Part shown: one piece after another, positions 1 through 64,000 of the stretch
Layout: the number at the start of each line of letters is the position of its first letter
Position numbering within the stretch: the stretch's first letter is position 1
Source of the DNA: Pseudomonadota bacterium
Lineage (GTDB): Bacteria > Pseudomonadota > Gammaproteobacteria > Acidiferrobacterales > Acidiferrobacteraceae
Direction: 5' to 3'
DNA: 64,000 nucleotides
NCBI GenBank assembly: GCA_021795715.1
Contig: JAJYPD010000005.1
Span: 1-64,000, forward strand
Notes under the pieces: generated by a model
Told to the model about the DNA's origin: nothing
Databases searched by the model: none
Seen by the model: only the letters and a program-made list of their open reading frames with translations
Position numbers and translations under genes: made by a program

Positions 1-462
1 GTCCGCGAGGGCCTGCCGCTGCGTCGCGGCGATCACAAGGCCTATCTCGACTGGGCCGTGCGGGCCTTCCGTGTCGCCGCAGCCGGCGCCGCGGACGAGA
101 CGCAGATCCACACACACATGTGCTACGCCGAGTTCAACGACATCATCGAAGCGGTGGCCGAGATGGACGCCGACGTCATTACCATCGAGACGTCGCGCTC
201 GGACATGGAACTTCTCGATGCGTTCGTGAACTTCCGCTATCCCAACGAAATCGGCCCCGGCGTCTACGACATCCACTCGCCGCGCGTGCCGGCGACCGAG
301 GAAATGGTGCGTTTGATGCGCAAGGCCGAAAAGGTCCTGCCCGCCGAGAACCTGTGGGTGAACCCCGACTGCGGCCTGAAGACCCGCGGCTGGCCGGAGA
401 CGGAAAGCGCGCTGCGCAACATGGTGGAGGCTGCCAAGGCGCTGCGTCAGCAAAGCGCGTGA
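1..462 (+). CDS. metE: Cobalamin-independent methionine synthase, C-terminal part (5' end outside window)
   Basis: The enzyme moves a methyl group from 5-methyltetrahydropteroyl-triglutamate to homocysteine in the last step of methionine synthesis, in the cytoplasm. Only the last 153 codons are present, read from base 1. The fragment has the zinc-site elements of the MetE C-terminal barrel: HTHMCYAEF (His and Cys ligands), ITIETSRSD (Glu ligand) and NPDCGLKTR (last Cys ligand), plus YDIHSPRVP, which holds the catalytic His. The frame is intact to the TGA at 460-462. An NtrC-like palindrome starts three bases after the stop and a terminator follows at 524-572. The family call is secure; the start and any upstream control lie outside the window. 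Confidence 0.95.
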
Positions 463-464
463 AC

Positions 465-479
465 GCACTAGGATAGTGC
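465..479 (+). promoter_or_regulatory. NtrC-like binding site
   Basis: The palindrome GCACTA-GGA-TAGTGC has the layout of the enterobacterial NtrC site (GCACCA-N3-TGGTGC), with one substitution per half. A further half site, TGGTGCA, lies at 506-512. Both are upstream of the sigma-54 promoter at 575-590, at an enhancer-like distance from glnK. The match is by eye; an NtrC gene is not in the window. Confidence 0.5.
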
Positions 480-523
480 ACGGCGGGCCACCTGGCTCGC
501 CGCTTTGGTGCAAAAACCCGCGA

Positions 524-572
524 GGGCCCGTCCCAGATGCCTGAAAAAGGCTGAAGGGGCGGGCCCTTTTTC
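524..572 (+). terminator. Rho-independent terminator after metE
   Basis: A GGGCCCG/CGGGCCC stem encloses a loop of about 25 bases that can itself fold weakly. It is followed by a T run at 567-571. It separates metE from the nitrogen genes. Confidence 0.7.
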
Positions 573-574
573 TT

Positions 575-590
575 TGGCACGGTCCCTGCA
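575..590 (+). promoter_or_regulatory. Sigma-54 (RpoN) promoter for glnK-amtB
   Basis: TGGCACGGTCCCTGCA has the invariant GG and GC dinucleotides at 576-577 and 588-589 with exactly ten bases between them. It also has an almost complete consensus -24 element (TGGCACG). Transcription would start near 601, leaving a leader of about 137 bases before glnK. Together with the upstream NtrC-like site this points to induction under nitrogen limitation. Confidence 0.7.
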
Positions 591-723
591 ACAGGACGCA
601 CGCGCCTTGGGCGCCCGCACAGAGGGGTTTATGACGACATTTACGAGACCATCGACCGGACGGCTGCTTTCCTCGATGAAAGCCGTCCGATCCAAGCCGC
701 TTGCTCCATTGATCAAACCGCTT

Positions 724-1076
<353 letters not shown>

Positions 1077-1142
1077 CCACAAACCACGCATTTGCGCGCA
1101 CCGTCGCGAAACATTCACGTCCAAATATGGGGGAACATTGAT

Positions 1143-2450
1143 ATGTCCGTAGCCTGGCTCAATACTGGCGACAATGCCTGGCAGCTTACCGCGGCCACCA
1201 TCGTCGGCCTGCAAAGCGTCCCGGGTCTCGTCGTGCTGTATGGTGGTGTCGTCAAGAAAAAATGGGCGATCAATTCCGCCTTCATGTCGCTGTACGCCTT
1301 TGCCGCCGTGCTCATCGCCTGGCTGCTATGGGCCTACAACATGGGCTTTGGTCCGGAGTGGATGCCGTTTGTCGGCATGCCGCACCCCATCGCCGCGATG
1401 GGTGATGAGCTCAAGCAGGCTTTGATCCCGGCATCGAACACCACCGCGGCATTTCCGATGTCGACCATGGTGTATTTCCAGTTTGTCTTCGCGGCGATCA
1501 CGCTCATCATCATGGCCGGGGCCCTGCTTGGGCGCATGAACTTTAAGGCGTGGATGGTGTTCGTGCCCCTGTGGCTTACCTTTTCCTACACCGTGGGCGC
1601 ATTCAGCCTGTGGGGGGGCGGCTGGCTGTCAAGTCTGGGTGTGATCGACTATTCGGGTGGTTACGTCATCCATCTGTCGGCGGGTGTGGCCGGATTCGTG
1701 GCCGCTGCCATGGTGGGCCCGCGGCTTGCGCGCGACCGGGAGAACTTCCAGCCCAACAACGTCCTCATGATGCTGGTCGGTGCGGGCATTCTGTGGCTTG
1801 GCTGGAACGGCTTTAACGGCGGTGACCCCTATGCCGCAAGCCGTGACGCCGGCGTGGCCGTGTTGAATACGAATGTTGCCACCGCCATGAGCCTGCTGGT
1901 CTGGACACTTCTGGACATTTCCTACTTCAAGAAGCCGTCCGTCATCGGCGCGGTACAGGGCATGATCACGGGCCTTGTTGCCATTACGCCGGCCGCTGGC
2001 GTCGTCAGCGGCTACGGCGCCCTGATCATCGGTGTCTTCTCGGGAGTCATCCCCTGGATCTCGATGAACATCGCAGGCAAGCGTCTCAGTCTGTTCCGCA
2101 AAGTGGATGACACCCTCGGTGTGTTCCATACGCACGCCGTGGCCGGTCTTCTGGGTGGCCTCTTGACCGGCGTGCTGGCCACCAAGGCAGGCTGTGCGGC
2201 CTTCTCCCTGACGACGCCGGGCGGCGGCATCGACGGCAACTGGCACCAGGTGCTGATCCAGCTCTACGGCGCGGGTTTCATCATCGCGCTGAACATCGTT
2301 GTCACCTACGTTCTGTTGAAGCTCATCAGTTTGTTCATCCCGCTGCGCATGTCCGAAGAGGATCTGCTGATCGGTGATGACGCGGCGCACGGCGAGGAGG
2401 CCTATGCGTTGTTCGGCGACGGCGAGCGCAAGCCCGTCCTCGGCGACTGA
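1143..2450 (+). CDS. amtB: Ammonium transporter AmtB
   Basis: This 435-residue inner-membrane channel conducts ammonium. GDNAWQLT and the [13 protein letters not shown] segment are typical of the first transmembrane helix. The conserved twin-histidine pore residues are in [14 protein letters not shown] and in [12 protein letters not shown]. The start at 1143 is preferred because GGGGGAAC lies just upstream and the preceding in-frame codons are not Amt-like. There is no clear cleavable signal peptide, unlike E. coli AmtB. It follows glnK in the same transcription unit and ends before a strong terminator, so PII from this operon would be the natural gate for the channel. Confidence 0.95.
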
Positions 2451-2476
2451 TCCCTTCTGCTCTGACAAGGGGTTCC

Positions 2477-2507
2477 GGCGGGCCGGTTTTCCGGCCCGCC
2501 TTTTTTT
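2477..2507 (+). terminator. Strong rho-independent terminator after amtB
   Basis: The perfect ten-base stem GGCGGGCCGG/CCGGCCCGCC with a TTTT loop is followed by seven T residues. It closes the glnK-amtB unit and separates it from the second PII gene. Confidence 0.9.
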
Positions 2508-3403
<896 letters not shown>

Positions 3404-3718
3404 GCATCGGTTGCCCCTTGGTATGCGCGTGGACGCACACACCATATCTTGGGGTGAAGACGAGTTTGCCGCCATCGCACACCCCCGATGCGCGCCAAAC
3501 TCGCCGCACATTTTGGGTATCGTCCAACAGTGGCAATTGACATTTCGCAAACGCCGTCGCGTCTGTCTTGTCTATGCCTGTGCAAGGGTCTACTATTGGT
3601 CCCGCCGTTTGTTGCCGTATGGCGCGTTGATTTCCGACGCGGGTTGTGCCGATTGTCGGCGCGATGGATCCTGCGGAATGAAGCGGCATCTAGATGAAAG
3701 TCGCGAAGGGGGAAAACA
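3404..3718 (+). other. Non-coding region upstream of the cytochrome c gene
   Basis: There is no supportable gene in these 315 bases. They hold the end of the second PII transcript and the candidate promoter at 3568-3596. Confidence 0.6.
3568..3596 (+). promoter_or_regulatory. Candidate sigma-70 promoter for the cytochrome c gene
   Basis: TTGTCT (3568-3573) and TACTAT (3591-3596) are separated by 17 bases, each matching four of six consensus positions. The leader would be about 115 bases. Confidence 0.4.
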
Positions 3719-4078
3719 ATGAGCAGTGTTGTCAGGCGTTTGAGTTTGGTCTTGGCCTTGGCCGCTCCGGTGGCCGCTTTTGCAGCGGGCAGCCCGCAGG
3801 TCAAGCAGGAAATGATCGCCGCTGGGTGCTTTGCGTGCCATGCGGTGTCACACAAGGTCGTCGGGCCCGCCTATGGCTGGATCGCCTACCATTATCACAA
3901 CAACCCGGCCACCATTGCGCGTCTGGGGCATAAGATCATCTCCGGCGGCACGGGCTACTGGAATGCCTGGACCGGTGGGGTGCCCATGGTGCCGCATCCG
4001 CAGCTGACGCTCGCCCAGGCTGAGCAGATGGCAAGCTGGGTGATGGCGCAGAAGCCGATTGCCCCGCCCAAGCCGTAA
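3719..4078 (+). CDS. Small periplasmic class I cytochrome c
   Basis: This 119-residue protein has a signal peptide over about residues 1-22, ending after AFA. It has a single haem c site, CFACH, near residue 40, and a probable axial Met in VPMVPHP near residue 90. This is the layout of c551/c552-type electron carriers, which shuttle electrons between periplasmic donors and terminal reductases. GAAGGGGG precedes the ATG at a good distance. The gene stands alone and converges with the rhodanese gene, so the redox partner cannot be read from context. Confidence 0.88.
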   Translation: MSSVVRRLSLVLALAAPVAAFAAGSPQVKQEMIAAGCFACHAVSHKVVGPAYGWIAYHYHNNPATIARLGHKIISGGTGYWNAWTGGVPMVPHPQLTLAQAEQMASWVMAQKPIAPPKP

Positions 4079-4085
4079 GCCACAC

Positions 4086-4099
4086 GGCGCGAGAGCGCC
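4086..4099. terminator. Short hairpin between convergent genes
   Basis: GGCGC-GAGA-GCGCC lies between the cytochrome c stop and the rhodanese stop. There is no T run, so intrinsic termination is uncertain. Confidence 0.3.
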
Positions 4100-4572
4100 T
4101 AGGGGTTGAGCCCCGTTGATGGACGGCCGACATCGTCGGTCGCCGTCTTCGCGGGCTCGTCTGGCATGCGCCACGCACGAATCCCGCCCGTCACAGAAAA
4201 AGCGCGTTCATAACCGATCGACCGCAGAAGTTGCGCGGCGTGCAGGCTGCGCTTGCCCGAATTGCACAGGCACAAAAGCACGTTGCCAAGCTGATAGTGA
4301 GACCGGTTGATGGTGGAGATAAACCGCCTGACATCGGTGTTATCCGGCGTGTCGGAATCGAGGATCTCTTGTTCCTCCTCGGTCAACGTGTGCCCCAACA
4401 GTTTCTTGAAGTTAAAAAGCGGGATGGCTTCCGCCCCTTCCACCGTGCCCTCGACCTCGAGTTCAAATGGCTGGCGCACGTCGACCAGTGTCGCAATCTT
4501 CAGCCGCAGCAGTTCGCGGGCAATGTTCGTGTCGATCTCCAGCGGAACAGCGTCAGTCGCGCCTGCAGTCAT
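4099..4572 (-). CDS. Single-domain rhodanese-like protein
   Basis: This 157-residue cytoplasmic protein has one rhodanese domain. The N-terminal part has the family hallmark ATLVDVRQPFEL, and the active loop CNSGKR (Cys103 to Arg108) has the C-x-x-G-x-R form of sulfur transferases. An intact catalytic Cys and a loop of six residues fit sulfur (persulfide) transfer rather than phosphatase activity. No signal peptide is present. It is transcribed away from mobA. Whether it donates sulfur to molybdenum cofactor, tRNA or a detoxification route cannot be told from sequence. Confidence 0.85.
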   Translation of the reverse strand: MTAGATDAVPLEIDTNIARELLRLKIATLVDVRQPFELEVEGTVEGAEAIPLFNFKKLLGHTLTEEEQEILDSDTPDNTDVRRFISTINRSHYQLGNVLLCLCNSGKRSLHAAQLLRSIGYERAFSVTGGIRAWRMPDEPAKTATDDVGRPSTGLNP

Positions 4573-4906
4573 GTGTGCATGAACCTCCGGTTTTGTACGG
4601 GTATAATCTCTTTGCGCTTTTTCAAAGCACGATGACCACGTTTATAGCAATATCGAAAAGACGTATCCACCCATCGGCTCGGAAGCCGCCGTTGTGCCGT
4701 ATCCCGGCTCCCTCCGTCCGGGCCATCCGTCCTTTCCGCGGTCCGGGAGCCAAAGGGGCCTCTGTGGACATCCTATATGGGTCCGGCGCAGCGCGCATCA
4801 ACGGTCTTGCCCCTGCGCCTTGACGTCCGGGGCGATTTTTCCGCTAAAGTGGGGTTTTCGTGCCGGCTCAGCCCGACCTATCCGCGGCACGCCATCAGGA
4901 GGGTGA
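4573..4906. other. Divergent control region between the rhodanese gene and mobA
   Basis: These 334 bases hold no gene. On the minus strand TGCTATAAA (4641-4649) looks like an extended -10 for the rhodanese gene. On the plus strand TATAAT occurs at 4602-4607 but has no good -35 and is far from mobA. AGGAGG lies just before the mobA ATG. Confidence 0.4.
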
Positions 4907-5473
4907 ATGGAGCGTTCGGCATTGCCCGTGACCGGGGTGGTGCTGGCCGGCGGTGCCGGCCGGCGCATGGGGGGTGTGGACAAGGGGCTTTTGGTCTGGC
5001 GCGGGCGGCCCCTGGTGTCCTACGCGCTCTCTATCCTCGCGGGGTTGCCGGAGATCCTGATCAGTGCCAACCGTTCTCCCGAGGCCTACCAGCCGTTCGG
5101 GTATCGCGTCGTGGCCGATGCACAGCCCGGGTTCCAGGGGCCGCTTCTGGGTCTGCAGGCCGCGTTCGCTCATGCCCGGCAGCCGTGGGTTCTGACGATC
5201 CCGGTGGACAGTCCCCGGCTTGCCGCCGATCTGGTCGAGCGTCTGTGGGGTGCCCGCACCGGGACTGTGTCGGTCGTCGCCGGGCGCAGCGCGCACGGCC
5301 CGGAACCGATCATTTGCCTGTGTCACCGTTCCGCGGCCGCCGCGCTGGACGAGTATCTGGCCACTGGCGGCCGCGCGGCACACGGCTGGTTCCGCGCGCT
5401 TCCCCATGCGTGGTTGGATCTCGCCGACGAAGAGATTGTGAATTACAACACCCCAGACGACCTGAAGGCCTAG
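4907..5473 (+). CDS. mobA: Molybdenum cofactor guanylyltransferase MobA
   Basis: The enzyme joins GMP from GTP to molybdopterin-molybdenum to make the guanine dinucleotide form (MGD) used by DMSO-reductase-family enzymes. The 188 residues start with the nucleotidyltransferase signature LAGGAGRRMGGVDKGL, followed by an ILISANR strand and the metal-binding region IPVDSPRL. Length matches the family. CAGGAGGG precedes the ATG. The stop overlaps the moeA stop on the other strand (shared CTAG). Its position opposite moaB-moeA and an ABC transporter makes this a molybdenum cofactor locus. Confidence 0.95.
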   Translation: MERSALPVTGVVLAGGAGRRMGGVDKGLLVWRGRPLVSYALSILAGLPEILISANRSPEAYQPFGYRVVADAQPGFQGPLLGLQAAFAHARQPWVLTIPVDSPRLAADLVERLWGARTGTVSVVAGRSAHGPEPIICLCHRSAAAALDEYLATGGRAAHGWFRALPHAWLDLADEEIVNYNTPDDLKA

Positions 5474-6690
5474 CCAAACAGTCCCGCGAACGGTACGAAA
5501 CGGACCCACTGACCTTTGTCGACGGTCGTGCCGGCGCCGATGTCGATCAGTCCGTCGGCCCATGTCGTGGATGACAAGGCCCCCGAGCTCTGTTGTCCAT
5601 AGGGGTCGACTTCCGGTATGCCGTCTTCTGCCATGCGCAGGCGTGCGCGCAGGAATTCGCGGCGGCTGTCTGCCTTTTTTCGCGTAAACGCAGCGCGCGC
5701 CATGAGTATTGGCAGTGTCTGTGGTGTTTCTCCGCCGAGCGCCGCGACAAGCGGCCGTGCGAAAAGGGCGAAAGTCACGAATCCGGACACCGGGTTGCCT
5801 GGCAAGCCCAGGAAATAGCAACGGCCGATATGTCCGAAGGCCACGGGTTTGCCGGGTTTGATCCCCACCCGCCACAGCGTGAGCGCGCCTTCGTCTTCGA
5901 CAGCCTTCTTCACGTGATCTTCTTCGCCGACCGATACCCCACCGGTGGTTATGAGGATATCGGCGTTCTCGGCCGCCTGCCGCAGTCCCTTGCGCGTCGC
6001 CTCGAAATCATCGGGCAGCACCGGCCCGCTTGTCACCTCGACGCCCAGCTGCGCGAGCAGCGCCCGCAACATCGGCCGGTTGCTGTCATAAATCTGTCCG
6101 GGCGCGAGGGTGCCGGCGCCCGGCTCGCGCAACTCGTCCCCGGTCGTCAGCAACACCGCGCGCAGGCGCCGGCGAACCACGATATGCGTGCACCCGCAGG
6201 ATGCGAGCAGGCCAATGTCCTGCGGGCGCAGGCGCCGGCCAGCCGCCACGATCTCGGCGCCTTCGGTGATGTCTTCGCCCCGGCGCCGGATGTGGCTGCC
6301 GGGGGTCCACACATCGGGCAGCGCAATCTCGTCACCCTGGCGTTCGCAGACCTCCTGGATGACGACGGTGTCGGCCCCATGCGGGAGCGGCGCACCGGTG
6401 AAGATCCGGCAGGCGCAGCCGGGTGCGAGCCGAATCGGCGGATCGCCGGCGGCGGCGCGGCCGGTGACGGGCAGCGTACGCCGGCCAGTGGCCGAAGCGC
6501 TGGCAAATGCGTAACCGTCCATGGCGCTGTTGTCAAATCCTGGTACGGGAATCGGGGAGGTGACGGCTTTCGCAGCCACCCGCCCGAGGGCTTCGCCGAT
6601 CGTGACCTCTTCGCAGTCTTCCACGGCTCGTATGCCTTCCCGCATTTTCGCCTGCGCCTCCTCCAGCGTGAGCAGTGGCGCGCGGGTCAT
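5470..6690 (-). CDS. moeA: Molybdopterin molybdenumtransferase MoeA
   Basis: MoeA inserts molybdate into adenylylated molybdopterin. The 406-residue protein shows PVPGFDNSAMDGYAF near the N terminus, GDPP, the FTGAPLPHGADTVV segment, TTGDEL, and the MPT-binding TTGGVSVGEEDHVK with GLPGNPVS downstream. The start is set at 6690, where ATGA overlaps the moaB stop and MTRAPLLTLEEAQ aligns with the family N terminus. It is the last gene of a minus-strand run with moaB and the ABC transporter genes. Confidence 0.95.
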   Translation of the reverse strand: MTRAPLLTLEEAQAKMREGIRAVEDCEEVTIGEALGRVAAKAVTSPIPVPGFDNSAMDGYAFASASATGRRTLPVTGRAAAGDPPIRLAPGCACRIFTGAPLPHGADTVVIQEVCERQGDEIALPDVWTPGSHIRRRGEDITEGAEIVAAGRRLRPQDIGLLASCGCTHIVVRRRLRAVLLTTGDELREPGAGTLAPGQIYDSNRPMLRALLAQLGVEVTSGPVLPDDFEATRKGLRQAAENADILITTGGVSVGEEDHVKKAVEDEGALTLWRVGIKPGKPVAFGHIGRCYFLGLPGNPVSGFVTFALFARPLVAALGGETPQTLPILMARAAFTRKKADSRREFLRARLRMAEDGIPEVDPYGQQSSGALSSTTWADGLIDIGAGTTVDKGQWVRFVPFAGLFG

Positions 6691-7202
6691 GACGGGGATT
6701 CCTGGAAGCGTGGCAGCAGTTCGACCAGATTGCAGGGCTTGTGGCGGGCGTCGAGCTGCGGACCGATGACGCGATCCCAGCCAAGCCGGCAGGCGCCCGT
6801 GGAGCCGGGCAGACAAAACACCACGGTACCGTTCGTCAGTCCGGCCACCGCGCGGGACTGCATGGTGGACGTCCTGATTTCCTCGTACGACAGCATCCGG
6901 AACAATTCACCGAATCCGTCAATCTCTTTGTCAAAAAGCGGGCGCAGCGCCTCCGGTGTCGAATCGCGGCCGGTCAGCCCCGTGCCGCCGGTGGTGATCA
7001 CCACCTGCACGGCGGGGTCTGCGATCCATTGCGCCACGACCGCCCGCAGGACATGCCGGTCATCGCGCACCAGCCGCCGATCGGCGAGCCGGTGGCCGGC
7101 GGCCTCCAGCCGTTCGACCAGGGTCTGCCCCGACGTATCCGTTTCCAGCGTGCGCGTGTCGGAAACGGTCAGAATGGCAATCGACAGCGGTACAAAATCC
7201 AT
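6687..7202 (-). CDS. moaB: Molybdenum cofactor protein MoaB (MogA/MoaB family)
   Basis: The 171-residue protein belongs to the family that adenylylates molybdopterin before metal insertion. It has ILTVSDTRT near the N terminus, VITTGGTGLTGRDSTPEAL as the MPT-binding loop, and FCLPGSTGACRLGWD near the C terminus. Length is that of MoaB. Four bases overlap the moeA start, so the two steps of molybdenum insertion are encoded together. Whether it takes the MogA role cannot be decided here, but no separate mogA is in view. Confidence 0.93.
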   Translation of the reverse strand: MDFVPLSIAILTVSDTRTLETDTSGQTLVERLEAAGHRLADRRLVRDDRHVLRAVVAQWIADPAVQVVITTGGTGLTGRDSTPEALRPLFDKEIDGFGELFRMLSYEEIRTSTMQSRAVAGLTNGTVVFCLPGSTGACRLGWDRVIGPQLDARHKPCNLVELLPRFQESPS

Positions 7203-7255
7203 GGTGTCCTCTTCAGGCGTCCAAAGACCCTATTGTCCGGCCCCGGCCGGCGGCG

Positions 7256-7948
7256 TCAATCCGCGCACGCCGGTTCCGGTGGTTCCTGGGCGTCGGCCCG
7301 CAACTGCCGGGCTGCACAGGTGCTCGCGATGCGTCCGTGCTGCATGATGATCACGGTCTCGCAGAGGCTGCGCATGACGGCGGGGTCATGATCGACGAGC
7401 AGCAAGGTAAAGCCAAGCCGCGCCTGCCAGTCGCACAGCACGCCGCACAGGCTGCGAATCCGCGGGCGGTCGAGGCCCACGAAGGGCTCATCGAGGAGCA
7501 CGAGAGGCGGCCGCCGGCACAGGCTGCGGGCGAGTGCCGCACGGCGGACCTGGCCGCCGGACAGTGTGGTGGCCGGCTTCTTCCATAACGTATCGAGTCC
7601 GAGCCCTGCGCGCAGCTCCGTGATCCATACCTCTTCGCTTGCGCGCTGGCGCCGGTCGAGCGCAAACAGCACGTTCTCTTCCACGGTCAAGTGCGGAAAC
7701 AGGCGTTCCCTTTGCGACAGGTAACCTATGCGGCGCTGATGGAGCGGACAAGGTGGCGGGTACCAGCGCTGTCCATCCCAGTGGATATATCCAGCGTCTG
7801 GAGTTTCGATGCCGGCCAGGCACGCCAGCACCGTGCTTTTGCCGGCGGCCGAGTCGCCAAAAATGCCCAGGCGCGCGTGCACGCCGGCGCGCAGCGCGAC
7901 ATCCACCGTGAAATCCGCGCGATGCTTGATGATGTGGCAATCAAGCAT
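7256..7948 (-). CDS. ABC transporter ATPase, molybdate/tungstate type, short form
   Basis: This 230-residue ATPase energises the permease encoded just upstream. Walker A is GDSAAGKST, the Q-loop region is YLSQRERLFPHLTVEEN, the signature is LSGGQ, Walker B is VLLDEPFVGLD and the H-loop is LLVDHDP. It resembles the first part of ModC but is about 120 residues shorter than a full ModC, so the C-terminal TOBE domain that binds molybdate is missing. It overlaps the permease gene by eight bases and lies 53 bases before moaB. Molybdate or tungstate as substrate is inferred from the Moco genes next to it. Confidence 0.8.
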   Translation of the reverse strand: MLDCHIIKHRADFTVDVALRAGVHARLGIFGDSAAGKSTVLACLAGIETPDAGYIHWDGQRWYPPPCPLHQRRIGYLSQRERLFPHLTVEENVLFALDRRQRASEEVWITELRAGLGLDTLWKKPATTLSGGQVRRAALARSLCRRPPLVLLDEPFVGLDRPRIRSLCGVLCDWQARLGFTLLLVDHDPAVMRSLCETVIIMQHGRIASTCAARQLRADAQEPPEPACAD

Positions 7949-8702
7949 ATCGGTGACGCCGCATGCGCAGGTGCAGGATCCAGGGCAGCGGGAGCGCCGT
8001 GGCGAGAAACAGCACGAGCAGGGGCAGTACCGCCGGCAGGCCGCTGTCTTGCAGGTTCACCCACAATTGCACCGGCATGCCGTGGGGGTAATAGGAGGTG
8101 ACCATGATCGCACCGAATTCCCCGAGCGCCCGTACCCACGCAAGACTCAGGGCGCCGGCAAGGCCGAGCCGCGCAAGCGGCAAGGTGATGCGCCTGAAGA
8201 TCCGCCATGGTTTGAGGCCGAGGAGGGCGGCGCTTTGCTCCAGATCCGCGGGCACCGCCTCAAATGCCGCCGTGGCGCCGATCACGTAGTAGCCGAGGCT
8301 TGCGTACATCTGCGTGACGATGAAAGACGCATCGCTGTTGCTCGTCGGTATGTTCATCGAAAGCAGGAGGCGGCCGATCGCCGTCGATGGCCCGAAGGCG
8401 AGCGCCAGCAAAAGCCCGAGCGCGAGCGGCGGCATGAGAACCGACAGCAGGATGATCGCGTCGAACGCGGTGCGCTCTTTGCGCGAGGCATGTTTGAGCG
8501 ACCACGCAAGGGGTGTGCCGATCAAAACCACGATGGCCAAGGCGACCAGAGTGAGCGCAAACGACACACGCAACGACGCGAACGCATGGTGGCCGTGCCA
8601 TTGCCATGATCCCACCGGCGCAAACAAGCCGTAGAGCGGATAGAGAAGTGCGAGCGCGACGGCCGTGAACAGCACGCGGCGCACAGCCGCGGGTGGCTGC
8701 AT
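7941..8702 (-). CDS. ABC transporter permease, ModB-like
   Basis: This 253-residue inner-membrane protein has several hydrophobic helices. The cytoplasmic coupling motif is in SAALLGLKPWRIFRRITLP, followed by WVRALGEFGAIM, a segment typical of molybdate permeases. The start at 8702 is chosen because ATGA overlaps the stop of the preceding gene; upstream residues in the frame are not membrane-like. No periplasmic binding protein (ModA, TupA or WtpA) is encoded nearby, so the transporter is incomplete as seen here or uses a partner encoded elsewhere. Sulfate or tungstate are alternative substrates. Confidence 0.82.
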   Translation of the reverse strand: MQPPAAVRRVLFTAVALALLYPLYGLFAPVGSWQWHGHHAFASLRVSFALTLVALAIVVLIGTPLAWSLKHASRKERTAFDAIILLSVLMPPLALGLLLALAFGPSTAIGRLLLSMNIPTSNSDASFIVTQMYASLGYYVIGATAAFEAVPADLEQSAALLGLKPWRIFRRITLPLARLGLAGALSLAWVRALGEFGAIMVTSYYPHGMPVQLWVNLQDSGLPAVLPLLVLFLATALPLPWILHLRMRRHRYA

Positions 8703-9400
8703 CAGATGGCACCAGGGCTTGGCGGGACATACAGGGACTGCAGACCGACGCGTCCAGGTCCCGTCAGGCGGTTCCAGAAGAACGAAACGGCGCTCGCCAG
8801 CAAGCCGGCACTCAGGTTCTGCGTGATGGTCGTCATGGTCACCGAAGGGTCCTTGTAGAACCACGCGCCTGGCTCGACATCGATGGCCTCGCCCTCGGCA
8901 AGTGTCACTTCGAATACGTTGCCATAGCCGTGCAGCCAGACGATGCCGGGTCCGCCCTCGGCGCGAAAGTGGTCGATGAGCAGCGTGTTGCCGCCCAAAA
9001 CCCAGTTCATGATGCCTCTTGCGCGCGTGATCGTATAGGCCACTTGACCCGTGGCCGCCAGATACTGGTGTTCGCGTGTGTGGATGCCCTGCCCCGGCTG
9101 GAGGTGGATGGGTATGATCTGGCCGGCGCCGTCGCGGCTGAACGCAACCTCACCGGGCCCGGTCGCGGTGCAAAGCAGGATGGGCATCCTGCCCATGGCG
9201 CGCTTTAGCAGGCCGCGCACCGCCTTCGTGCCGATACGCGTTGTTGCGCTCTTCCAGAGCAGGATGTGATGGTCGAAAAATATCGGCGCCTGCCCGAGAG
9301 ACACCCGCAGCACCGGGACGAGCTCACCCTCGATGTGGTAAGTCACCCCGGCAAACTGCTGGTCGCGGATCGCGGTGTGCCGGAGTTCTGGCTTGATCAC
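8702..9400 (-). CDS. AIM24/TIGR00266-like protein
   Basis: This 232-residue protein starts at a GTG preceded by AGGGGG. It resembles the AIM24 (mitochondrial biogenesis) family: it has YHIEGELVPVLRVSLG, a Gly- and beta-rich middle, GQGIHTREHQYLAAT, and the C-terminal segment VEPGAWFYKDPSV with NRLTGPGRVGLQSLY. These proteins fold as beta-helices or barrels, and their biochemical role is unknown. Its stop overlaps the ModB-like start (ATGA), so it is translated with the transporter. It occupies the place where modA would be expected. There is no signal peptide, so it is not a simple replacement for a binding protein. Confidence 0.8.
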   Translation of the reverse strand: MIKPELRHTAIRDQQFAGVTYHIEGELVPVLRVSLGQAPIFFDHHILLWKSATTRIGTKAVRGLLKRAMGRMPILLCTATGPGEVAFSRDGAGQIIPIHLQPGQGIHTREHQYLAATGQVAYTITRARGIMNWVLGGNTLLIDHFRAEGGPGIVWLHGYGNVFEVTLAEGEAIDVEPGAWFYKDPSVTMTTITQNLSAGLLASAVSFFWNRLTGPGRVGLQSLYVPPSPGAI

Positions 9401-9494
9401 GCAGATGCCCCCTGGCCTTCGTCGACCCTTGCGTACAGACCGCGCGTGCGCGCCGGGAAAAGCGCGCCTCGCCGCCGAGACGCGAATCCCGTGT

Positions 9495-10094
9495 TCAGGC
9501 CAATCCCTCTTCGGCCAGTGTCTTTTTGACGGCCGGGCGGCTTTGCACCCGCTCCATGTACGCGGTGAGTGCCGGCCACGCACCCATGTCGAATTTCAAA
9601 AAACGTGTCCAGTTCAGGACCGTAAACAGATAGGCGTCGGCGACTGAAAACTCGTTGCCCCCGATGAAGGGTCCCTTGATGTGGCTGACCAGGTAGTCGA
9701 AGCGGCGCTTGAGCAGGGCCATTTGCTGTTCGCGGGTGTCCGCCGGCAGGTTGGGCCGGAAAAAAGGCCCGAGCTGCTTGTGGATTTCGGTGGCGATGAA
9801 GCTCAGCCACTCCATCTGCTGGTAGCGGGTGATGGTGCCGGCAGGCGCGACGATGCCGGTCGCCTTCTGGTCGCCCAGGTACTGTACGATGGCGGCGACT
9901 TCGGTCAGGAGCACCCCGTTGTCGAGCACCAGCGCGGGCACATAACCCTTGGGATTGATGGCCATGAAATCCTTCCCGCCTTCCGTCTTGTGCGTGCCGA
10001 GATCGACTTTTTCCCGTTCGCACGGCAGGTCCATTTCATTCATGACGATGTGGGGGGCGAGCGAACAGGCGCCGGGCGCGTAATAGAGCTTCAT
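9495..10094 (-). CDS. gst: Glutathione S-transferase, beta class
   Basis: This 199-residue cytoplasmic enzyme conjugates glutathione to electrophiles or reduces mixed disulfides. The N-terminal thioredoxin-like half begins MKLYYAPGACSLAPHI, with the Cys of bacterial beta-class enzymes, and contains NPKGYVPAL and the glutathione-binding TEVAAIVQYL. The C-terminal helical half contains FSVADAYLF. GAGGAGAC precedes the ATG. It is the first minus-strand gene from the divergent region and is followed after 94 bases by the AIM24-like gene, so it may share their transcript. It faces an efflux operon across a region with a MarR-type operator, a common detoxification pairing. Confidence 0.92.
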   Translation of the reverse strand: MKLYYAPGACSLAPHIVMNEMDLPCEREKVDLGTHKTEGGKDFMAINPKGYVPALVLDNGVLLTEVAAIVQYLGDQKATGIVAPAGTITRYQQMEWLSFIATEIHKQLGPFFRPNLPADTREQQMALLKRRFDYLVSHIKGPFIGGNEFSVADAYLFTVLNWTRFLKFDMGAWPALTAYMERVQSRPAVKKTLAEEGLA

Positions 10095-10139
10095 CCGTGT
10101 CTCCTCTGGTCTGGGCGTGATGGGGAAGTGGTGTTGTGT

Positions 10140-10169
10140 GTTATAGCAAAGCCTGTCCCCTGCGGCCAA
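10140..10169 (-). promoter_or_regulatory. Candidate sigma-70 promoter for gst
   Basis: On the minus strand TTGGCC (10164-10169) and TATAAC (10140-10145, preceded by TGC as in an extended -10) are 18 bases apart. The leader to the gst ATG would be about 40 bases. Confidence 0.5.
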
Positions 10170-10228
10170 GATTACCGCAGATCGGTTTTCCCCTGCGCGC
10201 CGTGTGTGTTTTTTCTTGTAACAACGGC

Positions 10229-10258
10229 TTGCCTCGGCTTCCCCGAAGTGGATATTAT
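10229..10258 (+). promoter_or_regulatory. Candidate sigma-70 promoter for the RND efflux operon
   Basis: TTGCCT (10229-10234) and TATTAT (10253-10258) are 18 bases apart. The -10 box is followed immediately by a palindrome that looks like a repressor site. Confidence 0.5.
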
Positions 10259-10277
10259 TTAGCACGCTAATAATTAG
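10259..10277 (+). promoter_or_regulatory. SlyA/MarR-type operator with overlapping second palindrome
   Basis: TTAGCACGCTAA (10259-10270) differs by one base from the SlyA consensus TTAGCAAGCTAA. It overlaps CTAATAATTAG (10267-10277), a second palindrome. The position, directly after the -10 of the efflux promoter, suits repression relieved by a ligand. No MarR-family gene is in the window. Confidence 0.5.
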
Positions 10278-10368
10278 GCGAATCACCAATCACATCGGAT
10301 GTCCCCGGCGGCCGCAAAGCCGGGTGGTATGCTGCTGTCATCCCGCCACGCGGAGAGGCTCGAGGACC

Positions 10369-11895
10369 ATGACACCTGAGCGATATCGCCATCCCAAGGT
10401 ACGCCCCGTTCTCGCGCTCACGCTTCTCGGGCTGGCGTTGGCCGGTTGTTCGATCGGTCCGCGTTTCCACGCCCCGCGCTCGCCGACCGTGGGGCGCTAC
10501 ACCCTGCGCCGGCATGCCGCGGCCACCGTCCAGGCGCGCGGCCTGGCCGGTCATGCGCAGCACTTCGTGCCCGCCATGGCGGTGAGTGCCCGCTGGTGGA
10601 CCGGTTTTCATTCCCCGGATCTCGATCGCCTGATGGCACGCGGCCTGCGCAACAGCCAGACCCTGAAGGCCGCCGTTGCCCGTCTCGAGCAGGCGCGCGC
10701 CGCGGTGGCCGCCGAAGAGGGCATCTTTTATCCGCAGGTCAATGGCAATCTCGGCGCCAGCCGCCAGGATTCGAGTTTTGGCCCGAAGAGTTCCGGCTCG
10801 AGCTCCGGCAGCATCTATTCGTTGTACACGGGCGGCCTTTCGGTCAGCTACTTTCCCGACGTCTTCGGCGCCAACCGGCTCGTTTACCGCAGCGCCGAGG
10901 CGCAGGCCGCGTACCAGCGCGACCAGATGCTGGCCGCGCAGCTTTCCCTGGTCGGCAACATCGCCACCACGGCCATCCTGGCCGCCTCCGAACGCACCGA
11001 GGTCGCCGCCACCAAAAGCATCATCCGCAGCGAAGTGCGTCTGCTCGCGTTGACGCGCCTGCAATACCGCGCGGGCGCAGTCCCCTATCTTGCCGTCATC
11101 AACCAGGAAAGCCAGCTCGCCACCAGCCGTGCGACCCTGCCGGCGCTCGCGCAGCAGCTGGCCGTGTCACGCTATACGCTGGCGACGCTAATCGGAGAGT
11201 TCCCGTCGGCATGGCGCCCGATGCATCTGCGTCTGCGGGATCTGCACCTGCCCACCCACCTGCCCGTGAGTCTGCCGTCGCAGCTCGTCCGGCAGCGGCC
11301 TGACATTCGCGCCGCCCTGGAACAGTTACGTTATGCCAACGCCGCCATCGGCATCGCCGATGCGCAGTTTTATCCGGTCGTGCAGTTGACCGCGACCTTT
11401 GGCCAGGAAAGCCTGCAGCCCGACAAGTTCTTCTCGCCGGCGAGCAACGTCTGGAGCCTCGCCGGCAGCCTGCTTGCACCGATTTTTCATGGGGGCACAC
11501 TGCGCGCGCAACGCCGCGAGGCGATCGCCCAGTACGCCGGCACGCTCGCCACCTATCGGCAGACCGTTCTCGACGCCTTCCAGCAGGTGGCCAGCAGTCT
11601 GCGCGCGCTCGCCCACGACGCCCAGGCGCTGCGTGACCAGCGCGACGCTTATGAAGCGGCCCGCCAGGCCCTCCATCTGGCGGAGGAGAGCTACCGCGCC
11701 GGCGCCATCGATTCCCTGCAGCTTCTTACCAACGAAGCCCTGTACAGTCAGGCGCGTATCGCCTACGTCCGTGCCAAGGCACAGCGTTACCTGGATACGG
11801 TGGGCCTTTATACGGCCCTTGGCGGGGGCCTTGGACCGGCGCAATCCGCCCATTCGCAAGAGACGAACGCGTCGCAAAGGAAAACGCAACGATGA
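10369..11895 (+). CDS. RND efflux outer-membrane lipoprotein (NodT/OprM family)
   Basis: This 508-residue protein forms the outer-membrane exit duct of a tripartite pump. It starts MTPERYRH with a signal peptide ending in the lipobox LAGC near residue 26. The family hallmarks follow: SARWWTGFHSPDLDRLM, two repeats of alpha-helical barrel sequence, and QRPDIRAALEQL in the middle. Length is typical. The start at 10369 follows GAGGCTCGAGG; the longer frame has a poor N terminus. ATGA couples it to the adaptor gene, and the pump subunit follows. Confidence 0.92.
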   Translation: MTPERYRHPKVRPVLALTLLGLALAGCSIGPRFHAPRSPTVGRYTLRRHAAATVQARGLAGHAQHFVPAMAVSARWWTGFHSPDLDRLMARGLRNSQTLKAAVARLEQARAAVAAEEGIFYPQVNGNLGASRQDSSFGPKSSGSSSGSIYSLYTGGLSVSYFPDVFGANRLVYRSAEAQAAYQRDQMLAAQLSLVGNIATTAILAASERTEVAATKSIIRSEVRLLALTRLQYRAGAVPYLAVINQESQLATSRATLPALAQQLAVSRYTLATLIGEFPSAWRPMHLRLRDLHLPTHLPVSLPSQLVRQRPDIRAALEQLRYANAAIGIADAQFYPVVQLTATFGQESLQPDKFFSPASNVWSLAGSLLAPIFHGGTLRAQRREAIAQYAGTLATYRQTVLDAFQQVASSLRALAHDAQALRDQRDAYEAARQALHLAEESYRAGAIDSLQLLTNEALYSQARIAYVRAKAQRYLDTVGLYTALGGGLGPAQSAHSQETNASQRKTQR

Positions 11896-12983
11896 AAAAG
11901 CGCATGTTCACGGTGGTGTTTTCGCTCCTCGTCCTGTTCGGGCTCGTGTTTGGCTGGAAGGCGTTTGTGAGCTACAAGACCCGCGCTTTCATGGCCAGCC
12001 GCGGCATACCGGTCATCACCGTATCGACGGCCCAAGTCGAACCGGCGCACTGGCACCGGCAGATCCATAGCGTGGCCACGCTGCTTGCGACCCAGGGGGT
12101 CACGCTGGCAGCGCAGCTGCCGGGTGCGGTAACGGCCATCGACTTCCACTCCGGGGAAGCCGTGCGCGCGGGCAGCCCGCTCGTGCAGGTCGATGACCGG
12201 CCGCAACTGGCGCAGCTCGCCTACGATATTGCGCAGATGCGCCTGGCATGGTCGAACCTGCGCCGCACGCGCATCCTGTACAAGGGCCGTGCCGCAAGCC
12301 GCGCCCAGCTCGACACGGTGGCAGCCACCTACGACAGCGCCAAGGCGCGCGTGGCGGGCGATCGCGCCACCATCAACCAGCTGGCCTTGCGGGCGCCGTT
12401 TACCGGTGTGCTCGGCATCCGCCAGGTCAATCTCGGACAATATCTGGCGCCGGGCACGCCCATCGTAGACCTCCAGTCCTACGAAAATCTCTACGCCAAC
12501 TTCGATGTGCCACAGCAGGATCTGGCCCACATCCATCTGCACGAGCGAGTCGAACTCACCGTCGACAGCTACCCAAACCGCGTCTTCAGCGGACAGATCC
12601 ACGCCGTCGACGCCACAGTCAACCCGCAGACGCGCAACCTGCTTGTGCAGGCCGAGATCCCCAATCAGGACGGGGCCCTGCGCCCGGGCATGTTTGGCGA
12701 CGCGCGCGTCATCAGCAAGACCACCACCACGGTGCTCACGGTTCCGGCGGTGGCGCTTACCTACAACACCTATGGCGACACCGTCTATGTGGTACGCCAT
12801 GTCACCAAGAACGGCAAGAGCCTGCTTGTCGCCAAGCAGGTTCTGGTGCGCACCGGCGAGCAGCGCGGCAGCCGTATCGCCATCAGATCCGGCCTCAAGG
12901 CGGGCTGGACGGTGGTTACGGCCGGACAGGTCAAGCTGCACAATGGCATGCCGGTCGCTGTCAACGACAGCGTCCAGCCTTAA
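11892..12983 (+). CDS. RND efflux periplasmic adaptor (membrane fusion protein)
   Basis: This 363-residue protein links the inner-membrane pump to the outer-membrane duct. A single N-terminal membrane anchor spans about residues 5-22. It is followed by the first half of a lipoyl domain (AAQLPGAVTAIDFHSGEAV), a short coiled-coil hairpin, the second lipoyl half (LRAPFTGVLGIRQVNLGQ), a beta-barrel domain and a membrane-proximal domain ending at the C terminus. There is no lipobox, so it is held by the N-terminal helix. It starts inside the stop of the upstream gene and ends nine bases before the pump gene. Confidence 0.93.
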   Translation: MKKRMFTVVFSLLVLFGLVFGWKAFVSYKTRAFMASRGIPVITVSTAQVEPAHWHRQIHSVATLLATQGVTLAAQLPGAVTAIDFHSGEAVRAGSPLVQVDDRPQLAQLAYDIAQMRLAWSNLRRTRILYKGRAASRAQLDTVAATYDSAKARVAGDRATINQLALRAPFTGVLGIRQVNLGQYLAPGTPIVDLQSYENLYANFDVPQQDLAHIHLHERVELTVDSYPNRVFSGQIHAVDATVNPQTRNLLVQAEIPNQDGALRPGMFGDARVISKTTTTVLTVPAVALTYNTYGDTVYVVRHVTKNGKSLLVAKQVLVRTGEQRGSRIAIRSGLKAGWTVVTAGQVKLHNGMPVAVNDSVQP

Positions 12984-12992
12984 GGCGCCGCC

Positions 12993-15900
12993 ATGAACTT
13001 CACAGACTTCTTCATTCGCCGGCCGGTTCTCGCCACCGCCCTCAGTCTCGTCATCTTCCTGCTGGGGCTGCGTTCCTATCTCGGCATGACGGTACGCCAG
13101 TACCCGAAGATGACGAACACCACCATCACCGTGACGACGGTGTACCCGGGTGCGAGCCCAAGTACCGTCCAGGGCTTCCTCACGACACCGCTTGAGCGGG
13201 TGATCGCGACGGCGCCGGGCATTTCGTACCTGACTTCGACCAGCGCCGAGGGCGCCTCGACGATCACGGTGTACATGGCCCTCAATTACAGCCCCGACGC
13301 CGCGGTCGCCAATATCCAGTCGAAGATCCAGCAGGTCGTGAACAAGCTGCCCACGGGCAGCGAATTGCCGGTCATCAACGTCACCGTCGGCGACTCGACC
13401 GACCTCATGTACATCGCCTTCTACAGTCACCACATGTCGCAGCAGCAGATCACCGATTATCTGCTGCGCGTCGTCCAGCCGACTTTGGTGGCGGTCAACG
13501 GCGTAAGCCAGGCGCAGATCGTGCCCGCCGGCACCGGCTCGGGCAACACCTTTGCCATGCGCGTCTGGCTCAATCCCCGCAAGATGGCGGCGCTGCACGT
13601 CGACGCTTCGCAGGTGGCCGCGGCGCTTGCCGGCAACAACTACATCTCCGCGGTGGGCCGTACCCGTAGCCGTAACATCGCCGAGGTCATCAGTGCCACG
13701 ACCAGTCTGACCACCCCGCAGGAATTCCGCAACCTGATTGTTGCCCAGGTGGGTGACACGCCGATCCGCCTAAAGCAGATCGGACACGTAACGCTCGGCG
13801 CCGAAACCTACACGCAGGAGGCGTTCTTCGACGGTACCACGGCTGCTTACATCGGCATCCAGCCCACGCCCACGGCCAATTCGCTGGACGTCGCCCGCGG
13901 TGTGCGCCACGCGCTCGCGGGCCTTCAGCGCCAGTTTCCGCCGGCCCTGCATGCGGCCATCCCGTACGACGCAAGCAGCTACATCACCGCCGCGTTGCAC
14001 GAAATCGTCACCACCATCGCCATCACCCTCGTGGTGGTGATTCTCGTCATCCTTTTGTTCCTCGGTTCGCTGCGGGCCGCCATCATCCCCGGCGTTGCCA
14101 TTCCGCTGTCGATCGTCGGCGCGGGGCTTTTGATGATGATCATGCATTTCACGATCAATCTGCTCACGCTGCTTGCCATCGTGCTCGCCATCGGACTGGT
14201 GGTCGACGACGCCATCGTCGTGGTGGAAAACATCCATCGCCACATCGAGGAGGGGCGCACGCCCGTGGATGCCGCGATCCTGTCGGGGCGCGAGCTGCTC
14301 TCGCCGATCGTCGTCATGTCGACCACGCTGGTGGCGGTGTTCGCACCGATCGGCTTTATGGGTGGCCTGACCGGCAGCCTGTTTTCGGAGTTCGCCTTTA
14401 CGCTGGTGGCTGCGGTGCTCGTATCGATGGTGGTCGCGCTGACACTCTCACCGATGCTGAGTGCGCGGGTATTGCGGCACAGCACACCCCACGGCTTTGG
14501 GCATTTCGTCGACGAACGCTTCGATCGCCTGCGTCTTCACTATGACCGTCTTCTGCACGGCAGTCTCGACTACCTGCCGGTGACGCTCGTCTTTGCCGCC
14601 GCCATGCTGGTCAGCACCTATTTCCTGTTCACGACGACGCGCCAGGAGCTGGCGCCCCAGGAGGACCAGGGGGTTTTGTTCGTCGCCGGCACCGCGCCGC
14701 CCACCGCCACACCCCATTACCTGCGCACCTACGGGATGCAGATCATCCACGATTTCGAGCGGACCAAAGGCTACGACAAGAGCTTCATGATCAGCGGTTT
14801 CTCACCGACCGGCGCTGGCGACAACGCGCTCATGGCGGGTATGCATCTCGTCTCGTGGAGCAAGCGGTCGATGAGCACGATGCAGCTGCAGCCCATCGTC
14901 CAAAATGAGATGAATCACATCGCGGGATTACAGCTTGCGGTCTTCCAGCGGCCGCCGCTGCCGGGTTCTGCGGGGGGTCCGCCGGTGCAGTTCGTGATCC
15001 AGGCGAGCGCCGGCTACCGGAAGATCGACCGGGTGGCCAATCAGCTGATCGGCATCGCCGAGCGCAGCGGCCTCTTTGCGTACGTTGCCAAGGACCTTCG
15101 CTACGACAATCCGCAGGTCGTCGTGAAAATCCATCGCAATATCGCATCCGATCTCGGATTCACCATGCAGCAGGTGGCGGCCAACCTGCAGCCTTTGTTG
15201 AGCGGCAATTACATCAACCGCTTCGACCTCGCAGGCCGCAGCTACGAGGTGATTCCGCAGGTGGCACAGAAATACCGCGCCAATCCCGGGCTTTTGAAAG
15301 ACTTCTACCTGCGCACGCCGACCGGACACATGGTGGCGTTGTCGACGCTCGCCTCGATTCACCGCCAGATCGAGCCCGAGTTCCTGCCGCAGTTCCAGCA
15401 GATGAATTCCGCGACCATTCAGGCGGTGCCGATGCCGGGCGTGACCATGGGACAGGCCTTGTCATACCTGCGTCTGCAGGCGCATCGCATTTTCCCGCAG
15501 GGCTTTAGCATCAACTACGCGAGCGAATCTCGCCAGTTCATGCACAACCGGAGCGGGCTGCTGGTGACGTTCTTCCTGGCCATCCTGCTGATCTTTTTGC
15601 TGCTCGCGGCACAGTTCGAGAGTTTCCGGGATCCGCTGATCGTGCTCGTCACCGTGCCGATGTCCATAAGTGGTGCCCTGATCTTCCTGAGCCTTGGTTT
15701 TGGCACCATCAACATTTATACCGAGGTGGGTTTGATCACCCTCATCGGTCTGATCACCAAGCAGGGCATCCTGATCGTGCAGTTTGCCAATGAGGCGCAG
15801 CGCCACGGCGGTCTCAGCAAGCGCGAGGCCGTGGAACGCGCGTCATCCATCCGCCTGCGGCCGATTCTCATGACCACTGGCGCCATGGTGATCGGCGTGC

Positions 15901-16073
15901 TGCCGCTGTTGCTTGCCACCGGCCCGGGAGCGGCTGCGCGCTTTGCCATGGGGCTTGTGATCTTCGCCGGCCTGAGCCTCGGTTCCCTGTTTTCCTTGTT
16001 TGTGGTTCCGGCTATGTACATGGTGCTCGGCAAAGATCACAGCCGCGACCCCGCCGCCGGGGGGCGCGCCTAG
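12993..16073 (+). CDS. RND multidrug efflux pump, HAE1 family
   Basis: This 1026-residue inner-membrane proton antiporter has the twofold RND architecture: an N-terminal helix (FFIRRPVLATALSLVIF), a large periplasmic loop, a helix bundle with the proton-relay motif GLVVDDAIVVVENIHRH, then a second loop and bundle ending in FVVPAMYMVLGK. Length and the DD pair match AcrB/MexB-type hydrophobe and amphiphile exporters rather than metal pumps. It is the last gene of the operon and probably trimeric. Substrates cannot be predicted, though the SlyA-like operator suggests aromatic or antibiotic compounds. Confidence 0.94.
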   Translation: MNFTDFFIRRPVLATALSLVIFLLGLRSYLGMTVRQYPKMTNTTITVTTVYPGASPSTVQGFLTTPLERVIATAPGISYLTSTSAEGASTITVYMALNYSPDAAVANIQSKIQQVVNKLPTGSELPVINVTVGDSTDLMYIAFYSHHMSQQQITDYLLRVVQPTLVAVNGVSQAQIVPAGTGSGNTFAMRVWLNPRKMAALHVDASQVAAALAGNNYISAVGRTRSRNIAEVISATTSLTTPQEFRNLIVAQVGDTPIRLKQIGHVTLGAETYTQEAFFDGTTAAYIGIQPTPTANSLDVARGVRHALAGLQRQFPPALHAAIPYDASSYITAALHEIVTTIAITLVVVILVILLFLGSLRAAIIPGVAIPLSIVGAGLLMMIMHFTINLLTLLAIVLAIGLVVDDAIVVVENIHRHIEEGRTPVDAAILSGRELLSPIVVMSTTLVAVFAPIGFMGGLTGSLFSEFAFTLVAAVLVSMVVALTLSPMLSARVLRHSTPHGFGHFVDERFDRLRLHYDRLLHGSLDYLPVTLVFAAAMLVSTYFLFTTTRQELAPQEDQGVLFVAGTAPPTATPHYLRTYGMQIIHDFERTKGYDKSFMISGFSPTGAGDNALMAGMHLVSWSKRSMSTMQLQPIVQNEMNHIAGLQLAVFQRPPLPGSAGGPPVQFVIQASAGYRKIDRVANQLIGIAERSGLFAYVAKDLRYDNPQVVVKIHRNIASDLGFTMQQVAANLQPLLSGNYINRFDLAGRSYEVIPQVAQKYRANPGLLKDFYLRTPTGHMVALSTLASIHRQIEPEFLPQFQQMNSATIQAVPMPGVTMGQALSYLRLQAHRIFPQGFSINYASESRQFMHNRSGLLVTFFLAILLIFLLLAAQFESFRDPLIVLVTVPMSISGALIFLSLGFGTINIYTEVGLITLIGLITKQGILIVQFANEAQRHGGLSKREAVERASSIRLRPILMTTGAMVIGVLPLLLATGPGAAARFAMGLVIFAGLSLGSLFSLFVVPAMYMVLGKDHSRDPAAGGRA

Positions 16074-16114
16074 CGGCGGCCGTACGGCGGATTCACCGGC
16101 CCCAGGCAAGGCGA

Positions 16115-16142
16115 CCGCGTCCGTGTGTCACCACGGACGCGG
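16115..16142. terminator. Hairpin between convergent genes
   Basis: The stem CCGCGTCCGTG/CACGGACGCGG has 11 perfect base pairs and a six-base loop. It lies between the pump stop (16073) and the stop of the minus-strand gene at 16151. No T run follows on either strand, so termination is only likely. Confidence 0.5.
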
Positions 16143-16150
16143 GCCCGCGG

Positions 16151-16498
16151 TCAAAGGCCGAGGGCGTTATCGGTTTTCTTGTTGGGCCGGCCGGTCTCCG
16201 GCAGCCCATGCGCCTTCTGAAACTTTTTCAAGGCCGCCATGGTCTTGGCGCCCAGCTTGCCATCGACGACCAGTCCGGCCTTGTCCTTCTGGTTTAGTGC
16301 CGACTGAATCTCACGAATGGTGGCGCCGCCGGCGGCTTCGTGCTGTGGCGCCGCTTGGGCCGGAGCCGCGCCTGTCTCCGATCCTGTGCCGTTCATCATG
16401 CCATTGCCGTTGGCGGCGAAGGCGGCCAGGGGAAACGCACAGAAAATGACAGCCCAAAAGGTCTTCCGGGACCTGTTCGGATTTCGTAACATGGACAT
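16151..16498 (-). CDS. Secreted peptidoglycan-binding domain protein
   Basis: This 115-residue protein has a signal peptide (about residues 1-29, FCAFPLAAFAANG), a low-complexity linker rich in Gly, Ala and Gln, and one C-terminal PG_binding_1 domain. The domain runs IREIQSALNQKDKAGL, VDGKLGAKTMAALKKFQKAHGL. It has no catalytic domain, so it probably only binds cell-wall peptides. The start at 16498 follows CAGGAGA; another Met lies two codons in. It is divergent from the cytochrome b561 gene with about 180 bases between them. Confidence 0.85.
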   Translation of the reverse strand: MSMLRNPNRSRKTFWAVIFCAFPLAAFAANGNGMMNGTGSETGAAPAQAAPQHEAAGGATIREIQSALNQKDKAGLVVDGKLGAKTMAALKKFQKAHGLPETGRPNKKTDNALGL

Positions 16499-16680
16499 GG
16501 CAGTCTCCTGAATCGGTACGGCCCCCTGAAAATCCAAGCCAAGGCGGCTCGGGGGGTATGCCCCTTGGATCCCCCTGCATCCTACGGATTCCGGCTGGGC
16601 GTGCCATCCGCAAAACGGTACACCCCGGGCCACCAAAGGCGGGTTGCCAAACGCCGCCGTCACACAGGAATCGAAAACAG

Positions 16681-17280
16681 ATGAGTCAGTCTCGCAACAC
16701 ACCCGCCATCCGGCGGCCCTATTGGACGGGGGCGACGAAATTTCTGCACGGTGGTATGGCGGTCACGGTGACCCTACAACTGCTCTTGAGCCTCGTCATG
16801 CAGGTTCCGCACCCGCACCGCGCGCCTGCCCCGTCCGGCTTGCTGTTTTTCCAGCTGCACGAGTGGGTCGGTCTGGCCACTGTGGCGGTCATTGTCGCCC
16901 ATTGGGGTTACAGTGCTTTCTTTTCAGGTGACGCCGATTTTGCGCATCTGTTTCCGTGGTCGCGGACCGGCCGCGCGGCGATTTGGCGCGATATCCGCAC
17001 GCTGCTCGCCTGGCGCCTGCCGGAAGACACCGCAGCCGGCCTTTCCGGTTTCACCCACGGGCTCGGCCTCCTGGCCGTAACGGGCATGGCGGTAACGGGC
17101 CTCGTACTTTTTTTCACCTTCGGACACGGCACCGCCACGGCTCGCCACGCGGCCTTTTTGCACAGTTTTGTCGCCAACTTCGCATGGGCCTATTGGTATG
17201 GTCACGTGGGCATGGCCCTCATCCATGCGTGGCAGCGTGACGGGATCATGACCGGCATCTTTGGCCGTACGCTGCGCTAG
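16681..17280 (+). CDS. Cytochrome b561-type membrane haem protein
   Basis: This 199-residue inner-membrane protein has four hydrophobic helices carrying candidate haem-ligand His residues: TKFLHGGMAV, LHEWVGLATVAVIVAHWGY, FTHGLGLLAV and FLHSFVANFAW with GHVGMALIHAW. The pattern fits the cytochrome b561 and hydrogenase-type cytochrome b superfamily, which moves electrons between quinone and periplasmic partners. The start at 16681 has only a weak AGGAATC upstream. No partner redox subunit is adjacent; the small cytochrome c at 3719 is a possible but unsupported partner. Confidence 0.85.
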   Translation: MSQSRNTPAIRRPYWTGATKFLHGGMAVTVTLQLLLSLVMQVPHPHRAPAPSGLLFFQLHEWVGLATVAVIVAHWGYSAFFSGDADFAHLFPWSRTGRAAIWRDIRTLLAWRLPEDTAAGLSGFTHGLGLLAVTGMAVTGLVLFFTFGHGTATARHAAFLHSFVANFAWAYWYGHVGMALIHAWQRDGIMTGIFGRTLR

Positions 17281-17353
17281 ATCTGCGCGGGGCCGCCAAG
17301 GCCCCCCCTGATCTTCTCGGCCCCGCCGCACGGCCGACGCGGGCGCTTTCCAT

Positions 17354-17383
17354 AAAAAAAGCAGACCCGATGGTCTGCTTTTT
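17354..17383. terminator. Bidirectional terminator between cytochrome b561 and nrdB
   Basis: AAAAAGCAGACC-CGAT-GGTCTGCTTTTT is a perfect hairpin with A and T runs on its two sides, so it can stop transcription from both directions. Confidence 0.9.
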
Positions 17384-17413
17384 CCAAGGCGGATGCGCGC
17401 GCACGGCGGCGGG

Positions 17414-18505
17414 TTAATCCCAGGACAGGGCGCCGCCGGTCTGGTATTCCGTGACCCGCGTCTCGAAGAAGTTCTTTTCCTTCTTCAGGTCCAGCACTTC
17501 GCTCATCCACGGGAAGGGGTTGGCCGTGCCGGGATACTGTGCGGGCAGACCGATCTGCTGGCAGCGCCGGTTGGCGATGAACTGCAGATATTCGTCAAAC
17601 ATCGCCGCATTGAGGCCGAGAACGCCCCGCGGCATGGTGTCGGCCGCGTAGCGGCATTCCAGTGCCACCGCCTGCCGGATCAGGTCCGCCACTTCCCCCT
17701 GGAACGCTTCTGTCCAGAGCCGCGGGTTTTCGGCCTTGATCTGGTTGATGAGGTCGATGCCGAAATTGAGGTGCATGGATTCATCGCGCAGGATGTACTG
17801 AAACTGTTCGCTTGCGCCGGCCATCTTGTTCCGCCGTCCAAACGACAGCATCTGCACAAACCCCACGTAGAAGAAAATCCCCTCCATGAGCACGTAGTAG
17901 CCGATCAGATTGCGCAGGAAGCGCCGGTCATTCTCCTCGGTACCCGTCGTGAACGCCGGGTCCATGAGCTCGCGGGTGAACTGCAACTCAAAGACATCCT
18001 TGTCGGCGATGCAGGGCACCTCGCGGTACATGTTGAAGATCTCGCCCTGATCCAGGCCGAGACTTTCGACGATGTGCTGGTAGGCGTGCGTATGCAGCGC
18101 CTCCTCGAAGGCCTGACGGAGCAGGTACTGGCGGCACTCGGGGTTGGTGATGTGCCGGTAAATCGCCAGCACCAGATTGTTCGCCACGAGGGAGTCGGCG
18201 GTCACAAAGAACCCGAGGTTGCGCTTGATGATCATGCGTTCATCGGGCGTCAGGCCATTGGGGTCTTTCCATGTGGCGATGTCCCGGGACATGTTGATTT
18301 CCTGCGGCATCCAGTGATTCGCGCAGGCGTCCAGGTATTTCTGCCACGCCCACTGGTACTTGAAAGGCACCAGCTGATTCACGTCGGCCTGGCAGTTGAG
18401 GATGCGCTTGTCGTCGACCTGCACCCGTCCCGAACCGATCTTCAGATCTTCAAGGCCGGTCAGGCCGGCTGCCGGGGTGCGGCCGCGACTGTCTGTCCCG
18501 AGCAT
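17414..18505 (-). CDS. nrdB: Class Ia ribonucleotide reductase, small (radical-generating) subunit
   Basis: NrdB houses the diferric-tyrosyl cofactor that generates the radical for NrdA. The 363 residues contain the metal ligands with class Ia spacing: Asp104, Glu135 and His138 (in [13 protein letters not shown]), Glu in [10 protein letters not shown], and Glu/His in [10 protein letters not shown]. The radical Tyr is conserved at position 142, four residues after His138, so this is a tyrosyl-radical enzyme. The C-terminal tail, needed to dock on NrdA, ends ALSWD. The gene lies 12 bases after nrdA on the same strand and ends before a bidirectional terminator. Confidence 0.95.
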
Positions 18506-18517
18506 CTTTCCTCCCGC

Positions 18518-22231
<3,714 letters not shown>

Positions 22232-22307
22232 CGTCGCATTCTCCTTAAGTGAGGGCCGGCGCGTATCCCAGGCGGGACCTGCGGGATCCTCGATTCAGTC
22301 TCATTCC

Positions 22308-22336
22308 AGTGTATCGGGGCTTGGGGATCGAGGCAA
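22308..22336 (-). promoter_or_regulatory. Candidate sigma-70 promoter for nrdAB
   Basis: On the minus strand TTGCCT (22331-22336) and TACACT (22308-22313) are 17 bases apart. The leader to the nrdA ATG is about 70 bases. Confidence 0.5.
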
Positions 22337-22343
22337 GACGCAA

Positions 22344-22359
22344 ACCCAATATATAGTAT
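22344..22359 (-). promoter_or_regulatory. NrdR-box-like site upstream of nrdAB
   Basis: ACCCAATATATAGTAT matches 14 of 16 positions of the NrdR box (acaCwAtATaTwGtgt). A weaker relative lies 20 bases away (22364-22379), two helical turns rather than the usual three. The site abuts the -35 box of the nrdA promoter, suited to repression by NrdR when dATP is high. The nrdR gene is not in the window. Confidence 0.55.
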
Positions 22360-22428
22360 TTTAGGACTATTTAATGCACTACTAATGGGCACGCCGCCCA
22401 AATCCGGGGCGAACGGCGCCGCCCTTGC

Positions 22429-22449
22429 AAAAATCGCCGGACCGGCAAT
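22429..22449 (-). terminator. Terminator of the polyamine operon
   Basis: On the minus strand ATTGCCG-GTC-CGGCGAT is followed by TTTT directly after the speE stop. Confidence 0.7.
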
Positions 22450-22452
22450 ACG

Positions 22453-23301
22453 TTAGAGCAGGGATTGGAACAGGAATTCGGGCGAAGCGAGCGCTGCGCG
22501 GTGTATTCCGTCGTTGTAGTAACGGGTCGCAAAATCGCGCTCCGCCACGGCTTCTTCCCGGAATCCGGCGAGCGTGGTGTCGCGGCGTGCCATCGTGGCG
22601 CTCCACCAGCCGGACGGGTAGGTGCACTGCGGGAAATAGAGGGTGGCGACGTCGAGGAAGTTGGCCCCCCGCAGCGCCTCATGCATGCTTTTGATCAGCC
22701 CGGCATGGAAGAGCGGCGATTCGCTCTGACCCACCACGATGCCGTCTCGTGCGAGCGCGCGCAGACAGTCTGCGTAGAACGCCTGGCCAAACAGTCCGGC
22801 CGCCGGACCGACCGGGTCGGTGGAATCGACGATGATGACGTCGTAGCTTCCCGCCGGCGCATCCTTGACCCACTTTATGCCATCCTGGAAATGCAGGTGA
22901 GCCCGCGGATCGGCGTTGGCGGCACACAATTCGGGAAAATAACGTTCCGCCACGCGGGTGACCCGTTCGTCGAGTTCGACCTGATCGACGTGCCGGACCT
23001 CTTCGTGTTTCAGGACTTCACGCAACGTTCCACAATCGCCGCCGCCAATGATGAGGACCCGCTCGGGCTTCTCATGGGTGAACAGGGCGGGATGGGACAT
23101 CATTTCGTGGTAGACGAAATTGTCACGGTCGGTGACCATGACCAGCCCGTCGAGTGTCATCAGCGTGCCGAATGTTTCGGTTTCATAGATCTCGATACGC
23201 TGGTACGGGGATTGCTCGTCGTGCAGCTTTTCCTTGATGCGCAGCGAAATGGCCGAGCCTTGGCCCGCCCATTCCTCGCTGTACCAGCCGTCCCGTTCCA
23301 T
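22453..23301 (-). CDS. speE: Polyamine aminopropyltransferase (spermidine synthase family)
   Basis: The enzyme transfers aminopropyl from decarboxylated S-adenosylmethionine to an amine, classically putrescine. The 282-residue protein begins [11 protein letters not shown] and contains YQRIEIYET, the Rossmann motif VLIIGGGDCGTLREVLKH, VELDERV, and the catalytic region VDSTDPVGPA. The Gly commonly following GGGD is Cys here. The start at 23301 shares one base with the pdaD stop. Because the operon makes agmatine (PdaD) and has no agmatinase, agmatine may be the true acceptor, giving N1-aminopropylagmatine as in thermophiles; this is inference. The symbol denotes the family. Confidence 0.92.
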   Translation of the reverse strand: MERDGWYSEEWAGQGSAISLRIKEKLHDEQSPYQRIEIYETETFGTLMTLDGLVMVTDRDNFVYHEMMSHPALFTHEKPERVLIIGGGDCGTLREVLKHEEVRHVDQVELDERVTRVAERYFPELCAANADPRAHLHFQDGIKWVKDAPAGSYDVIIVDSTDPVGPAAGLFGQAFYADCLRALARDGIVVGQSESPLFHAGLIKSMHEALRGANFLDVATLYFPQCTYPSGWWSATMARRDTTLAGFREEAVAERDFATRYYNDGIHRAALASPEFLFQSLL

Positions 23302-23777
23302 TACAGATCCCAGAGCACGACGGCGGCGAACGCCGCGCCGATCTTGTCCACCCGGTGATCGATGGCCGCGGATTTCAGCGTCTTGATTTCCCAACCGCGC
23401 ATGCGCATGCCTTCTTCGGCCATGCGCCGTACCACCGATTCGGCATCCTCGCGGTGACCATGAGCATGGTATTCCATGATGAGGCCGGGTTTGGCGGGAT
23501 CCGTAGGCCAGGCTGCCGCCACGGCGGCGCAGATCATCGACCCGGGAATGTCCGATTCCATCGCCGCGTAGGCGACCGGCACGAGCGCGCCGGGGGGCAG
23601 ATGCAGTTCCTCCCGGCGCACCTCGCGCGTTCCAGGCGGAACGATCGACGACATCTTTACCAGGTTGGTGTTGCCGATGCCGGCCGCCAGCAGGGCGCCA
23701 TCGAAGGCGTTCAATGGCGTATAGCCCTCACTGGCCCCGGTCACAAACGTGTGGGACGTCGGTGTCTTGATGATCAT
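23301..23777 (-). CDS. pdaD: Pyruvoyl-dependent arginine decarboxylase
   Basis: The enzyme converts arginine to agmatine and CO2 using a pyruvoyl group made by self-cleavage. The 158-residue proenzyme has the cleavage site KMSSIVPPG; cutting between Ser43 and Ser44 would create the pyruvoyl on the larger chain. Other family features are GIGNTNLV before the site, PVAYAAMES and IMEYHAHGH after it. The type is common in archaea and scattered in bacteria, unlike the PLP-dependent SpeA of most proteobacteria. It lies 10 bases after speD and touches speE. Confidence 0.93.
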
Positions 23778-23787
23778 GACGAACGCC

Positions 23788-24198
23788 CTAGGCGATCTGG
23801 CCTGCTACGAGTTTAATGGACGGGCGCTCGTTCTTGACGGCCGTCATCATGTCGATCTGGCCCCGATGGACCTCCATCGTCGACACGTGCACTGCTCCCA
23901 GGGCCTCACGCAGGTGATGAAAGCCGGTTTCCGCCGATACCGAGTCGCCGCAGGTGAATAGATCCACCGCCGCGTAGCCGTATTCCGGCCAGGTGTGGAT
24001 CGCCAGATGGCTTTCGGCAATGATCACGGCTCCGGAAACGCCGTGCGGGGAAAAATGGTGAAACGTCTCCGTGACAATCGTGGCGCCGGATTTCACGGCG
24101 GCCTCCAGCATGTGATGCCGAATGTATGCAACGTCGTTTAGCTGCTCTTGGTTGCATCCATAAAACTCGGCCACAATCTGATGTCCAAGTGAGCGCAT
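23788..24198 (-). CDS. speD: S-adenosylmethionine decarboxylase proenzyme, small prokaryotic type
   Basis: SpeD produces decarboxylated AdoMet, the aminopropyl donor. The 136-residue proenzyme self-cleaves in [12 protein letters not shown] between Glu62 and Ser63 to form its pyruvoyl cofactor. The conserved catalytic Cys is at position 83 (FTCGD). This is the short class 1b-like form. The start at 24198 follows GGAGG; the longer frame has no family resemblance. It heads the speD-pdaD-speE operon, so both decarboxylases in the unit are pyruvoyl enzymes. Confidence 0.95.
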
Positions 24199-24298
24199 GG
24201 GCAAGCCCTCCAATTTTGTTGCTGAGGAACTCCAAGACCTTCGTCTATGACAGTTCCGTTGAAGTAGCTCCCGTGCACACCCGGTCAGCGTTAGGCCC

Positions 24299-24319
24299 GT
24301 TAACGATCGGATCGCTAAC
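24299..24319. promoter_or_regulatory. Palindrome upstream of speD
   Basis: GTTAACGATC-G-GATCGCTAAC is a 21-base inverted repeat with one mismatch per arm, about 100 bases before speD. It could be an operator. No regulator is known from the sequence and no clear promoter was found beside it. Confidence 0.35.
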
Positions 24320-24407
24320 AAGAATGGCGGCCGCCTTCGGTGCCGTGGAATCGGGCGAATGATAGGCATGTTTTCCATGCAATGCAATTTGATTTTACGT
24401 TTGCATG

Positions 24408-24443
24408 AAAAAAAACTGCCAGGCGGTCCCCCGAAGGGCCGCC
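24408..24443 (-). terminator. Terminator after the SPOR gene
   Basis: On the minus strand a GGCGG...CCGCC hairpin with a TTCG-type tip is followed within six bases by eight T residues. It ends the ponA-to-SPOR transcript. Confidence 0.75.
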
Positions 24444-24452
24444 GCGGGCCGT

Positions 24453-25070
24453 TCAGCGGGCCGGCGTCTCTTTTAATACAATGGGTTGCAGCGCCATCCG
24501 CCCGAGTATGGTGCGCACTTTGGCGAGCTGGCGGCGGTGCAGGGGTCCGACGCGCACACGGTAGAAGATGCCGCGGCCGCTGATGCGGGCCCGCTCGATA
24601 TAGGCGTGCAGGTCGCGCAGCGTGAGCCTGGCAACGAGCAACTGGGCATCTTTTTCGTCCGGGAAGGACGCCGCCTGCAGGGTGTACCGCCCGCCCGACG
24701 CAAACACGGGATGGGTTGCGCTTCCCGGGGTGTGCAGGTGCTGCGCGTGCGGGAAGATGCCCTGGCGAGGGTGGCGGAGCTTCGGCAGGATAGTGTAGAA
24801 ATCGAACTGTGTGGCCGCCGGCAAACCCGGTGCCGGGCCTTTGGGGACGGGGGCCTTGGGGCGCGGCGGCGGCGCCTGGGGCGGCGCCGGCCGACTTGGG
24901 CTTGGTGTGGCGCTTTTCAGCGGAATCCGCGCATGGCGGCGCAAAAAGTGGTATCCGAGGACACCGAGACCCGCGCCCACCAGCAGCGTGACGATGACGA
25001 CCAGCGCAAACGGGGATCCCTCGGATGAGCGGGTCCGCGCCCGGCCGGTGCGGCGGCGCGGCGCCGTCAT
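24453..25070 (-). CDS. SPOR-domain inner-membrane protein (FtsN-like)
   Basis: This 205-residue bitopic protein has a short basic cytoplasmic tail, one membrane helix (about residues 22-42, ALVVIVTLLVGAGLGVLGY), a proline-rich periplasmic linker (about 50-85), and a C-terminal SPOR domain. The domain contains YTLQAASFPDEKDAQLLVARL and YRVRVGPLHRRQLAKV. SPOR domains bind denuded glycan at the division septum. The layout and linkage to argS match the ftsN-type gene of many gammaproteobacteria, but the protein is short. It shares one base with the argS stop. Confidence 0.85.
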   Translation of the reverse strand: MTAPRRRTGRARTRSSEGSPFALVVIVTLLVGAGLGVLGYHFLRRHARIPLKSATPSPSRPAPPQAPPPRPKAPVPKGPAPGLPAATQFDFYTILPKLRHPRQGIFPHAQHLHTPGSATHPVFASGGRYTLQAASFPDEKDAQLLVARLTLRDLHAYIERARISGRGIFYRVRVGPLHRRQLAKVRTILGRMALQPIVLKETPAR

Positions 25071-26791
25071 TACATCGCCTCCGGGGCGCTCACGCCGAGC
25101 ACCATAAGCCCGTTGGCCAGCACCTGCCGCACCGCCAGCAGGAGCGTGAGACGCGCCTGGCGCAGCGGATCTTCAGCGCTCAAAAACGCCTGCGCGTTGT
25201 AATAGGCGTGCAGAAGGCTTGCGAGCTCCCGGAGGTAGTAGGCGAGCTGGTGCGGCTCACGCGTTTCGGCGGCCTCCTCGATCACCTGCGTGTACTGATT
25301 CAGCGCGCGCAGCAAGGCGAGCTCCTCGCCGGCCGTCAGCAGCCCGAGATCACTCGCGCCGGGTTCAGCCATGGTTTGTCCGCGCTCGCGCATCTGCCGG
25401 AACACGCTGACAATGCGCGCGTGCGCGTACTGGACATAGAACACGGGGTTTTCGTTTGAGCGCGATTTGGCGAGGTCCAGGTCGAAATCCATGTGCTGCT
25501 CGCTTTTGCGCAGGACATAGAAAAAACGCGCCGCGTCGTTGCCCACCTCCTTGCGCAGCTCACGCAGGGTGACGAAATCTCCGCTGCGGGTCGACATCTG
25601 GGCGCGCTGGCCGCCGCGGTAGAGGATGGCGAACTGCACGAGCAGGATCTCCAGCCGCGCAGGATCGCGTCCCATGGCGGTAACGGCGCCCTTGACCCGG
25701 GGAATATAGCCGTGGTGATCGGCGCCCCAGATGTTGATGAGGTGGTCGTACCCGCGCTCGTATTTTTCCAGGTGATAGGCGATATCCGAGGCAAAGTAGG
25801 TCGGCACCGCGTTTTCGCGTACGACCACCCGATCCTTTTCGTCGCCGTAACGGGTCGCGCGGAACCAGTGCGCGCCGTCTTTTTCGTACAGGTCACCATG
25901 GGCTGCGAGAAGCGCCAGCGCGCGTTTTATCGCGCCGCTTTCGACGAGCGACCGTTCCGAGTACCAGCGGTCATAGCGGACGCCGAACTCCTCCAGGTCC
26001 TCGCGGATGTCGGCGAGCATCGCCTTCAGGCCGGTTCCGTGCAGCGTGCCGTACAGGGGTCCGAGTGCCGCTTTCAGGTGGGCGATGCGCGCATCGGTGA
26101 TCGCCTCGATGTCATCACCCGTGACGGGCGCGTCGTCTGGCCGGATCAGGCTGTCGCCTGCGGCCTCTTTCAGGTGGCGGGCGATATCGTGAACATAATC
26201 ACCGCGGTAACCATTGGCAGGGAAGGCGACCGGCTGCCCGCAAGCCTCCATGTAGCGCGCCCAGACGCTGAGTGCCAGGATATCCATCTGGCGCCCGGCG
26301 TCGTTGACGTAGTATTCGCGCTCCACGGTGTATCCGGCGCTCGTCATCAGGCGCGCCAGGGAGTCACCGTAGGCGGCGCCGCGGCCGTGGCCCACGTGAA
26401 GCGGCCCATTGGGGTTGGCGGATACGAACTCCAGCAGTACGCGCTTGCCGTTGGCGGGCAGGTAGCCGAAGGTATCGCCCTGTCCGAGGATTTCGGGGAC
26501 GATATCACGCCATGCCCCGGCACTTACGAAGAAATTGAGAAAGCCCGGTCCGGCCACCTCGACCCGTTCGATCAGCCGGCTTGGGGGGATGGCGGCGCGA
26601 ATCCGTTCGGCCAGGGCGCGCGGCGCCACGCCCATGGCCTTGGCGGCGGCAAGCGCCACGTTCGAGGCGAAGTCGCCATGCCCATCCTGCCGGGGCCGGG
26701 TCAGGTCGACCTCCGTGGGCCCCCGAAATTCCCCTTTTGTGCTCAGCCCGTCGAGGGTGTCTTTCAGCAAAGAGGCGATTTTGCGCTTCAC
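25070..26791 (-). CDS. argS: Arginyl-tRNA synthetase
   Basis: ArgS charges tRNA-Arg with arginine. The 573-residue class I enzyme has an N-terminal Arg-tRNA recognition domain (residues 1-90), the nucleotide-binding signature SANPNGPLHVGHGRG with the HIGH-type element, the catalytic core with YYVNDAGRQ, the region QMSTRSGDFVTLRELRKEVG in place of KMSKS, and a C-terminal anticodon-binding helical domain (DALR). Translation begins at GTG (26789-26791), preceded by AAGGA. It follows the hypothetical gene by 64 bases and overlaps the SPOR gene. Confidence 0.96.
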   Translation of the reverse strand: MKRKIASLLKDTLDGLSTKGEFRGPTEVDLTRPRQDGHGDFASNVALAAAKAMGVAPRALAERIRAAIPPSRLIERVEVAGPGFLNFFVSAGAWRDIVPEILGQGDTFGYLPANGKRVLLEFVSANPNGPLHVGHGRGAAYGDSLARLMTSAGYTVEREYYVNDAGRQMDILALSVWARYMEACGQPVAFPANGYRGDYVHDIARHLKEAAGDSLIRPDDAPVTGDDIEAITDARIAHLKAALGPLYGTLHGTGLKAMLADIREDLEEFGVRYDRWYSERSLVESGAIKRALALLAAHGDLYEKDGAHWFRATRYGDEKDRVVVRENAVPTYFASDIAYHLEKYERGYDHLINIWGADHHGYIPRVKGAVTAMGRDPARLEILLVQFAILYRGGQRAQMSTRSGDFVTLRELRKEVGNDAARFFYVLRKSEQHMDFDLDLAKSRSNENPVFYVQYAHARIVSVFRQMRERGQTMAEPGASDLGLLTAGEELALLRALNQYTQVIEEAAETREPHQLAYYLRELASLLHAYYNAQAFLSAEDPLRQARLTLLLAVRQVLANGLMVLGVSAPEAM

Positions 26792-26855
26792 GGAAAATCC
26801 TTGTCAGTCAGTGGTGCGGGTGCAGGTCAGCCGGTGGCGCCAACGATAGCACGCC

Positions 26856-27482
26856 CTAGGCGCTGGCGGCGATAAGTGCCGCCACATCCTTTTGGGAAGC
26901 GCGCGCCATCGGCTGGCCATCGACCGGGGAGAGCGGGGTTTCGCGTATGGCCTGCGGGGTGAAGATGTAGAGGGCAAGCGGGGTGTCGCCGGCCACGAAG
27001 CGCAGCACCGGTATCTGGTCATACCGTTCGCGCCCGTAGCGCAACCGCCGCTCTTCCAGATCGTGCGGGATGTCGTGACTGCTGAGAAAGAGGTCGACGT
27101 CTTCGAGCGAATCGGCCGCCAGATGCAGTTGCACCTCCGGAAAGCGGGGGAGCGCGCCGCTCAAGACTTCGCCGACCAGCCGCGGTGCAAAGGGCGCCAG
27201 CAGTTCCATGGCCCGGACCGCCGTTTGCCGCAGCGCCCGCAGCGCTTGCCGGTGTTCCTGATGGAAGAGCTGCAGGCGCTCTTTCAGGGCCGCTTCGATT
27301 TCGGCGTTTGCCGGCCAGTGTTTGTCTTCGGGCAGATTCAACCGGTGCGCCGCCTTGCGCTTGGCCAGCTGGTAGTCGCGAACGCCCTCTTCGGCCATGA
27401 TGCGGGCCGCCTCCGCGACCATCCGCTGGCGGGTCACGGATTCCATCCGGCGGTTCCCGCCATGCCGTCCCGCCCGCACCAT
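26856..27482 (-). CDS. Conserved-looking hypothetical protein between ponA and argS
   Basis: This is a 208-residue soluble protein with no family I can name. The start is set at 27482 because its ATGA overlaps the ponA stop; a second Met at 27446 (MESVTRQRM) is a good alternative. The N-terminal half is helical and basic (ARIMAEEGVRDYQLAKRKAA, HRLNLPEDKHWP) and reads like a DNA- or nucleotide-associated helical bundle. The C-terminal half is a mixed domain (VQLHLAADSLEDVDLFLSS, YGRERYDQIPVLRF). The codon usage and tight overlap mark it as real. It may act in cell-wall work or tRNA charging by association, but nothing in the sequence shows which. Confidence 0.75.
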   Translation of the reverse strand: MVRAGRHGGNRRMESVTRQRMVAEAARIMAEEGVRDYQLAKRKAAHRLNLPEDKHWPANAEIEAALKERLQLFHQEHRQALRALRQTAVRAMELLAPFAPRLVGEVLSGALPRFPEVQLHLAADSLEDVDLFLSSHDIPHDLEERRLRYGRERYDQIPVLRFVAGDTPLALYIFTPQAIRETPLSPVDGQPMARASQKDVAALIAASA

Positions 27483-29908
27483 CAGAACAGTCCGCTGCGG
27501 ACGTCCTGAGCCGGGGACGGCGTGGGTGGTCCGCTGCTGCCAGCCGCGTTGCTGTTGGGGGCGGTGCCCTTGATGAAGTATTCGCGCATGGCCAGCGGAT
27601 TGCTTGGGCTTGTCAGTTCGCCCGTGTCGCGGTTGATGTCGGCGCTGACGATGCCTTTGGGCATCGGGAATGGGGTATCCGGGCGGCCGGCAAGCGCTGC
27701 GCCCATATAACGGATCCAGATGGGCAAAGCGGCGTTGGCCCCCACTTCGTAGCGGCCAAGCGAGGCCGGAATCGGGAAGCCCATCCATGCCGTCGTTTCC
27801 AGGTAAGGACTAAAGCCCGAGAACCAGGCATTGCGCTCGTGATTGGACGTTCCGGTCTTGCCGGCGAGATCGATGCGCTTCAACGACAAAGCCCGTTGTC
27901 CGGTGCCCGAGCGGATCACGCTTTCCATCATGCTGGTCATGATGTAGGCGTTTTGCGCGGTAATGACGCGCGGCGCGTACCGGGGCGCGGGCGTGCCGAC
28001 GGGCGTGCTGGCCGGCGGTGTCGCGGCGTTGCCCGGCGGCGGCACCACCAGCGGATTGGCATGCCAGACGACCTTACCCTTTTCGTCGACGATTTTGCGG
28101 ATGAAGTACGGACGCACGCGGTAGCCGCCATTGGCGAAAACGGTGTAGGCGCGCGCCATTTCGAGAGGCGTCAAGGTCGCGCTGCCCAGCACCAAAGACA
28201 GGCTGTGCGGCAACTGTGACTCCTTGAAACCAAAGCGTTCGGCGTAGCGGATGGCGTAGCCGATGCCGACTGCGCGCAGCACGCGTATGGAGACGAGGTT
28301 GATCGACCGGGCCAGCGCGACCCGCAGCCGCGTCATACCGAGAAAGTGTTCGGAAAAATTGTGCGGCCGCCAGAGTTCTCCGTGGGCGCCACTTAGCGCC
28401 ACGATCGGCGCGCCACTGAACATGCTGGCCGCCGTGTAGCCCTTGGCGAGCGCCGCCGAATAAACAAAGGGCTTGAAGCTCGAGCCAGGCTGCCGGTAGG
28501 CCTGTGTCACGCAGTTGAAGTTGTCGTGGTAGAAGTCAAAGCCGCCGACCAAAGCCGCGACGGCGCCATCGTCGGGGCGCAGTGACACGAGCGCCGCATA
28601 GGGCTTTGGAATCTGCGACAGGGCCCAGTTGCCCGGCGCCACGTGATTCAGATAGACGACATCGCCGGCGGCCAGGATCTGTCCGGCGCTCGTCGGTGCC
28701 GGCCCTTCGGTGTTGACCGTCAGAAAGCGGGCGGCCCAGGCCAGTCCGGGCCAGCCAATGGTGACGGTGCGCCGGTCAAGGTCGTAGATCGTCACCGACC
28801 GGTGTCCGACCCGGGTCACGATCCCGGGGACCAGGCCGCCGACCGTCGTGTAGGGACGCAGGGCCTTGTCCAGCGTCTTCTTGGACGCGAGGTCGGCGGT
28901 GGGCACCACAGCCGCCGGACCATAATAACCGTGGCGGATATTGTAGTTCAGCAGTTCCTGGCGCACCGCTTCATCGGCCGCCGTCTGCTCCTTGGCGCCG
29001 AGGGTCGTGTAGACGGTGTAGCCGTCGTCATAGGTCTTCTGGCGTCCGTAATGCGCAATCATGTATTCGCGGACCATCTCGGCGACGTAGGGCGCGCTCA
29101 CCTGATAATGGAGGGCGTGCAGCCGCGTGGCGACTGGCGAGGCGTTGGCCGCCTCGTATTGGGCCTTGGTGATGTACCCGAGGACATGCATCCGGTGGAG
29201 AACATACTGGCGGCGGATGCGCGCATTGTGGGGGTGGTCGATCGGGTTGTCGAGCGACGGTGCCTGCGGCAGTCCCGCCAGCATGGCCAGCTGCGGCAGG
29301 GTCAGATCCTTCAGGGATTTGCCATAGTAGGTATGCGCGGCCGCCTCGAAGCCGTAGGCGTGGTTGCCGAGGAAAATCTTGTTCAGATAAAGCTGCAGGA
29401 TTTCCTGCTTGGACAGCTGCCGGGCAATCTTGAAGGCCAGCAACACTTCCTTGATCTTGCGCGTGAAGGTCTTGCGCGGACTAAGAAAATAATTGCGTGC
29501 CACCTGCATGGTGATGGTGCTCGCGCCCTCGGCTTTGCGCCCCGTGAGGAGGTCGACCCACGCTGCGCGGACGATGCCAAGCAGGTCGATCCCGGGGTTG
29601 GAATAAAACGAACTGTCCTCGGCCGCGAGCACCGCGTCGATCAGCGTTTTCGGCACCTGCTTCAAGGTGACGGGCATCCGTTCCTCGTCGCCGAATTCCG
29701 CAATGAGGGCACCGTGGCGTGTCACTACGCGCAAGGGCGCCTTCAGGCGTTTATGCATGATGTTGTGGACGGACGGCAGCGTTGGCGCAATCACTAGCGC
29801 CGTGACGCCGGCAAGCAGCACACCGGCTGCAAACATTCCGAAGAAAACCAGTAGGAGACGAAAACCTAGCCGGCGCGATGGGGTGGTCGGCATGTGTGCG
29901 GGATCCAT
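27482..29908 (-). CDS. mrcA: Penicillin-binding protein 1A (bifunctional class A PBP)
   Basis: This 808-residue inner-membrane enzyme polymerises and crosslinks peptidoglycan. One N-terminal membrane helix (about 15-42) is followed by a GT51 glycosyltransferase with AAEDSSFYSNPGID (catalytic Glu97) and GASTITMQVARN, then an insert domain, then the transpeptidase with its serine motif SSFK, the SIN motif, and KTGT near residue 690. Length matches PBP1A. A second Met lies five codons into the frame; neither start has a good ribosome site. It is divergent from pilM, the usual ponA-pilM arrangement in gammaproteobacteria. Confidence 0.95.
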   Translation of the reverse strand: MDPAHMPTTPSRRLGFRLLLVFFGMFAAGVLLAGVTALVIAPTLPSVHNIMHKRLKAPLRVVTRHGALIAEFGDEERMPVTLKQVPKTLIDAVLAAEDSSFYSNPGIDLLGIVRAAWVDLLTGRKAEGASTITMQVARNYFLSPRKTFTRKIKEVLLAFKIARQLSKQEILQLYLNKIFLGNHAYGFEAAAHTYYGKSLKDLTLPQLAMLAGLPQAPSLDNPIDHPHNARIRRQYVLHRMHVLGYITKAQYEAANASPVATRLHALHYQVSAPYVAEMVREYMIAHYGRQKTYDDGYTVYTTLGAKEQTAADEAVRQELLNYNIRHGYYGPAAVVPTADLASKKTLDKALRPYTTVGGLVPGIVTRVGHRSVTIYDLDRRTVTIGWPGLAWAARFLTVNTEGPAPTSAGQILAAGDVVYLNHVAPGNWALSQIPKPYAALVSLRPDDGAVAALVGGFDFYHDNFNCVTQAYRQPGSSFKPFVYSAALAKGYTAASMFSGAPIVALSGAHGELWRPHNFSEHFLGMTRLRVALARSINLVSIRVLRAVGIGYAIRYAERFGFKESQLPHSLSLVLGSATLTPLEMARAYTVFANGGYRVRPYFIRKIVDEKGKVVWHANPLVVPPPGNAATPPASTPVGTPAPRYAPRVITAQNAYIMTSMMESVIRSGTGQRALSLKRIDLAGKTGTSNHERNAWFSGFSPYLETTAWMGFPIPASLGRYEVGANAALPIWIRYMGAALAGRPDTPFPMPKGIVSADINRDTGELTSPSNPLAMREYFIKGTAPNSNAAGSSGPPTPSPAQDVRSGLF

Positions 29909-29932
29909 GCTATCTCGTAAGCGGGTGGGCCC

Positions 29933-29961
29933 AGTATAAAGGTAATGGCGGCGAAGCCCAA
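29933..29961 (-). promoter_or_regulatory. Candidate sigma-70 promoter for ponA (mrcA)
   Basis: On the minus strand TTGGGC (29956-29961) and TATACT (29933-29938) are 17 bases apart, leaving a leader of only about 20 bases. Confidence 0.5.
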
Positions 29962-29965
29962 GGAT

Positions 29966-29995
29966 TTGTCATTGCTGCCCAGCGTGATCTATAGT
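29966..29995 (+). promoter_or_regulatory. Sigma-70 promoter for the pilMNOPQ operon
   Basis: TTGTCA (29966-29971) and TATAGT (29990-29995) each match five of six consensus positions with an 18-base spacer. Transcription would start near 30002. Confidence 0.65.
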
Positions 29996-30055
29996 CTGGG
30001 TAAGCTCAACTAAAGAGCGATTTACCGGACATAAGTTCCGGAAATAGGGAGGAAT

Positions 30056-31120
30056 TTGGAACTGTTTAGCCGGAAAAAGCTACCGCTTGTCGGTCTGGAC
30101 ATCAGTACGTCGTCCGTCAAAGTGCTGGAACTGGCGAAAGTGCAGAACCAGTACCGGGTTGAACGCTTCGCCGTCGAGCCGTTGCCGCAAAACGCCATTG
30201 TCGAACGCGCCATTGCCGATGTGGAGCAGGTGGGTGCGACGGTTCATCGGGCCATCAAGCGCTCGGGCGCCAAGACCCGCCGCGTGGCCGTGGCCGTTGG
30301 CGCAAGCCAGGCGATTTCGAAAACGCTGCGTCTGTCGGCGGAATTTTCCGAGAGCGAAATTCAGACGCAGGTCGAGCTCGACGCCGAACATCACATTCCC
30401 TATCCGCTCAATGAGGTCAATCTCGACTTTCAGGTGCTGGGTCCGGCTCCGGACAGCCCCGGGGAGGTCGACGTCCTGATGGTGGCCTGCCGCAAGGAGG
30501 TGGTCGACGATTATGTCGCCGTCGTGCAGGCACGGGGCTACGAGCCCGTCATCGTCGACGTCGAGACGTATGCGATGGAAAACGCCTACGCGCTCATCGC
30601 CGAGCAGATGGCCGGCGGGGGCATGGAAAAGACCGCGGCCATTTTTGACATCGGGGCCACCACCACCGTCATCAATGTCATGCACAGCCTGCGCTCCGTC
30701 TACAGCCGGACGAGCAGCTTTGGCGGCCGCCAGCTGACCGAGGAGGTCCAGCGCCGTTACGGTCTTTCCTATGACGAGGCCGGTCTCGCCAAGCGGCAAG
30801 GCGGCCTCCCGGACACCTACCAGAGCGAGGTGTTGCGGCCCTTCATGGAGGCGATGTGCCAGGAAGTCATGCGCGCCCTGCAATTTTTCTACTCGGCCAG
30901 CCCTTTCAACAAGGTCGACATGGTGCTGCTTGCCGGAGGTTGCGCGCAGATTCCCGGCATTGACAAGCTGCTTGCCAGCCGTCTCGGTGTGCAGACGGTG
31001 ATTGCCAATCCCTTTGCCGGCATGTCGCTCGCCTCGCGCATCAAACCGCAACTCTTTGCCAGCGAGGCGCCATCCCTGATGGTCGGCTGCGGGCTGGCGC
31101 TACGTGGATTGGATCAATGA
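30056..31120 (+). CDS. pilM: Type IV pilus assembly protein PilM
   Basis: PilM is the cytoplasmic actin-like ATPase-fold protein that docks on the tail of PilN and couples the secretion motors to the PilNOP ring. The 354-residue protein has LVGLDISTSSVKVLEL as the first phosphate-binding strand, AAIFDIGATTTVINV as the second, and VLLAGGCAQIPG near the C terminus. Translation starts at TTG with GGGAGG just upstream. It overlaps pilN by four bases. The promoter at 29966-29995 drives the operon. Confidence 0.95.
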   Translation: MELFSRKKLPLVGLDISTSSVKVLELAKVQNQYRVERFAVEPLPQNAIVERAIADVEQVGATVHRAIKRSGAKTRRVAVAVGASQAISKTLRLSAEFSESEIQTQVELDAEHHIPYPLNEVNLDFQVLGPAPDSPGEVDVLMVACRKEVVDDYVAVVQARGYEPVIVDVETYAMENAYALIAEQMAGGGMEKTAAIFDIGATTTVINVMHSLRSVYSRTSSFGGRQLTEEVQRRYGLSYDEAGLAKRQGGLPDTYQSEVLRPFMEAMCQEVMRALQFFYSASPFNKVDMVLLAGGCAQIPGIDKLLASRLGVQTVIANPFAGMSLASRIKPQLFASEAPSLMVGCGLALRGLDQ

Positions 31121-31698
31121 CGCGCCTTAATCTACTTCCGTGGCGCGAACAGCGCCGCAAGGAGCAGGACCGACTCCTTTTACGGCGGGGCGGTCTGGCC
31201 TGGATCGGGGCCGCGCTCGTCATTTTGTATTTGCACATGTATTTGGTGGGGCAATTGCACCGGCAGCAGCGACGCAACGCGTTTTTGCAGCAGGCCATTG
31301 CGCAGATGAATGCCAAGGTCGCCCAGATCACCAAGATTCGCAAGCAGGGCGCGGAGCTCATGGCGCGCATGAATGTGATCAAGAAGCTGCAGGGCGATCG
31401 CATGCAGACCGTGCACGCATTCAATGCGCTGGTGCGCGCGGTGCCAAGCGGTGTGTATCTGAAGTCACTGAACCAGAATGGTTCGACCTTTACGGTGTCG
31501 GGCGTGGCCCAGTCCAACGAGCGTGTCTCGCAGCTCATGCGCAATTTTGCGGCTTCGCCATGGTTCGCAAAGCCGGTGCTCACGGTCATCCATGTGGTGC
31601 CCGTGGGCAATGGCCATTTGAGCCTCTTCACCCTGGCCGTGCAAGGCGCCGACAAACTGGCGAAAAAGACCACTGCCAAGCGGGTGGTGCGGAGATGA
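31117..31698 (+). CDS. pilN: Type IV pilus assembly protein PilN
   Basis: PilN is a bitopic inner-membrane protein whose short cytoplasmic tail binds PilM. The 193 residues begin with the conserved PilM-binding peptide RLNLLPWREQRR. A membrane helix follows at about 26-46 and a periplasmic coiled coil at about 50-95. The rest is a ferredoxin-like domain that pairs with PilO. The start and stop overlap with pilM and pilO by four bases each. Confidence 0.95.
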   Translation: MTRLNLLPWREQRRKEQDRLLLRRGGLAWIGAALVILYLHMYLVGQLHRQQRRNAFLQQAIAQMNAKVAQITKIRKQGAELMARMNVIKKLQGDRMQTVHAFNALVRAVPSGVYLKSLNQNGSTFTVSGVAQSNERVSQLMRNFAASPWFAKPVLTVIHVVPVGNGHLSLFTLAVQGADKLAKKTTAKRVVRR

Positions 31699-32312
31699 GC
31701 GTGGACTGGCAACAGACTCTCGAAGACCTGAAAAACGTCGATTTGAACGATCTGGCTTCGGCGCCCTATTCCGTCAAGGTGGTGGGCGTGGGGCTTGTCA
31801 CCGTCTTGCTGCTCGGGCTTGGCTACTTTTTCCTCATGCGCGGCGACATGGCGAAGATCGGCGTCCTGCGTGCCCAGGAAGTGGCGCTCAAGCAGCAGTT
31901 TATCCAGGTCAAGAGCGAAGCGCTCAATCTCCCTGCGTACAAGCAGCAGATGCGCGAGATGAAAGTGCGGTTCAAGCAGCTGCTGCAGCAGCTGCCGAAC
32001 ACCACCCATATGCCGGATTTCGTGACGGAAGTCACCCAGGCGGGCCAGTCCTGTGGCCTGGAGATAGAGCTTCTGCAGCCCCAGGCAGAAAAACCCGAGC
32101 AGTTTTATGCCGAATTACCCATCAAGCTTGCGGTGGCCGGCAGTTACGCGCAGCTTGGCCATTTCGTCGCAGACATCGCGGCGCTGCCCCGCATCGTCAC
32201 CCTGGGCGACGTCGTTTTGAAGACCAAGCAGGGCGGTGACCGGCTTTCGATGTCACTGATGGCCAAAACATACCGTTACCTGAAAAATCCGCCTCCGGTG
32301 AAGAAAAAATGA
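31695..32312 (+). CDS. pilO: Type IV pilus assembly protein PilO
   Basis: PilO dimerises with PilN to form the inner-membrane alignment ring. The 205-residue protein has a membrane helix at about 31-50 (VVGVGLVTVLLLGLGYFFLM), a periplasmic coiled coil and a C-terminal ferredoxin-like domain (ELPIKLAVAGSYAQLGHFV). The ATG at 31695 overlaps the pilN stop, and the gene ends inside the pilP start. Confidence 0.95.
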   Translation: MSVDWQQTLEDLKNVDLNDLASAPYSVKVVGVGLVTVLLLGLGYFFLMRGDMAKIGVLRAQEVALKQQFIQVKSEALNLPAYKQQMREMKVRFKQLLQQLPNTTHMPDFVTEVTQAGQSCGLEIELLQPQAEKPEQFYAELPIKLAVAGSYAQLGHFVADIAALPRIVTLGDVVLKTKQGGDRLSMSLMAKTYRYLKNPPPVKKK

Positions 32313-32803
32313 ACGGCCGCGCCCTCATAAGTCTGTCGATCGGTCTGTTGCTGGCCGGCTGTTCCAGTGCCCACACCGGCAATCTGCAGCAGTTCGTGGC
32401 GACCGCCGATGCCAACGCGCGGCCCGTGATCCAGCCGGTGCCTGTCATCAAGACACCCAAGCCCGTTGCTTTCAGCATGCAGAACCGGCCGGATCCGTTC
32501 GAGCCTTTTGCCATGCGCAATCCTGGACCCGGGCCGAATCCGGACCATAATCTTCCCAAGGGTCCCCTGCAGCATTATCCGCTCGCTGATCTCACCATGG
32601 TCGGCACACTGCGCGCGGGCAATGGCTTGTGGGCCATCGTGACGACGCCTGACGGCGCCACGCATCAGGTGACGGTCGGCACGTACATGGGCGAGCACTA
32701 CGGGCGCGTGGTGCGCATCACGCCGAACAGCATTCATCTGGTGGAGACTGTGGCCGGTCCCACCGGCTGGGTTCAACAGGCCGTCAAACTGGGGATAAAG
32801 TGA
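32309..32803 (+). CDS. pilP: Type IV pilus lipoprotein PilP
   Basis: PilP links PilNO to the secretin. The 164-residue lipoprotein has a signal peptide with the lipobox LAGC (Cys near residue 18), a disordered Pro-rich stretch with the family segment NRPDPFEPF, and a C-terminal HR-type beta domain (YPLADLTMVGTLRAGNGLWA). It overlaps pilO by four bases; the stop lies 14 bases before the pilQ ATG. Confidence 0.95.
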   Translation: MNGRALISLSIGLLLAGCSSAHTGNLQQFVATADANARPVIQPVPVIKTPKPVAFSMQNRPDPFEPFAMRNPGPGPNPDHNLPKGPLQHYPLADLTMVGTLRAGNGLWAIVTTPDGATHQVTVGTYMGEHYGRVVRITPNSIHLVETVAGPTGWVQQAVKLGIK

Positions 32804-32817
32804 GAAGGGAGCCCGTA

Positions 32818-35373
32818 ATGATGAGAAGAATATTCGCCCTCGCCGCTCTTGCGCTGTCTGCCAGCGCCATGGCGAGCACTGCGACGTTGAAAGGGCTTTC
32901 CTGGACGACCGCCAACGGCAAGCCCGCCCTGGCCCTGACCGTGTCCGGACCCAAGCATGCGCGGCTGCGCAGCCTGCATCATGGCCGGCTTTTGCGTATC
33001 CACCTGCGGCACACGACCATCGGTTCCAAGGTCCGCGATCTGCCGGCTTTGGCCACCGTCAAGGGCGTTTACGCCTACCTGACCGATCACGGTCATGGCG
33101 TTGACGTCGATGTGTTGCTGCGGCGTGCCGCCAACATGACCTTGAAACCCACGCCGACGGGCTACGTCGCCACTTTGAGCGGCGTGCCCGTGCATGTAAC
33201 CGCTCCGGCCACGAAGCCGGCGGCCCCGCACGCGGTGCATGCGCCATCGACCGGGGCAAAGATGGCGGCCGCTCCGCTCGTTTACGTCAAGCAGCTTTCG
33301 TATTTCACCTTCCCGGGTGACCAGGTGGAGATCCACCTGGTGACAACCGGCAAACCGTCCACACCCAGCACCTTCGTGCTCACCCAGCCGCCCATGATCG
33401 TCCTCGATCTGCCGCGCACCCGGCTGCATCTGCCGGCAAGCCGTGTATCCGTGGGCGAGGGCGCCGTGCAGTCCGTGGCGGCCGTCGAAGCCGGCGACCA
33501 AAGCCGTGTGGTCATAAAGCTCGTCCATTCGGCGTCCTATCGCACCTTCGTGCGGCCAAACGGCATTGACGTCATGGTAAACAGCCCCGTCGCGCGCATC
33601 AGCCAGGCCACCGTGCTGGCGCCGCATCCCCAGGTGCTGCCCAATCACGCCGCGCAAGGCCACTACGCGATCCGCGCGATCAGTTTCCACCGGGGGCGCG
33701 ACGGTGCCGCCAAGGTGGCCGTACGCCTCTCCAGTTCCAACGTGGCGGTGAGCGTGCACAACCGCGCGCACCACATCATCATCGACTTCCACAACACCTC
33801 GGTGCCGAAGAACCTGCAAAAGCGCCTGGTCGTTACGGATTTCGCCACGCCCGTAGACACCATCCGCACGTTCGCCAGCGGCCGCACCACGCGCATGGTG
33901 CTGGCGGCGTCCGGGCACTACAGCCAGACGGGTTATCAGGCCCAGCGCACCTTCCTGCTGCGGGTGACACCCATCAGCCACACCGCCTATGAGGCGCTCG
34001 AACGCCAGAAGCACCGCTTCGAGAGTCGCAAGATCTCCCTGAATTTCCAGAAGATCAGCGTGCGCGCCGCGCTGCAGGTGCTGGCCAACTTCACCGGTCT
34101 CAACTTCATCACCAGCAACGACGTCAAGGGCAATCTGACGCTAAAGCTCCACGATGTCCCCTGGAAGCAGGCGCTCAATCTGATCCTGACAACCAAGAAT
34201 CTGGGTATGCACCGGACGGGCAACATCATCCTGGTGGCGCCTGCGGCGCAGATGGCCAAGGAGGAACAGGCGCGGCTGGCGGCGCAGGCGGCGGCACAGA
34301 AGCTCGAGCCGCTCGAAACCGTGCTGATCCGCATGAACTACGCGAAGGCCCGCGACATCGCCAAACTGCTGAAGTCGACACGCACGGTGGGTGCGCCGAC
34401 GTCGACGAGCCCGTTTAGCAACGTCACCTACAGCAAGGCCACCACCGAGTCCATGTCGCTGCTGTCGCGGCGGGGCCAGGTGACGGTCGATCCGCGCACC
34501 AATTCGCTGATCATCCAGGATACGCCGCAACGCATCCGCGCCATCCGCAGGCTGATTGCCAAGCTCGACCGGCCCGTCCGCCAGGTGCTGATCGAGGCGC
34601 GACTGGTTGAGGCCAACGACGGGTTCAACAAGAGCCTGGGCGCGCAGCTCGGCCTGAATTACGCCTACAGCACGCCTTCGACGACGTTCGCCTCGTGCCC
34701 GGCCGGCACGTGCGGACCCGCAGGCGCGGCCAACAACGTGACGACGACCTACCCGAGCCAGACGACGACGGGCACGAGCGCCGGCCTTTTCAACGTCAAT
34801 CTGCCCTCGGCTGGTATCGGTCAGGCCCTGCCGGCAACCTTTGCGCTCACCATCGCCAAGCTCGCCAGCAACAACCTGTTGAATCTGGAGCTTTCGGCCT
34901 TGCAGGCGGAGAACAAGGGCAAGATCATTTCGAGCCCGCGGCTCATCACTGCCAACGACCGCAAGGCGTCCATCAAGCAGGGCCAGGAGCAGTTCTTCAA
35001 TCTGGGCTTCGGTCAGGCGACGATGCAGCAGGCGGTGCTCGGTCTGTCTGTCACGCCGCAGATCACGCCAGACAGCCGCATCGTCATGACGGTGAAGATC
35101 ACCGACAACAGCTTTGCGAACGCGGTGGCCGGTACGCTCGACGAGAAAAGCCTGAAGACCCAGGTGCTCGTCAACAACGGCCAGACGGTGGTCATTGGCG
35201 GCGTCTACCAGACCAGCCGCCTGCGTACGGTCACCAAGGTCCCGTTTTTGGGGAGTCTGCCGCTGCTTGGGTACCTGTTCCGCAACACGACGGTCGCCAA
35301 TACGCGCACGGAGCTATTGATCTTCCTGACGCCGCGTATCCTCGCACCGTCTTTGTCGCTTCAATCCGGTTGA
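32818..35373 (+). CDS. pilQ: Type IV pilus secretin PilQ
   Basis: PilQ forms the outer-membrane channel for the pilus. The 851-residue protein has a signal peptide (to about residue 20, ASAMAS) and two AMIN-type domains that bind peptidoglycan (around 20-110 and 150-260). The secretin N0/STN domain (RKISLNFQKISVRAALQVL), N1 domain (ETVLIRMNYAKARDIAKLL) and the conserved secretin domain with VPFLGSLPLLGYLFRN near the C terminus follow. The ATG at 32818 is preferred over an earlier GTG because GAAGGGAG precedes it. Confidence 0.95.
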   Translation: MMRRIFALAALALSASAMASTATLKGLSWTTANGKPALALTVSGPKHARLRSLHHGRLLRIHLRHTTIGSKVRDLPALATVKGVYAYLTDHGHGVDVDVLLRRAANMTLKPTPTGYVATLSGVPVHVTAPATKPAAPHAVHAPSTGAKMAAAPLVYVKQLSYFTFPGDQVEIHLVTTGKPSTPSTFVLTQPPMIVLDLPRTRLHLPASRVSVGEGAVQSVAAVEAGDQSRVVIKLVHSASYRTFVRPNGIDVMVNSPVARISQATVLAPHPQVLPNHAAQGHYAIRAISFHRGRDGAAKVAVRLSSSNVAVSVHNRAHHIIIDFHNTSVPKNLQKRLVVTDFATPVDTIRTFASGRTTRMVLAASGHYSQTGYQAQRTFLLRVTPISHTAYEALERQKHRFESRKISLNFQKISVRAALQVLANFTGLNFITSNDVKGNLTLKLHDVPWKQALNLILTTKNLGMHRTGNIILVAPAAQMAKEEQARLAAQAAAQKLEPLETVLIRMNYAKARDIAKLLKSTRTVGAPTSTSPFSNVTYSKATTESMSLLSRRGQVTVDPRTNSLIIQDTPQRIRAIRRLIAKLDRPVRQVLIEARLVEANDGFNKSLGAQLGLNYAYSTPSTTFASCPAGTCGPAGAANNVTTTYPSQTTTGTSAGLFNVNLPSAGIGQALPATFALTIAKLASNNLLNLELSALQAENKGKIISSPRLITANDRKASIKQGQEQFFNLGFGQATMQQAVLGLSVTPQITPDSRIVMTVKITDNSFANAVAGTLDEKSLKTQVLVNNGQTVVIGGVYQTSRLRTVTKVPFLGSLPLLGYLFRNTTVANTRTELLIFLTPRILAPSLSLQSG

Positions 35374-35406
35374 TTTATACCGGCGATGCTGGCATACCAT
35401 GCCGGC

Positions 35407-35946
35407 ATGAAGGCGAGCGCGGGCATTTTTTTGGTGGGGCCGATGGGGGCTGGAAAGTCCACCATCGGCCGCGTGCTGGCTGCGCGGCTTGGCCGCGAAT
35501 TCTGCGACTGTGACACCGAGATCGAAAAACGCACAGGCGCCAGTATTCCGCTCATCTTCGCCGTCGAGGGCGAGCCGGGGTTCCGCCGCTGGGAAAGCCT
35601 CGTGCTCGCCGATCTCGTGTTGCGCCCGAAGATCGTGCTCGCCACCGGCGGCGGCGCGGTGCTTGCGGCGGCCAACCGCGACCTCCTGAAGGCCCACGGC
35701 TGCGTCGTTTACCTGCAGGCCGGCACGGACACCCTGTGGGAGCGGGTGCATCGTGACCGCGGGCGGCCGCTTTTGCAGGCGGAAGATCCGCGCGCGCGTG
35801 TCGAAGCGCTCGCCGCCGCCCGGGATCCCCTCTACCGCGAAGTGGCCGATCTCATCGTTTCCACCGATCACCGCGCACCGCCGGCCGTGGCGCGCACCAT
35901 CGTTTCCGGCTTGAGGACCCTTGTTCGTGCCCATACTGACGCTTGA
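35407..35946 (+). CDS. aroK: Shikimate kinase
   Basis: AroK phosphorylates shikimate in the aromatic amino acid pathway. The 179-residue enzyme has Walker A GPMGAGKST near the N terminus, the shikimate-binding CDTEIEKR and GEPGFRRWE, ATGGGAVL, and the lid residues RDRGRPLL. The Met at 35407 aligns with the AroK N terminus; a second in-frame ATG lies seven codons upstream. It overlaps aroB, the usual aroK-aroB pair. Confidence 0.95.
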   Translation: MKASAGIFLVGPMGAGKSTIGRVLAARLGREFCDCDTEIEKRTGASIPLIFAVEGEPGFRRWESLVLADLVLRPKIVLATGGGAVLAAANRDLLKAHGCVVYLQAGTDTLWERVHRDRGRPLLQAEDPRARVEALAAARDPLYREVADLIVSTDHRAPPAVARTIVSGLRTLVRAHTDA

Positions 35947-37009
35947 TCTGCCCCAAGGGGGCTATCCCATCCGCATCGAAGCCGGCGCGCTCACCCGTCC
36001 CGAGGCGTTGCGGGGTGCTGTGGAGCCGGGCCGGCGGGTGGCGATCATTACCAATACGGTCGTCGGACCGCTGTATCTCGCCCCGGTCGCGGCCGCCTTC
36101 GCCGCCCACGATCCGCTCATCATCACCCTGCCTGACGGCGAGGCGCAAAAGACGCTCGCCACCATCGACGCGATCGTCGACCAGCTGCTCGCGGCCCGCT
36201 GCGACCGGCGGACCATGCTGGTGGCCCTGGGCGGCGGCGTCGTCGGCGACATCACGGGCTTTGCCGCTGCCGTCTACCAGCGCGGTGTGCCGTTCATGCA
36301 AATTCCCACCACGCTCCTGGCCCAGGTCGATTCCTCCGTGGGCGGCAAGACCGGCGTCAACCATGCGCGCGGAAAAAACATGATCGGCAGCTTTTATCAG
36401 CCCATCAGCGTGACCATCGACCCCGATACCCTGAAAACCCTGCCGCCGCGGGAGCGCGCCGCCGGTCTGGCGGAGGTGATCAAATATGGCGCCATCGGTG
36501 ACGCATCCTTTTTCGACTGGCTCGAGGCGCACATGTCCCGCCTGGTGGCGCTCGACGGCGATGCCCTGGCCGTTGCCATCGAGCGCTCGTGCCGCGCCAA
36601 GGCCGCGGTGGTCATGGCCGACGAGCGCGAAGCGGGCGTGCGCGCGCTGCTCAATTTTGGCCACACCTTCGGCCATGCCATCGAAGCCGGCGCCGGTTAT
36701 GGCCACTGGCTCCACGGCGAAGCGGTGGGCGTGGGCATGCTGATGGCCGCCGATCTGTCGGTCCGTCTCGGGATGCTGGATGCCTCCGCCCAGGCGCGCC
36801 TGCGCGCTTTGGTCGTGGCCGCCGGTCTGCCGTCGGCGGCGCCCCCGCTCGCCGCCGGCCCGTTTCTCGAGTTGATGGCAGTTGACAAGAAAGCCGAAGG
36901 GGGACGCACCCGTTTCGTGCTGCTCCAGGGCCTTGGCCGCGCGCTTGTGACAGCCGAGGTGCCCCCCGCGGCGCTTCAGGCGACTCTGGCGCACTTTGGG
37001 ATCCGCTGA
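35927..37009 (+). CDS. aroB: 3-dehydroquinate synthase
   Basis: AroB makes 3-dehydroquinate from DAHP, the second shikimate step, using NAD and a metal ion. The 360-residue protein shows GDGEAQKT-type nucleotide residues (LPDGEAQKTL), ALGGGVVGDITGFAAAVYQRG, QIPTTLLAQVDSSVGGKTGVN, and the metal ligands in NFGHTFGHAIE. The GTG at 35927 is chosen because GAGGA lies nine bases upstream; TTG at 35921 is possible. It starts inside aroK. Confidence 0.93.
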   Translation: MPILTLDLPQGGYPIRIEAGALTRPEALRGAVEPGRRVAIITNTVVGPLYLAPVAAAFAAHDPLIITLPDGEAQKTLATIDAIVDQLLAARCDRRTMLVALGGGVVGDITGFAAAVYQRGVPFMQIPTTLLAQVDSSVGGKTGVNHARGKNMIGSFYQPISVTIDPDTLKTLPPRERAAGLAEVIKYGAIGDASFFDWLEAHMSRLVALDGDALAVAIERSCRAKAAVVMADEREAGVRALLNFGHTFGHAIEAGAGYGHWLHGEAVGVGMLMAADLSVRLGMLDASAQARLRALVVAAGLPSAAPPLAAGPFLELMAVDKKAEGGRTRFVLLQGLGRALVTAEVPPAALQATLAHFGIR

Positions 37010-37022
37010 GGCCCGTGTTTCG

Positions 37023-37051
37023 TTGAACCGCGAGTGCCTTCTCAGTATACT
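37023..37051 (+). promoter_or_regulatory. Sigma-70 promoter for gltBD-hemE
   Basis: TTGAAC (37023-37028) and TATACT (37046-37051) have a 17-base spacer. The start of transcription near 37058 gives a leader of 20-30 bases. Confidence 0.6.
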
Positions 37052-37077
37052 CTGATCCCCTTTTGCCTCGGCCTTGA

Positions 37078-44005
<6,928 letters not shown>

Positions 44006-44057
44006 GGCCGCCCGAAGGCGGTGCGTCATTTCAGTATTTTCTGATACAGCGCGGGGG

Positions 44058-44066
44058 TTATGCACA
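44058..44066 (+). promoter_or_regulatory. DnaA box
   Basis: TTATGCACA is a perfect match to the DnaA box TTATNCACA. Confidence 0.55.
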
Positions 44067-44247
44067 ATGATCGTGCTTGTCAATACCTCGCGACCCCTAT
44101 GCACCACGCTGCGCGGCTGTCGTCTCGTATTCTCTATAACATGCTGTTTTTCAAGGCGTTTTTCGTACAGCCTATTTTTTGACCAGTTTAAGGGAAAACC
44201 AGCAATCAGGCCAACGGCAGAGCTCTTCCCGGCGCTTTTCAACATAG

Positions 44248-44270
44248 TTATCCACAGAACCTGTGGGTAA
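44248..44270. promoter_or_regulatory. Inverted pair of DnaA boxes
   Basis: TTATCCACA (44248-44256, plus) and the minus-strand TTACCCACA (44262-44270) face each other across five bases. Together they make a 23-base imperfect palindrome. One box matches the consensus fully, the other differs at one base. Confidence 0.55.
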
Positions 44271-44343
44271 CGATCAATCGGCTTATGGGACAATCTCTTA
44301 GCGCAACTTTCACCCAAACATATGCGCGCTTTGGCAGGCGGCA

Positions 44344-46527
44344 ATGAGCGATTGCGAGCGATCCCATATGGTGCATGTGGCCGTCCCGTTGCCGCTTGCG
44401 CGTCTCTTTGCTTATCAGGCAAGCGAGCCGTTACCGCCTGGTGTGCGTGTCCGCGTACCCTTTGGCGCCCGCGTGCTGACCGGGCTCGTGATGTCGGCGG
44501 ACGGGGCCGAGCCATCCGACCGGGCGCTGCGCGCGGTGATCGAGTGCCTCGATTCCGCCCCGCTTTTTACGGAAGAGTATCTGCGCTTTCTGATGTTTGT
44601 GGCCGATTACTATCACCATCCGGTGGGTGAGGTGGTCTTCGCGGCTTTGCCGCCGGCCCTGAAGGGGAACCGCGATCCCGGGGACCGGCTGCGGCCGGCC
44701 GGGCTGGCGTTGACGGCGGCGGGCCAGTCATTCGACCCCGTGCACTTCGGCCGCGCTGAACGCAAGCGCCGCCTGTTCGCGGCGGTCCGTGAACATGAGA
44801 TTCTGACGCCCGCGACTCTGGGCGCGCTGGGTGCGGGGTTCGCGCGTGTGGCCAAAGACCTGGTCGATGCCGGGCTGCTGGCGCGGGTTCCGGTGCCGGC
44901 GCTTTCCTGTGCCGGCACGCCCGGACCGGCTTTGCGCGACGATCAGCGAAGCGCCATCGAGTCGATCCGCGCGGCGCAGGGCTTTGCGCCGTTTCTGCTG
45001 TTTGGTGTTACCGGCAGCGGCAAGACCGAAGTCTATCTGCGCGTGATCGAAGAGGTTGTGCGCGGCGGCCGGCAGGCTCTCGTGCTGGTTCCCGAGATCG
45101 GTCTGACGCCGCAACTCGTGGCGCGCTTTGCGGAGCGTCTGGGGTCTGCGCCGGGCGTGCTGCACTCGGGTTGTACGCCCACCGAACGCGCGCGCGTCTG
45201 GCGGGCTGCGCAGACGGGACATGCGCCGGTGGTGGTCGGTACCCGCTCGGCGGTTTTCGTGCCCCTGAAGGCGCCGGGCATCATCGTCGTCGACGAAGAA
45301 CATGACCCCTCGTTCAAGCAGCAGGATGGTTTTCGCTACCATGCGCGCGATGTTGCTGTCTTGCGCGGCCAGCGCGCCGGCGTGCCGGTGCTGCTCGGGT
45401 CGGCGACTCCCTCTCTGGAAAGTTATCGCCATGCGCGGGCCGGCCGCTATACCCTGTTGCGCCTGCCGGATCGCGGCGCGGGCCGCGTTCAGCCGGCCGT
45501 GCGGCTCATCGATCTGGGCGCGGAACCCGCGGCGGATGGTCTGTCGCCATCACTCGTGAGGGCGGTCGGTGACACGCTGCGCCGCCACGAGCAGGCCCTG
45601 CTGTTCTTGAACCGGCGGGGGTTTTCCCCCGTGCTCCTTTGCCGCGATTGCCGCTGGCATGCGCCGTGTGACCACTGTGATGCGCGCCTCACGGTGCACG
45701 CCGCCCGCCAGCAGTTGCGCTGCCATCACTGCGGACACGAAGGACCGCTGCCTGCCACCTGTCCGCAATGCGGCGGCAGCCATCTGATGCGCGTGGGCGA
45801 GGGCACGGAGCGGATCGAAGAGGCGCTGCGCCGGACTTTCCCGTCGGCGCGCATCGCCCGTGTCGATCGCGATTCGATGACGGCGCGCGACACGTTCACC
45901 GAAGTCGTGCGCCGTGTACAGGCCGGAGAGGTCGACATTTTGGTCGGTACCCAGATGCTGGCCAAAGGCCACGATTTTCCGCGCCTGACGCTGGCCGCTG
46001 TCGTCAATGCCGATCAAGGACTCTACGGCAGCGATTTCCGGGCCGATGAGCAACTGTTCGCGCAGATCATGCAAGTGGCCGGCCGCTCAGGGCGAGCCGA
46101 TCTTCCCGGCGAAGTCTGGATCCAGACACACCACCCAAGCCATCCTCTGTGGCAGCCGCTTACGCAGCTCGACTACGAAGGGTTTGCCGAGTTCGCGCTG
46201 CGCGACCGGGAATTGACGGGTTTCCCGCCCTATGCCTTTTGCGCACTCTTGCGTGCCGAGGCCCGCGACGCCCAGGGTGCACAGACATTTTTGCGCCGGA
46301 TTCTTTCCTTGCGGCCGCTTCCGCCAGGTCTGACCGCAGGTGCGGTGTTGCCGGCGAACATGGCCCGGCGCGCCGGTTTTTATCGTGCCCAATGCCTGCT
46401 CTCGGCCGAGCGCCGCGCGGTGCTGCATGCCTGGTTGCGGGACTGGCTGCCCCAGGTGCACGGCCTGCCGCAGGCCCGGCGGGTGCGCTGGTCGGTCGAT
46501 GTCGATCCGTATTCGCTGTTTTTCTGA
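44344..46527 (+). CDS. priA: Primosomal protein N' (replication restart helicase PriA)
   Basis: PriA reloads the replisome at stalled forks. The 727-residue protein has the N-terminal 3'-end-binding domain (VHVAVPLPLARLFAYQ), the helicase core with Walker A GVTGSGKTEVYLR and the DEEH box, and eight zinc-binding Cys (CRDCRWHAPCDHC and CHHCGHEGPLPATCPQCGG). ATP-binding helicase motifs VGTQMLAKGHDF and QVAGRSGR complete it. An alternative start is MVHVAVPLP (44368). It follows the region with DnaA boxes and ends before a 784-base stretch without genes. Confidence 0.95.
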   Translation: MSDCERSHMVHVAVPLPLARLFAYQASEPLPPGVRVRVPFGARVLTGLVMSADGAEPSDRALRAVIECLDSAPLFTEEYLRFLMFVADYYHHPVGEVVFAALPPALKGNRDPGDRLRPAGLALTAAGQSFDPVHFGRAERKRRLFAAVREHEILTPATLGALGAGFARVAKDLVDAGLLARVPVPALSCAGTPGPALRDDQRSAIESIRAAQGFAPFLLFGVTGSGKTEVYLRVIEEVVRGGRQALVLVPEIGLTPQLVARFAERLGSAPGVLHSGCTPTERARVWRAAQTGHAPVVVGTRSAVFVPLKAPGIIVVDEEHDPSFKQQDGFRYHARDVAVLRGQRAGVPVLLGSATPSLESYRHARAGRYTLLRLPDRGAGRVQPAVRLIDLGAEPAADGLSPSLVRAVGDTLRRHEQALLFLNRRGFSPVLLCRDCRWHAPCDHCDARLTVHAARQQLRCHHCGHEGPLPATCPQCGGSHLMRVGEGTERIEEALRRTFPSARIARVDRDSMTARDTFTEVVRRVQAGEVDILVGTQMLAKGHDFPRLTLAAVVNADQGLYGSDFRADEQLFAQIMQVAGRSGRADLPGEVWIQTHHPSHPLWQPLTQLDYEGFAEFALRDRELTGFPPYAFCALLRAEARDAQGAQTFLRRILSLRPLPPGLTAGAVLPANMARRAGFYRAQCLLSAERRAVLHAWLRDWLPQVHGLPQARRVRWSVDVDPYSLFF

Positions 46528-47311
46528 ACGGATCGGAAGGCCCCTCTTTCCCTCGCAGGGGCTAGGGAATTGCAAAGAGGTTCAGAGCGCCGGATGTAAG
46601 GTGCTGTCGGCCTTTGTCTTCGGTTCCGGACCCGGGCGCGGTTGCTTGCGATCCGGATCCGCTGTCTGCAGGCGATCACGTCAAGAATCCAGGGGCCCGC
46701 GCCCAGGATGTACACCCCGTCGTGCCGGCCCACCGCGGGAGCGGACAAGATCCCGGGATCCAGACCCTGGGCCCGTATGGCCTGAGCCCGTCTTTACGCG
46801 ATTCGCGGGGGCCGAGAGGACCCGCTTCTTACGCGCCAATTGACGGATGACACTTACAAGGCATCGTCTGTTGTCGTTGCGCTACCCAATCCGGCGGGAT
46901 ATCGGCCGCGTTGATTGTATATACCGCGCCATGCCGGATCACAGTGGAAAGCGGCCCGGCAAAAGACTCCACCAGATCACAAGCGCCCCGGTTGCCCAAA
47001 GACGACTACACGGCGCGCCGCCACCGGAAGAACGCAGTGCCACATTCCCGACCCGATCGCCACGCTGCGCTTTCTGCCTGCCCGCGGCATTTCAAACGCT
47101 CAACCGCTGTCCCTGTTGCGCATCCCCGGACCCGAGGCACAACGTGTGACGCAGTCAGACCAGGCCGCCATGGGGTTGGGGTAAAATTGTCGTGTCATGG
47201 GAGGGAAAAATGGGGCGCGACCGTGTCGCGCCCCGGCCTTTCGCCTTGGCTTGAGACGGATAAGGAGTGCGGACTGAGGCACAGGGCCCCGGTCCGCATC
47301 GTCCGCAAAGA
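46528..47311. other. Long non-coding region between priA and the porin gene
   Basis: These 784 bases contain no gene I can support. A hairpin GCCCCT...AGGGGC (46540-46562) may end priA. The porin terminator occupies 47205-47234. The middle, about 46570-47200, has only short open frames without ribosome sites or family resemblance; it could be decayed coding sequence or host an unannotated RNA. Confidence 0.5.
47205..47234 (-). terminator. Terminator of the porin gene
   Basis: On the minus strand a perfect ten-base stem GGGGCGCGAC/GTCGCGCCCC with a three-base loop is followed by ATTTTT. Confidence 0.85.
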
Positions 47312-48484
47312 CTAGAACGTGAGCCCGGTTTCGATCAGGCCGCGCACCTGGTTGGGTGCGGTGCCGGCCGCCCCGAAGGCCGCCATGCTGTGCGTGACGC
47401 GCACATAGGAGAGCTCGACACGCGTGAAGAAGCCCTTGTCCTGGAAGGTCGGTGTAATCGTGAACGACCAAGCCTTGGCGCCGGGCCCGTAGCCGAGGAG
47501 ATTATTATTGCCGGCATTGGGATCGGCCGAATTGCCGGTGCTGGTTTCGTACTCGGCGCGTGCTGCCGTCGACCACATCGGGGTGAAGTGGTAGTTGGCG
47601 AGCAATGCCGCCCCGAAGACGTGATCAGAGTGGGCATAGCCCGCACCCAACTTGACAGAGCTCGGGGCGTAGACGTACTGCAAGTAGGGCGATATGGTGA
47701 GGGCGCCGACCTTGGTGGTGTAGAGCAGATTGTAGACGTCGCTGTTGTCGAGGTTCTCCGGTACCGCATAGACGTGGTTTAGCGTCGTATCGTTGATGAC
47801 GGTCGAGCCGAAGTGGTGGTAGAAGAACACCGAGACACTGCTGGCCTTGTTCAGGGCATAGCTGAAGAGCCCGGTCAGGACGTTATAGTGCCCGGAGTAG
47901 TAGCCGTCGTTGAACGATAAAGAGGCGCTCACCGGGCCCGTGGCGTAGTTGACCTGCGCTCCGCGGTTGACTGCGTTTTCGCTGTTCCAGAGCAGACCGC
48001 GCTCGATATTCTGATTCATCCAGCTCCAGGTGTACTCGCCGCCCATCAGGGTCGGGAGTTTGCCGACCTCCACCGAGAAGTGGCTGGTCGGGGCGACCGT
48101 GATGTAGGCCTCGGGGACTGCCCCATAGTAGTAGTAGGGCACCGAAGGGGTTGGCAGTATGGGTTCGCCGAGGGTCGGGAAGTTGTAAGAACCGGCCATG
48201 ACGAAGAACTGCACGAGCCCGGTGGTTTTCTGCAGGATCAGCTCGGCATTCGTGATGTCCAGCCGCGTGTGGCGATCCGTGCCGTAGGCCGCCGGGCCGG
48301 TGAGCGTCACGGGATTGCTTTGCCAGGTACCTGCGGCGCTCACCACGCCCTGCGCCGACAGGGTTCCAAGCGGCCCGCCGGAAAAGTTGATGGTCTTGGG
48401 CGGGTTCAGTGTCGCATGGGCATGGGGGGCGGTCAGGCCGAGCCCACACAGTGCGACCGGTACCGCCAACAGTGTTTTACGCAT
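47312..48484 (-). CDS. Outer-membrane beta-barrel porin-like protein
   Basis: This 390-residue protein has a signal peptide (about 1-24, ending AHA) and many alternating amphipathic strands. The C-terminal residue is Phe after GLIETGLT, the outer-membrane insertion signal. The pattern with AELILQKTTGLVQFFVMAGSYNFP and EVGKLPTLMGGEYTWSWMNQN resembles the BBP2 or OmpL-like beta-barrel family. AAGGA precedes the ATG. It stands alone between long non-coding stretches, with its own terminator. Substrate unknown. Confidence 0.85.
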   Translation of the reverse strand: MRKTLLAVPVALCGLGLTAPHAHATLNPPKTINFSGGPLGTLSAQGVVSAAGTWQSNPVTLTGPAAYGTDRHTRLDITNAELILQKTTGLVQFFVMAGSYNFPTLGEPILPTPSVPYYYYGAVPEAYITVAPTSHFSVEVGKLPTLMGGEYTWSWMNQNIERGLLWNSENAVNRGAQVNYATGPVSASLSFNDGYYSGHYNVLTGLFSYALNKASSVSVFFYHHFGSTVINDTTLNHVYAVPENLDNSDVYNLLYTTKVGALTISPYLQYVYAPSSVKLGAGYAHSDHVFGAALLANYHFTPMWSTAARAEYETSTGNSADPNAGNNNLLGYGPGAKAWSFTITPTFQDKGFFTRVELSYVRVTHSMAAFGAAGTAPNQVRGLIETGLTF

Positions 48485-49479
48485 GATGTCCTTCCTCGTT
48501 GTCGAACTTTACAATTGTCAAGGCGCCTTGTGTGGCGCGTGCCTTGTCCGTCTACCCGGGTTTCCCGAGGCGCCCGTTCATGGTGTCTCGTCCCTGTGAA
48601 CCATCTTGCCGAGACGCGGACCGTTAGGACTCCTTGAGTTCCCTCCCAAAACGGCAGCGCCACGCCGGGCCCCGGCTTAACCGGTAACAAACGCCTGTCG
48701 GCGAATATCGGTCTTGCCCGGCAGCGCATACTGCCGCGGTAGTTACTGCAATAATCGTTCCGGGAACACATCGCCTGTGGACAAGGGGGGGGGTGGGGTT
48801 GCGGTGACGGGGCGCTTTCATGGCCCCCTTTCCGTGTGACGGCGCAAGCGCCTGCAGAGGCGCGGTGGCAAGAAACGGTGCGCTATCCGCGTGTCGACAC
48901 CGAAGTCATAGGTCCTTGGGAGAGCGTACTGCAGGGCTGCGTAGCCCGTTTATAGTGCACATACCGATGTCCTTGCCCACAAATGGAGCAATTGGGTGTC
49001 CGCGGGCGAGACCCGCATCAGCATGACCGCCACCTATACCCGCCGGCTCAGAACGCGCACCGAGACCGGGGTCGTGGGGGTTGCGCACCGCCCGCAGGTC
49101 AAGCGCAAGCGCCAAAAAGATTTCTCCCGCACCGCCGGGCCGCCCCGGGGCTTGCGGGGACCATCCGCCCGTGCAAGGGCCCACACCGTGGGCGGTGTCC
49201 TAGGTGCGCCGTCGCGGCCAGTTCGGCGTCGATGGGGGAGGGACAACGGAAAAAGAATGGGTTCTGTAACACGGTATCGCACGCCGGCGGCGTCTCTGTG
49301 AGCCCCCGGATATCGGGGGGCTGCCATCATGTCTCACACAGTCGATCGTGACGCCCCGACCTGCCGACCAAGCGATACATCACCTAAGAGTCCTACGAGA
49401 CCCCCCGGACCGGAGAGATTGAACCAGCGCCGGAGAGAAGGTGATCCGCAGTATCCGCTCAAGGCCCACCGGCGGCATC
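48485..49479. other. Long non-coding region upstream of the porin gene
   Basis: These 995 bases lie between the porin start and the stop of the next minus-strand gene. They should contain the porin promoter and the 3' end of the RND transcript. Visible structure is limited to the palindromes at 48511-48530 and a hairpin-forming palindrome centred on GATATC (49301-49322, AGCCCCC/GGGGGCT arms). Open frames here are short and unconvincing. Confidence 0.5.
48511..48530 (-). promoter_or_regulatory. Tandem palindromes before the porin gene
   Basis: ACAATTGT (48511-48518) and CAAGGCGCCTTG (48519-48530) are perfect adjacent palindromes 27-46 bases before the ATG. On the minus strand they include TTGACA, but no -10 box fits. 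They may be an operator or a leader hairpin. Confidence 0.3.
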
Positions 49480-52400
49480 CTAGCCCTGTCGTTTCGTGAA
49501 ATTCGCATAGGCGAAGTAGCCAAGCGGAATCACAAAGAGCGTCAGCACGGTCGATGCCAGGGTGCCGAAGATGAGCGAGATGGCAAGCCCGCCAAACACC
49601 GGATCGAGGATCATCACCGCCGTGCCGAGCATGATCGCAAGGGCTGTCAGGATGATGGGCCGCAGCCGCACGGATCCGGCCTGGACCACGGCCTCGATGC
49701 GGCTGTGGCCCGCGCGCTCGTATTCCAGGATGAAGTCGATCAGGAGCAAAGAGTTGCGCACGACGATGCCGGCGAGCGCGATGACGCCGATCATGGAGGT
49801 GGCCGTGAAGAACTGATGCATGATCGCGTGTCCGGGCAGCACACCCACGAGCGTCAAAGGGATGGCGATCATCACGATGAACGGAATCATGAACGAGCGG
49901 TAGTAGCCGACCAGGATCATGTAGATGAGGATGATGGCCACACCGAACGCCGAGCCGAGGTCGCGGAAGACGTTCAGTGTCAGCCGCATGTCACCGCTCC
50001 AGCGTATGGCGTAGTGCAAAGTGCCCGGGTCCTGCATGAAATACTGGCGCAGGTGAACGCCGTCTACCTTATGATGCTTCAGGTATTGCCACATGGCGAT
50101 TCCCGGATAAACGGGACTGCCTTTGCTCATGCCCGCCGTTACATAGACCACCTCACGCCCGTCCTTTTGATAGATCGGGCGCGGTGCCGGATGGCGCACG
50201 ACGGTGGCAATCGTGGACAAAGGGATTTCCTTGCCTTCGGGATTGGTCAGGAAGATCTTGTTCAGGTCTTGCGGACCCATGCGGTCGGCGATCGGGAAGC
50301 GGAAACGGATCGGTACCGGCTCCTTGGCCCGCGTAATGTGCACGGTACCGTCATTGATGCCCGCGAGAAAGCCCTTGAGTGTCTGTGCCACCTGTGCCGG
50401 CGTGACGCCATCGAGCGCCGCCTGCCGGCGGTCAACGGCGATCGAGTATTGCCAGGAACGGTGTGGGACCGAGCTGTCGACGCCGACCAGATGCGGGGTG
50501 TGCGCAAACAGGCCGTAGCGCAAGGCGTTGCCGATCTGCTCGAGTTTGCGGTAATGCGGTCCGAACACTTCGGCCATGACGGTCGCGCGCACCGGCGGAC
50601 CCGGCGGGTGCTGTTCAATCTTGATCATGGCGTTGTTGCGGCGCGCTATCTCCGTAATGGCAGGTCGCAGCGCACGGACGATGTCTATCGAAGAGATGGT
50701 CCGCTCGCTCTTGCGTACGAGCTCGACCTGCACCTCGCCCACTGTCGGACCGGCCTTGAGCGCCTGACCGCGCAGCAGTCCGCTGAAGTTGATCGCCCCC
50801 ACACCTCCGGCCGCGAGTTGGTAGGTGGTCACATACGGGTTGCGGCGCACGACGTCGCCGATCTCCTCGACCACGCGATCGGTGTCTTCGAGGGTGCTGC
50901 CAGCCGGTGTGCGCACCGTGATGTCAAAACTGTTGTTGTTGTTGCGCGGCAGCATTTTGAAGTTGACGATGCGCCAGGCCGGCAGCGCCATCGCGCCGCC
51001 AAGCAGCAGGATGATCACGGCCAAAAAGCCCCAGCGCAAAATTCTGCGCGAGAGCAGCGCGCGCATCGCCCGCTCGTAGCCGCTCCTCAGGACACGTGTC
51101 GCCAGGGATTCGGGGCCATGACGACCCTTGAGCCACAACCGGGCGGCCCATGGTGCGACCGTATAGGCCACGAAAAGCGACGTCAGCATGGCAATGGGGA
51201 CGTTTTTGGGGATGGGCGCCATGTAGGGTCCCATCATGCCCGTCACCGACAGCATCGGAAGAAACGCCAAAATCACCGCCAAAGTGGCAAGATTGGTCGG
51301 GCGGCCGATCTCATTGACGGCGCTTACCGCCGACCGCACGCGATCGACGCCCTTGGTGGCATAGTGCCGGAAGATGTTTTCCACCACCACGATCGAGTCG
51401 TCGACCAGAAGGCCCAGGGACAGGATGAGGGCAAACAGGGTGATGCGATTGATGGTCTGTCCGGCCACATAATCCACGGCAAGTGTCACGAGCAGGATCA
51501 CGGGAATGGTGACGGTGACGATCGCCGCCGCGCGCCAGCCGAGAAAGACGACGAGCAACGCGACGACCGTCACGATGGCGATGAACAGATGCCGGATCAG
51601 GAGATTGACGGCACTGTTGGCCCGTTGGCCGTCGTCGCGAGTGACGTCGACATGAACGGAGGGTGGGATCACCGTGCCCTCGAGGACCTTGAGGCGGGCC
51701 AGGACGCCATTCGCTACGGTCACGGCGTTGGTGCCGGCCTTTTTCGCCAGACACAAGGTGACCGCGGGCAGCTCCAGGTTGCGCGGGCGCAGGTGGCTGT
51801 AGGCGCGGCCGAAACCGATGAAATGCACATTCTTGACGCGGCCCCCGCCGTCGGTGACGGTCGCTACGTCGCGCAGATAGACCGGCTCGTGATTGTAGAG
51901 ACTGACGACGATGGAGCCGATTTCGCGCGCCGAATGCAGCATCCCACCCGCATGAATGGTGGCCTCATGGTTGGCGTTGATGAACCAGCCGGAGGGGATG
52001 TCGATGTTGGTGGCCTCGACGATCCGCTGGATGTCGACCAGCGTCACGTTGTAGCGGCGCATGAGCGCCGGATGCAGCGTGATATTGATGCGCCGGCGCT
52101 GTCCGCCGATCACATAGGATCGGGATGTGCCGGGCGTGCGCCGCAGGTGGTGCAGAACGTCGATGCCGATCGCGCGCAGGGCCACCTGACTGAACCGCGA
52201 TGAAGACAGCGTCACGGTAACGATCGGTACCTGATTGACATCGAGGGGTTCGATGATCGGCCGCAGAGTCCCGGGGGGCATGCGGTTGTAGTTGCTCATG
52301 ATCTTGTTGTAGAGCCGGACAAGCGAGTTGATGCGGTTTTGTCCGACATCGAAACGCACGGTGACGATGCCCTCGGAATCGAGCGCCATGCCATAGATGT

Positions 52401-52674
52401 GGTGCACCCCATGCATGCCGTGCAAAATCGCCCGCAAAGGATCGACGACGAGGTTCTTGACCTCGCGCGGTGTTGCGCCCGGCTTGGCGACGATGATGTT
52501 GGCCGCCGGCACGACGATCTGCGGGTTTTCCGTGCGCGGCGTGAGATGCAGTGCCAGCAGGCCGGTCAGCAGCGCGGTGAGCAAAATCAGCGCGGTGAGC
52601 TTGCTGTCGATGAAATAGCGCGTGAGCCGACCGGCAATATTGAGGTGCGCGTTCGCGCCCGGACGCTCGGTCAT
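49480..52674 (-). CDS. RND efflux pump, second system
   Basis: This 1064-residue inner-membrane pump has the same fold as the other RND protein but is only distantly similar. It has an N-terminal helix (SKLTALILLTALLTGLLAL), the ENPQIVVPAANIIVAKPGA loop start, the proton-relay helix SLGLLVDDSIVVVENIFRHY, a second periplasmic loop, and a C-terminal bundle (LAGIVVRNSLLLIDFILEYE, then VIPLGYFAYANFT). It belongs to the AcrB/HAE-like branch, not clearly to metal pumps. It is the last gene of tolC-adaptor-pump and is coupled by ATGA to the small adaptor. Confidence 0.92.
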   Translation of the reverse strand: MTERPGANAHLNIAGRLTRYFIDSKLTALILLTALLTGLLALHLTPRTENPQIVVPAANIIVAKPGATPREVKNLVVDPLRAILHGMHGVHHIYGMALDSEGIVTVRFDVGQNRINSLVRLYNKIMSNYNRMPPGTLRPIIEPLDVNQVPIVTVTLSSSRFSQVALRAIGIDVLHHLRRTPGTSRSYVIGGQRRRINITLHPALMRRYNVTLVDIQRIVEATNIDIPSGWFINANHEATIHAGGMLHSAREIGSIVVSLYNHEPVYLRDVATVTDGGGRVKNVHFIGFGRAYSHLRPRNLELPAVTLCLAKKAGTNAVTVANGVLARLKVLEGTVIPPSVHVDVTRDDGQRANSAVNLLIRHLFIAIVTVVALLVVFLGWRAAAIVTVTIPVILLVTLAVDYVAGQTINRITLFALILSLGLLVDDSIVVVENIFRHYATKGVDRVRSAVSAVNEIGRPTNLATLAVILAFLPMLSVTGMMGPYMAPIPKNVPIAMLTSLFVAYTVAPWAARLWLKGRHGPESLATRVLRSGYERAMRALLSRRILRWGFLAVIILLLGGAMALPAWRIVNFKMLPRNNNNSFDITVRTPAGSTLEDTDRVVEEIGDVVRRNPYVTTYQLAAGGVGAINFSGLLRGQALKAGPTVGEVQVELVRKSERTISSIDIVRALRPAITEIARRNNAMIKIEQHPPGPPVRATVMAEVFGPHYRKLEQIGNALRYGLFAHTPHLVGVDSSVPHRSWQYSIAVDRRQAALDGVTPAQVAQTLKGFLAGINDGTVHITRAKEPVPIRFRFPIADRMGPQDLNKIFLTNPEGKEIPLSTIATVVRHPAPRPIYQKDGREVVYVTAGMSKGSPVYPGIAMWQYLKHHKVDGVHLRQYFMQDPGTLHYAIRWSGDMRLTLNVFRDLGSAFGVAIILIYMILVGYYRSFMIPFIVMIAIPLTLVGVLPGHAIMHQFFTATSMIGVIALAGIVVRNSLLLIDFILEYERAGHSRIEAVVQAGSVRLRPIILTALAIMLGTAVMILDPVFGGLAISLIFGTLASTVLTLFVIPLGYFAYANFTKRQG

Positions 52675-53054
52675 GGGGTGCCTTCCGTACGGGTGATGTG
52701 GATCGGACTGCCGTCGAACACCCCATCAAAGGGTGGCAGCACCAGGGTTTCGTCACCGCGCAGTCCACTTAGGATTTCGCTTTTCCCATTGCGGGCCTTG
52801 CCGACCTTGATGAGACGAAAGCGCGCGCGATCGTGCGCGCTCAGGACGAACACGCCGGGCAGCCCCGCGTAATCGATGATGGCGTCGGTGGGCACCATGA
52901 TGTTGCCGCTTGGGGTATGCGCGGCGGCCGACAAAGTGAGGACCGCCCGATCCACGACAGGCCGCGGCGGCTCCGGACTCGGCGCGGGCGGCTTGCCCGT
53001 GCAGCCGGCCAGCAACAGGGCGAGCGAGAGGAGGAGGGCGCGGTGGCGGATCAT
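52671..53054 (-). CDS. Small lipoprotein resembling only the membrane-proximal part of an RND adaptor
   Basis: This 127-residue lipoprotein has a signal peptide with the lipobox LAGC (Cys18), a Pro-rich linker, and then a domain that resembles the C-terminal membrane-proximal region of RND adaptors: VPTDAIIDYAGLPGVFVL, RFRLIKVGKARNGKSEIL, SGLRGDETLVL and GVFDGSPIHI. The lipoyl and coiled-coil hairpin and most of the beta-barrel are absent; a normal adaptor is about 350-400 residues. It has its own signal peptide and both ends overlap neighbours by four bases, so it is probably a working gene, not a fragment. It may seal the pump to the duct in another way, or work with an adaptor encoded elsewhere. 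Confidence 0.75.
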   Translation of the reverse strand: MIRHRALLLSLALLLAGCTGKPPAPSPEPPRPVVDRAVLTLSAAAHTPSGNIMVPTDAIIDYAGLPGVFVLSAHDRARFRLIKVGKARNGKSEILSGLRGDETLVLPPFDGVFDGSPIHITRTEGTP

Positions 53055-54412
53055 GGGGATAACCGCGGAAGTGTTTGCGGCGACAGGCTCGCATCGGCCG
53101 CCGCCAGGTTTGCTTCATCGCTGACCAGGGCATAAACCGCCGCAAGCCGCTGTTCGCGAGCGGCCGTCAGGGCCTCTTCGGCGTTCAGGAGGTCGAGTAG
53201 GATGGTGCGGCCTTCGCCGTAGCGGATGCGTATGAGGCGGACGGCTGCACGGGCTTCGGTCACATTGGTGACCGCCAGCCGATAGCGCCGCCAGGCGATC
53301 TGCATGTTGCTGTAGGTCCGCATGATCTGCAGGCGGATCTGTGTCCGCAGTTCATCCACCCGGGCGGCCACCTCCAATGCGGCTCCTTGCTTGACCGCAG
53401 CCTGATCACGGGCGCGCCCGCCGGTGTAAAGGGGCGCGCTGATCGTCCCCGCCACCGTCCAGGCATTGTGCCGCGGCAACGGTGTTTCGCTGTACCAGTC
53501 GGTCGATGCCGTGACGCCCACCTGGATGCCCGATCGGGCGCGCAAGGCGCGCGCCTCGGCAAGATCGGCGGCCCGTTCGGCTTCGAGCGCGCGGATGTCC
53601 GGGCGTTGCTGCAGGGCGCGCGCGATCGCGGCCTGGGCCGTCATGGTCACGGGCGCAGGTGGTTGCAAGTGGATCGCCGGCAGTTGCACCGACAAAGGGG
53701 CGGGCGCCCCCAGCACCGCTACGAGGTTGGCTTGGGCGGCCTGCAAGGCGGCCTCGGCCTTCAGAACCCCTTCATGGGTGGCGCGCAGGTAGACCGCCGC
53801 GGTCAAGGCATCGGCATGGACGATGCGGCCTTCGTGGTAGAGCCGGGCGGTGGTGTCTGCATGCTTCCGGGCCGCCCGCATCGCCTCGCGCGCGATGTGC
53901 ACCGCAGCCTTTGCCGCCAGCACACCCTCGTAGGCCTGCACGGTGGTGGCCATGATGCGCTGTTGTATTTCGGCACGGCCGGCCTGCGCCGCCGCGCGGC
54001 CCAAGCGGCCGGCACGGATGTCCGCACTGATGGCGCCGCCGCTGTAAAGCGGTACGGTCAGAGACAAACCGGCGGTGGCCAGACGGCTGATGCCGGGATG
54101 ATTCAGGTTGGCGGGTGTGAACGCGCTTGCGGTCACCTGCCGCCGTTCCAGCTCGGCGGTCAATGCCGCAAGCGGATTGTCGCTGAAGAGGTAATTGTAT
54201 GTGGCTGATATTTGCGGCATGCCTTGGGCGCGAGCCGCCCGCAGGCGGGCGTCGGCCATCAGGGTGCGTGCGCGCGCAAGCGCCGTGAGACTGCTGTGAC
54301 GCAGGGCGAAGCGGACCGCCTGGTTCAGGCTGAACGTCCGGGCGCGCGCGGTCAGTGCCGGGACGGTCAAAAGCACGACCGCCGCGAGGAGGCTTCGACT
54401 TGCACGAGTCAC
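53051..54412 (-). CDS. TolC-family outer-membrane efflux protein
   Basis: This 453-residue protein has a signal peptide (about 1-25, ending ARA) and no lipobox, unlike the duct of the first system. Two similar halves carry the OEP repeats: FSLNQAVRFALRHSS with VPLYSGGAISADIRAG, and ALQQRPDIRALEAER with APLYTGGRARDQ. It forms the trimeric exit duct. It is first in the tolC-lipoprotein-pump operon. Confidence 0.92.
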   Translation of the reverse strand: MTRASRSLLAAVVLLTVPALTARARTFSLNQAVRFALRHSSLTALARARTLMADARLRAARAQGMPQISATYNYLFSDNPLAALTAELERRQVTASAFTPANLNHPGISRLATAGLSLTVPLYSGGAISADIRAGRLGRAAAQAGRAEIQQRIMATTVQAYEGVLAAKAAVHIAREAMRAARKHADTTARLYHEGRIVHADALTAAVYLRATHEGVLKAEAALQAAQANLVAVLGAPAPLSVQLPAIHLQPPAPVTMTAQAAIARALQQRPDIRALEAERAADLAEARALRARSGIQVGVTASTDWYSETPLPRHNAWTVAGTISAPLYTGGRARDQAAVKQGAALEVAARVDELRTQIRLQIMRTYSNMQIAWRRYRLAVTNVTEARAAVRLIRIRYGEGRTILLDLLNAEEALTAAREQRLAAVYALVSDEANLAAADASLSPQTLPRLSP

Positions 54413-54508
54413 CTGTCCGCTCTCCCTTAGTTCTTGTGCGCCACACTTCCTGGATTACCGCGGTCGCGCCGCGGGGCGATACCAGTTTAACGGAATTGCT
54501 GCGCGTGA

Positions 54509-54919
54509 CTAGAGGGGCGGCTTGACGACGGCCAAAATGACAATGGCCAGGAGGAGCAAGACCGGGATTTCATTGATGATCCGGTAGAAGCGGGTGCTCC
54601 GCCGCCGGCCCTGGGCGAGTTCACGGACCAGATGGCCCAGGTAGACGTAGTACACGATGAGCAGGCCGGCGAGCAGGATCTTGACATGCAGCCATGCGCC
54701 GTCAAAGCCGTAGCCCCACCACAGCCACAGGCCGAAACCGACGGCCAGCGCCGCGCTCGGTGTCGTGAAGCGATACAGCCGCCGCTCCATGGTCACGAAC
54801 CGCTCATGTCCTGCGGGGTCGGTGGTCTGGCTGTGGTAGACGAAAAGACGTGGCAGATAAAAAAGCCCGGCAAACCAGGTGACGACGAAGATGATGTGAA
54901 AGGCTTCGACCCAGAGCAT
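54509..54919 (-). CDS. hemJ: HemJ-like protoporphyrinogen oxidase
   Basis: HemJ oxidises protoporphyrinogen IX in bacteria that lack HemG and HemY. This 136-residue protein has four hydrophobic helices and the family features AFHIIFVVTWFAGLFYLPRLF with conserved His, VKILLAGLLIVYYVYLG and the C-terminal NEIPVLLLLAIVILAVVKP. The ATG at 54919 follows GGGAGG. It lies 16 bases after hemW, placing two haem-related genes together; hemE is elsewhere in the window. Confidence 0.9.
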   Translation of the reverse strand: MLWVEAFHIIFVVTWFAGLFYLPRLFVYHSQTTDPAGHERFVTMERRLYRFTTPSAALAVGFGLWLWWGYGFDGAWLHVKILLAGLLIVYYVYLGHLVRELAQGRRRSTRFYRIINEIPVLLLLAIVILAVVKPPL

Positions 54920-54935
54920 GATGGCCTCCCTCGGC

Positions 54936-56090
54936 TCAATTGGTGGCAAAGGTGTCTGGCATTAGCGGCGCCAGGATGGAATCCAGAAAGCACAACCCCC
55001 GCGCTGTCGCCCGGATCCGATCGCCGCTCAGGTCGATCAGGCCTTCGCGCGCGGCCGGCTGCAGGCGCTCGACCAGGCCTGTCTTGGACAGTCCGGTGAC
55101 GGCGTGGAAATCGGCGAGGCAAAAGCCTTCTGTCAGCCGCAGGCCATTTAGAAGAAATTCCCACCACAGTTCGTCGCCATCCACGCGGTGGCGGGTGCGC
55201 TGGTGATGCGGATCGCGCAGATAGGCCCGCACGTCACGGGTGCGGGTTTCGCGCCACACGCCCGTTGCGCCGCTTACCTTGCCGTGGGCGCCGCTGCCGA
55301 TGCCGATGTAGTCACCAAACCGCCAGTAGTTCAGATTGTGCCGGCAGCGAAAGCCGTCTTGGGCATAGGCGGAGATTTCGTAGCGGCGAAAACCCGCACT
55401 CGCGGCCATGTCCTGGACGCAGGCCTCGATGGCGGCGCGCACGGGATCGGCGGGTAGAGGGGGTGGCGCCTGCGCGAAGGCCGTGTTCGGCTCTATGGTC
55501 AGTTCGTAAAGTGACACGTGGGCGGCACCGGCGCCAAGCACCCAGGCCATATCGGCGCGCGCCTCGTCCACCGTCTGTTCCGGCAGGCCATACATGAGGT
55601 CGATGTTGAATGAACGAAACCCGGTGCCGGCGGCGAGTTCCACCGCGCGTTGCGCATCCAAAGCCGTGTGGATGCGGCCAAGCCGCGCAAGGTGCCGGTC
55701 CTGCAGGCTTTGCACGCCAAGCGAAAGCCGGTTGACGCCGGCGTCCCGGAAACCCCGGAAGCGGCCGGCTTCGGCCGTGCCCGGGTTGGCCTCCAGGCTG
55801 ATTTCACAGTCAGGGGCGAAGGCGCCGATACGCGCGGCACCAGCGAGGATGTCGCCGATGGCGGTGGCGGAAAAAAGACTCGGTGTGCCGCCTCCGAAAA
55901 ACACCGACTGCAGCGGGCGCCCCGCCAGCACGTCCGCCATGCTGGCCAGATCGTCGAGCAGCGACCGCACATACGCTTTTTCGGGCAACACGCGGTCACC
56001 GCCCGGCAGGGAGTGGAAATCGCAGTAGGGACATTTGCGCACGCACCAGGGCAGGTGCACGTACAGACTTAAGGGGATCGCCTCTGTCAC
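54936..56090 (-). CDS. hemW: HemW-like radical SAM protein (haem chaperone family)
   Basis: This 384-residue protein carries the radical SAM cluster motif CVRKCPYCDF (Cys16, Cys20, Cys23 from the chosen start), FFGGGTPSLF, EANPGT and the HemN-type C-terminal domain. The lack of the additional Cys of true HemN and the HLPWC start place it with HemW, which binds haem rather than being coproporphyrinogen dehydrogenase. The GTG at 56090 overlaps the rdgB stop (GTGA). The longer frame has an unlikely N terminus. Confidence 0.9.
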   Translation of the reverse strand: MTEAIPLSLYVHLPWCVRKCPYCDFHSLPGGDRVLPEKAYVRSLLDDLASMADVLAGRPLQSVFFGGGTPSLFSATAIGDILAGAARIGAFAPDCEISLEANPGTAEAGRFRGFRDAGVNRLSLGVQSLQDRHLARLGRIHTALDAQRAVELAAGTGFRSFNIDLMYGLPEQTVDEARADMAWVLGAGAAHVSLYELTIEPNTAFAQAPPPLPADPVRAAIEACVQDMAASAGFRRYEISAYAQDGFRCRHNLNYWRFGDYIGIGSGAHGKVSGATGVWRETRTRDVRAYLRDPHHQRTRHRVDGDELWWEFLLNGLRLTEGFCLADFHAVTGLSKTGLVERLQPAAREGLIDLSGDRIRATARGLCFLDSILAPLMPDTFATN

Positions 56091-56671
56091 AGAGACCGGA
56101 GGAGTTGCAGCATGCCGCGCACGGCCTGGCCCCGATGGCTGACGGCCTCTTTTTCCGCGAGGCGAAGTTCGGCTGCCGAGCGGCCGCCGCCGACGCCAAA
56201 CAGCGGATCGTAGCCAAAGCCCTGGTCGCCACGCTCTTTTGTGAGGATGTGTCCTTCCCACACGCCTTCGCTGATGAGCGGCCGCGGGTCATGCGCGTGG
56301 CGGATAAAGACAAGCAGGCAATAAAAGCGGGCCGTGCGCGGTTCCGGTGTGTCGGCCAGCGCCCTCAGCAGCGCCGCGCGATTTTCGCTGTCGGTCGCCT
56401 GCAATCCGGCAAAACGCGCCGAATGCACCCCGGGCGCGCCGTTGAGCGCGTCGACGAGCAGTCCCGAGTCGTCGGCCAGTGCGGGCAGCCCGCTTTCGAG
56501 TGCTGCATGGCGCGCCTTGGTCAGGGCGTTTTCGATGAACGTGCAATCCTCTTCGGGTGCCGACTCGATACCGAGCGTCGACTGGGCGATCAGGGTGGCG
56601 TTTAGGGGTGCGAACGCCGCCTGCAGTTCGCGCAGCTTGCCGAGATTATGGGTCGCGAAAACCAGCTTCAT
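56087..56671 (-). CDS. rdgB: dITP/XTP pyrophosphatase RdgB
   Basis: RdgB removes non-canonical purine nucleotides such as dITP and XTP from the pool. The 194-residue protein starts [13 protein letters not shown], has the metal-binding [13 protein letters not shown] and [11 protein letters not shown], and [11 protein letters not shown] near the C terminus. It overlaps rph and hemW by four bases each; rph-rdgB-hemW is a common order in gammaproteobacteria. Confidence 0.95.
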
Positions 56672-57390
56672 GGGTTGTCCGCGAGTGCGGCACGCTGCGC
56701 GGCCAGAAGCTGTTCGATGCCGCCGCGGGCGAGCTCGATCATGGTCAGCATTTCATCGTGGCCGAAATGACCCCGTTCGGCGGTCCCTTGCATTTCGATG
56801 AAGCCGCCGGCGTCGTTCATGACGATGTTCATGTCGGTGCCCGCGCTCGAGTCCTCGCTGTAGTCGAGATCCACCACCGGTTCGCCATTGCAGATGCCGA
56901 CGGATACCGATGCGACCTGGTGGCGCAGCGGGCTTTCCTTCAGAAGTTTGTGCTGCATGAGGAAGCCGACGGCATCGGCGAGCGCCACATAGCCGCCGGT
57001 GATGGCCGCCGTGCGTGTCCCCCCGTCGGCCTGCAGCACATCGCAGTCGATGGTGATGGTGCGCTCCCCAAGTGCCCGCAAATCGACGGCTGCGCGCAGT
57101 GAGCGGCCGATCAGGCGCTGGATTTCGACGGTCCGGCCGTCTTGTTTGCCGCGCGCCGCCTCGCGCTGGGTCCGCTGCCCGGTCGCGCGCGGCAGCATGC
57201 CGTATTCGGCTGTGATCCAGCCTTGTCCGCGTCCCTTCAGGAAGGGCGGCACTTTCTCGTCAACGCTGGCCGTGCACAGTACCCGGGTCTGTCCAAACTC
57301 TGTCAGCACGGACCCTTCCGCGTAGCGTGTGAAGCGGCGGGTCAGGCGAATGGTGCGTAGGGCATTGGCGGCGCGTCCGCTCGGTCGCAT
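56668..57390 (-). CDS. rph: Ribonuclease PH
   Basis: RNase PH trims tRNA 3' ends phosphorolytically. The 240-residue enzyme starts [18 protein letters not shown] and has the phosphate-binding [20 protein letters not shown] and the DADGGTRTA-like [14 protein letters not shown], and [15 protein letters not shown] for catalysis. The ATG at 57390 follows AAGGA. It stands between the phosphatase and rdgB in one minus-strand run. Confidence 0.95.
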
Positions 57391-57450
57391 GGGAATTCCT
57401 TGGAAACCTGTCATGAAAGGACGCCTAGTGTAGCAAGAAAGGACGGCTCT

Positions 57451-58296
57451 TCAGAGTTCCTGTTTGGTGCGGCTTGCCAGGGCGAGCTTCTGGCCCTTTT
57501 CCCAGAAGGCGCGGGCGGTGAGGCTGCGGCCGGTGGGGGCGCGCCCAGCCGCGCGACCTTCCCCGCCCTGCCAGCGCAGCGCCGCCGCCGTGACATTGTC
57601 GGAATGGCCATGGTGCCGGGCCTCCGCCGCCGCCAGCAGATCGGCGAGGCCGGCCTCGAGCACGGGATGCGCCAGGAACCGGGGCATTTCCTCCTTGTGC
57701 AGCGTTTCCCACGCCCCGTCGCTGCACAACAGCAGCGTGTCGCCGGCCTTCAGTACCGTTTCGGCGCTCAAGGTCACGACCGGATCGGCGCTGCCGAGAC
57801 AGCGCAACAGGCGGCTCTTGTCCGGATGCGCGACCGCTTCCTTCTCGCTCAGGATGCCGCGCTCGCGCAGCATGTCGACGTCGGTGTCGTCGCGTGTCCG
57901 GTTGATCAACCGCCCCTGGCGGAAATGGTACAGCCGGCTGTCACCGACGTGCGCCCAGTACGCACAGCCTTCCTGAACCAGGCAGACGACGCAGGTGGTG
58001 CGCGGCTTGATCGGCGGCTGCATGCGCGGACCCATCTGTTTCATGGCGTGGTGGGCCTGGAATATCGTCATCGCGAGGAAGTTGGTCGGGTCGGCGATCA
58101 CCGGCGCCTTGACCGCCCGGAAGGCGCGCACCGCCAGGCGGCACAGTGTTTCCGCCGCCAGTTCCCCGCCGCTGTAGCCGCCGAGGCCGTCACCCAGCAC
58201 CATCAAGACCGCGTTTTCGCGTTCGGCGATCGCCACGCGGTCCTGGTTGCTCTTTCGGTCACCCTGCCGGGAACCGTGCGCGCATACGTATTTCAT
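57451..58296 (-). CDS. PP2C-family Ser/Thr protein phosphatase
   Basis: This 281-residue soluble phosphatase has the metal-binding PP2C motifs: NQDRV, LGDGLGGYSGG, AHVGDSRLYHFRQG, LLCSDGAWE and GHSDNVTAAAL. It probably reverses phosphorylation by the kinase encoded seven bases upstream. The last 45 residues are a basic, Ala-rich tail without known function. It follows the kinase and precedes rph by about 60 bases. Confidence 0.92.
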   Translation of the reverse strand: MKYVCAHGSRQGDRKSNQDRVAIAERENAVLMVLGDGLGGYSGGELAAETLCRLAVRAFRAVKAPVIADPTNFLAMTIFQAHHAMKQMGPRMQPPIKPRTTCVVCLVQEGCAYWAHVGDSRLYHFRQGRLINRTRDDTDVDMLRERGILSEKEAVAHPDKSRLLRCLGSADPVVTLSAETVLKAGDTLLLCSDGAWETLHKEEMPRFLAHPVLEAGLADLLAAAEARHHGHSDNVTAAALRWQGGEGRAAGRAPTGRSLTARAFWEKGQKLALASRTKQEL

Positions 58297-58303
58297 GGTC
58301 GTC

Positions 58304-59245
58304 CTATAGGCGTTTCAGGCGCCACCACGGCCAGCGGTTCAGCCAGCGCCCGATAAAAGGGGACGGATCCGCGGCCGGTTTTGGCGTGTCATTGAGAAAG
58401 GCGAGCAACTGGCCGACGTTTTGCGGACGCTCCAGCTGGTTCATCTGCATGCACCAGTCGATCGCCTCCAGTATCTGCGGTGAATAGCGGTGCCGGTAGC
58501 GGCCGGGGATGCTGAACGTATCCTTGGTGGCGCGCGCGGTCGCAGGCGGCGGCGCACGGCCGCTGATGCAGGCCCACATGGATGCGCCGATGCCATAGAG
58601 GTCCGACCACGGGCCCACATGCCCCTTTGCGTGCTGTTCGATCGGCGCAAAGCCCGCCGTCAGCGTGCGCATGCCGGCCGACCGTTCGTGCGTCTTTTGC
58701 GCCGCCCCGAAATCGAGCAGCAGGGGATTCCCTCCCGAGCGCAGGAGGATGTTGGCGGGCTTGATGTCGAGATGGAGCAGTCCGTGGGCGTGCAGCGCCT
58801 CGAGGCCGATCAAAAGCGGCGGGAAGACGGTGCGCAGAAATTTTTCGCTGAGTCCCTGCGGGTGGCGCTTGATGTACCAGCGCAGGTCCCGCCCGAGTTC
58901 GTAGCGCATGACCATGTACACGGTGTTGTGCGCGCGAAAGCAGTCCGTCACCTCGACGATGTTGGGGTGGTGCAGTTTCGACAGGGCGCTGGCCTCCTCG
59001 AAGAAGCGCCTGATGCCCGATGTGAACAGCGGTGCCATTTCCTCAGACAGCGGCTCGACGCGCCCGGATGCTGTGCGATGCGCCTGTTTGGGAGGGAGAT
59101 ACTCCTTGATGGCGACCTGGTGGCCCTGGCTGAGCGCGGTCGCAAGATAGACGGAGCTAAAGCCCCCATCTCCGAGGGTCTTTTCGATCCGGTAGCCCTG
59201 CACCACGGTCCCTGGCGACAGATGAATTTTGGCAGCTTTGCGCAT
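58304..59245 (-). CDS. Hanks-type Ser/Thr protein kinase
   Basis: This 313-residue cytoplasmic kinase has the Gly-rich loop LGDGGFSSVYLA, Lys in VAIKEYLPP, the catalytic loop HLDIKPANILL (HLD in place of the usual HRD, so a non-RD kinase), DFGAAQ, and a TAGFAPIEQ activation-segment end. There is no transmembrane helix or sensor domain, so its input is unknown. It forms a kinase-phosphatase pair, found in some gammaproteobacteria as stand-alone modules and in type VI secretion loci; no secretion genes are nearby. Confidence 0.92.
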   Translation of the reverse strand: MRKAAKIHLSPGTVVQGYRIEKTLGDGGFSSVYLATALSQGHQVAIKEYLPPKQAHRTASGRVEPLSEEMAPLFTSGIRRFFEEASALSKLHHPNIVEVTDCFRAHNTVYMVMRYELGRDLRWYIKRHPQGLSEKFLRTVFPPLLIGLEALHAHGLLHLDIKPANILLRSGGNPLLLDFGAAQKTHERSAGMRTLTAGFAPIEQHAKGHVGPWSDLYGIGASMWACISGRAPPPATARATKDTFSIPGRYRHRYSPQILEAIDWCMQMNQLERPQNVGQLLAFLNDTPKPAADPSPFIGRWLNRWPWWRLKRL

Positions 59246-59331
59246 AATGGTTCATCAAAGATAACCCAAAACGGCGGTCCCTGCAGCGCACCTTTGCTGT
59301 TCCCCGGTCCTGCGCTGTACCATGCGCTCTT

Positions 59332-60796
<1,465 letters not shown>

Positions 60797-60799
<3 letters not shown>

Positions 60800-60826
60800 C
60801 CAATGTCTGCTACACTTTAGTATAAA
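60797..60826 (+). promoter_or_regulatory. Weak candidate promoter for rpoZ-spoT
   Basis: TATAAA (60821-60826) is a good -10 box with TGACCA (60797-60802) at 18 bases as a weak -35. The ATG of rpoZ follows 17 bases after the -10 box, so the leader would be very short. Confidence 0.35.
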
Positions 60827-60843
60827 TTTTCCGAGGATTTCTT

Positions 60844-61122
60844 ATGGCCCGCATTACTGTCGAGGATTGTCTGGAGCATGTGGAGAATCGCTTCCAGCTC
60901 GTGCTGGTTGCCGCCCGTCGGGCGCGACAGCTGGCGGGCGGCGCCGAGCCGTTCGTGGATCGTGAGAATGACAAGCCGACCGTACTGGCCCTGCGGGAGA
61001 TCGCCGAGGGATTCGTGACGAGCGCCATTCTCGACGACAACGTGGAAACCGGGCCGGAGGCCGAACACGATGGCAGCGAGTCCGCCCGACCAGGCGACGC
61101 CGCAAGCCCACCCGTCCTCTAA
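60844..61122 (+). CDS. rpoZ: RNA polymerase omega subunit
   Basis: Omega aids RNA polymerase assembly and is one part of the ppGpp binding site. The 92-residue protein begins [20 protein letters not shown] and has [10 protein letters not shown] and [13 protein letters not shown]. The tail after about residue 70 is acidic and not conserved. It overlaps spoT by 53 bases, so the ppGpp synthetase and one of its targets are translated together. Confidence 0.95.
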
Positions 61123-63244
61123 GGCCGAGACGCGGGGCGTCGTTTCCTTTCACATCAGCGATCTCCTGGCGCTGGTCGAGGGTTACCTCGGGCGCGAGGA
61201 GGCCATGCTCGTCTATCGCGCCTATCTGTTCGGTGCCGAGGCGCATGAGGGCCAGCGCCGCCGCACCGGCGAGCCCTACATCTATCATCCTCTCGAGGTG
61301 GCGAAACTGCTGACTGCGCTGCGTCTCGACGCGACCTGTCTGGCAGCCGCCATCCTCCATGATGTCATCGAAGACACGCCCCACCACAAGGACGAGCTGA
61401 TCGCGCAGTTTGGCGAAGAAGTGGCGGAGCTCGTCGATGGTGTCAGCAAGATCAGCCAGATCGAGTTCGAAAACAAGGAAGAGGAGCAGGCCGAGAATTT
61501 CCGCAAGATGCTTCTTGCCATGGCGCGGGACATCCGCGTCATCCTGATCAAGCTCGCCGACCGCCTGCACAACATGCGCACCATCGGGGTCCTCTCGCCG
61601 GCGCGCCGCCATGCCATCGCCCGCGAGACGCTCGAGATCTACGCGCCCATCGCCAACCGGCTCGGCCTGCACAGCTGGTCGGTCGAACTCGAGGATCTGT
61701 GTTTTGCCATCCTCTATCCCCTGCGGCATCGCATCCTCCAGGAGGCGGTACGCAAGCGCCATGGCAACCGCAAGGCGCTCGTCGACAAGGCGCGCGCGGC
61801 CATCGTCGAACAGCTGCGCCGCGAGGGTGTTCCGGGCGACGTGTCCGGGCGCGAGAAAAATTTGTTTGGCATATACAGCAAAATGCGCCAGAAGGGCCTG
61901 TCTTTCGAGCAGGTGTATGACCTGCTGGCGTTCCGGATCATCGTCGACCGCGTCGACACGTGCTACCGCGTTCTTGGCATCATCCACAACCTCTACAAGC
62001 CGATCCCGGGGCGTTTCAAGGACTACATCGCTATCCCGAAGACGAACGGGTACCAGTCCCTGCACACGGTGGTGTTCGGGCCGTTTGGCGTGCTGATCGA
62101 GGTGCAGATCCGCACCGAGGACATGCATCGGGTGGCCGAAAACGGTGTCGCCGCGCACTGGCTGTACAAGACCGGGGACGTCGGCATGCAGAAGCGGGCG
62201 CTCCAGTGGCTGCAGGGGTTGATGGAGATCCAGCAGCAGGCCGGCAATCCGCGCGAGTTTCTCGAGCACCTGAAGATCGACCTCTTTCCCGACGAGGTGT
62301 ATGTGTTCACGCCGAACGGAGACATCAAAAAGCTGCCGCGCGGCGCCACCGTCATCGATTTCGCCTACGAAGTGCATACGGACATCGGCAAGCGATGCGC
62401 GGGTGCGCGCATCAACCACCAGCTGGTGCCCATGCGTACGGAACTACGCAACGGCGATCACGTGGAAGTCATCACGTCGGCCTACAGCGCACCGCACCCC
62501 TCGTGGCTCAATCACGTGGTGACCGGAAAGGCCCGCCTGCAGATCCGCAACTATCTGAAGAATCTGCGCCGCGATGAAGCCGTGACGCTGGGTCAGCGGC
62601 TGCTTGTCCAGGCGCTGCGCGCGCAGGGTGTCGACACCGTGCCGGGCGAGACCGAACGCAACGCCCTCGTGCAGATGCTGCGCCTGAAGTCGTGGGATGA
62701 CCTGCTCGCGGACATCGGTCTCGGTACACGCGTGGCGGCGGTGGTCGCCCGCCAGTTGATGCCCGAAGAGGCGCCCTCGGCGGGCCCGCCGCGTTCATCC
62801 GGCACGCTCGCCATCCGCGGCACCGAGGGGGCCGTGGTCAATTACGCAAAATGCTGCCGCCCGATTCCTGGCGACCCGGTCCTGGGCTTTCTGACGGCAG
62901 GCCGGGGAATCACGGTGCATACGGAGGACTGCCCGAATGTGGCAGAATACCGCAAGCACCCGGACAGATGGATCGACATCCAGTGGGAGAGCGGTGTCGA
63001 GGGTGTCTGGCCGGTGGCGTTGCGGGTCGAGGTCAAGAACCGGCGCGGCGTGCTGGCCACGGTGGCGGCGGCCATTTCGGAGCTGGATGCCAACATCGAC
63101 ACCGTGTCCATCGACGAACGCGATGGACAGGATACGGCGATGGATTTCGTGATCGAGGTGCGCGACCGGGTGCATCTGGCGCGCATCATCCGCCGCATCC
63201 GCTCCCAGGAAGCCGTCGTCAGGATCAATCGGAAGCGGGGTTAG
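61070..63244 (+). CDS. spoT: Bifunctional (p)ppGpp synthetase/hydrolase SpoT
   Basis: SpoT makes and breaks the alarmone (p)ppGpp. The 724-residue protein has an HD hydrolase domain ([12 protein letters not shown], with the metal-binding His and Asp), the synthetase domain with [19 protein letters not shown], a TGS domain ([23 protein letters not shown]), a Cys-rich region ([15 protein letters not shown]) and a C-terminal ACT domain ([19 protein letters not shown]). An intact HD motif supports hydrolysis; the RxKD-type synthetase site supports synthesis. The start at 61070 follows GGAGG and lies inside rpoZ. Confidence 0.96.
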
Positions 63245-63254
63245 GATCGGACAT

Positions 63255-63647
63255 ATGGGATGGGACGTGATACAGACAGACCGGGCGCCGCGCGCCATCG
63301 GCACCTATTCGCAGGCTGTGCGGGCGGGTTCGCTCGTGTTCTTGTCGGGGCAGATCCCGCTGGATCCGGCTACGATGGCCCTGGTGTCGGATGAGCCGCG
63401 CGCACAGATCCTCCAGGTGTTCCGCAATCTGCAGGCCGTGATCGAGGCCGCCGGCGGCCATTTCGGCCAGGTGGTCAAGCTCGCCGTGTTCCTGACCGAC
63501 CTTGCACACTTTCCGCTCGTCAACGAGGTCATGGCCGAATTCTTCACGGCTCCCTACCCGGCGCGTTCGGCCATTGGTGTGGCCGCGCTGCCGCGCGGAG
63601 CGCTCGTCGAAATGGATGTCATCCTCGACCTCGGCGTTCATTCCTAG
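63255..63647 (+). CDS. ridA: RidA-family enamine/imine deaminase
   Basis: RidA hydrolyses reactive 2-aminoacrylate and related imines formed by PLP enzymes. The 130-residue protein has [25 protein letters not shown] near the N terminus, [11 protein letters not shown], and the signature [21 protein letters not shown] with the conserved Arg. It follows spoT by ten bases and overlaps recG; this order is common. Confidence 0.95.
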
Positions 63648-64000
63648 CAGTCCCGGTCCCGCCGCGCAACCCGTTACGGCGCTGCCGGGTGTGGGCGCGG
63701 GTGCCGCCGGGCGCCTTGCGCGGTTGGGTCTTGCCACCATCGAAGACCTGATGTTTCACCTGCCGGTCCGGTATGAAGACCGGACCACGGTGACGCCCCT
63801 TGCCCAGCTTGTCGCCGGGCAACGGGCGCTGACGCAGGGAACGGTCACGGCGGTCGACGGCCGTACCGGGCGGCGTCCGCATCTCACCGCCTGGCTGGCG
63901 GATGGGCGCGGACAGCTTCTCCTGCGCTTCTTCCACCCCACGGCGCGGCACCGGCGGCTGCTGGTCGTCGGCGGCGAAATCGGTGTCTACGGCGAAGTGC
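63616..64000 (+). CDS. recG: ATP-dependent DNA helicase RecG, N-terminal part (3' end outside window)
   Basis: RecG remodels stalled replication forks and Holliday junctions. The visible 128 codons contain the RecG N-terminal hallmark [34 protein letters not shown] and the start of the wedge domain ([20 protein letters not shown]). The ATG at 63616, in frame with this segment, lies inside ridA. The helicase domains are outside the window. Confidence 0.93.

Follow-up and report, generated by a model that had tools for sequence, protein, structure and literature searches.

A putative RND efflux operon of Acidiferrobacterales with an adaptor lipoprotein reduced to its membrane-proximal domain and altered TolC tips

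The window, i.e. the complete stretch of 64,000 nucleotides analyzed here, encodes on its reverse strand a TolC-type outer membrane factor, a 127-residue lipoprotein, and an RND permease, in this order (Table 1). The short gene, which a preceding sequence-only reading had already placed between tolC and the pump gene, overlaps each neighbor by four bases, as that reading had described, with an ATGA junction on both sides. Likewise in agreement with it, the encoded protein has its own signal peptide followed by a lipobox (LLAGC18), and its Cys18 is predicted to be lipidated. A HemJ/CopD-like gene, hemW, rdgB, and rph are located upstream of the operon. These flanking genes recur in about 20–29 of the 52 short-adaptor loci, which fits a vertical inheritance of the operon.

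Table 1 Positions of the operon genes, of selected features of their products, and of neighboring genes in the window.
Feature	Position	Strand	Support
RND permease, 1064 aa	49480–52674	−	Pfam ACR_tran 5e-157; clade-specific indels; tree
RND His262	51889–51891	−	Alignment with MexB
MPD-only adaptor lipoprotein, 127 aa, ATG start	52671–53054	−	TIGR01730 match; alignment; AlphaFold2 model; structural alignment
C-terminal MPD part, residues 50–126	52677–52907	−	TIGR01730 positions 243–321; conservation
N-terminal MPD strand, residues 34–40	52935–52955	−	AlphaFold2 strand; matches the corresponding strand in AcrA/BesA
Signal peptide and lipobox, predicted lipidated Cys18	53001–53054	−	Cys18 invariant in 29/29 aligned homologs
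TolC-type outer membrane factor, 453 aa	53051–54412	−	Pfam OEP 3.8e-43; AlphaFold2 model, pLDDT 89
TolC Arg402, periplasmic tip loop 2	53207–53209	−	Turn between predicted helices 333–396 and 402–439
TolC Arg196, periplasmic tip loop 1	53825–53827	−	Turn between predicted helices 127–193 and 199–234
HemJ/CopD-like gene, hemW, rdgB, rph	54509–57414	−	
Canonical OMF-adaptor-RND cluster	10222–16070	+	
OMF-like frame of canonical cluster	10222–11892	+	
Full adaptor frame of canonical cluster	11655–12980	+	
RND of canonical cluster	12984–16070	+	

The 127-residue protein matched the RND adaptor family TIGR01730 (NCBIfam) only over the last 79 of the 322 model positions, with an E value of 6e-8 and a score far below the family cut-off. 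The lipoyl, hairpin, and barrel regions of TIGR01730 had no match in the protein, and Pfam yielded sub-threshold matches only. An AlphaFold2 model computed with 29 homologs reached a mean pLDDT of 91.8, and its best matches among solved structures (Foldseek) were all RND or ABC adaptors. Structural alignment (VIA-align) placed model residues 31–126 on residues 43–310 of BesA (Z = 14.1, 1.9 Å, 94 residues) and on residues 35–378 of AcrA (Z = 13.9, 1.9 Å, 92 residues). By these measures the predicted fold is that of the adaptor membrane-proximal domain (MPD), which in normal adaptors is assembled from both ends of the chain. Both ends are present in the short protein: the N-terminal strand is followed by a loop of ~10 residues and variable length (residues 41–51), which replaces roughly 240 residues, and then by the C-terminal part with the motifs PGVFVL, ARFR, EILSGLxGxETLV, and DGSP. 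Judged from the model, the protein is a complete MPD that has lost the beta-barrel, lipoyl, and alpha-hairpin domains from between its two halves; the absence of these domains is also evident from the TIGR01730 coverage and from the alignment with full adaptors. The earlier claim that the lipoyl and hairpin parts are missing was thus borne out and extends to the beta-barrel. The description of the protein as resembling only the last domain of an adaptor was right about the MPD, but the N-terminal strand is kept as well, so that the whole domain rather than its last piece has been preserved.

The lipobox Cys and 14 other positions were invariant in the 29 aligned sequences. At position +2 after the lipidated Cys, Asp was found in only one of these 29 short adaptors, and the enteric-type Lol-avoidance signal is therefore absent. 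This would fit a lipoprotein that is sorted to the outer membrane and stabilizes TolC from there, as YbjP does on E. coli TolC. We regard such a location as very improbable, as the predicted fold is that of an RND-binding MPD and Asp is also missing from position +2 in most full adaptors of the sister clade. Moreover, the Lol rules differ outside enterics.

Matches to the 127-residue protein were obtained in 41 of 60 relatives, nearly all of them across the full query. The sequence-only reading had proposed to search for same-length homologs between tolC and RND genes, and this search recovered them in about 50 genomes: the proteins comprise 114–134 residues, occupy the tolC-RND slot, and share the lipobox Cys throughout the aligned set. 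A chance ORF or an assembly artefact can be dismissed, as these are about 50 independent genomes, complete ones among them, with a homolog of this length in this slot. Within Acidiferrobacterales, the order tolC, short gene, RND gene was found in every locus read (L062, a contig-edge fragment, aside). Named records with the short form span this order (Sulfuricaulis, “Candidatus Muproteobacteria”, Acidiferrobacteraceae, and MAGs from acid-mine and groundwater sources) and also include further uncultured Gammaproteobacteria. Among 370 genomes across the class, short forms were additionally detected in the families coded f60, f83, f100, and f112, i.e. in at least four gammaproteobacterial families besides Acidiferrobacterales. 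No short form was found outside Gammaproteobacteria in 397 sampled genomes of the phylum at an E value of 1e-14, and no homologs were found on viral contigs. Two loci showed peculiarities. At L052 (6433–7076), the short gene and the RND gene are about 640 bases apart, compared to the tight spacing elsewhere, and tolC at L045 (5002–6352, forward strand) is present as two overlapping frames (5002–5784 and 5762–6352), possibly reflecting a frameshift or a MAG assembly error.

The RND proteins fell into two score classes. Those with at least 55% identity were always accompanied by the short protein, whereas those with about 51% identity or less had an ordinary adaptor wherever the contig reached far enough. 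The adaptors of the nearest outside relatives (about 350–430 aa) passed the TIGR01730 cut-off in those cases that were scanned. They contain a barrel, lipoyl halves, and a coiled-coil hairpin whose tip is of the RxxxL type. They belong to full-length tolC-adaptor-RND operons of other gammaproteobacteria (G391, G209, G080, G105, and others; L131, L133–L161), in which they occupy the orthologous slot. These operons resemble the one in the window in their RND (43–51% identical), in their TolC, which is the closest outside the clade, and in an MPD that is still recognizable as the same domain. They differ in the adaptor, whose hairpin is RLS-like, in hydrophobic TolC tip residues, and in two additional membrane-proximal RND loops of 14 and 4 aa. 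In a maximum-likelihood tree of the RND proteins (71 rows), the 38 short-adaptor rows grouped in a single clade (SH-aLRT 100) that contained none of the 32 full-adaptor rows. Since the nearest RND relatives carry a full adaptor in this slot, the short form is a reduction. Synteny and the RND tree indicate that its ancestor at this operon position was a full adaptor, with the full-length form being ancestral and one reduction event in the sampled tree.

The dN/dS ratio of the short gene was 0.23–0.35 in the genus of the window and 0.16–0.34 in the sister genus (RND, 0.07; tolC, 0.17–0.21). These ratios, and the conservation of length, lipobox, and motifs over at least five families, agree with the earlier view that the gene is not decayed. 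Together with the RND tree they indicate, at the level of sequence, that a single reduction of the adaptor preceded the divergence of at least five families and that the short form has been maintained since then. The sequence-only reading had added that full-length adaptors in relatives would mark the short gene as a deletion remnant. More distant relatives do have such an adaptor, and about 240 residues did disappear by an internal deletion, but this was a single old event followed by maintenance. A non-functional, decaying remnant is hardly conceivable in view of the constant length and motifs and of dN/dS values of about 0.16–0.35.

The AlphaFold2 model of the TolC-type channel aligned to E. 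coli TolC (1ek9) with a Z score of 30. The OEP repeats and a 12-helix barrel of canonical length were recognized, with predicted long helices (residues 127–193 and 333–396; 67 and 64 residues) of ordinary barrel length, and the model contains no longer helices that could span a gap. In ordinary systems, the adaptor hairpin binds to the periplasmic tip of TolC through its RLS motif (PMC3391258). Both tips are changed in the short-adaptor channels (tip motifs GRIVxSD and RYGxGRTILxDLL): Arg196 and Arg402 were each present in 50 of 50 short-adaptor channels and in none of 20 full-adaptor relatives, which carry V, L, I, or M instead. In the alignment, Arg196 takes the place of the L in the VGLVAITD segment of TolC-type sequences. 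The tips were also unusually constrained. Tip columns of the short-adaptor clade underwent 5.7 changes each and the other TolC columns 12.0, whereas the corresponding values for the full-adaptor set were 5.4 and 6.4 (ratio of the two ratios, 0.57; p = 5e-5 by permutation of columns). Clade-specific residues were enriched 12-fold at the tips (p = 3e-5). A coordinated and invariant change at both tips suggests that a conserved partner still contacts the tip, but that this would no longer be the usual hairpin. The closest channels outside the clade were mostly those of full-adaptor operons, indicating that this TolC is ancestral and was inherited with the operon; a swap-in of another channel family with pre-existing Arg tips is not supported. 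Asp201 and Tyr398, the counterparts of the TolC gate residues D153 and Y362 in the alignment, are kept. Hence, this channel does not appear to be locked open, in contrast to reports on BesC.

The RND permease matched ACR_tran over residues 18–1054 and carries the Asp pair in TM4 (GLLVDDSIVVVEN), with the proton-relay motif VDD kept. Many full-adaptor relatives have VDA or VDG at this position (L134–L144), while L133 and the short-adaptor clade keep VDD. Two loops found in full-adaptor relatives are missing from the short-adaptor RND: 14 aa after residue 569, behind TM7 (RPxGMNGPLSPxG in the relatives), and 4 aa at residue 880, before TM8. Both would lie on the side of the porter domain that faces the membrane, which is where MPDs bind (PMC6975555). 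His262 is conserved almost without exception in the short-adaptor clade (45 of 47), whereas most relatives have Gly there; according to the alignment with MexB, it falls in the turn at the apex of the docking subdomain DN. Raw pairwise identities had hinted at an elevated constraint of DN, which was considered as a sign of TolC contact, but a tree-based test of the docking-domain columns detected no significant extra constraint (p = 0.21 overall, p = 0.09 for DN), and this line of evidence was dropped. The docking domain also showed no excess of clade-specific residues, no clear acidic partner for the TolC arginines at its apex, and no extra length that would fill a gap. A conserved RND core without docking-domain enhancement, in an operon that encodes no bridge, would fit a pump that empties only into the periplasm or the outer leaflet, with the MPD protein as a regulator and the co-transcribed TolC serving other pumps. 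We consider this improbable, since tolC was kept in the operon at every locus with a complete region and the specific constraint on the TolC tips in the clade fits a dedicated partner.

No gene for a barrel, lipoyl, or hairpin protein was found in the operon or recurring in the flanks of the 52 short-adaptor loci. The sequence-only reading had suggested either a pump without a conventional periplasmic bridge or a split adaptor. The gene content of the operon and its recurring flanks agrees with the former, while operation without any bridge is a step that we infer. This gene content lends no support to the latter, even though all genomes checked encode unlinked adaptors. A true split adaptor, in which an unlinked barrel-lipoyl-hairpin protein joins the MPD protein to form one functional adaptor, appears distinctly improbable. 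MPD-poor adaptors of about 300 aa (model positions ~24–212) occur in several of these genomes, but they are not near the operon and resemble EmrA/AaeA types, which are common in gammaproteobacteria, and nothing links them to the short-adaptor clade. The main rival to direct docking, which we regard as unlikely but more plausible than the other alternatives, is a bridge shared in trans: a full adaptor from another locus would provide the hairpins, and the MPD protein would fill some of the adaptor-binding sites of the RND trimer in a mixed ring, as a distant analog of the two-adaptor system TriABC. All ten short-adaptor genomes checked, as well as the genome of the window, encode full adaptors at other loci, and a complete canonical OMF-MFP-RND cluster even lies in the same window. 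However, no full adaptor is linked to the short-adaptor operon, and the replacement of both hydrophobic, hairpin-facing TolC tip residues by Arg should disfavor the usual contact with an RLS hairpin.

The MPD is the adaptor part with extensive contacts to the RND porter domains (PMC6975555), and the short protein is thus most simply read as an RND-bound collar. Among the other conserved products of the operon, only the RND with its docking domain could partner the TolC tips, so that direct docking is the leading explanation for their change. We propose, with a probability of roughly 50%, that the MPD protein forms a collar on the RND porter and that the re-tipped TolC docks without a hairpin bridge, most likely onto the RND docking domain. 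The lipid-anchored protein would sit at the inner membrane on the porter domain of the neighboring RND and support the pump cycle. Having lost barrel, lipoyl, and hairpin domains, it would be unable to reach TolC, and bridging by an MPD alone seems sterically implausible. In the cognate TolC, the hydrophobic tip residue of both repeats has given way to an invariant Arg, resulting in six arginines per trimer, and the contact of these tips with the RND would stand in for the contact with the RLS hairpin by which ordinary TolC channels are opened. Given the ordinary lengths of the TolC helices and the docking domain, direct docking would need the two membranes to be closer than in AcrAB-TolC. More tentatively, the operon may represent a class of bridge-less trans-envelope RND pumps that export their substrates through Arg-bearing TolC tips docked on the RND trimer, with a one-domain lipid-anchored collar activating or steadying the porter. 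As the reduction is a single evolutionary event, these comparisons establish a correlation of the changes in TolC and RND with it, rather than causation.

BesCAB of Borrelia burgdorferi shares the channel-adaptor-RND gene order, and BesA is likewise a lipid-anchored adaptor without the channel-contacting part and with the MPD fold noted above; from this hairpin-less pump, its authors inferred a direct contact between channel and transporter (PMC3807786). BesA has lost only the hairpin and keeps MPD, beta-barrel, and lipoyl domains, whereas the 127-residue protein has neither barrel nor lipoyl domain and hence is not of the BesA type. Weakened gates were reported for BesC (PMC4446572, PMC8277102), in contrast to the window TolC with its retained Asp201 and Tyr398 and its two gained tip arginines. 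BesCAB also belongs to an unrelated lineage and reflects a separate reduction. AcrAB-TolC and MexAB-OprM have in common with the window operon an HAE1-type RND (ACR_tran), a TolC-type channel, and the MPD fold, but their adaptor is a bridging four-domain protein instead of an MPD alone. EmrA, an MFS adaptor without MPD (PMC4158417), illustrates that adaptors are modular and can lose domains, and is the mirror image of the short protein: EmrA kept the bridge and lost the MPD, whereas the 127-residue protein kept the MPD and lost the bridge. No MPD-only adaptor was found in the open-access literature, reviews included, to which the search was confined. Thus, adaptors without hairpin (BesA) or without MPD (EmrA) were already known, and the reduction to an MPD alone, as deduced here from sequence, appears to be new.

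It has long been argued whether TolC is recruited and opened by a tip-to-tip contact with the adaptor hairpin or by direct contact with the RND, and BesA is the one structurally characterized exception found in the open-access literature covered. In the short-adaptor clade of environmental bacteria, evolution seems to have separated the two jobs of an adaptor: the pump-touching part was kept and the channel-touching part is gone, with a matching change at the adaptor-binding tips of TolC. The two halves of this pump are probably connected in a manner so far undescribed. The clade offers a natural minimal system for RND activation by an MPD alone and for hairpin-free TolC docking, with the full-adaptor sister clade as control. 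A useful internal comparison is provided by the canonical OMF-adaptor-RND cluster on the forward strand of the window, the RND of which is 25% identical to that of the short-adaptor operon.
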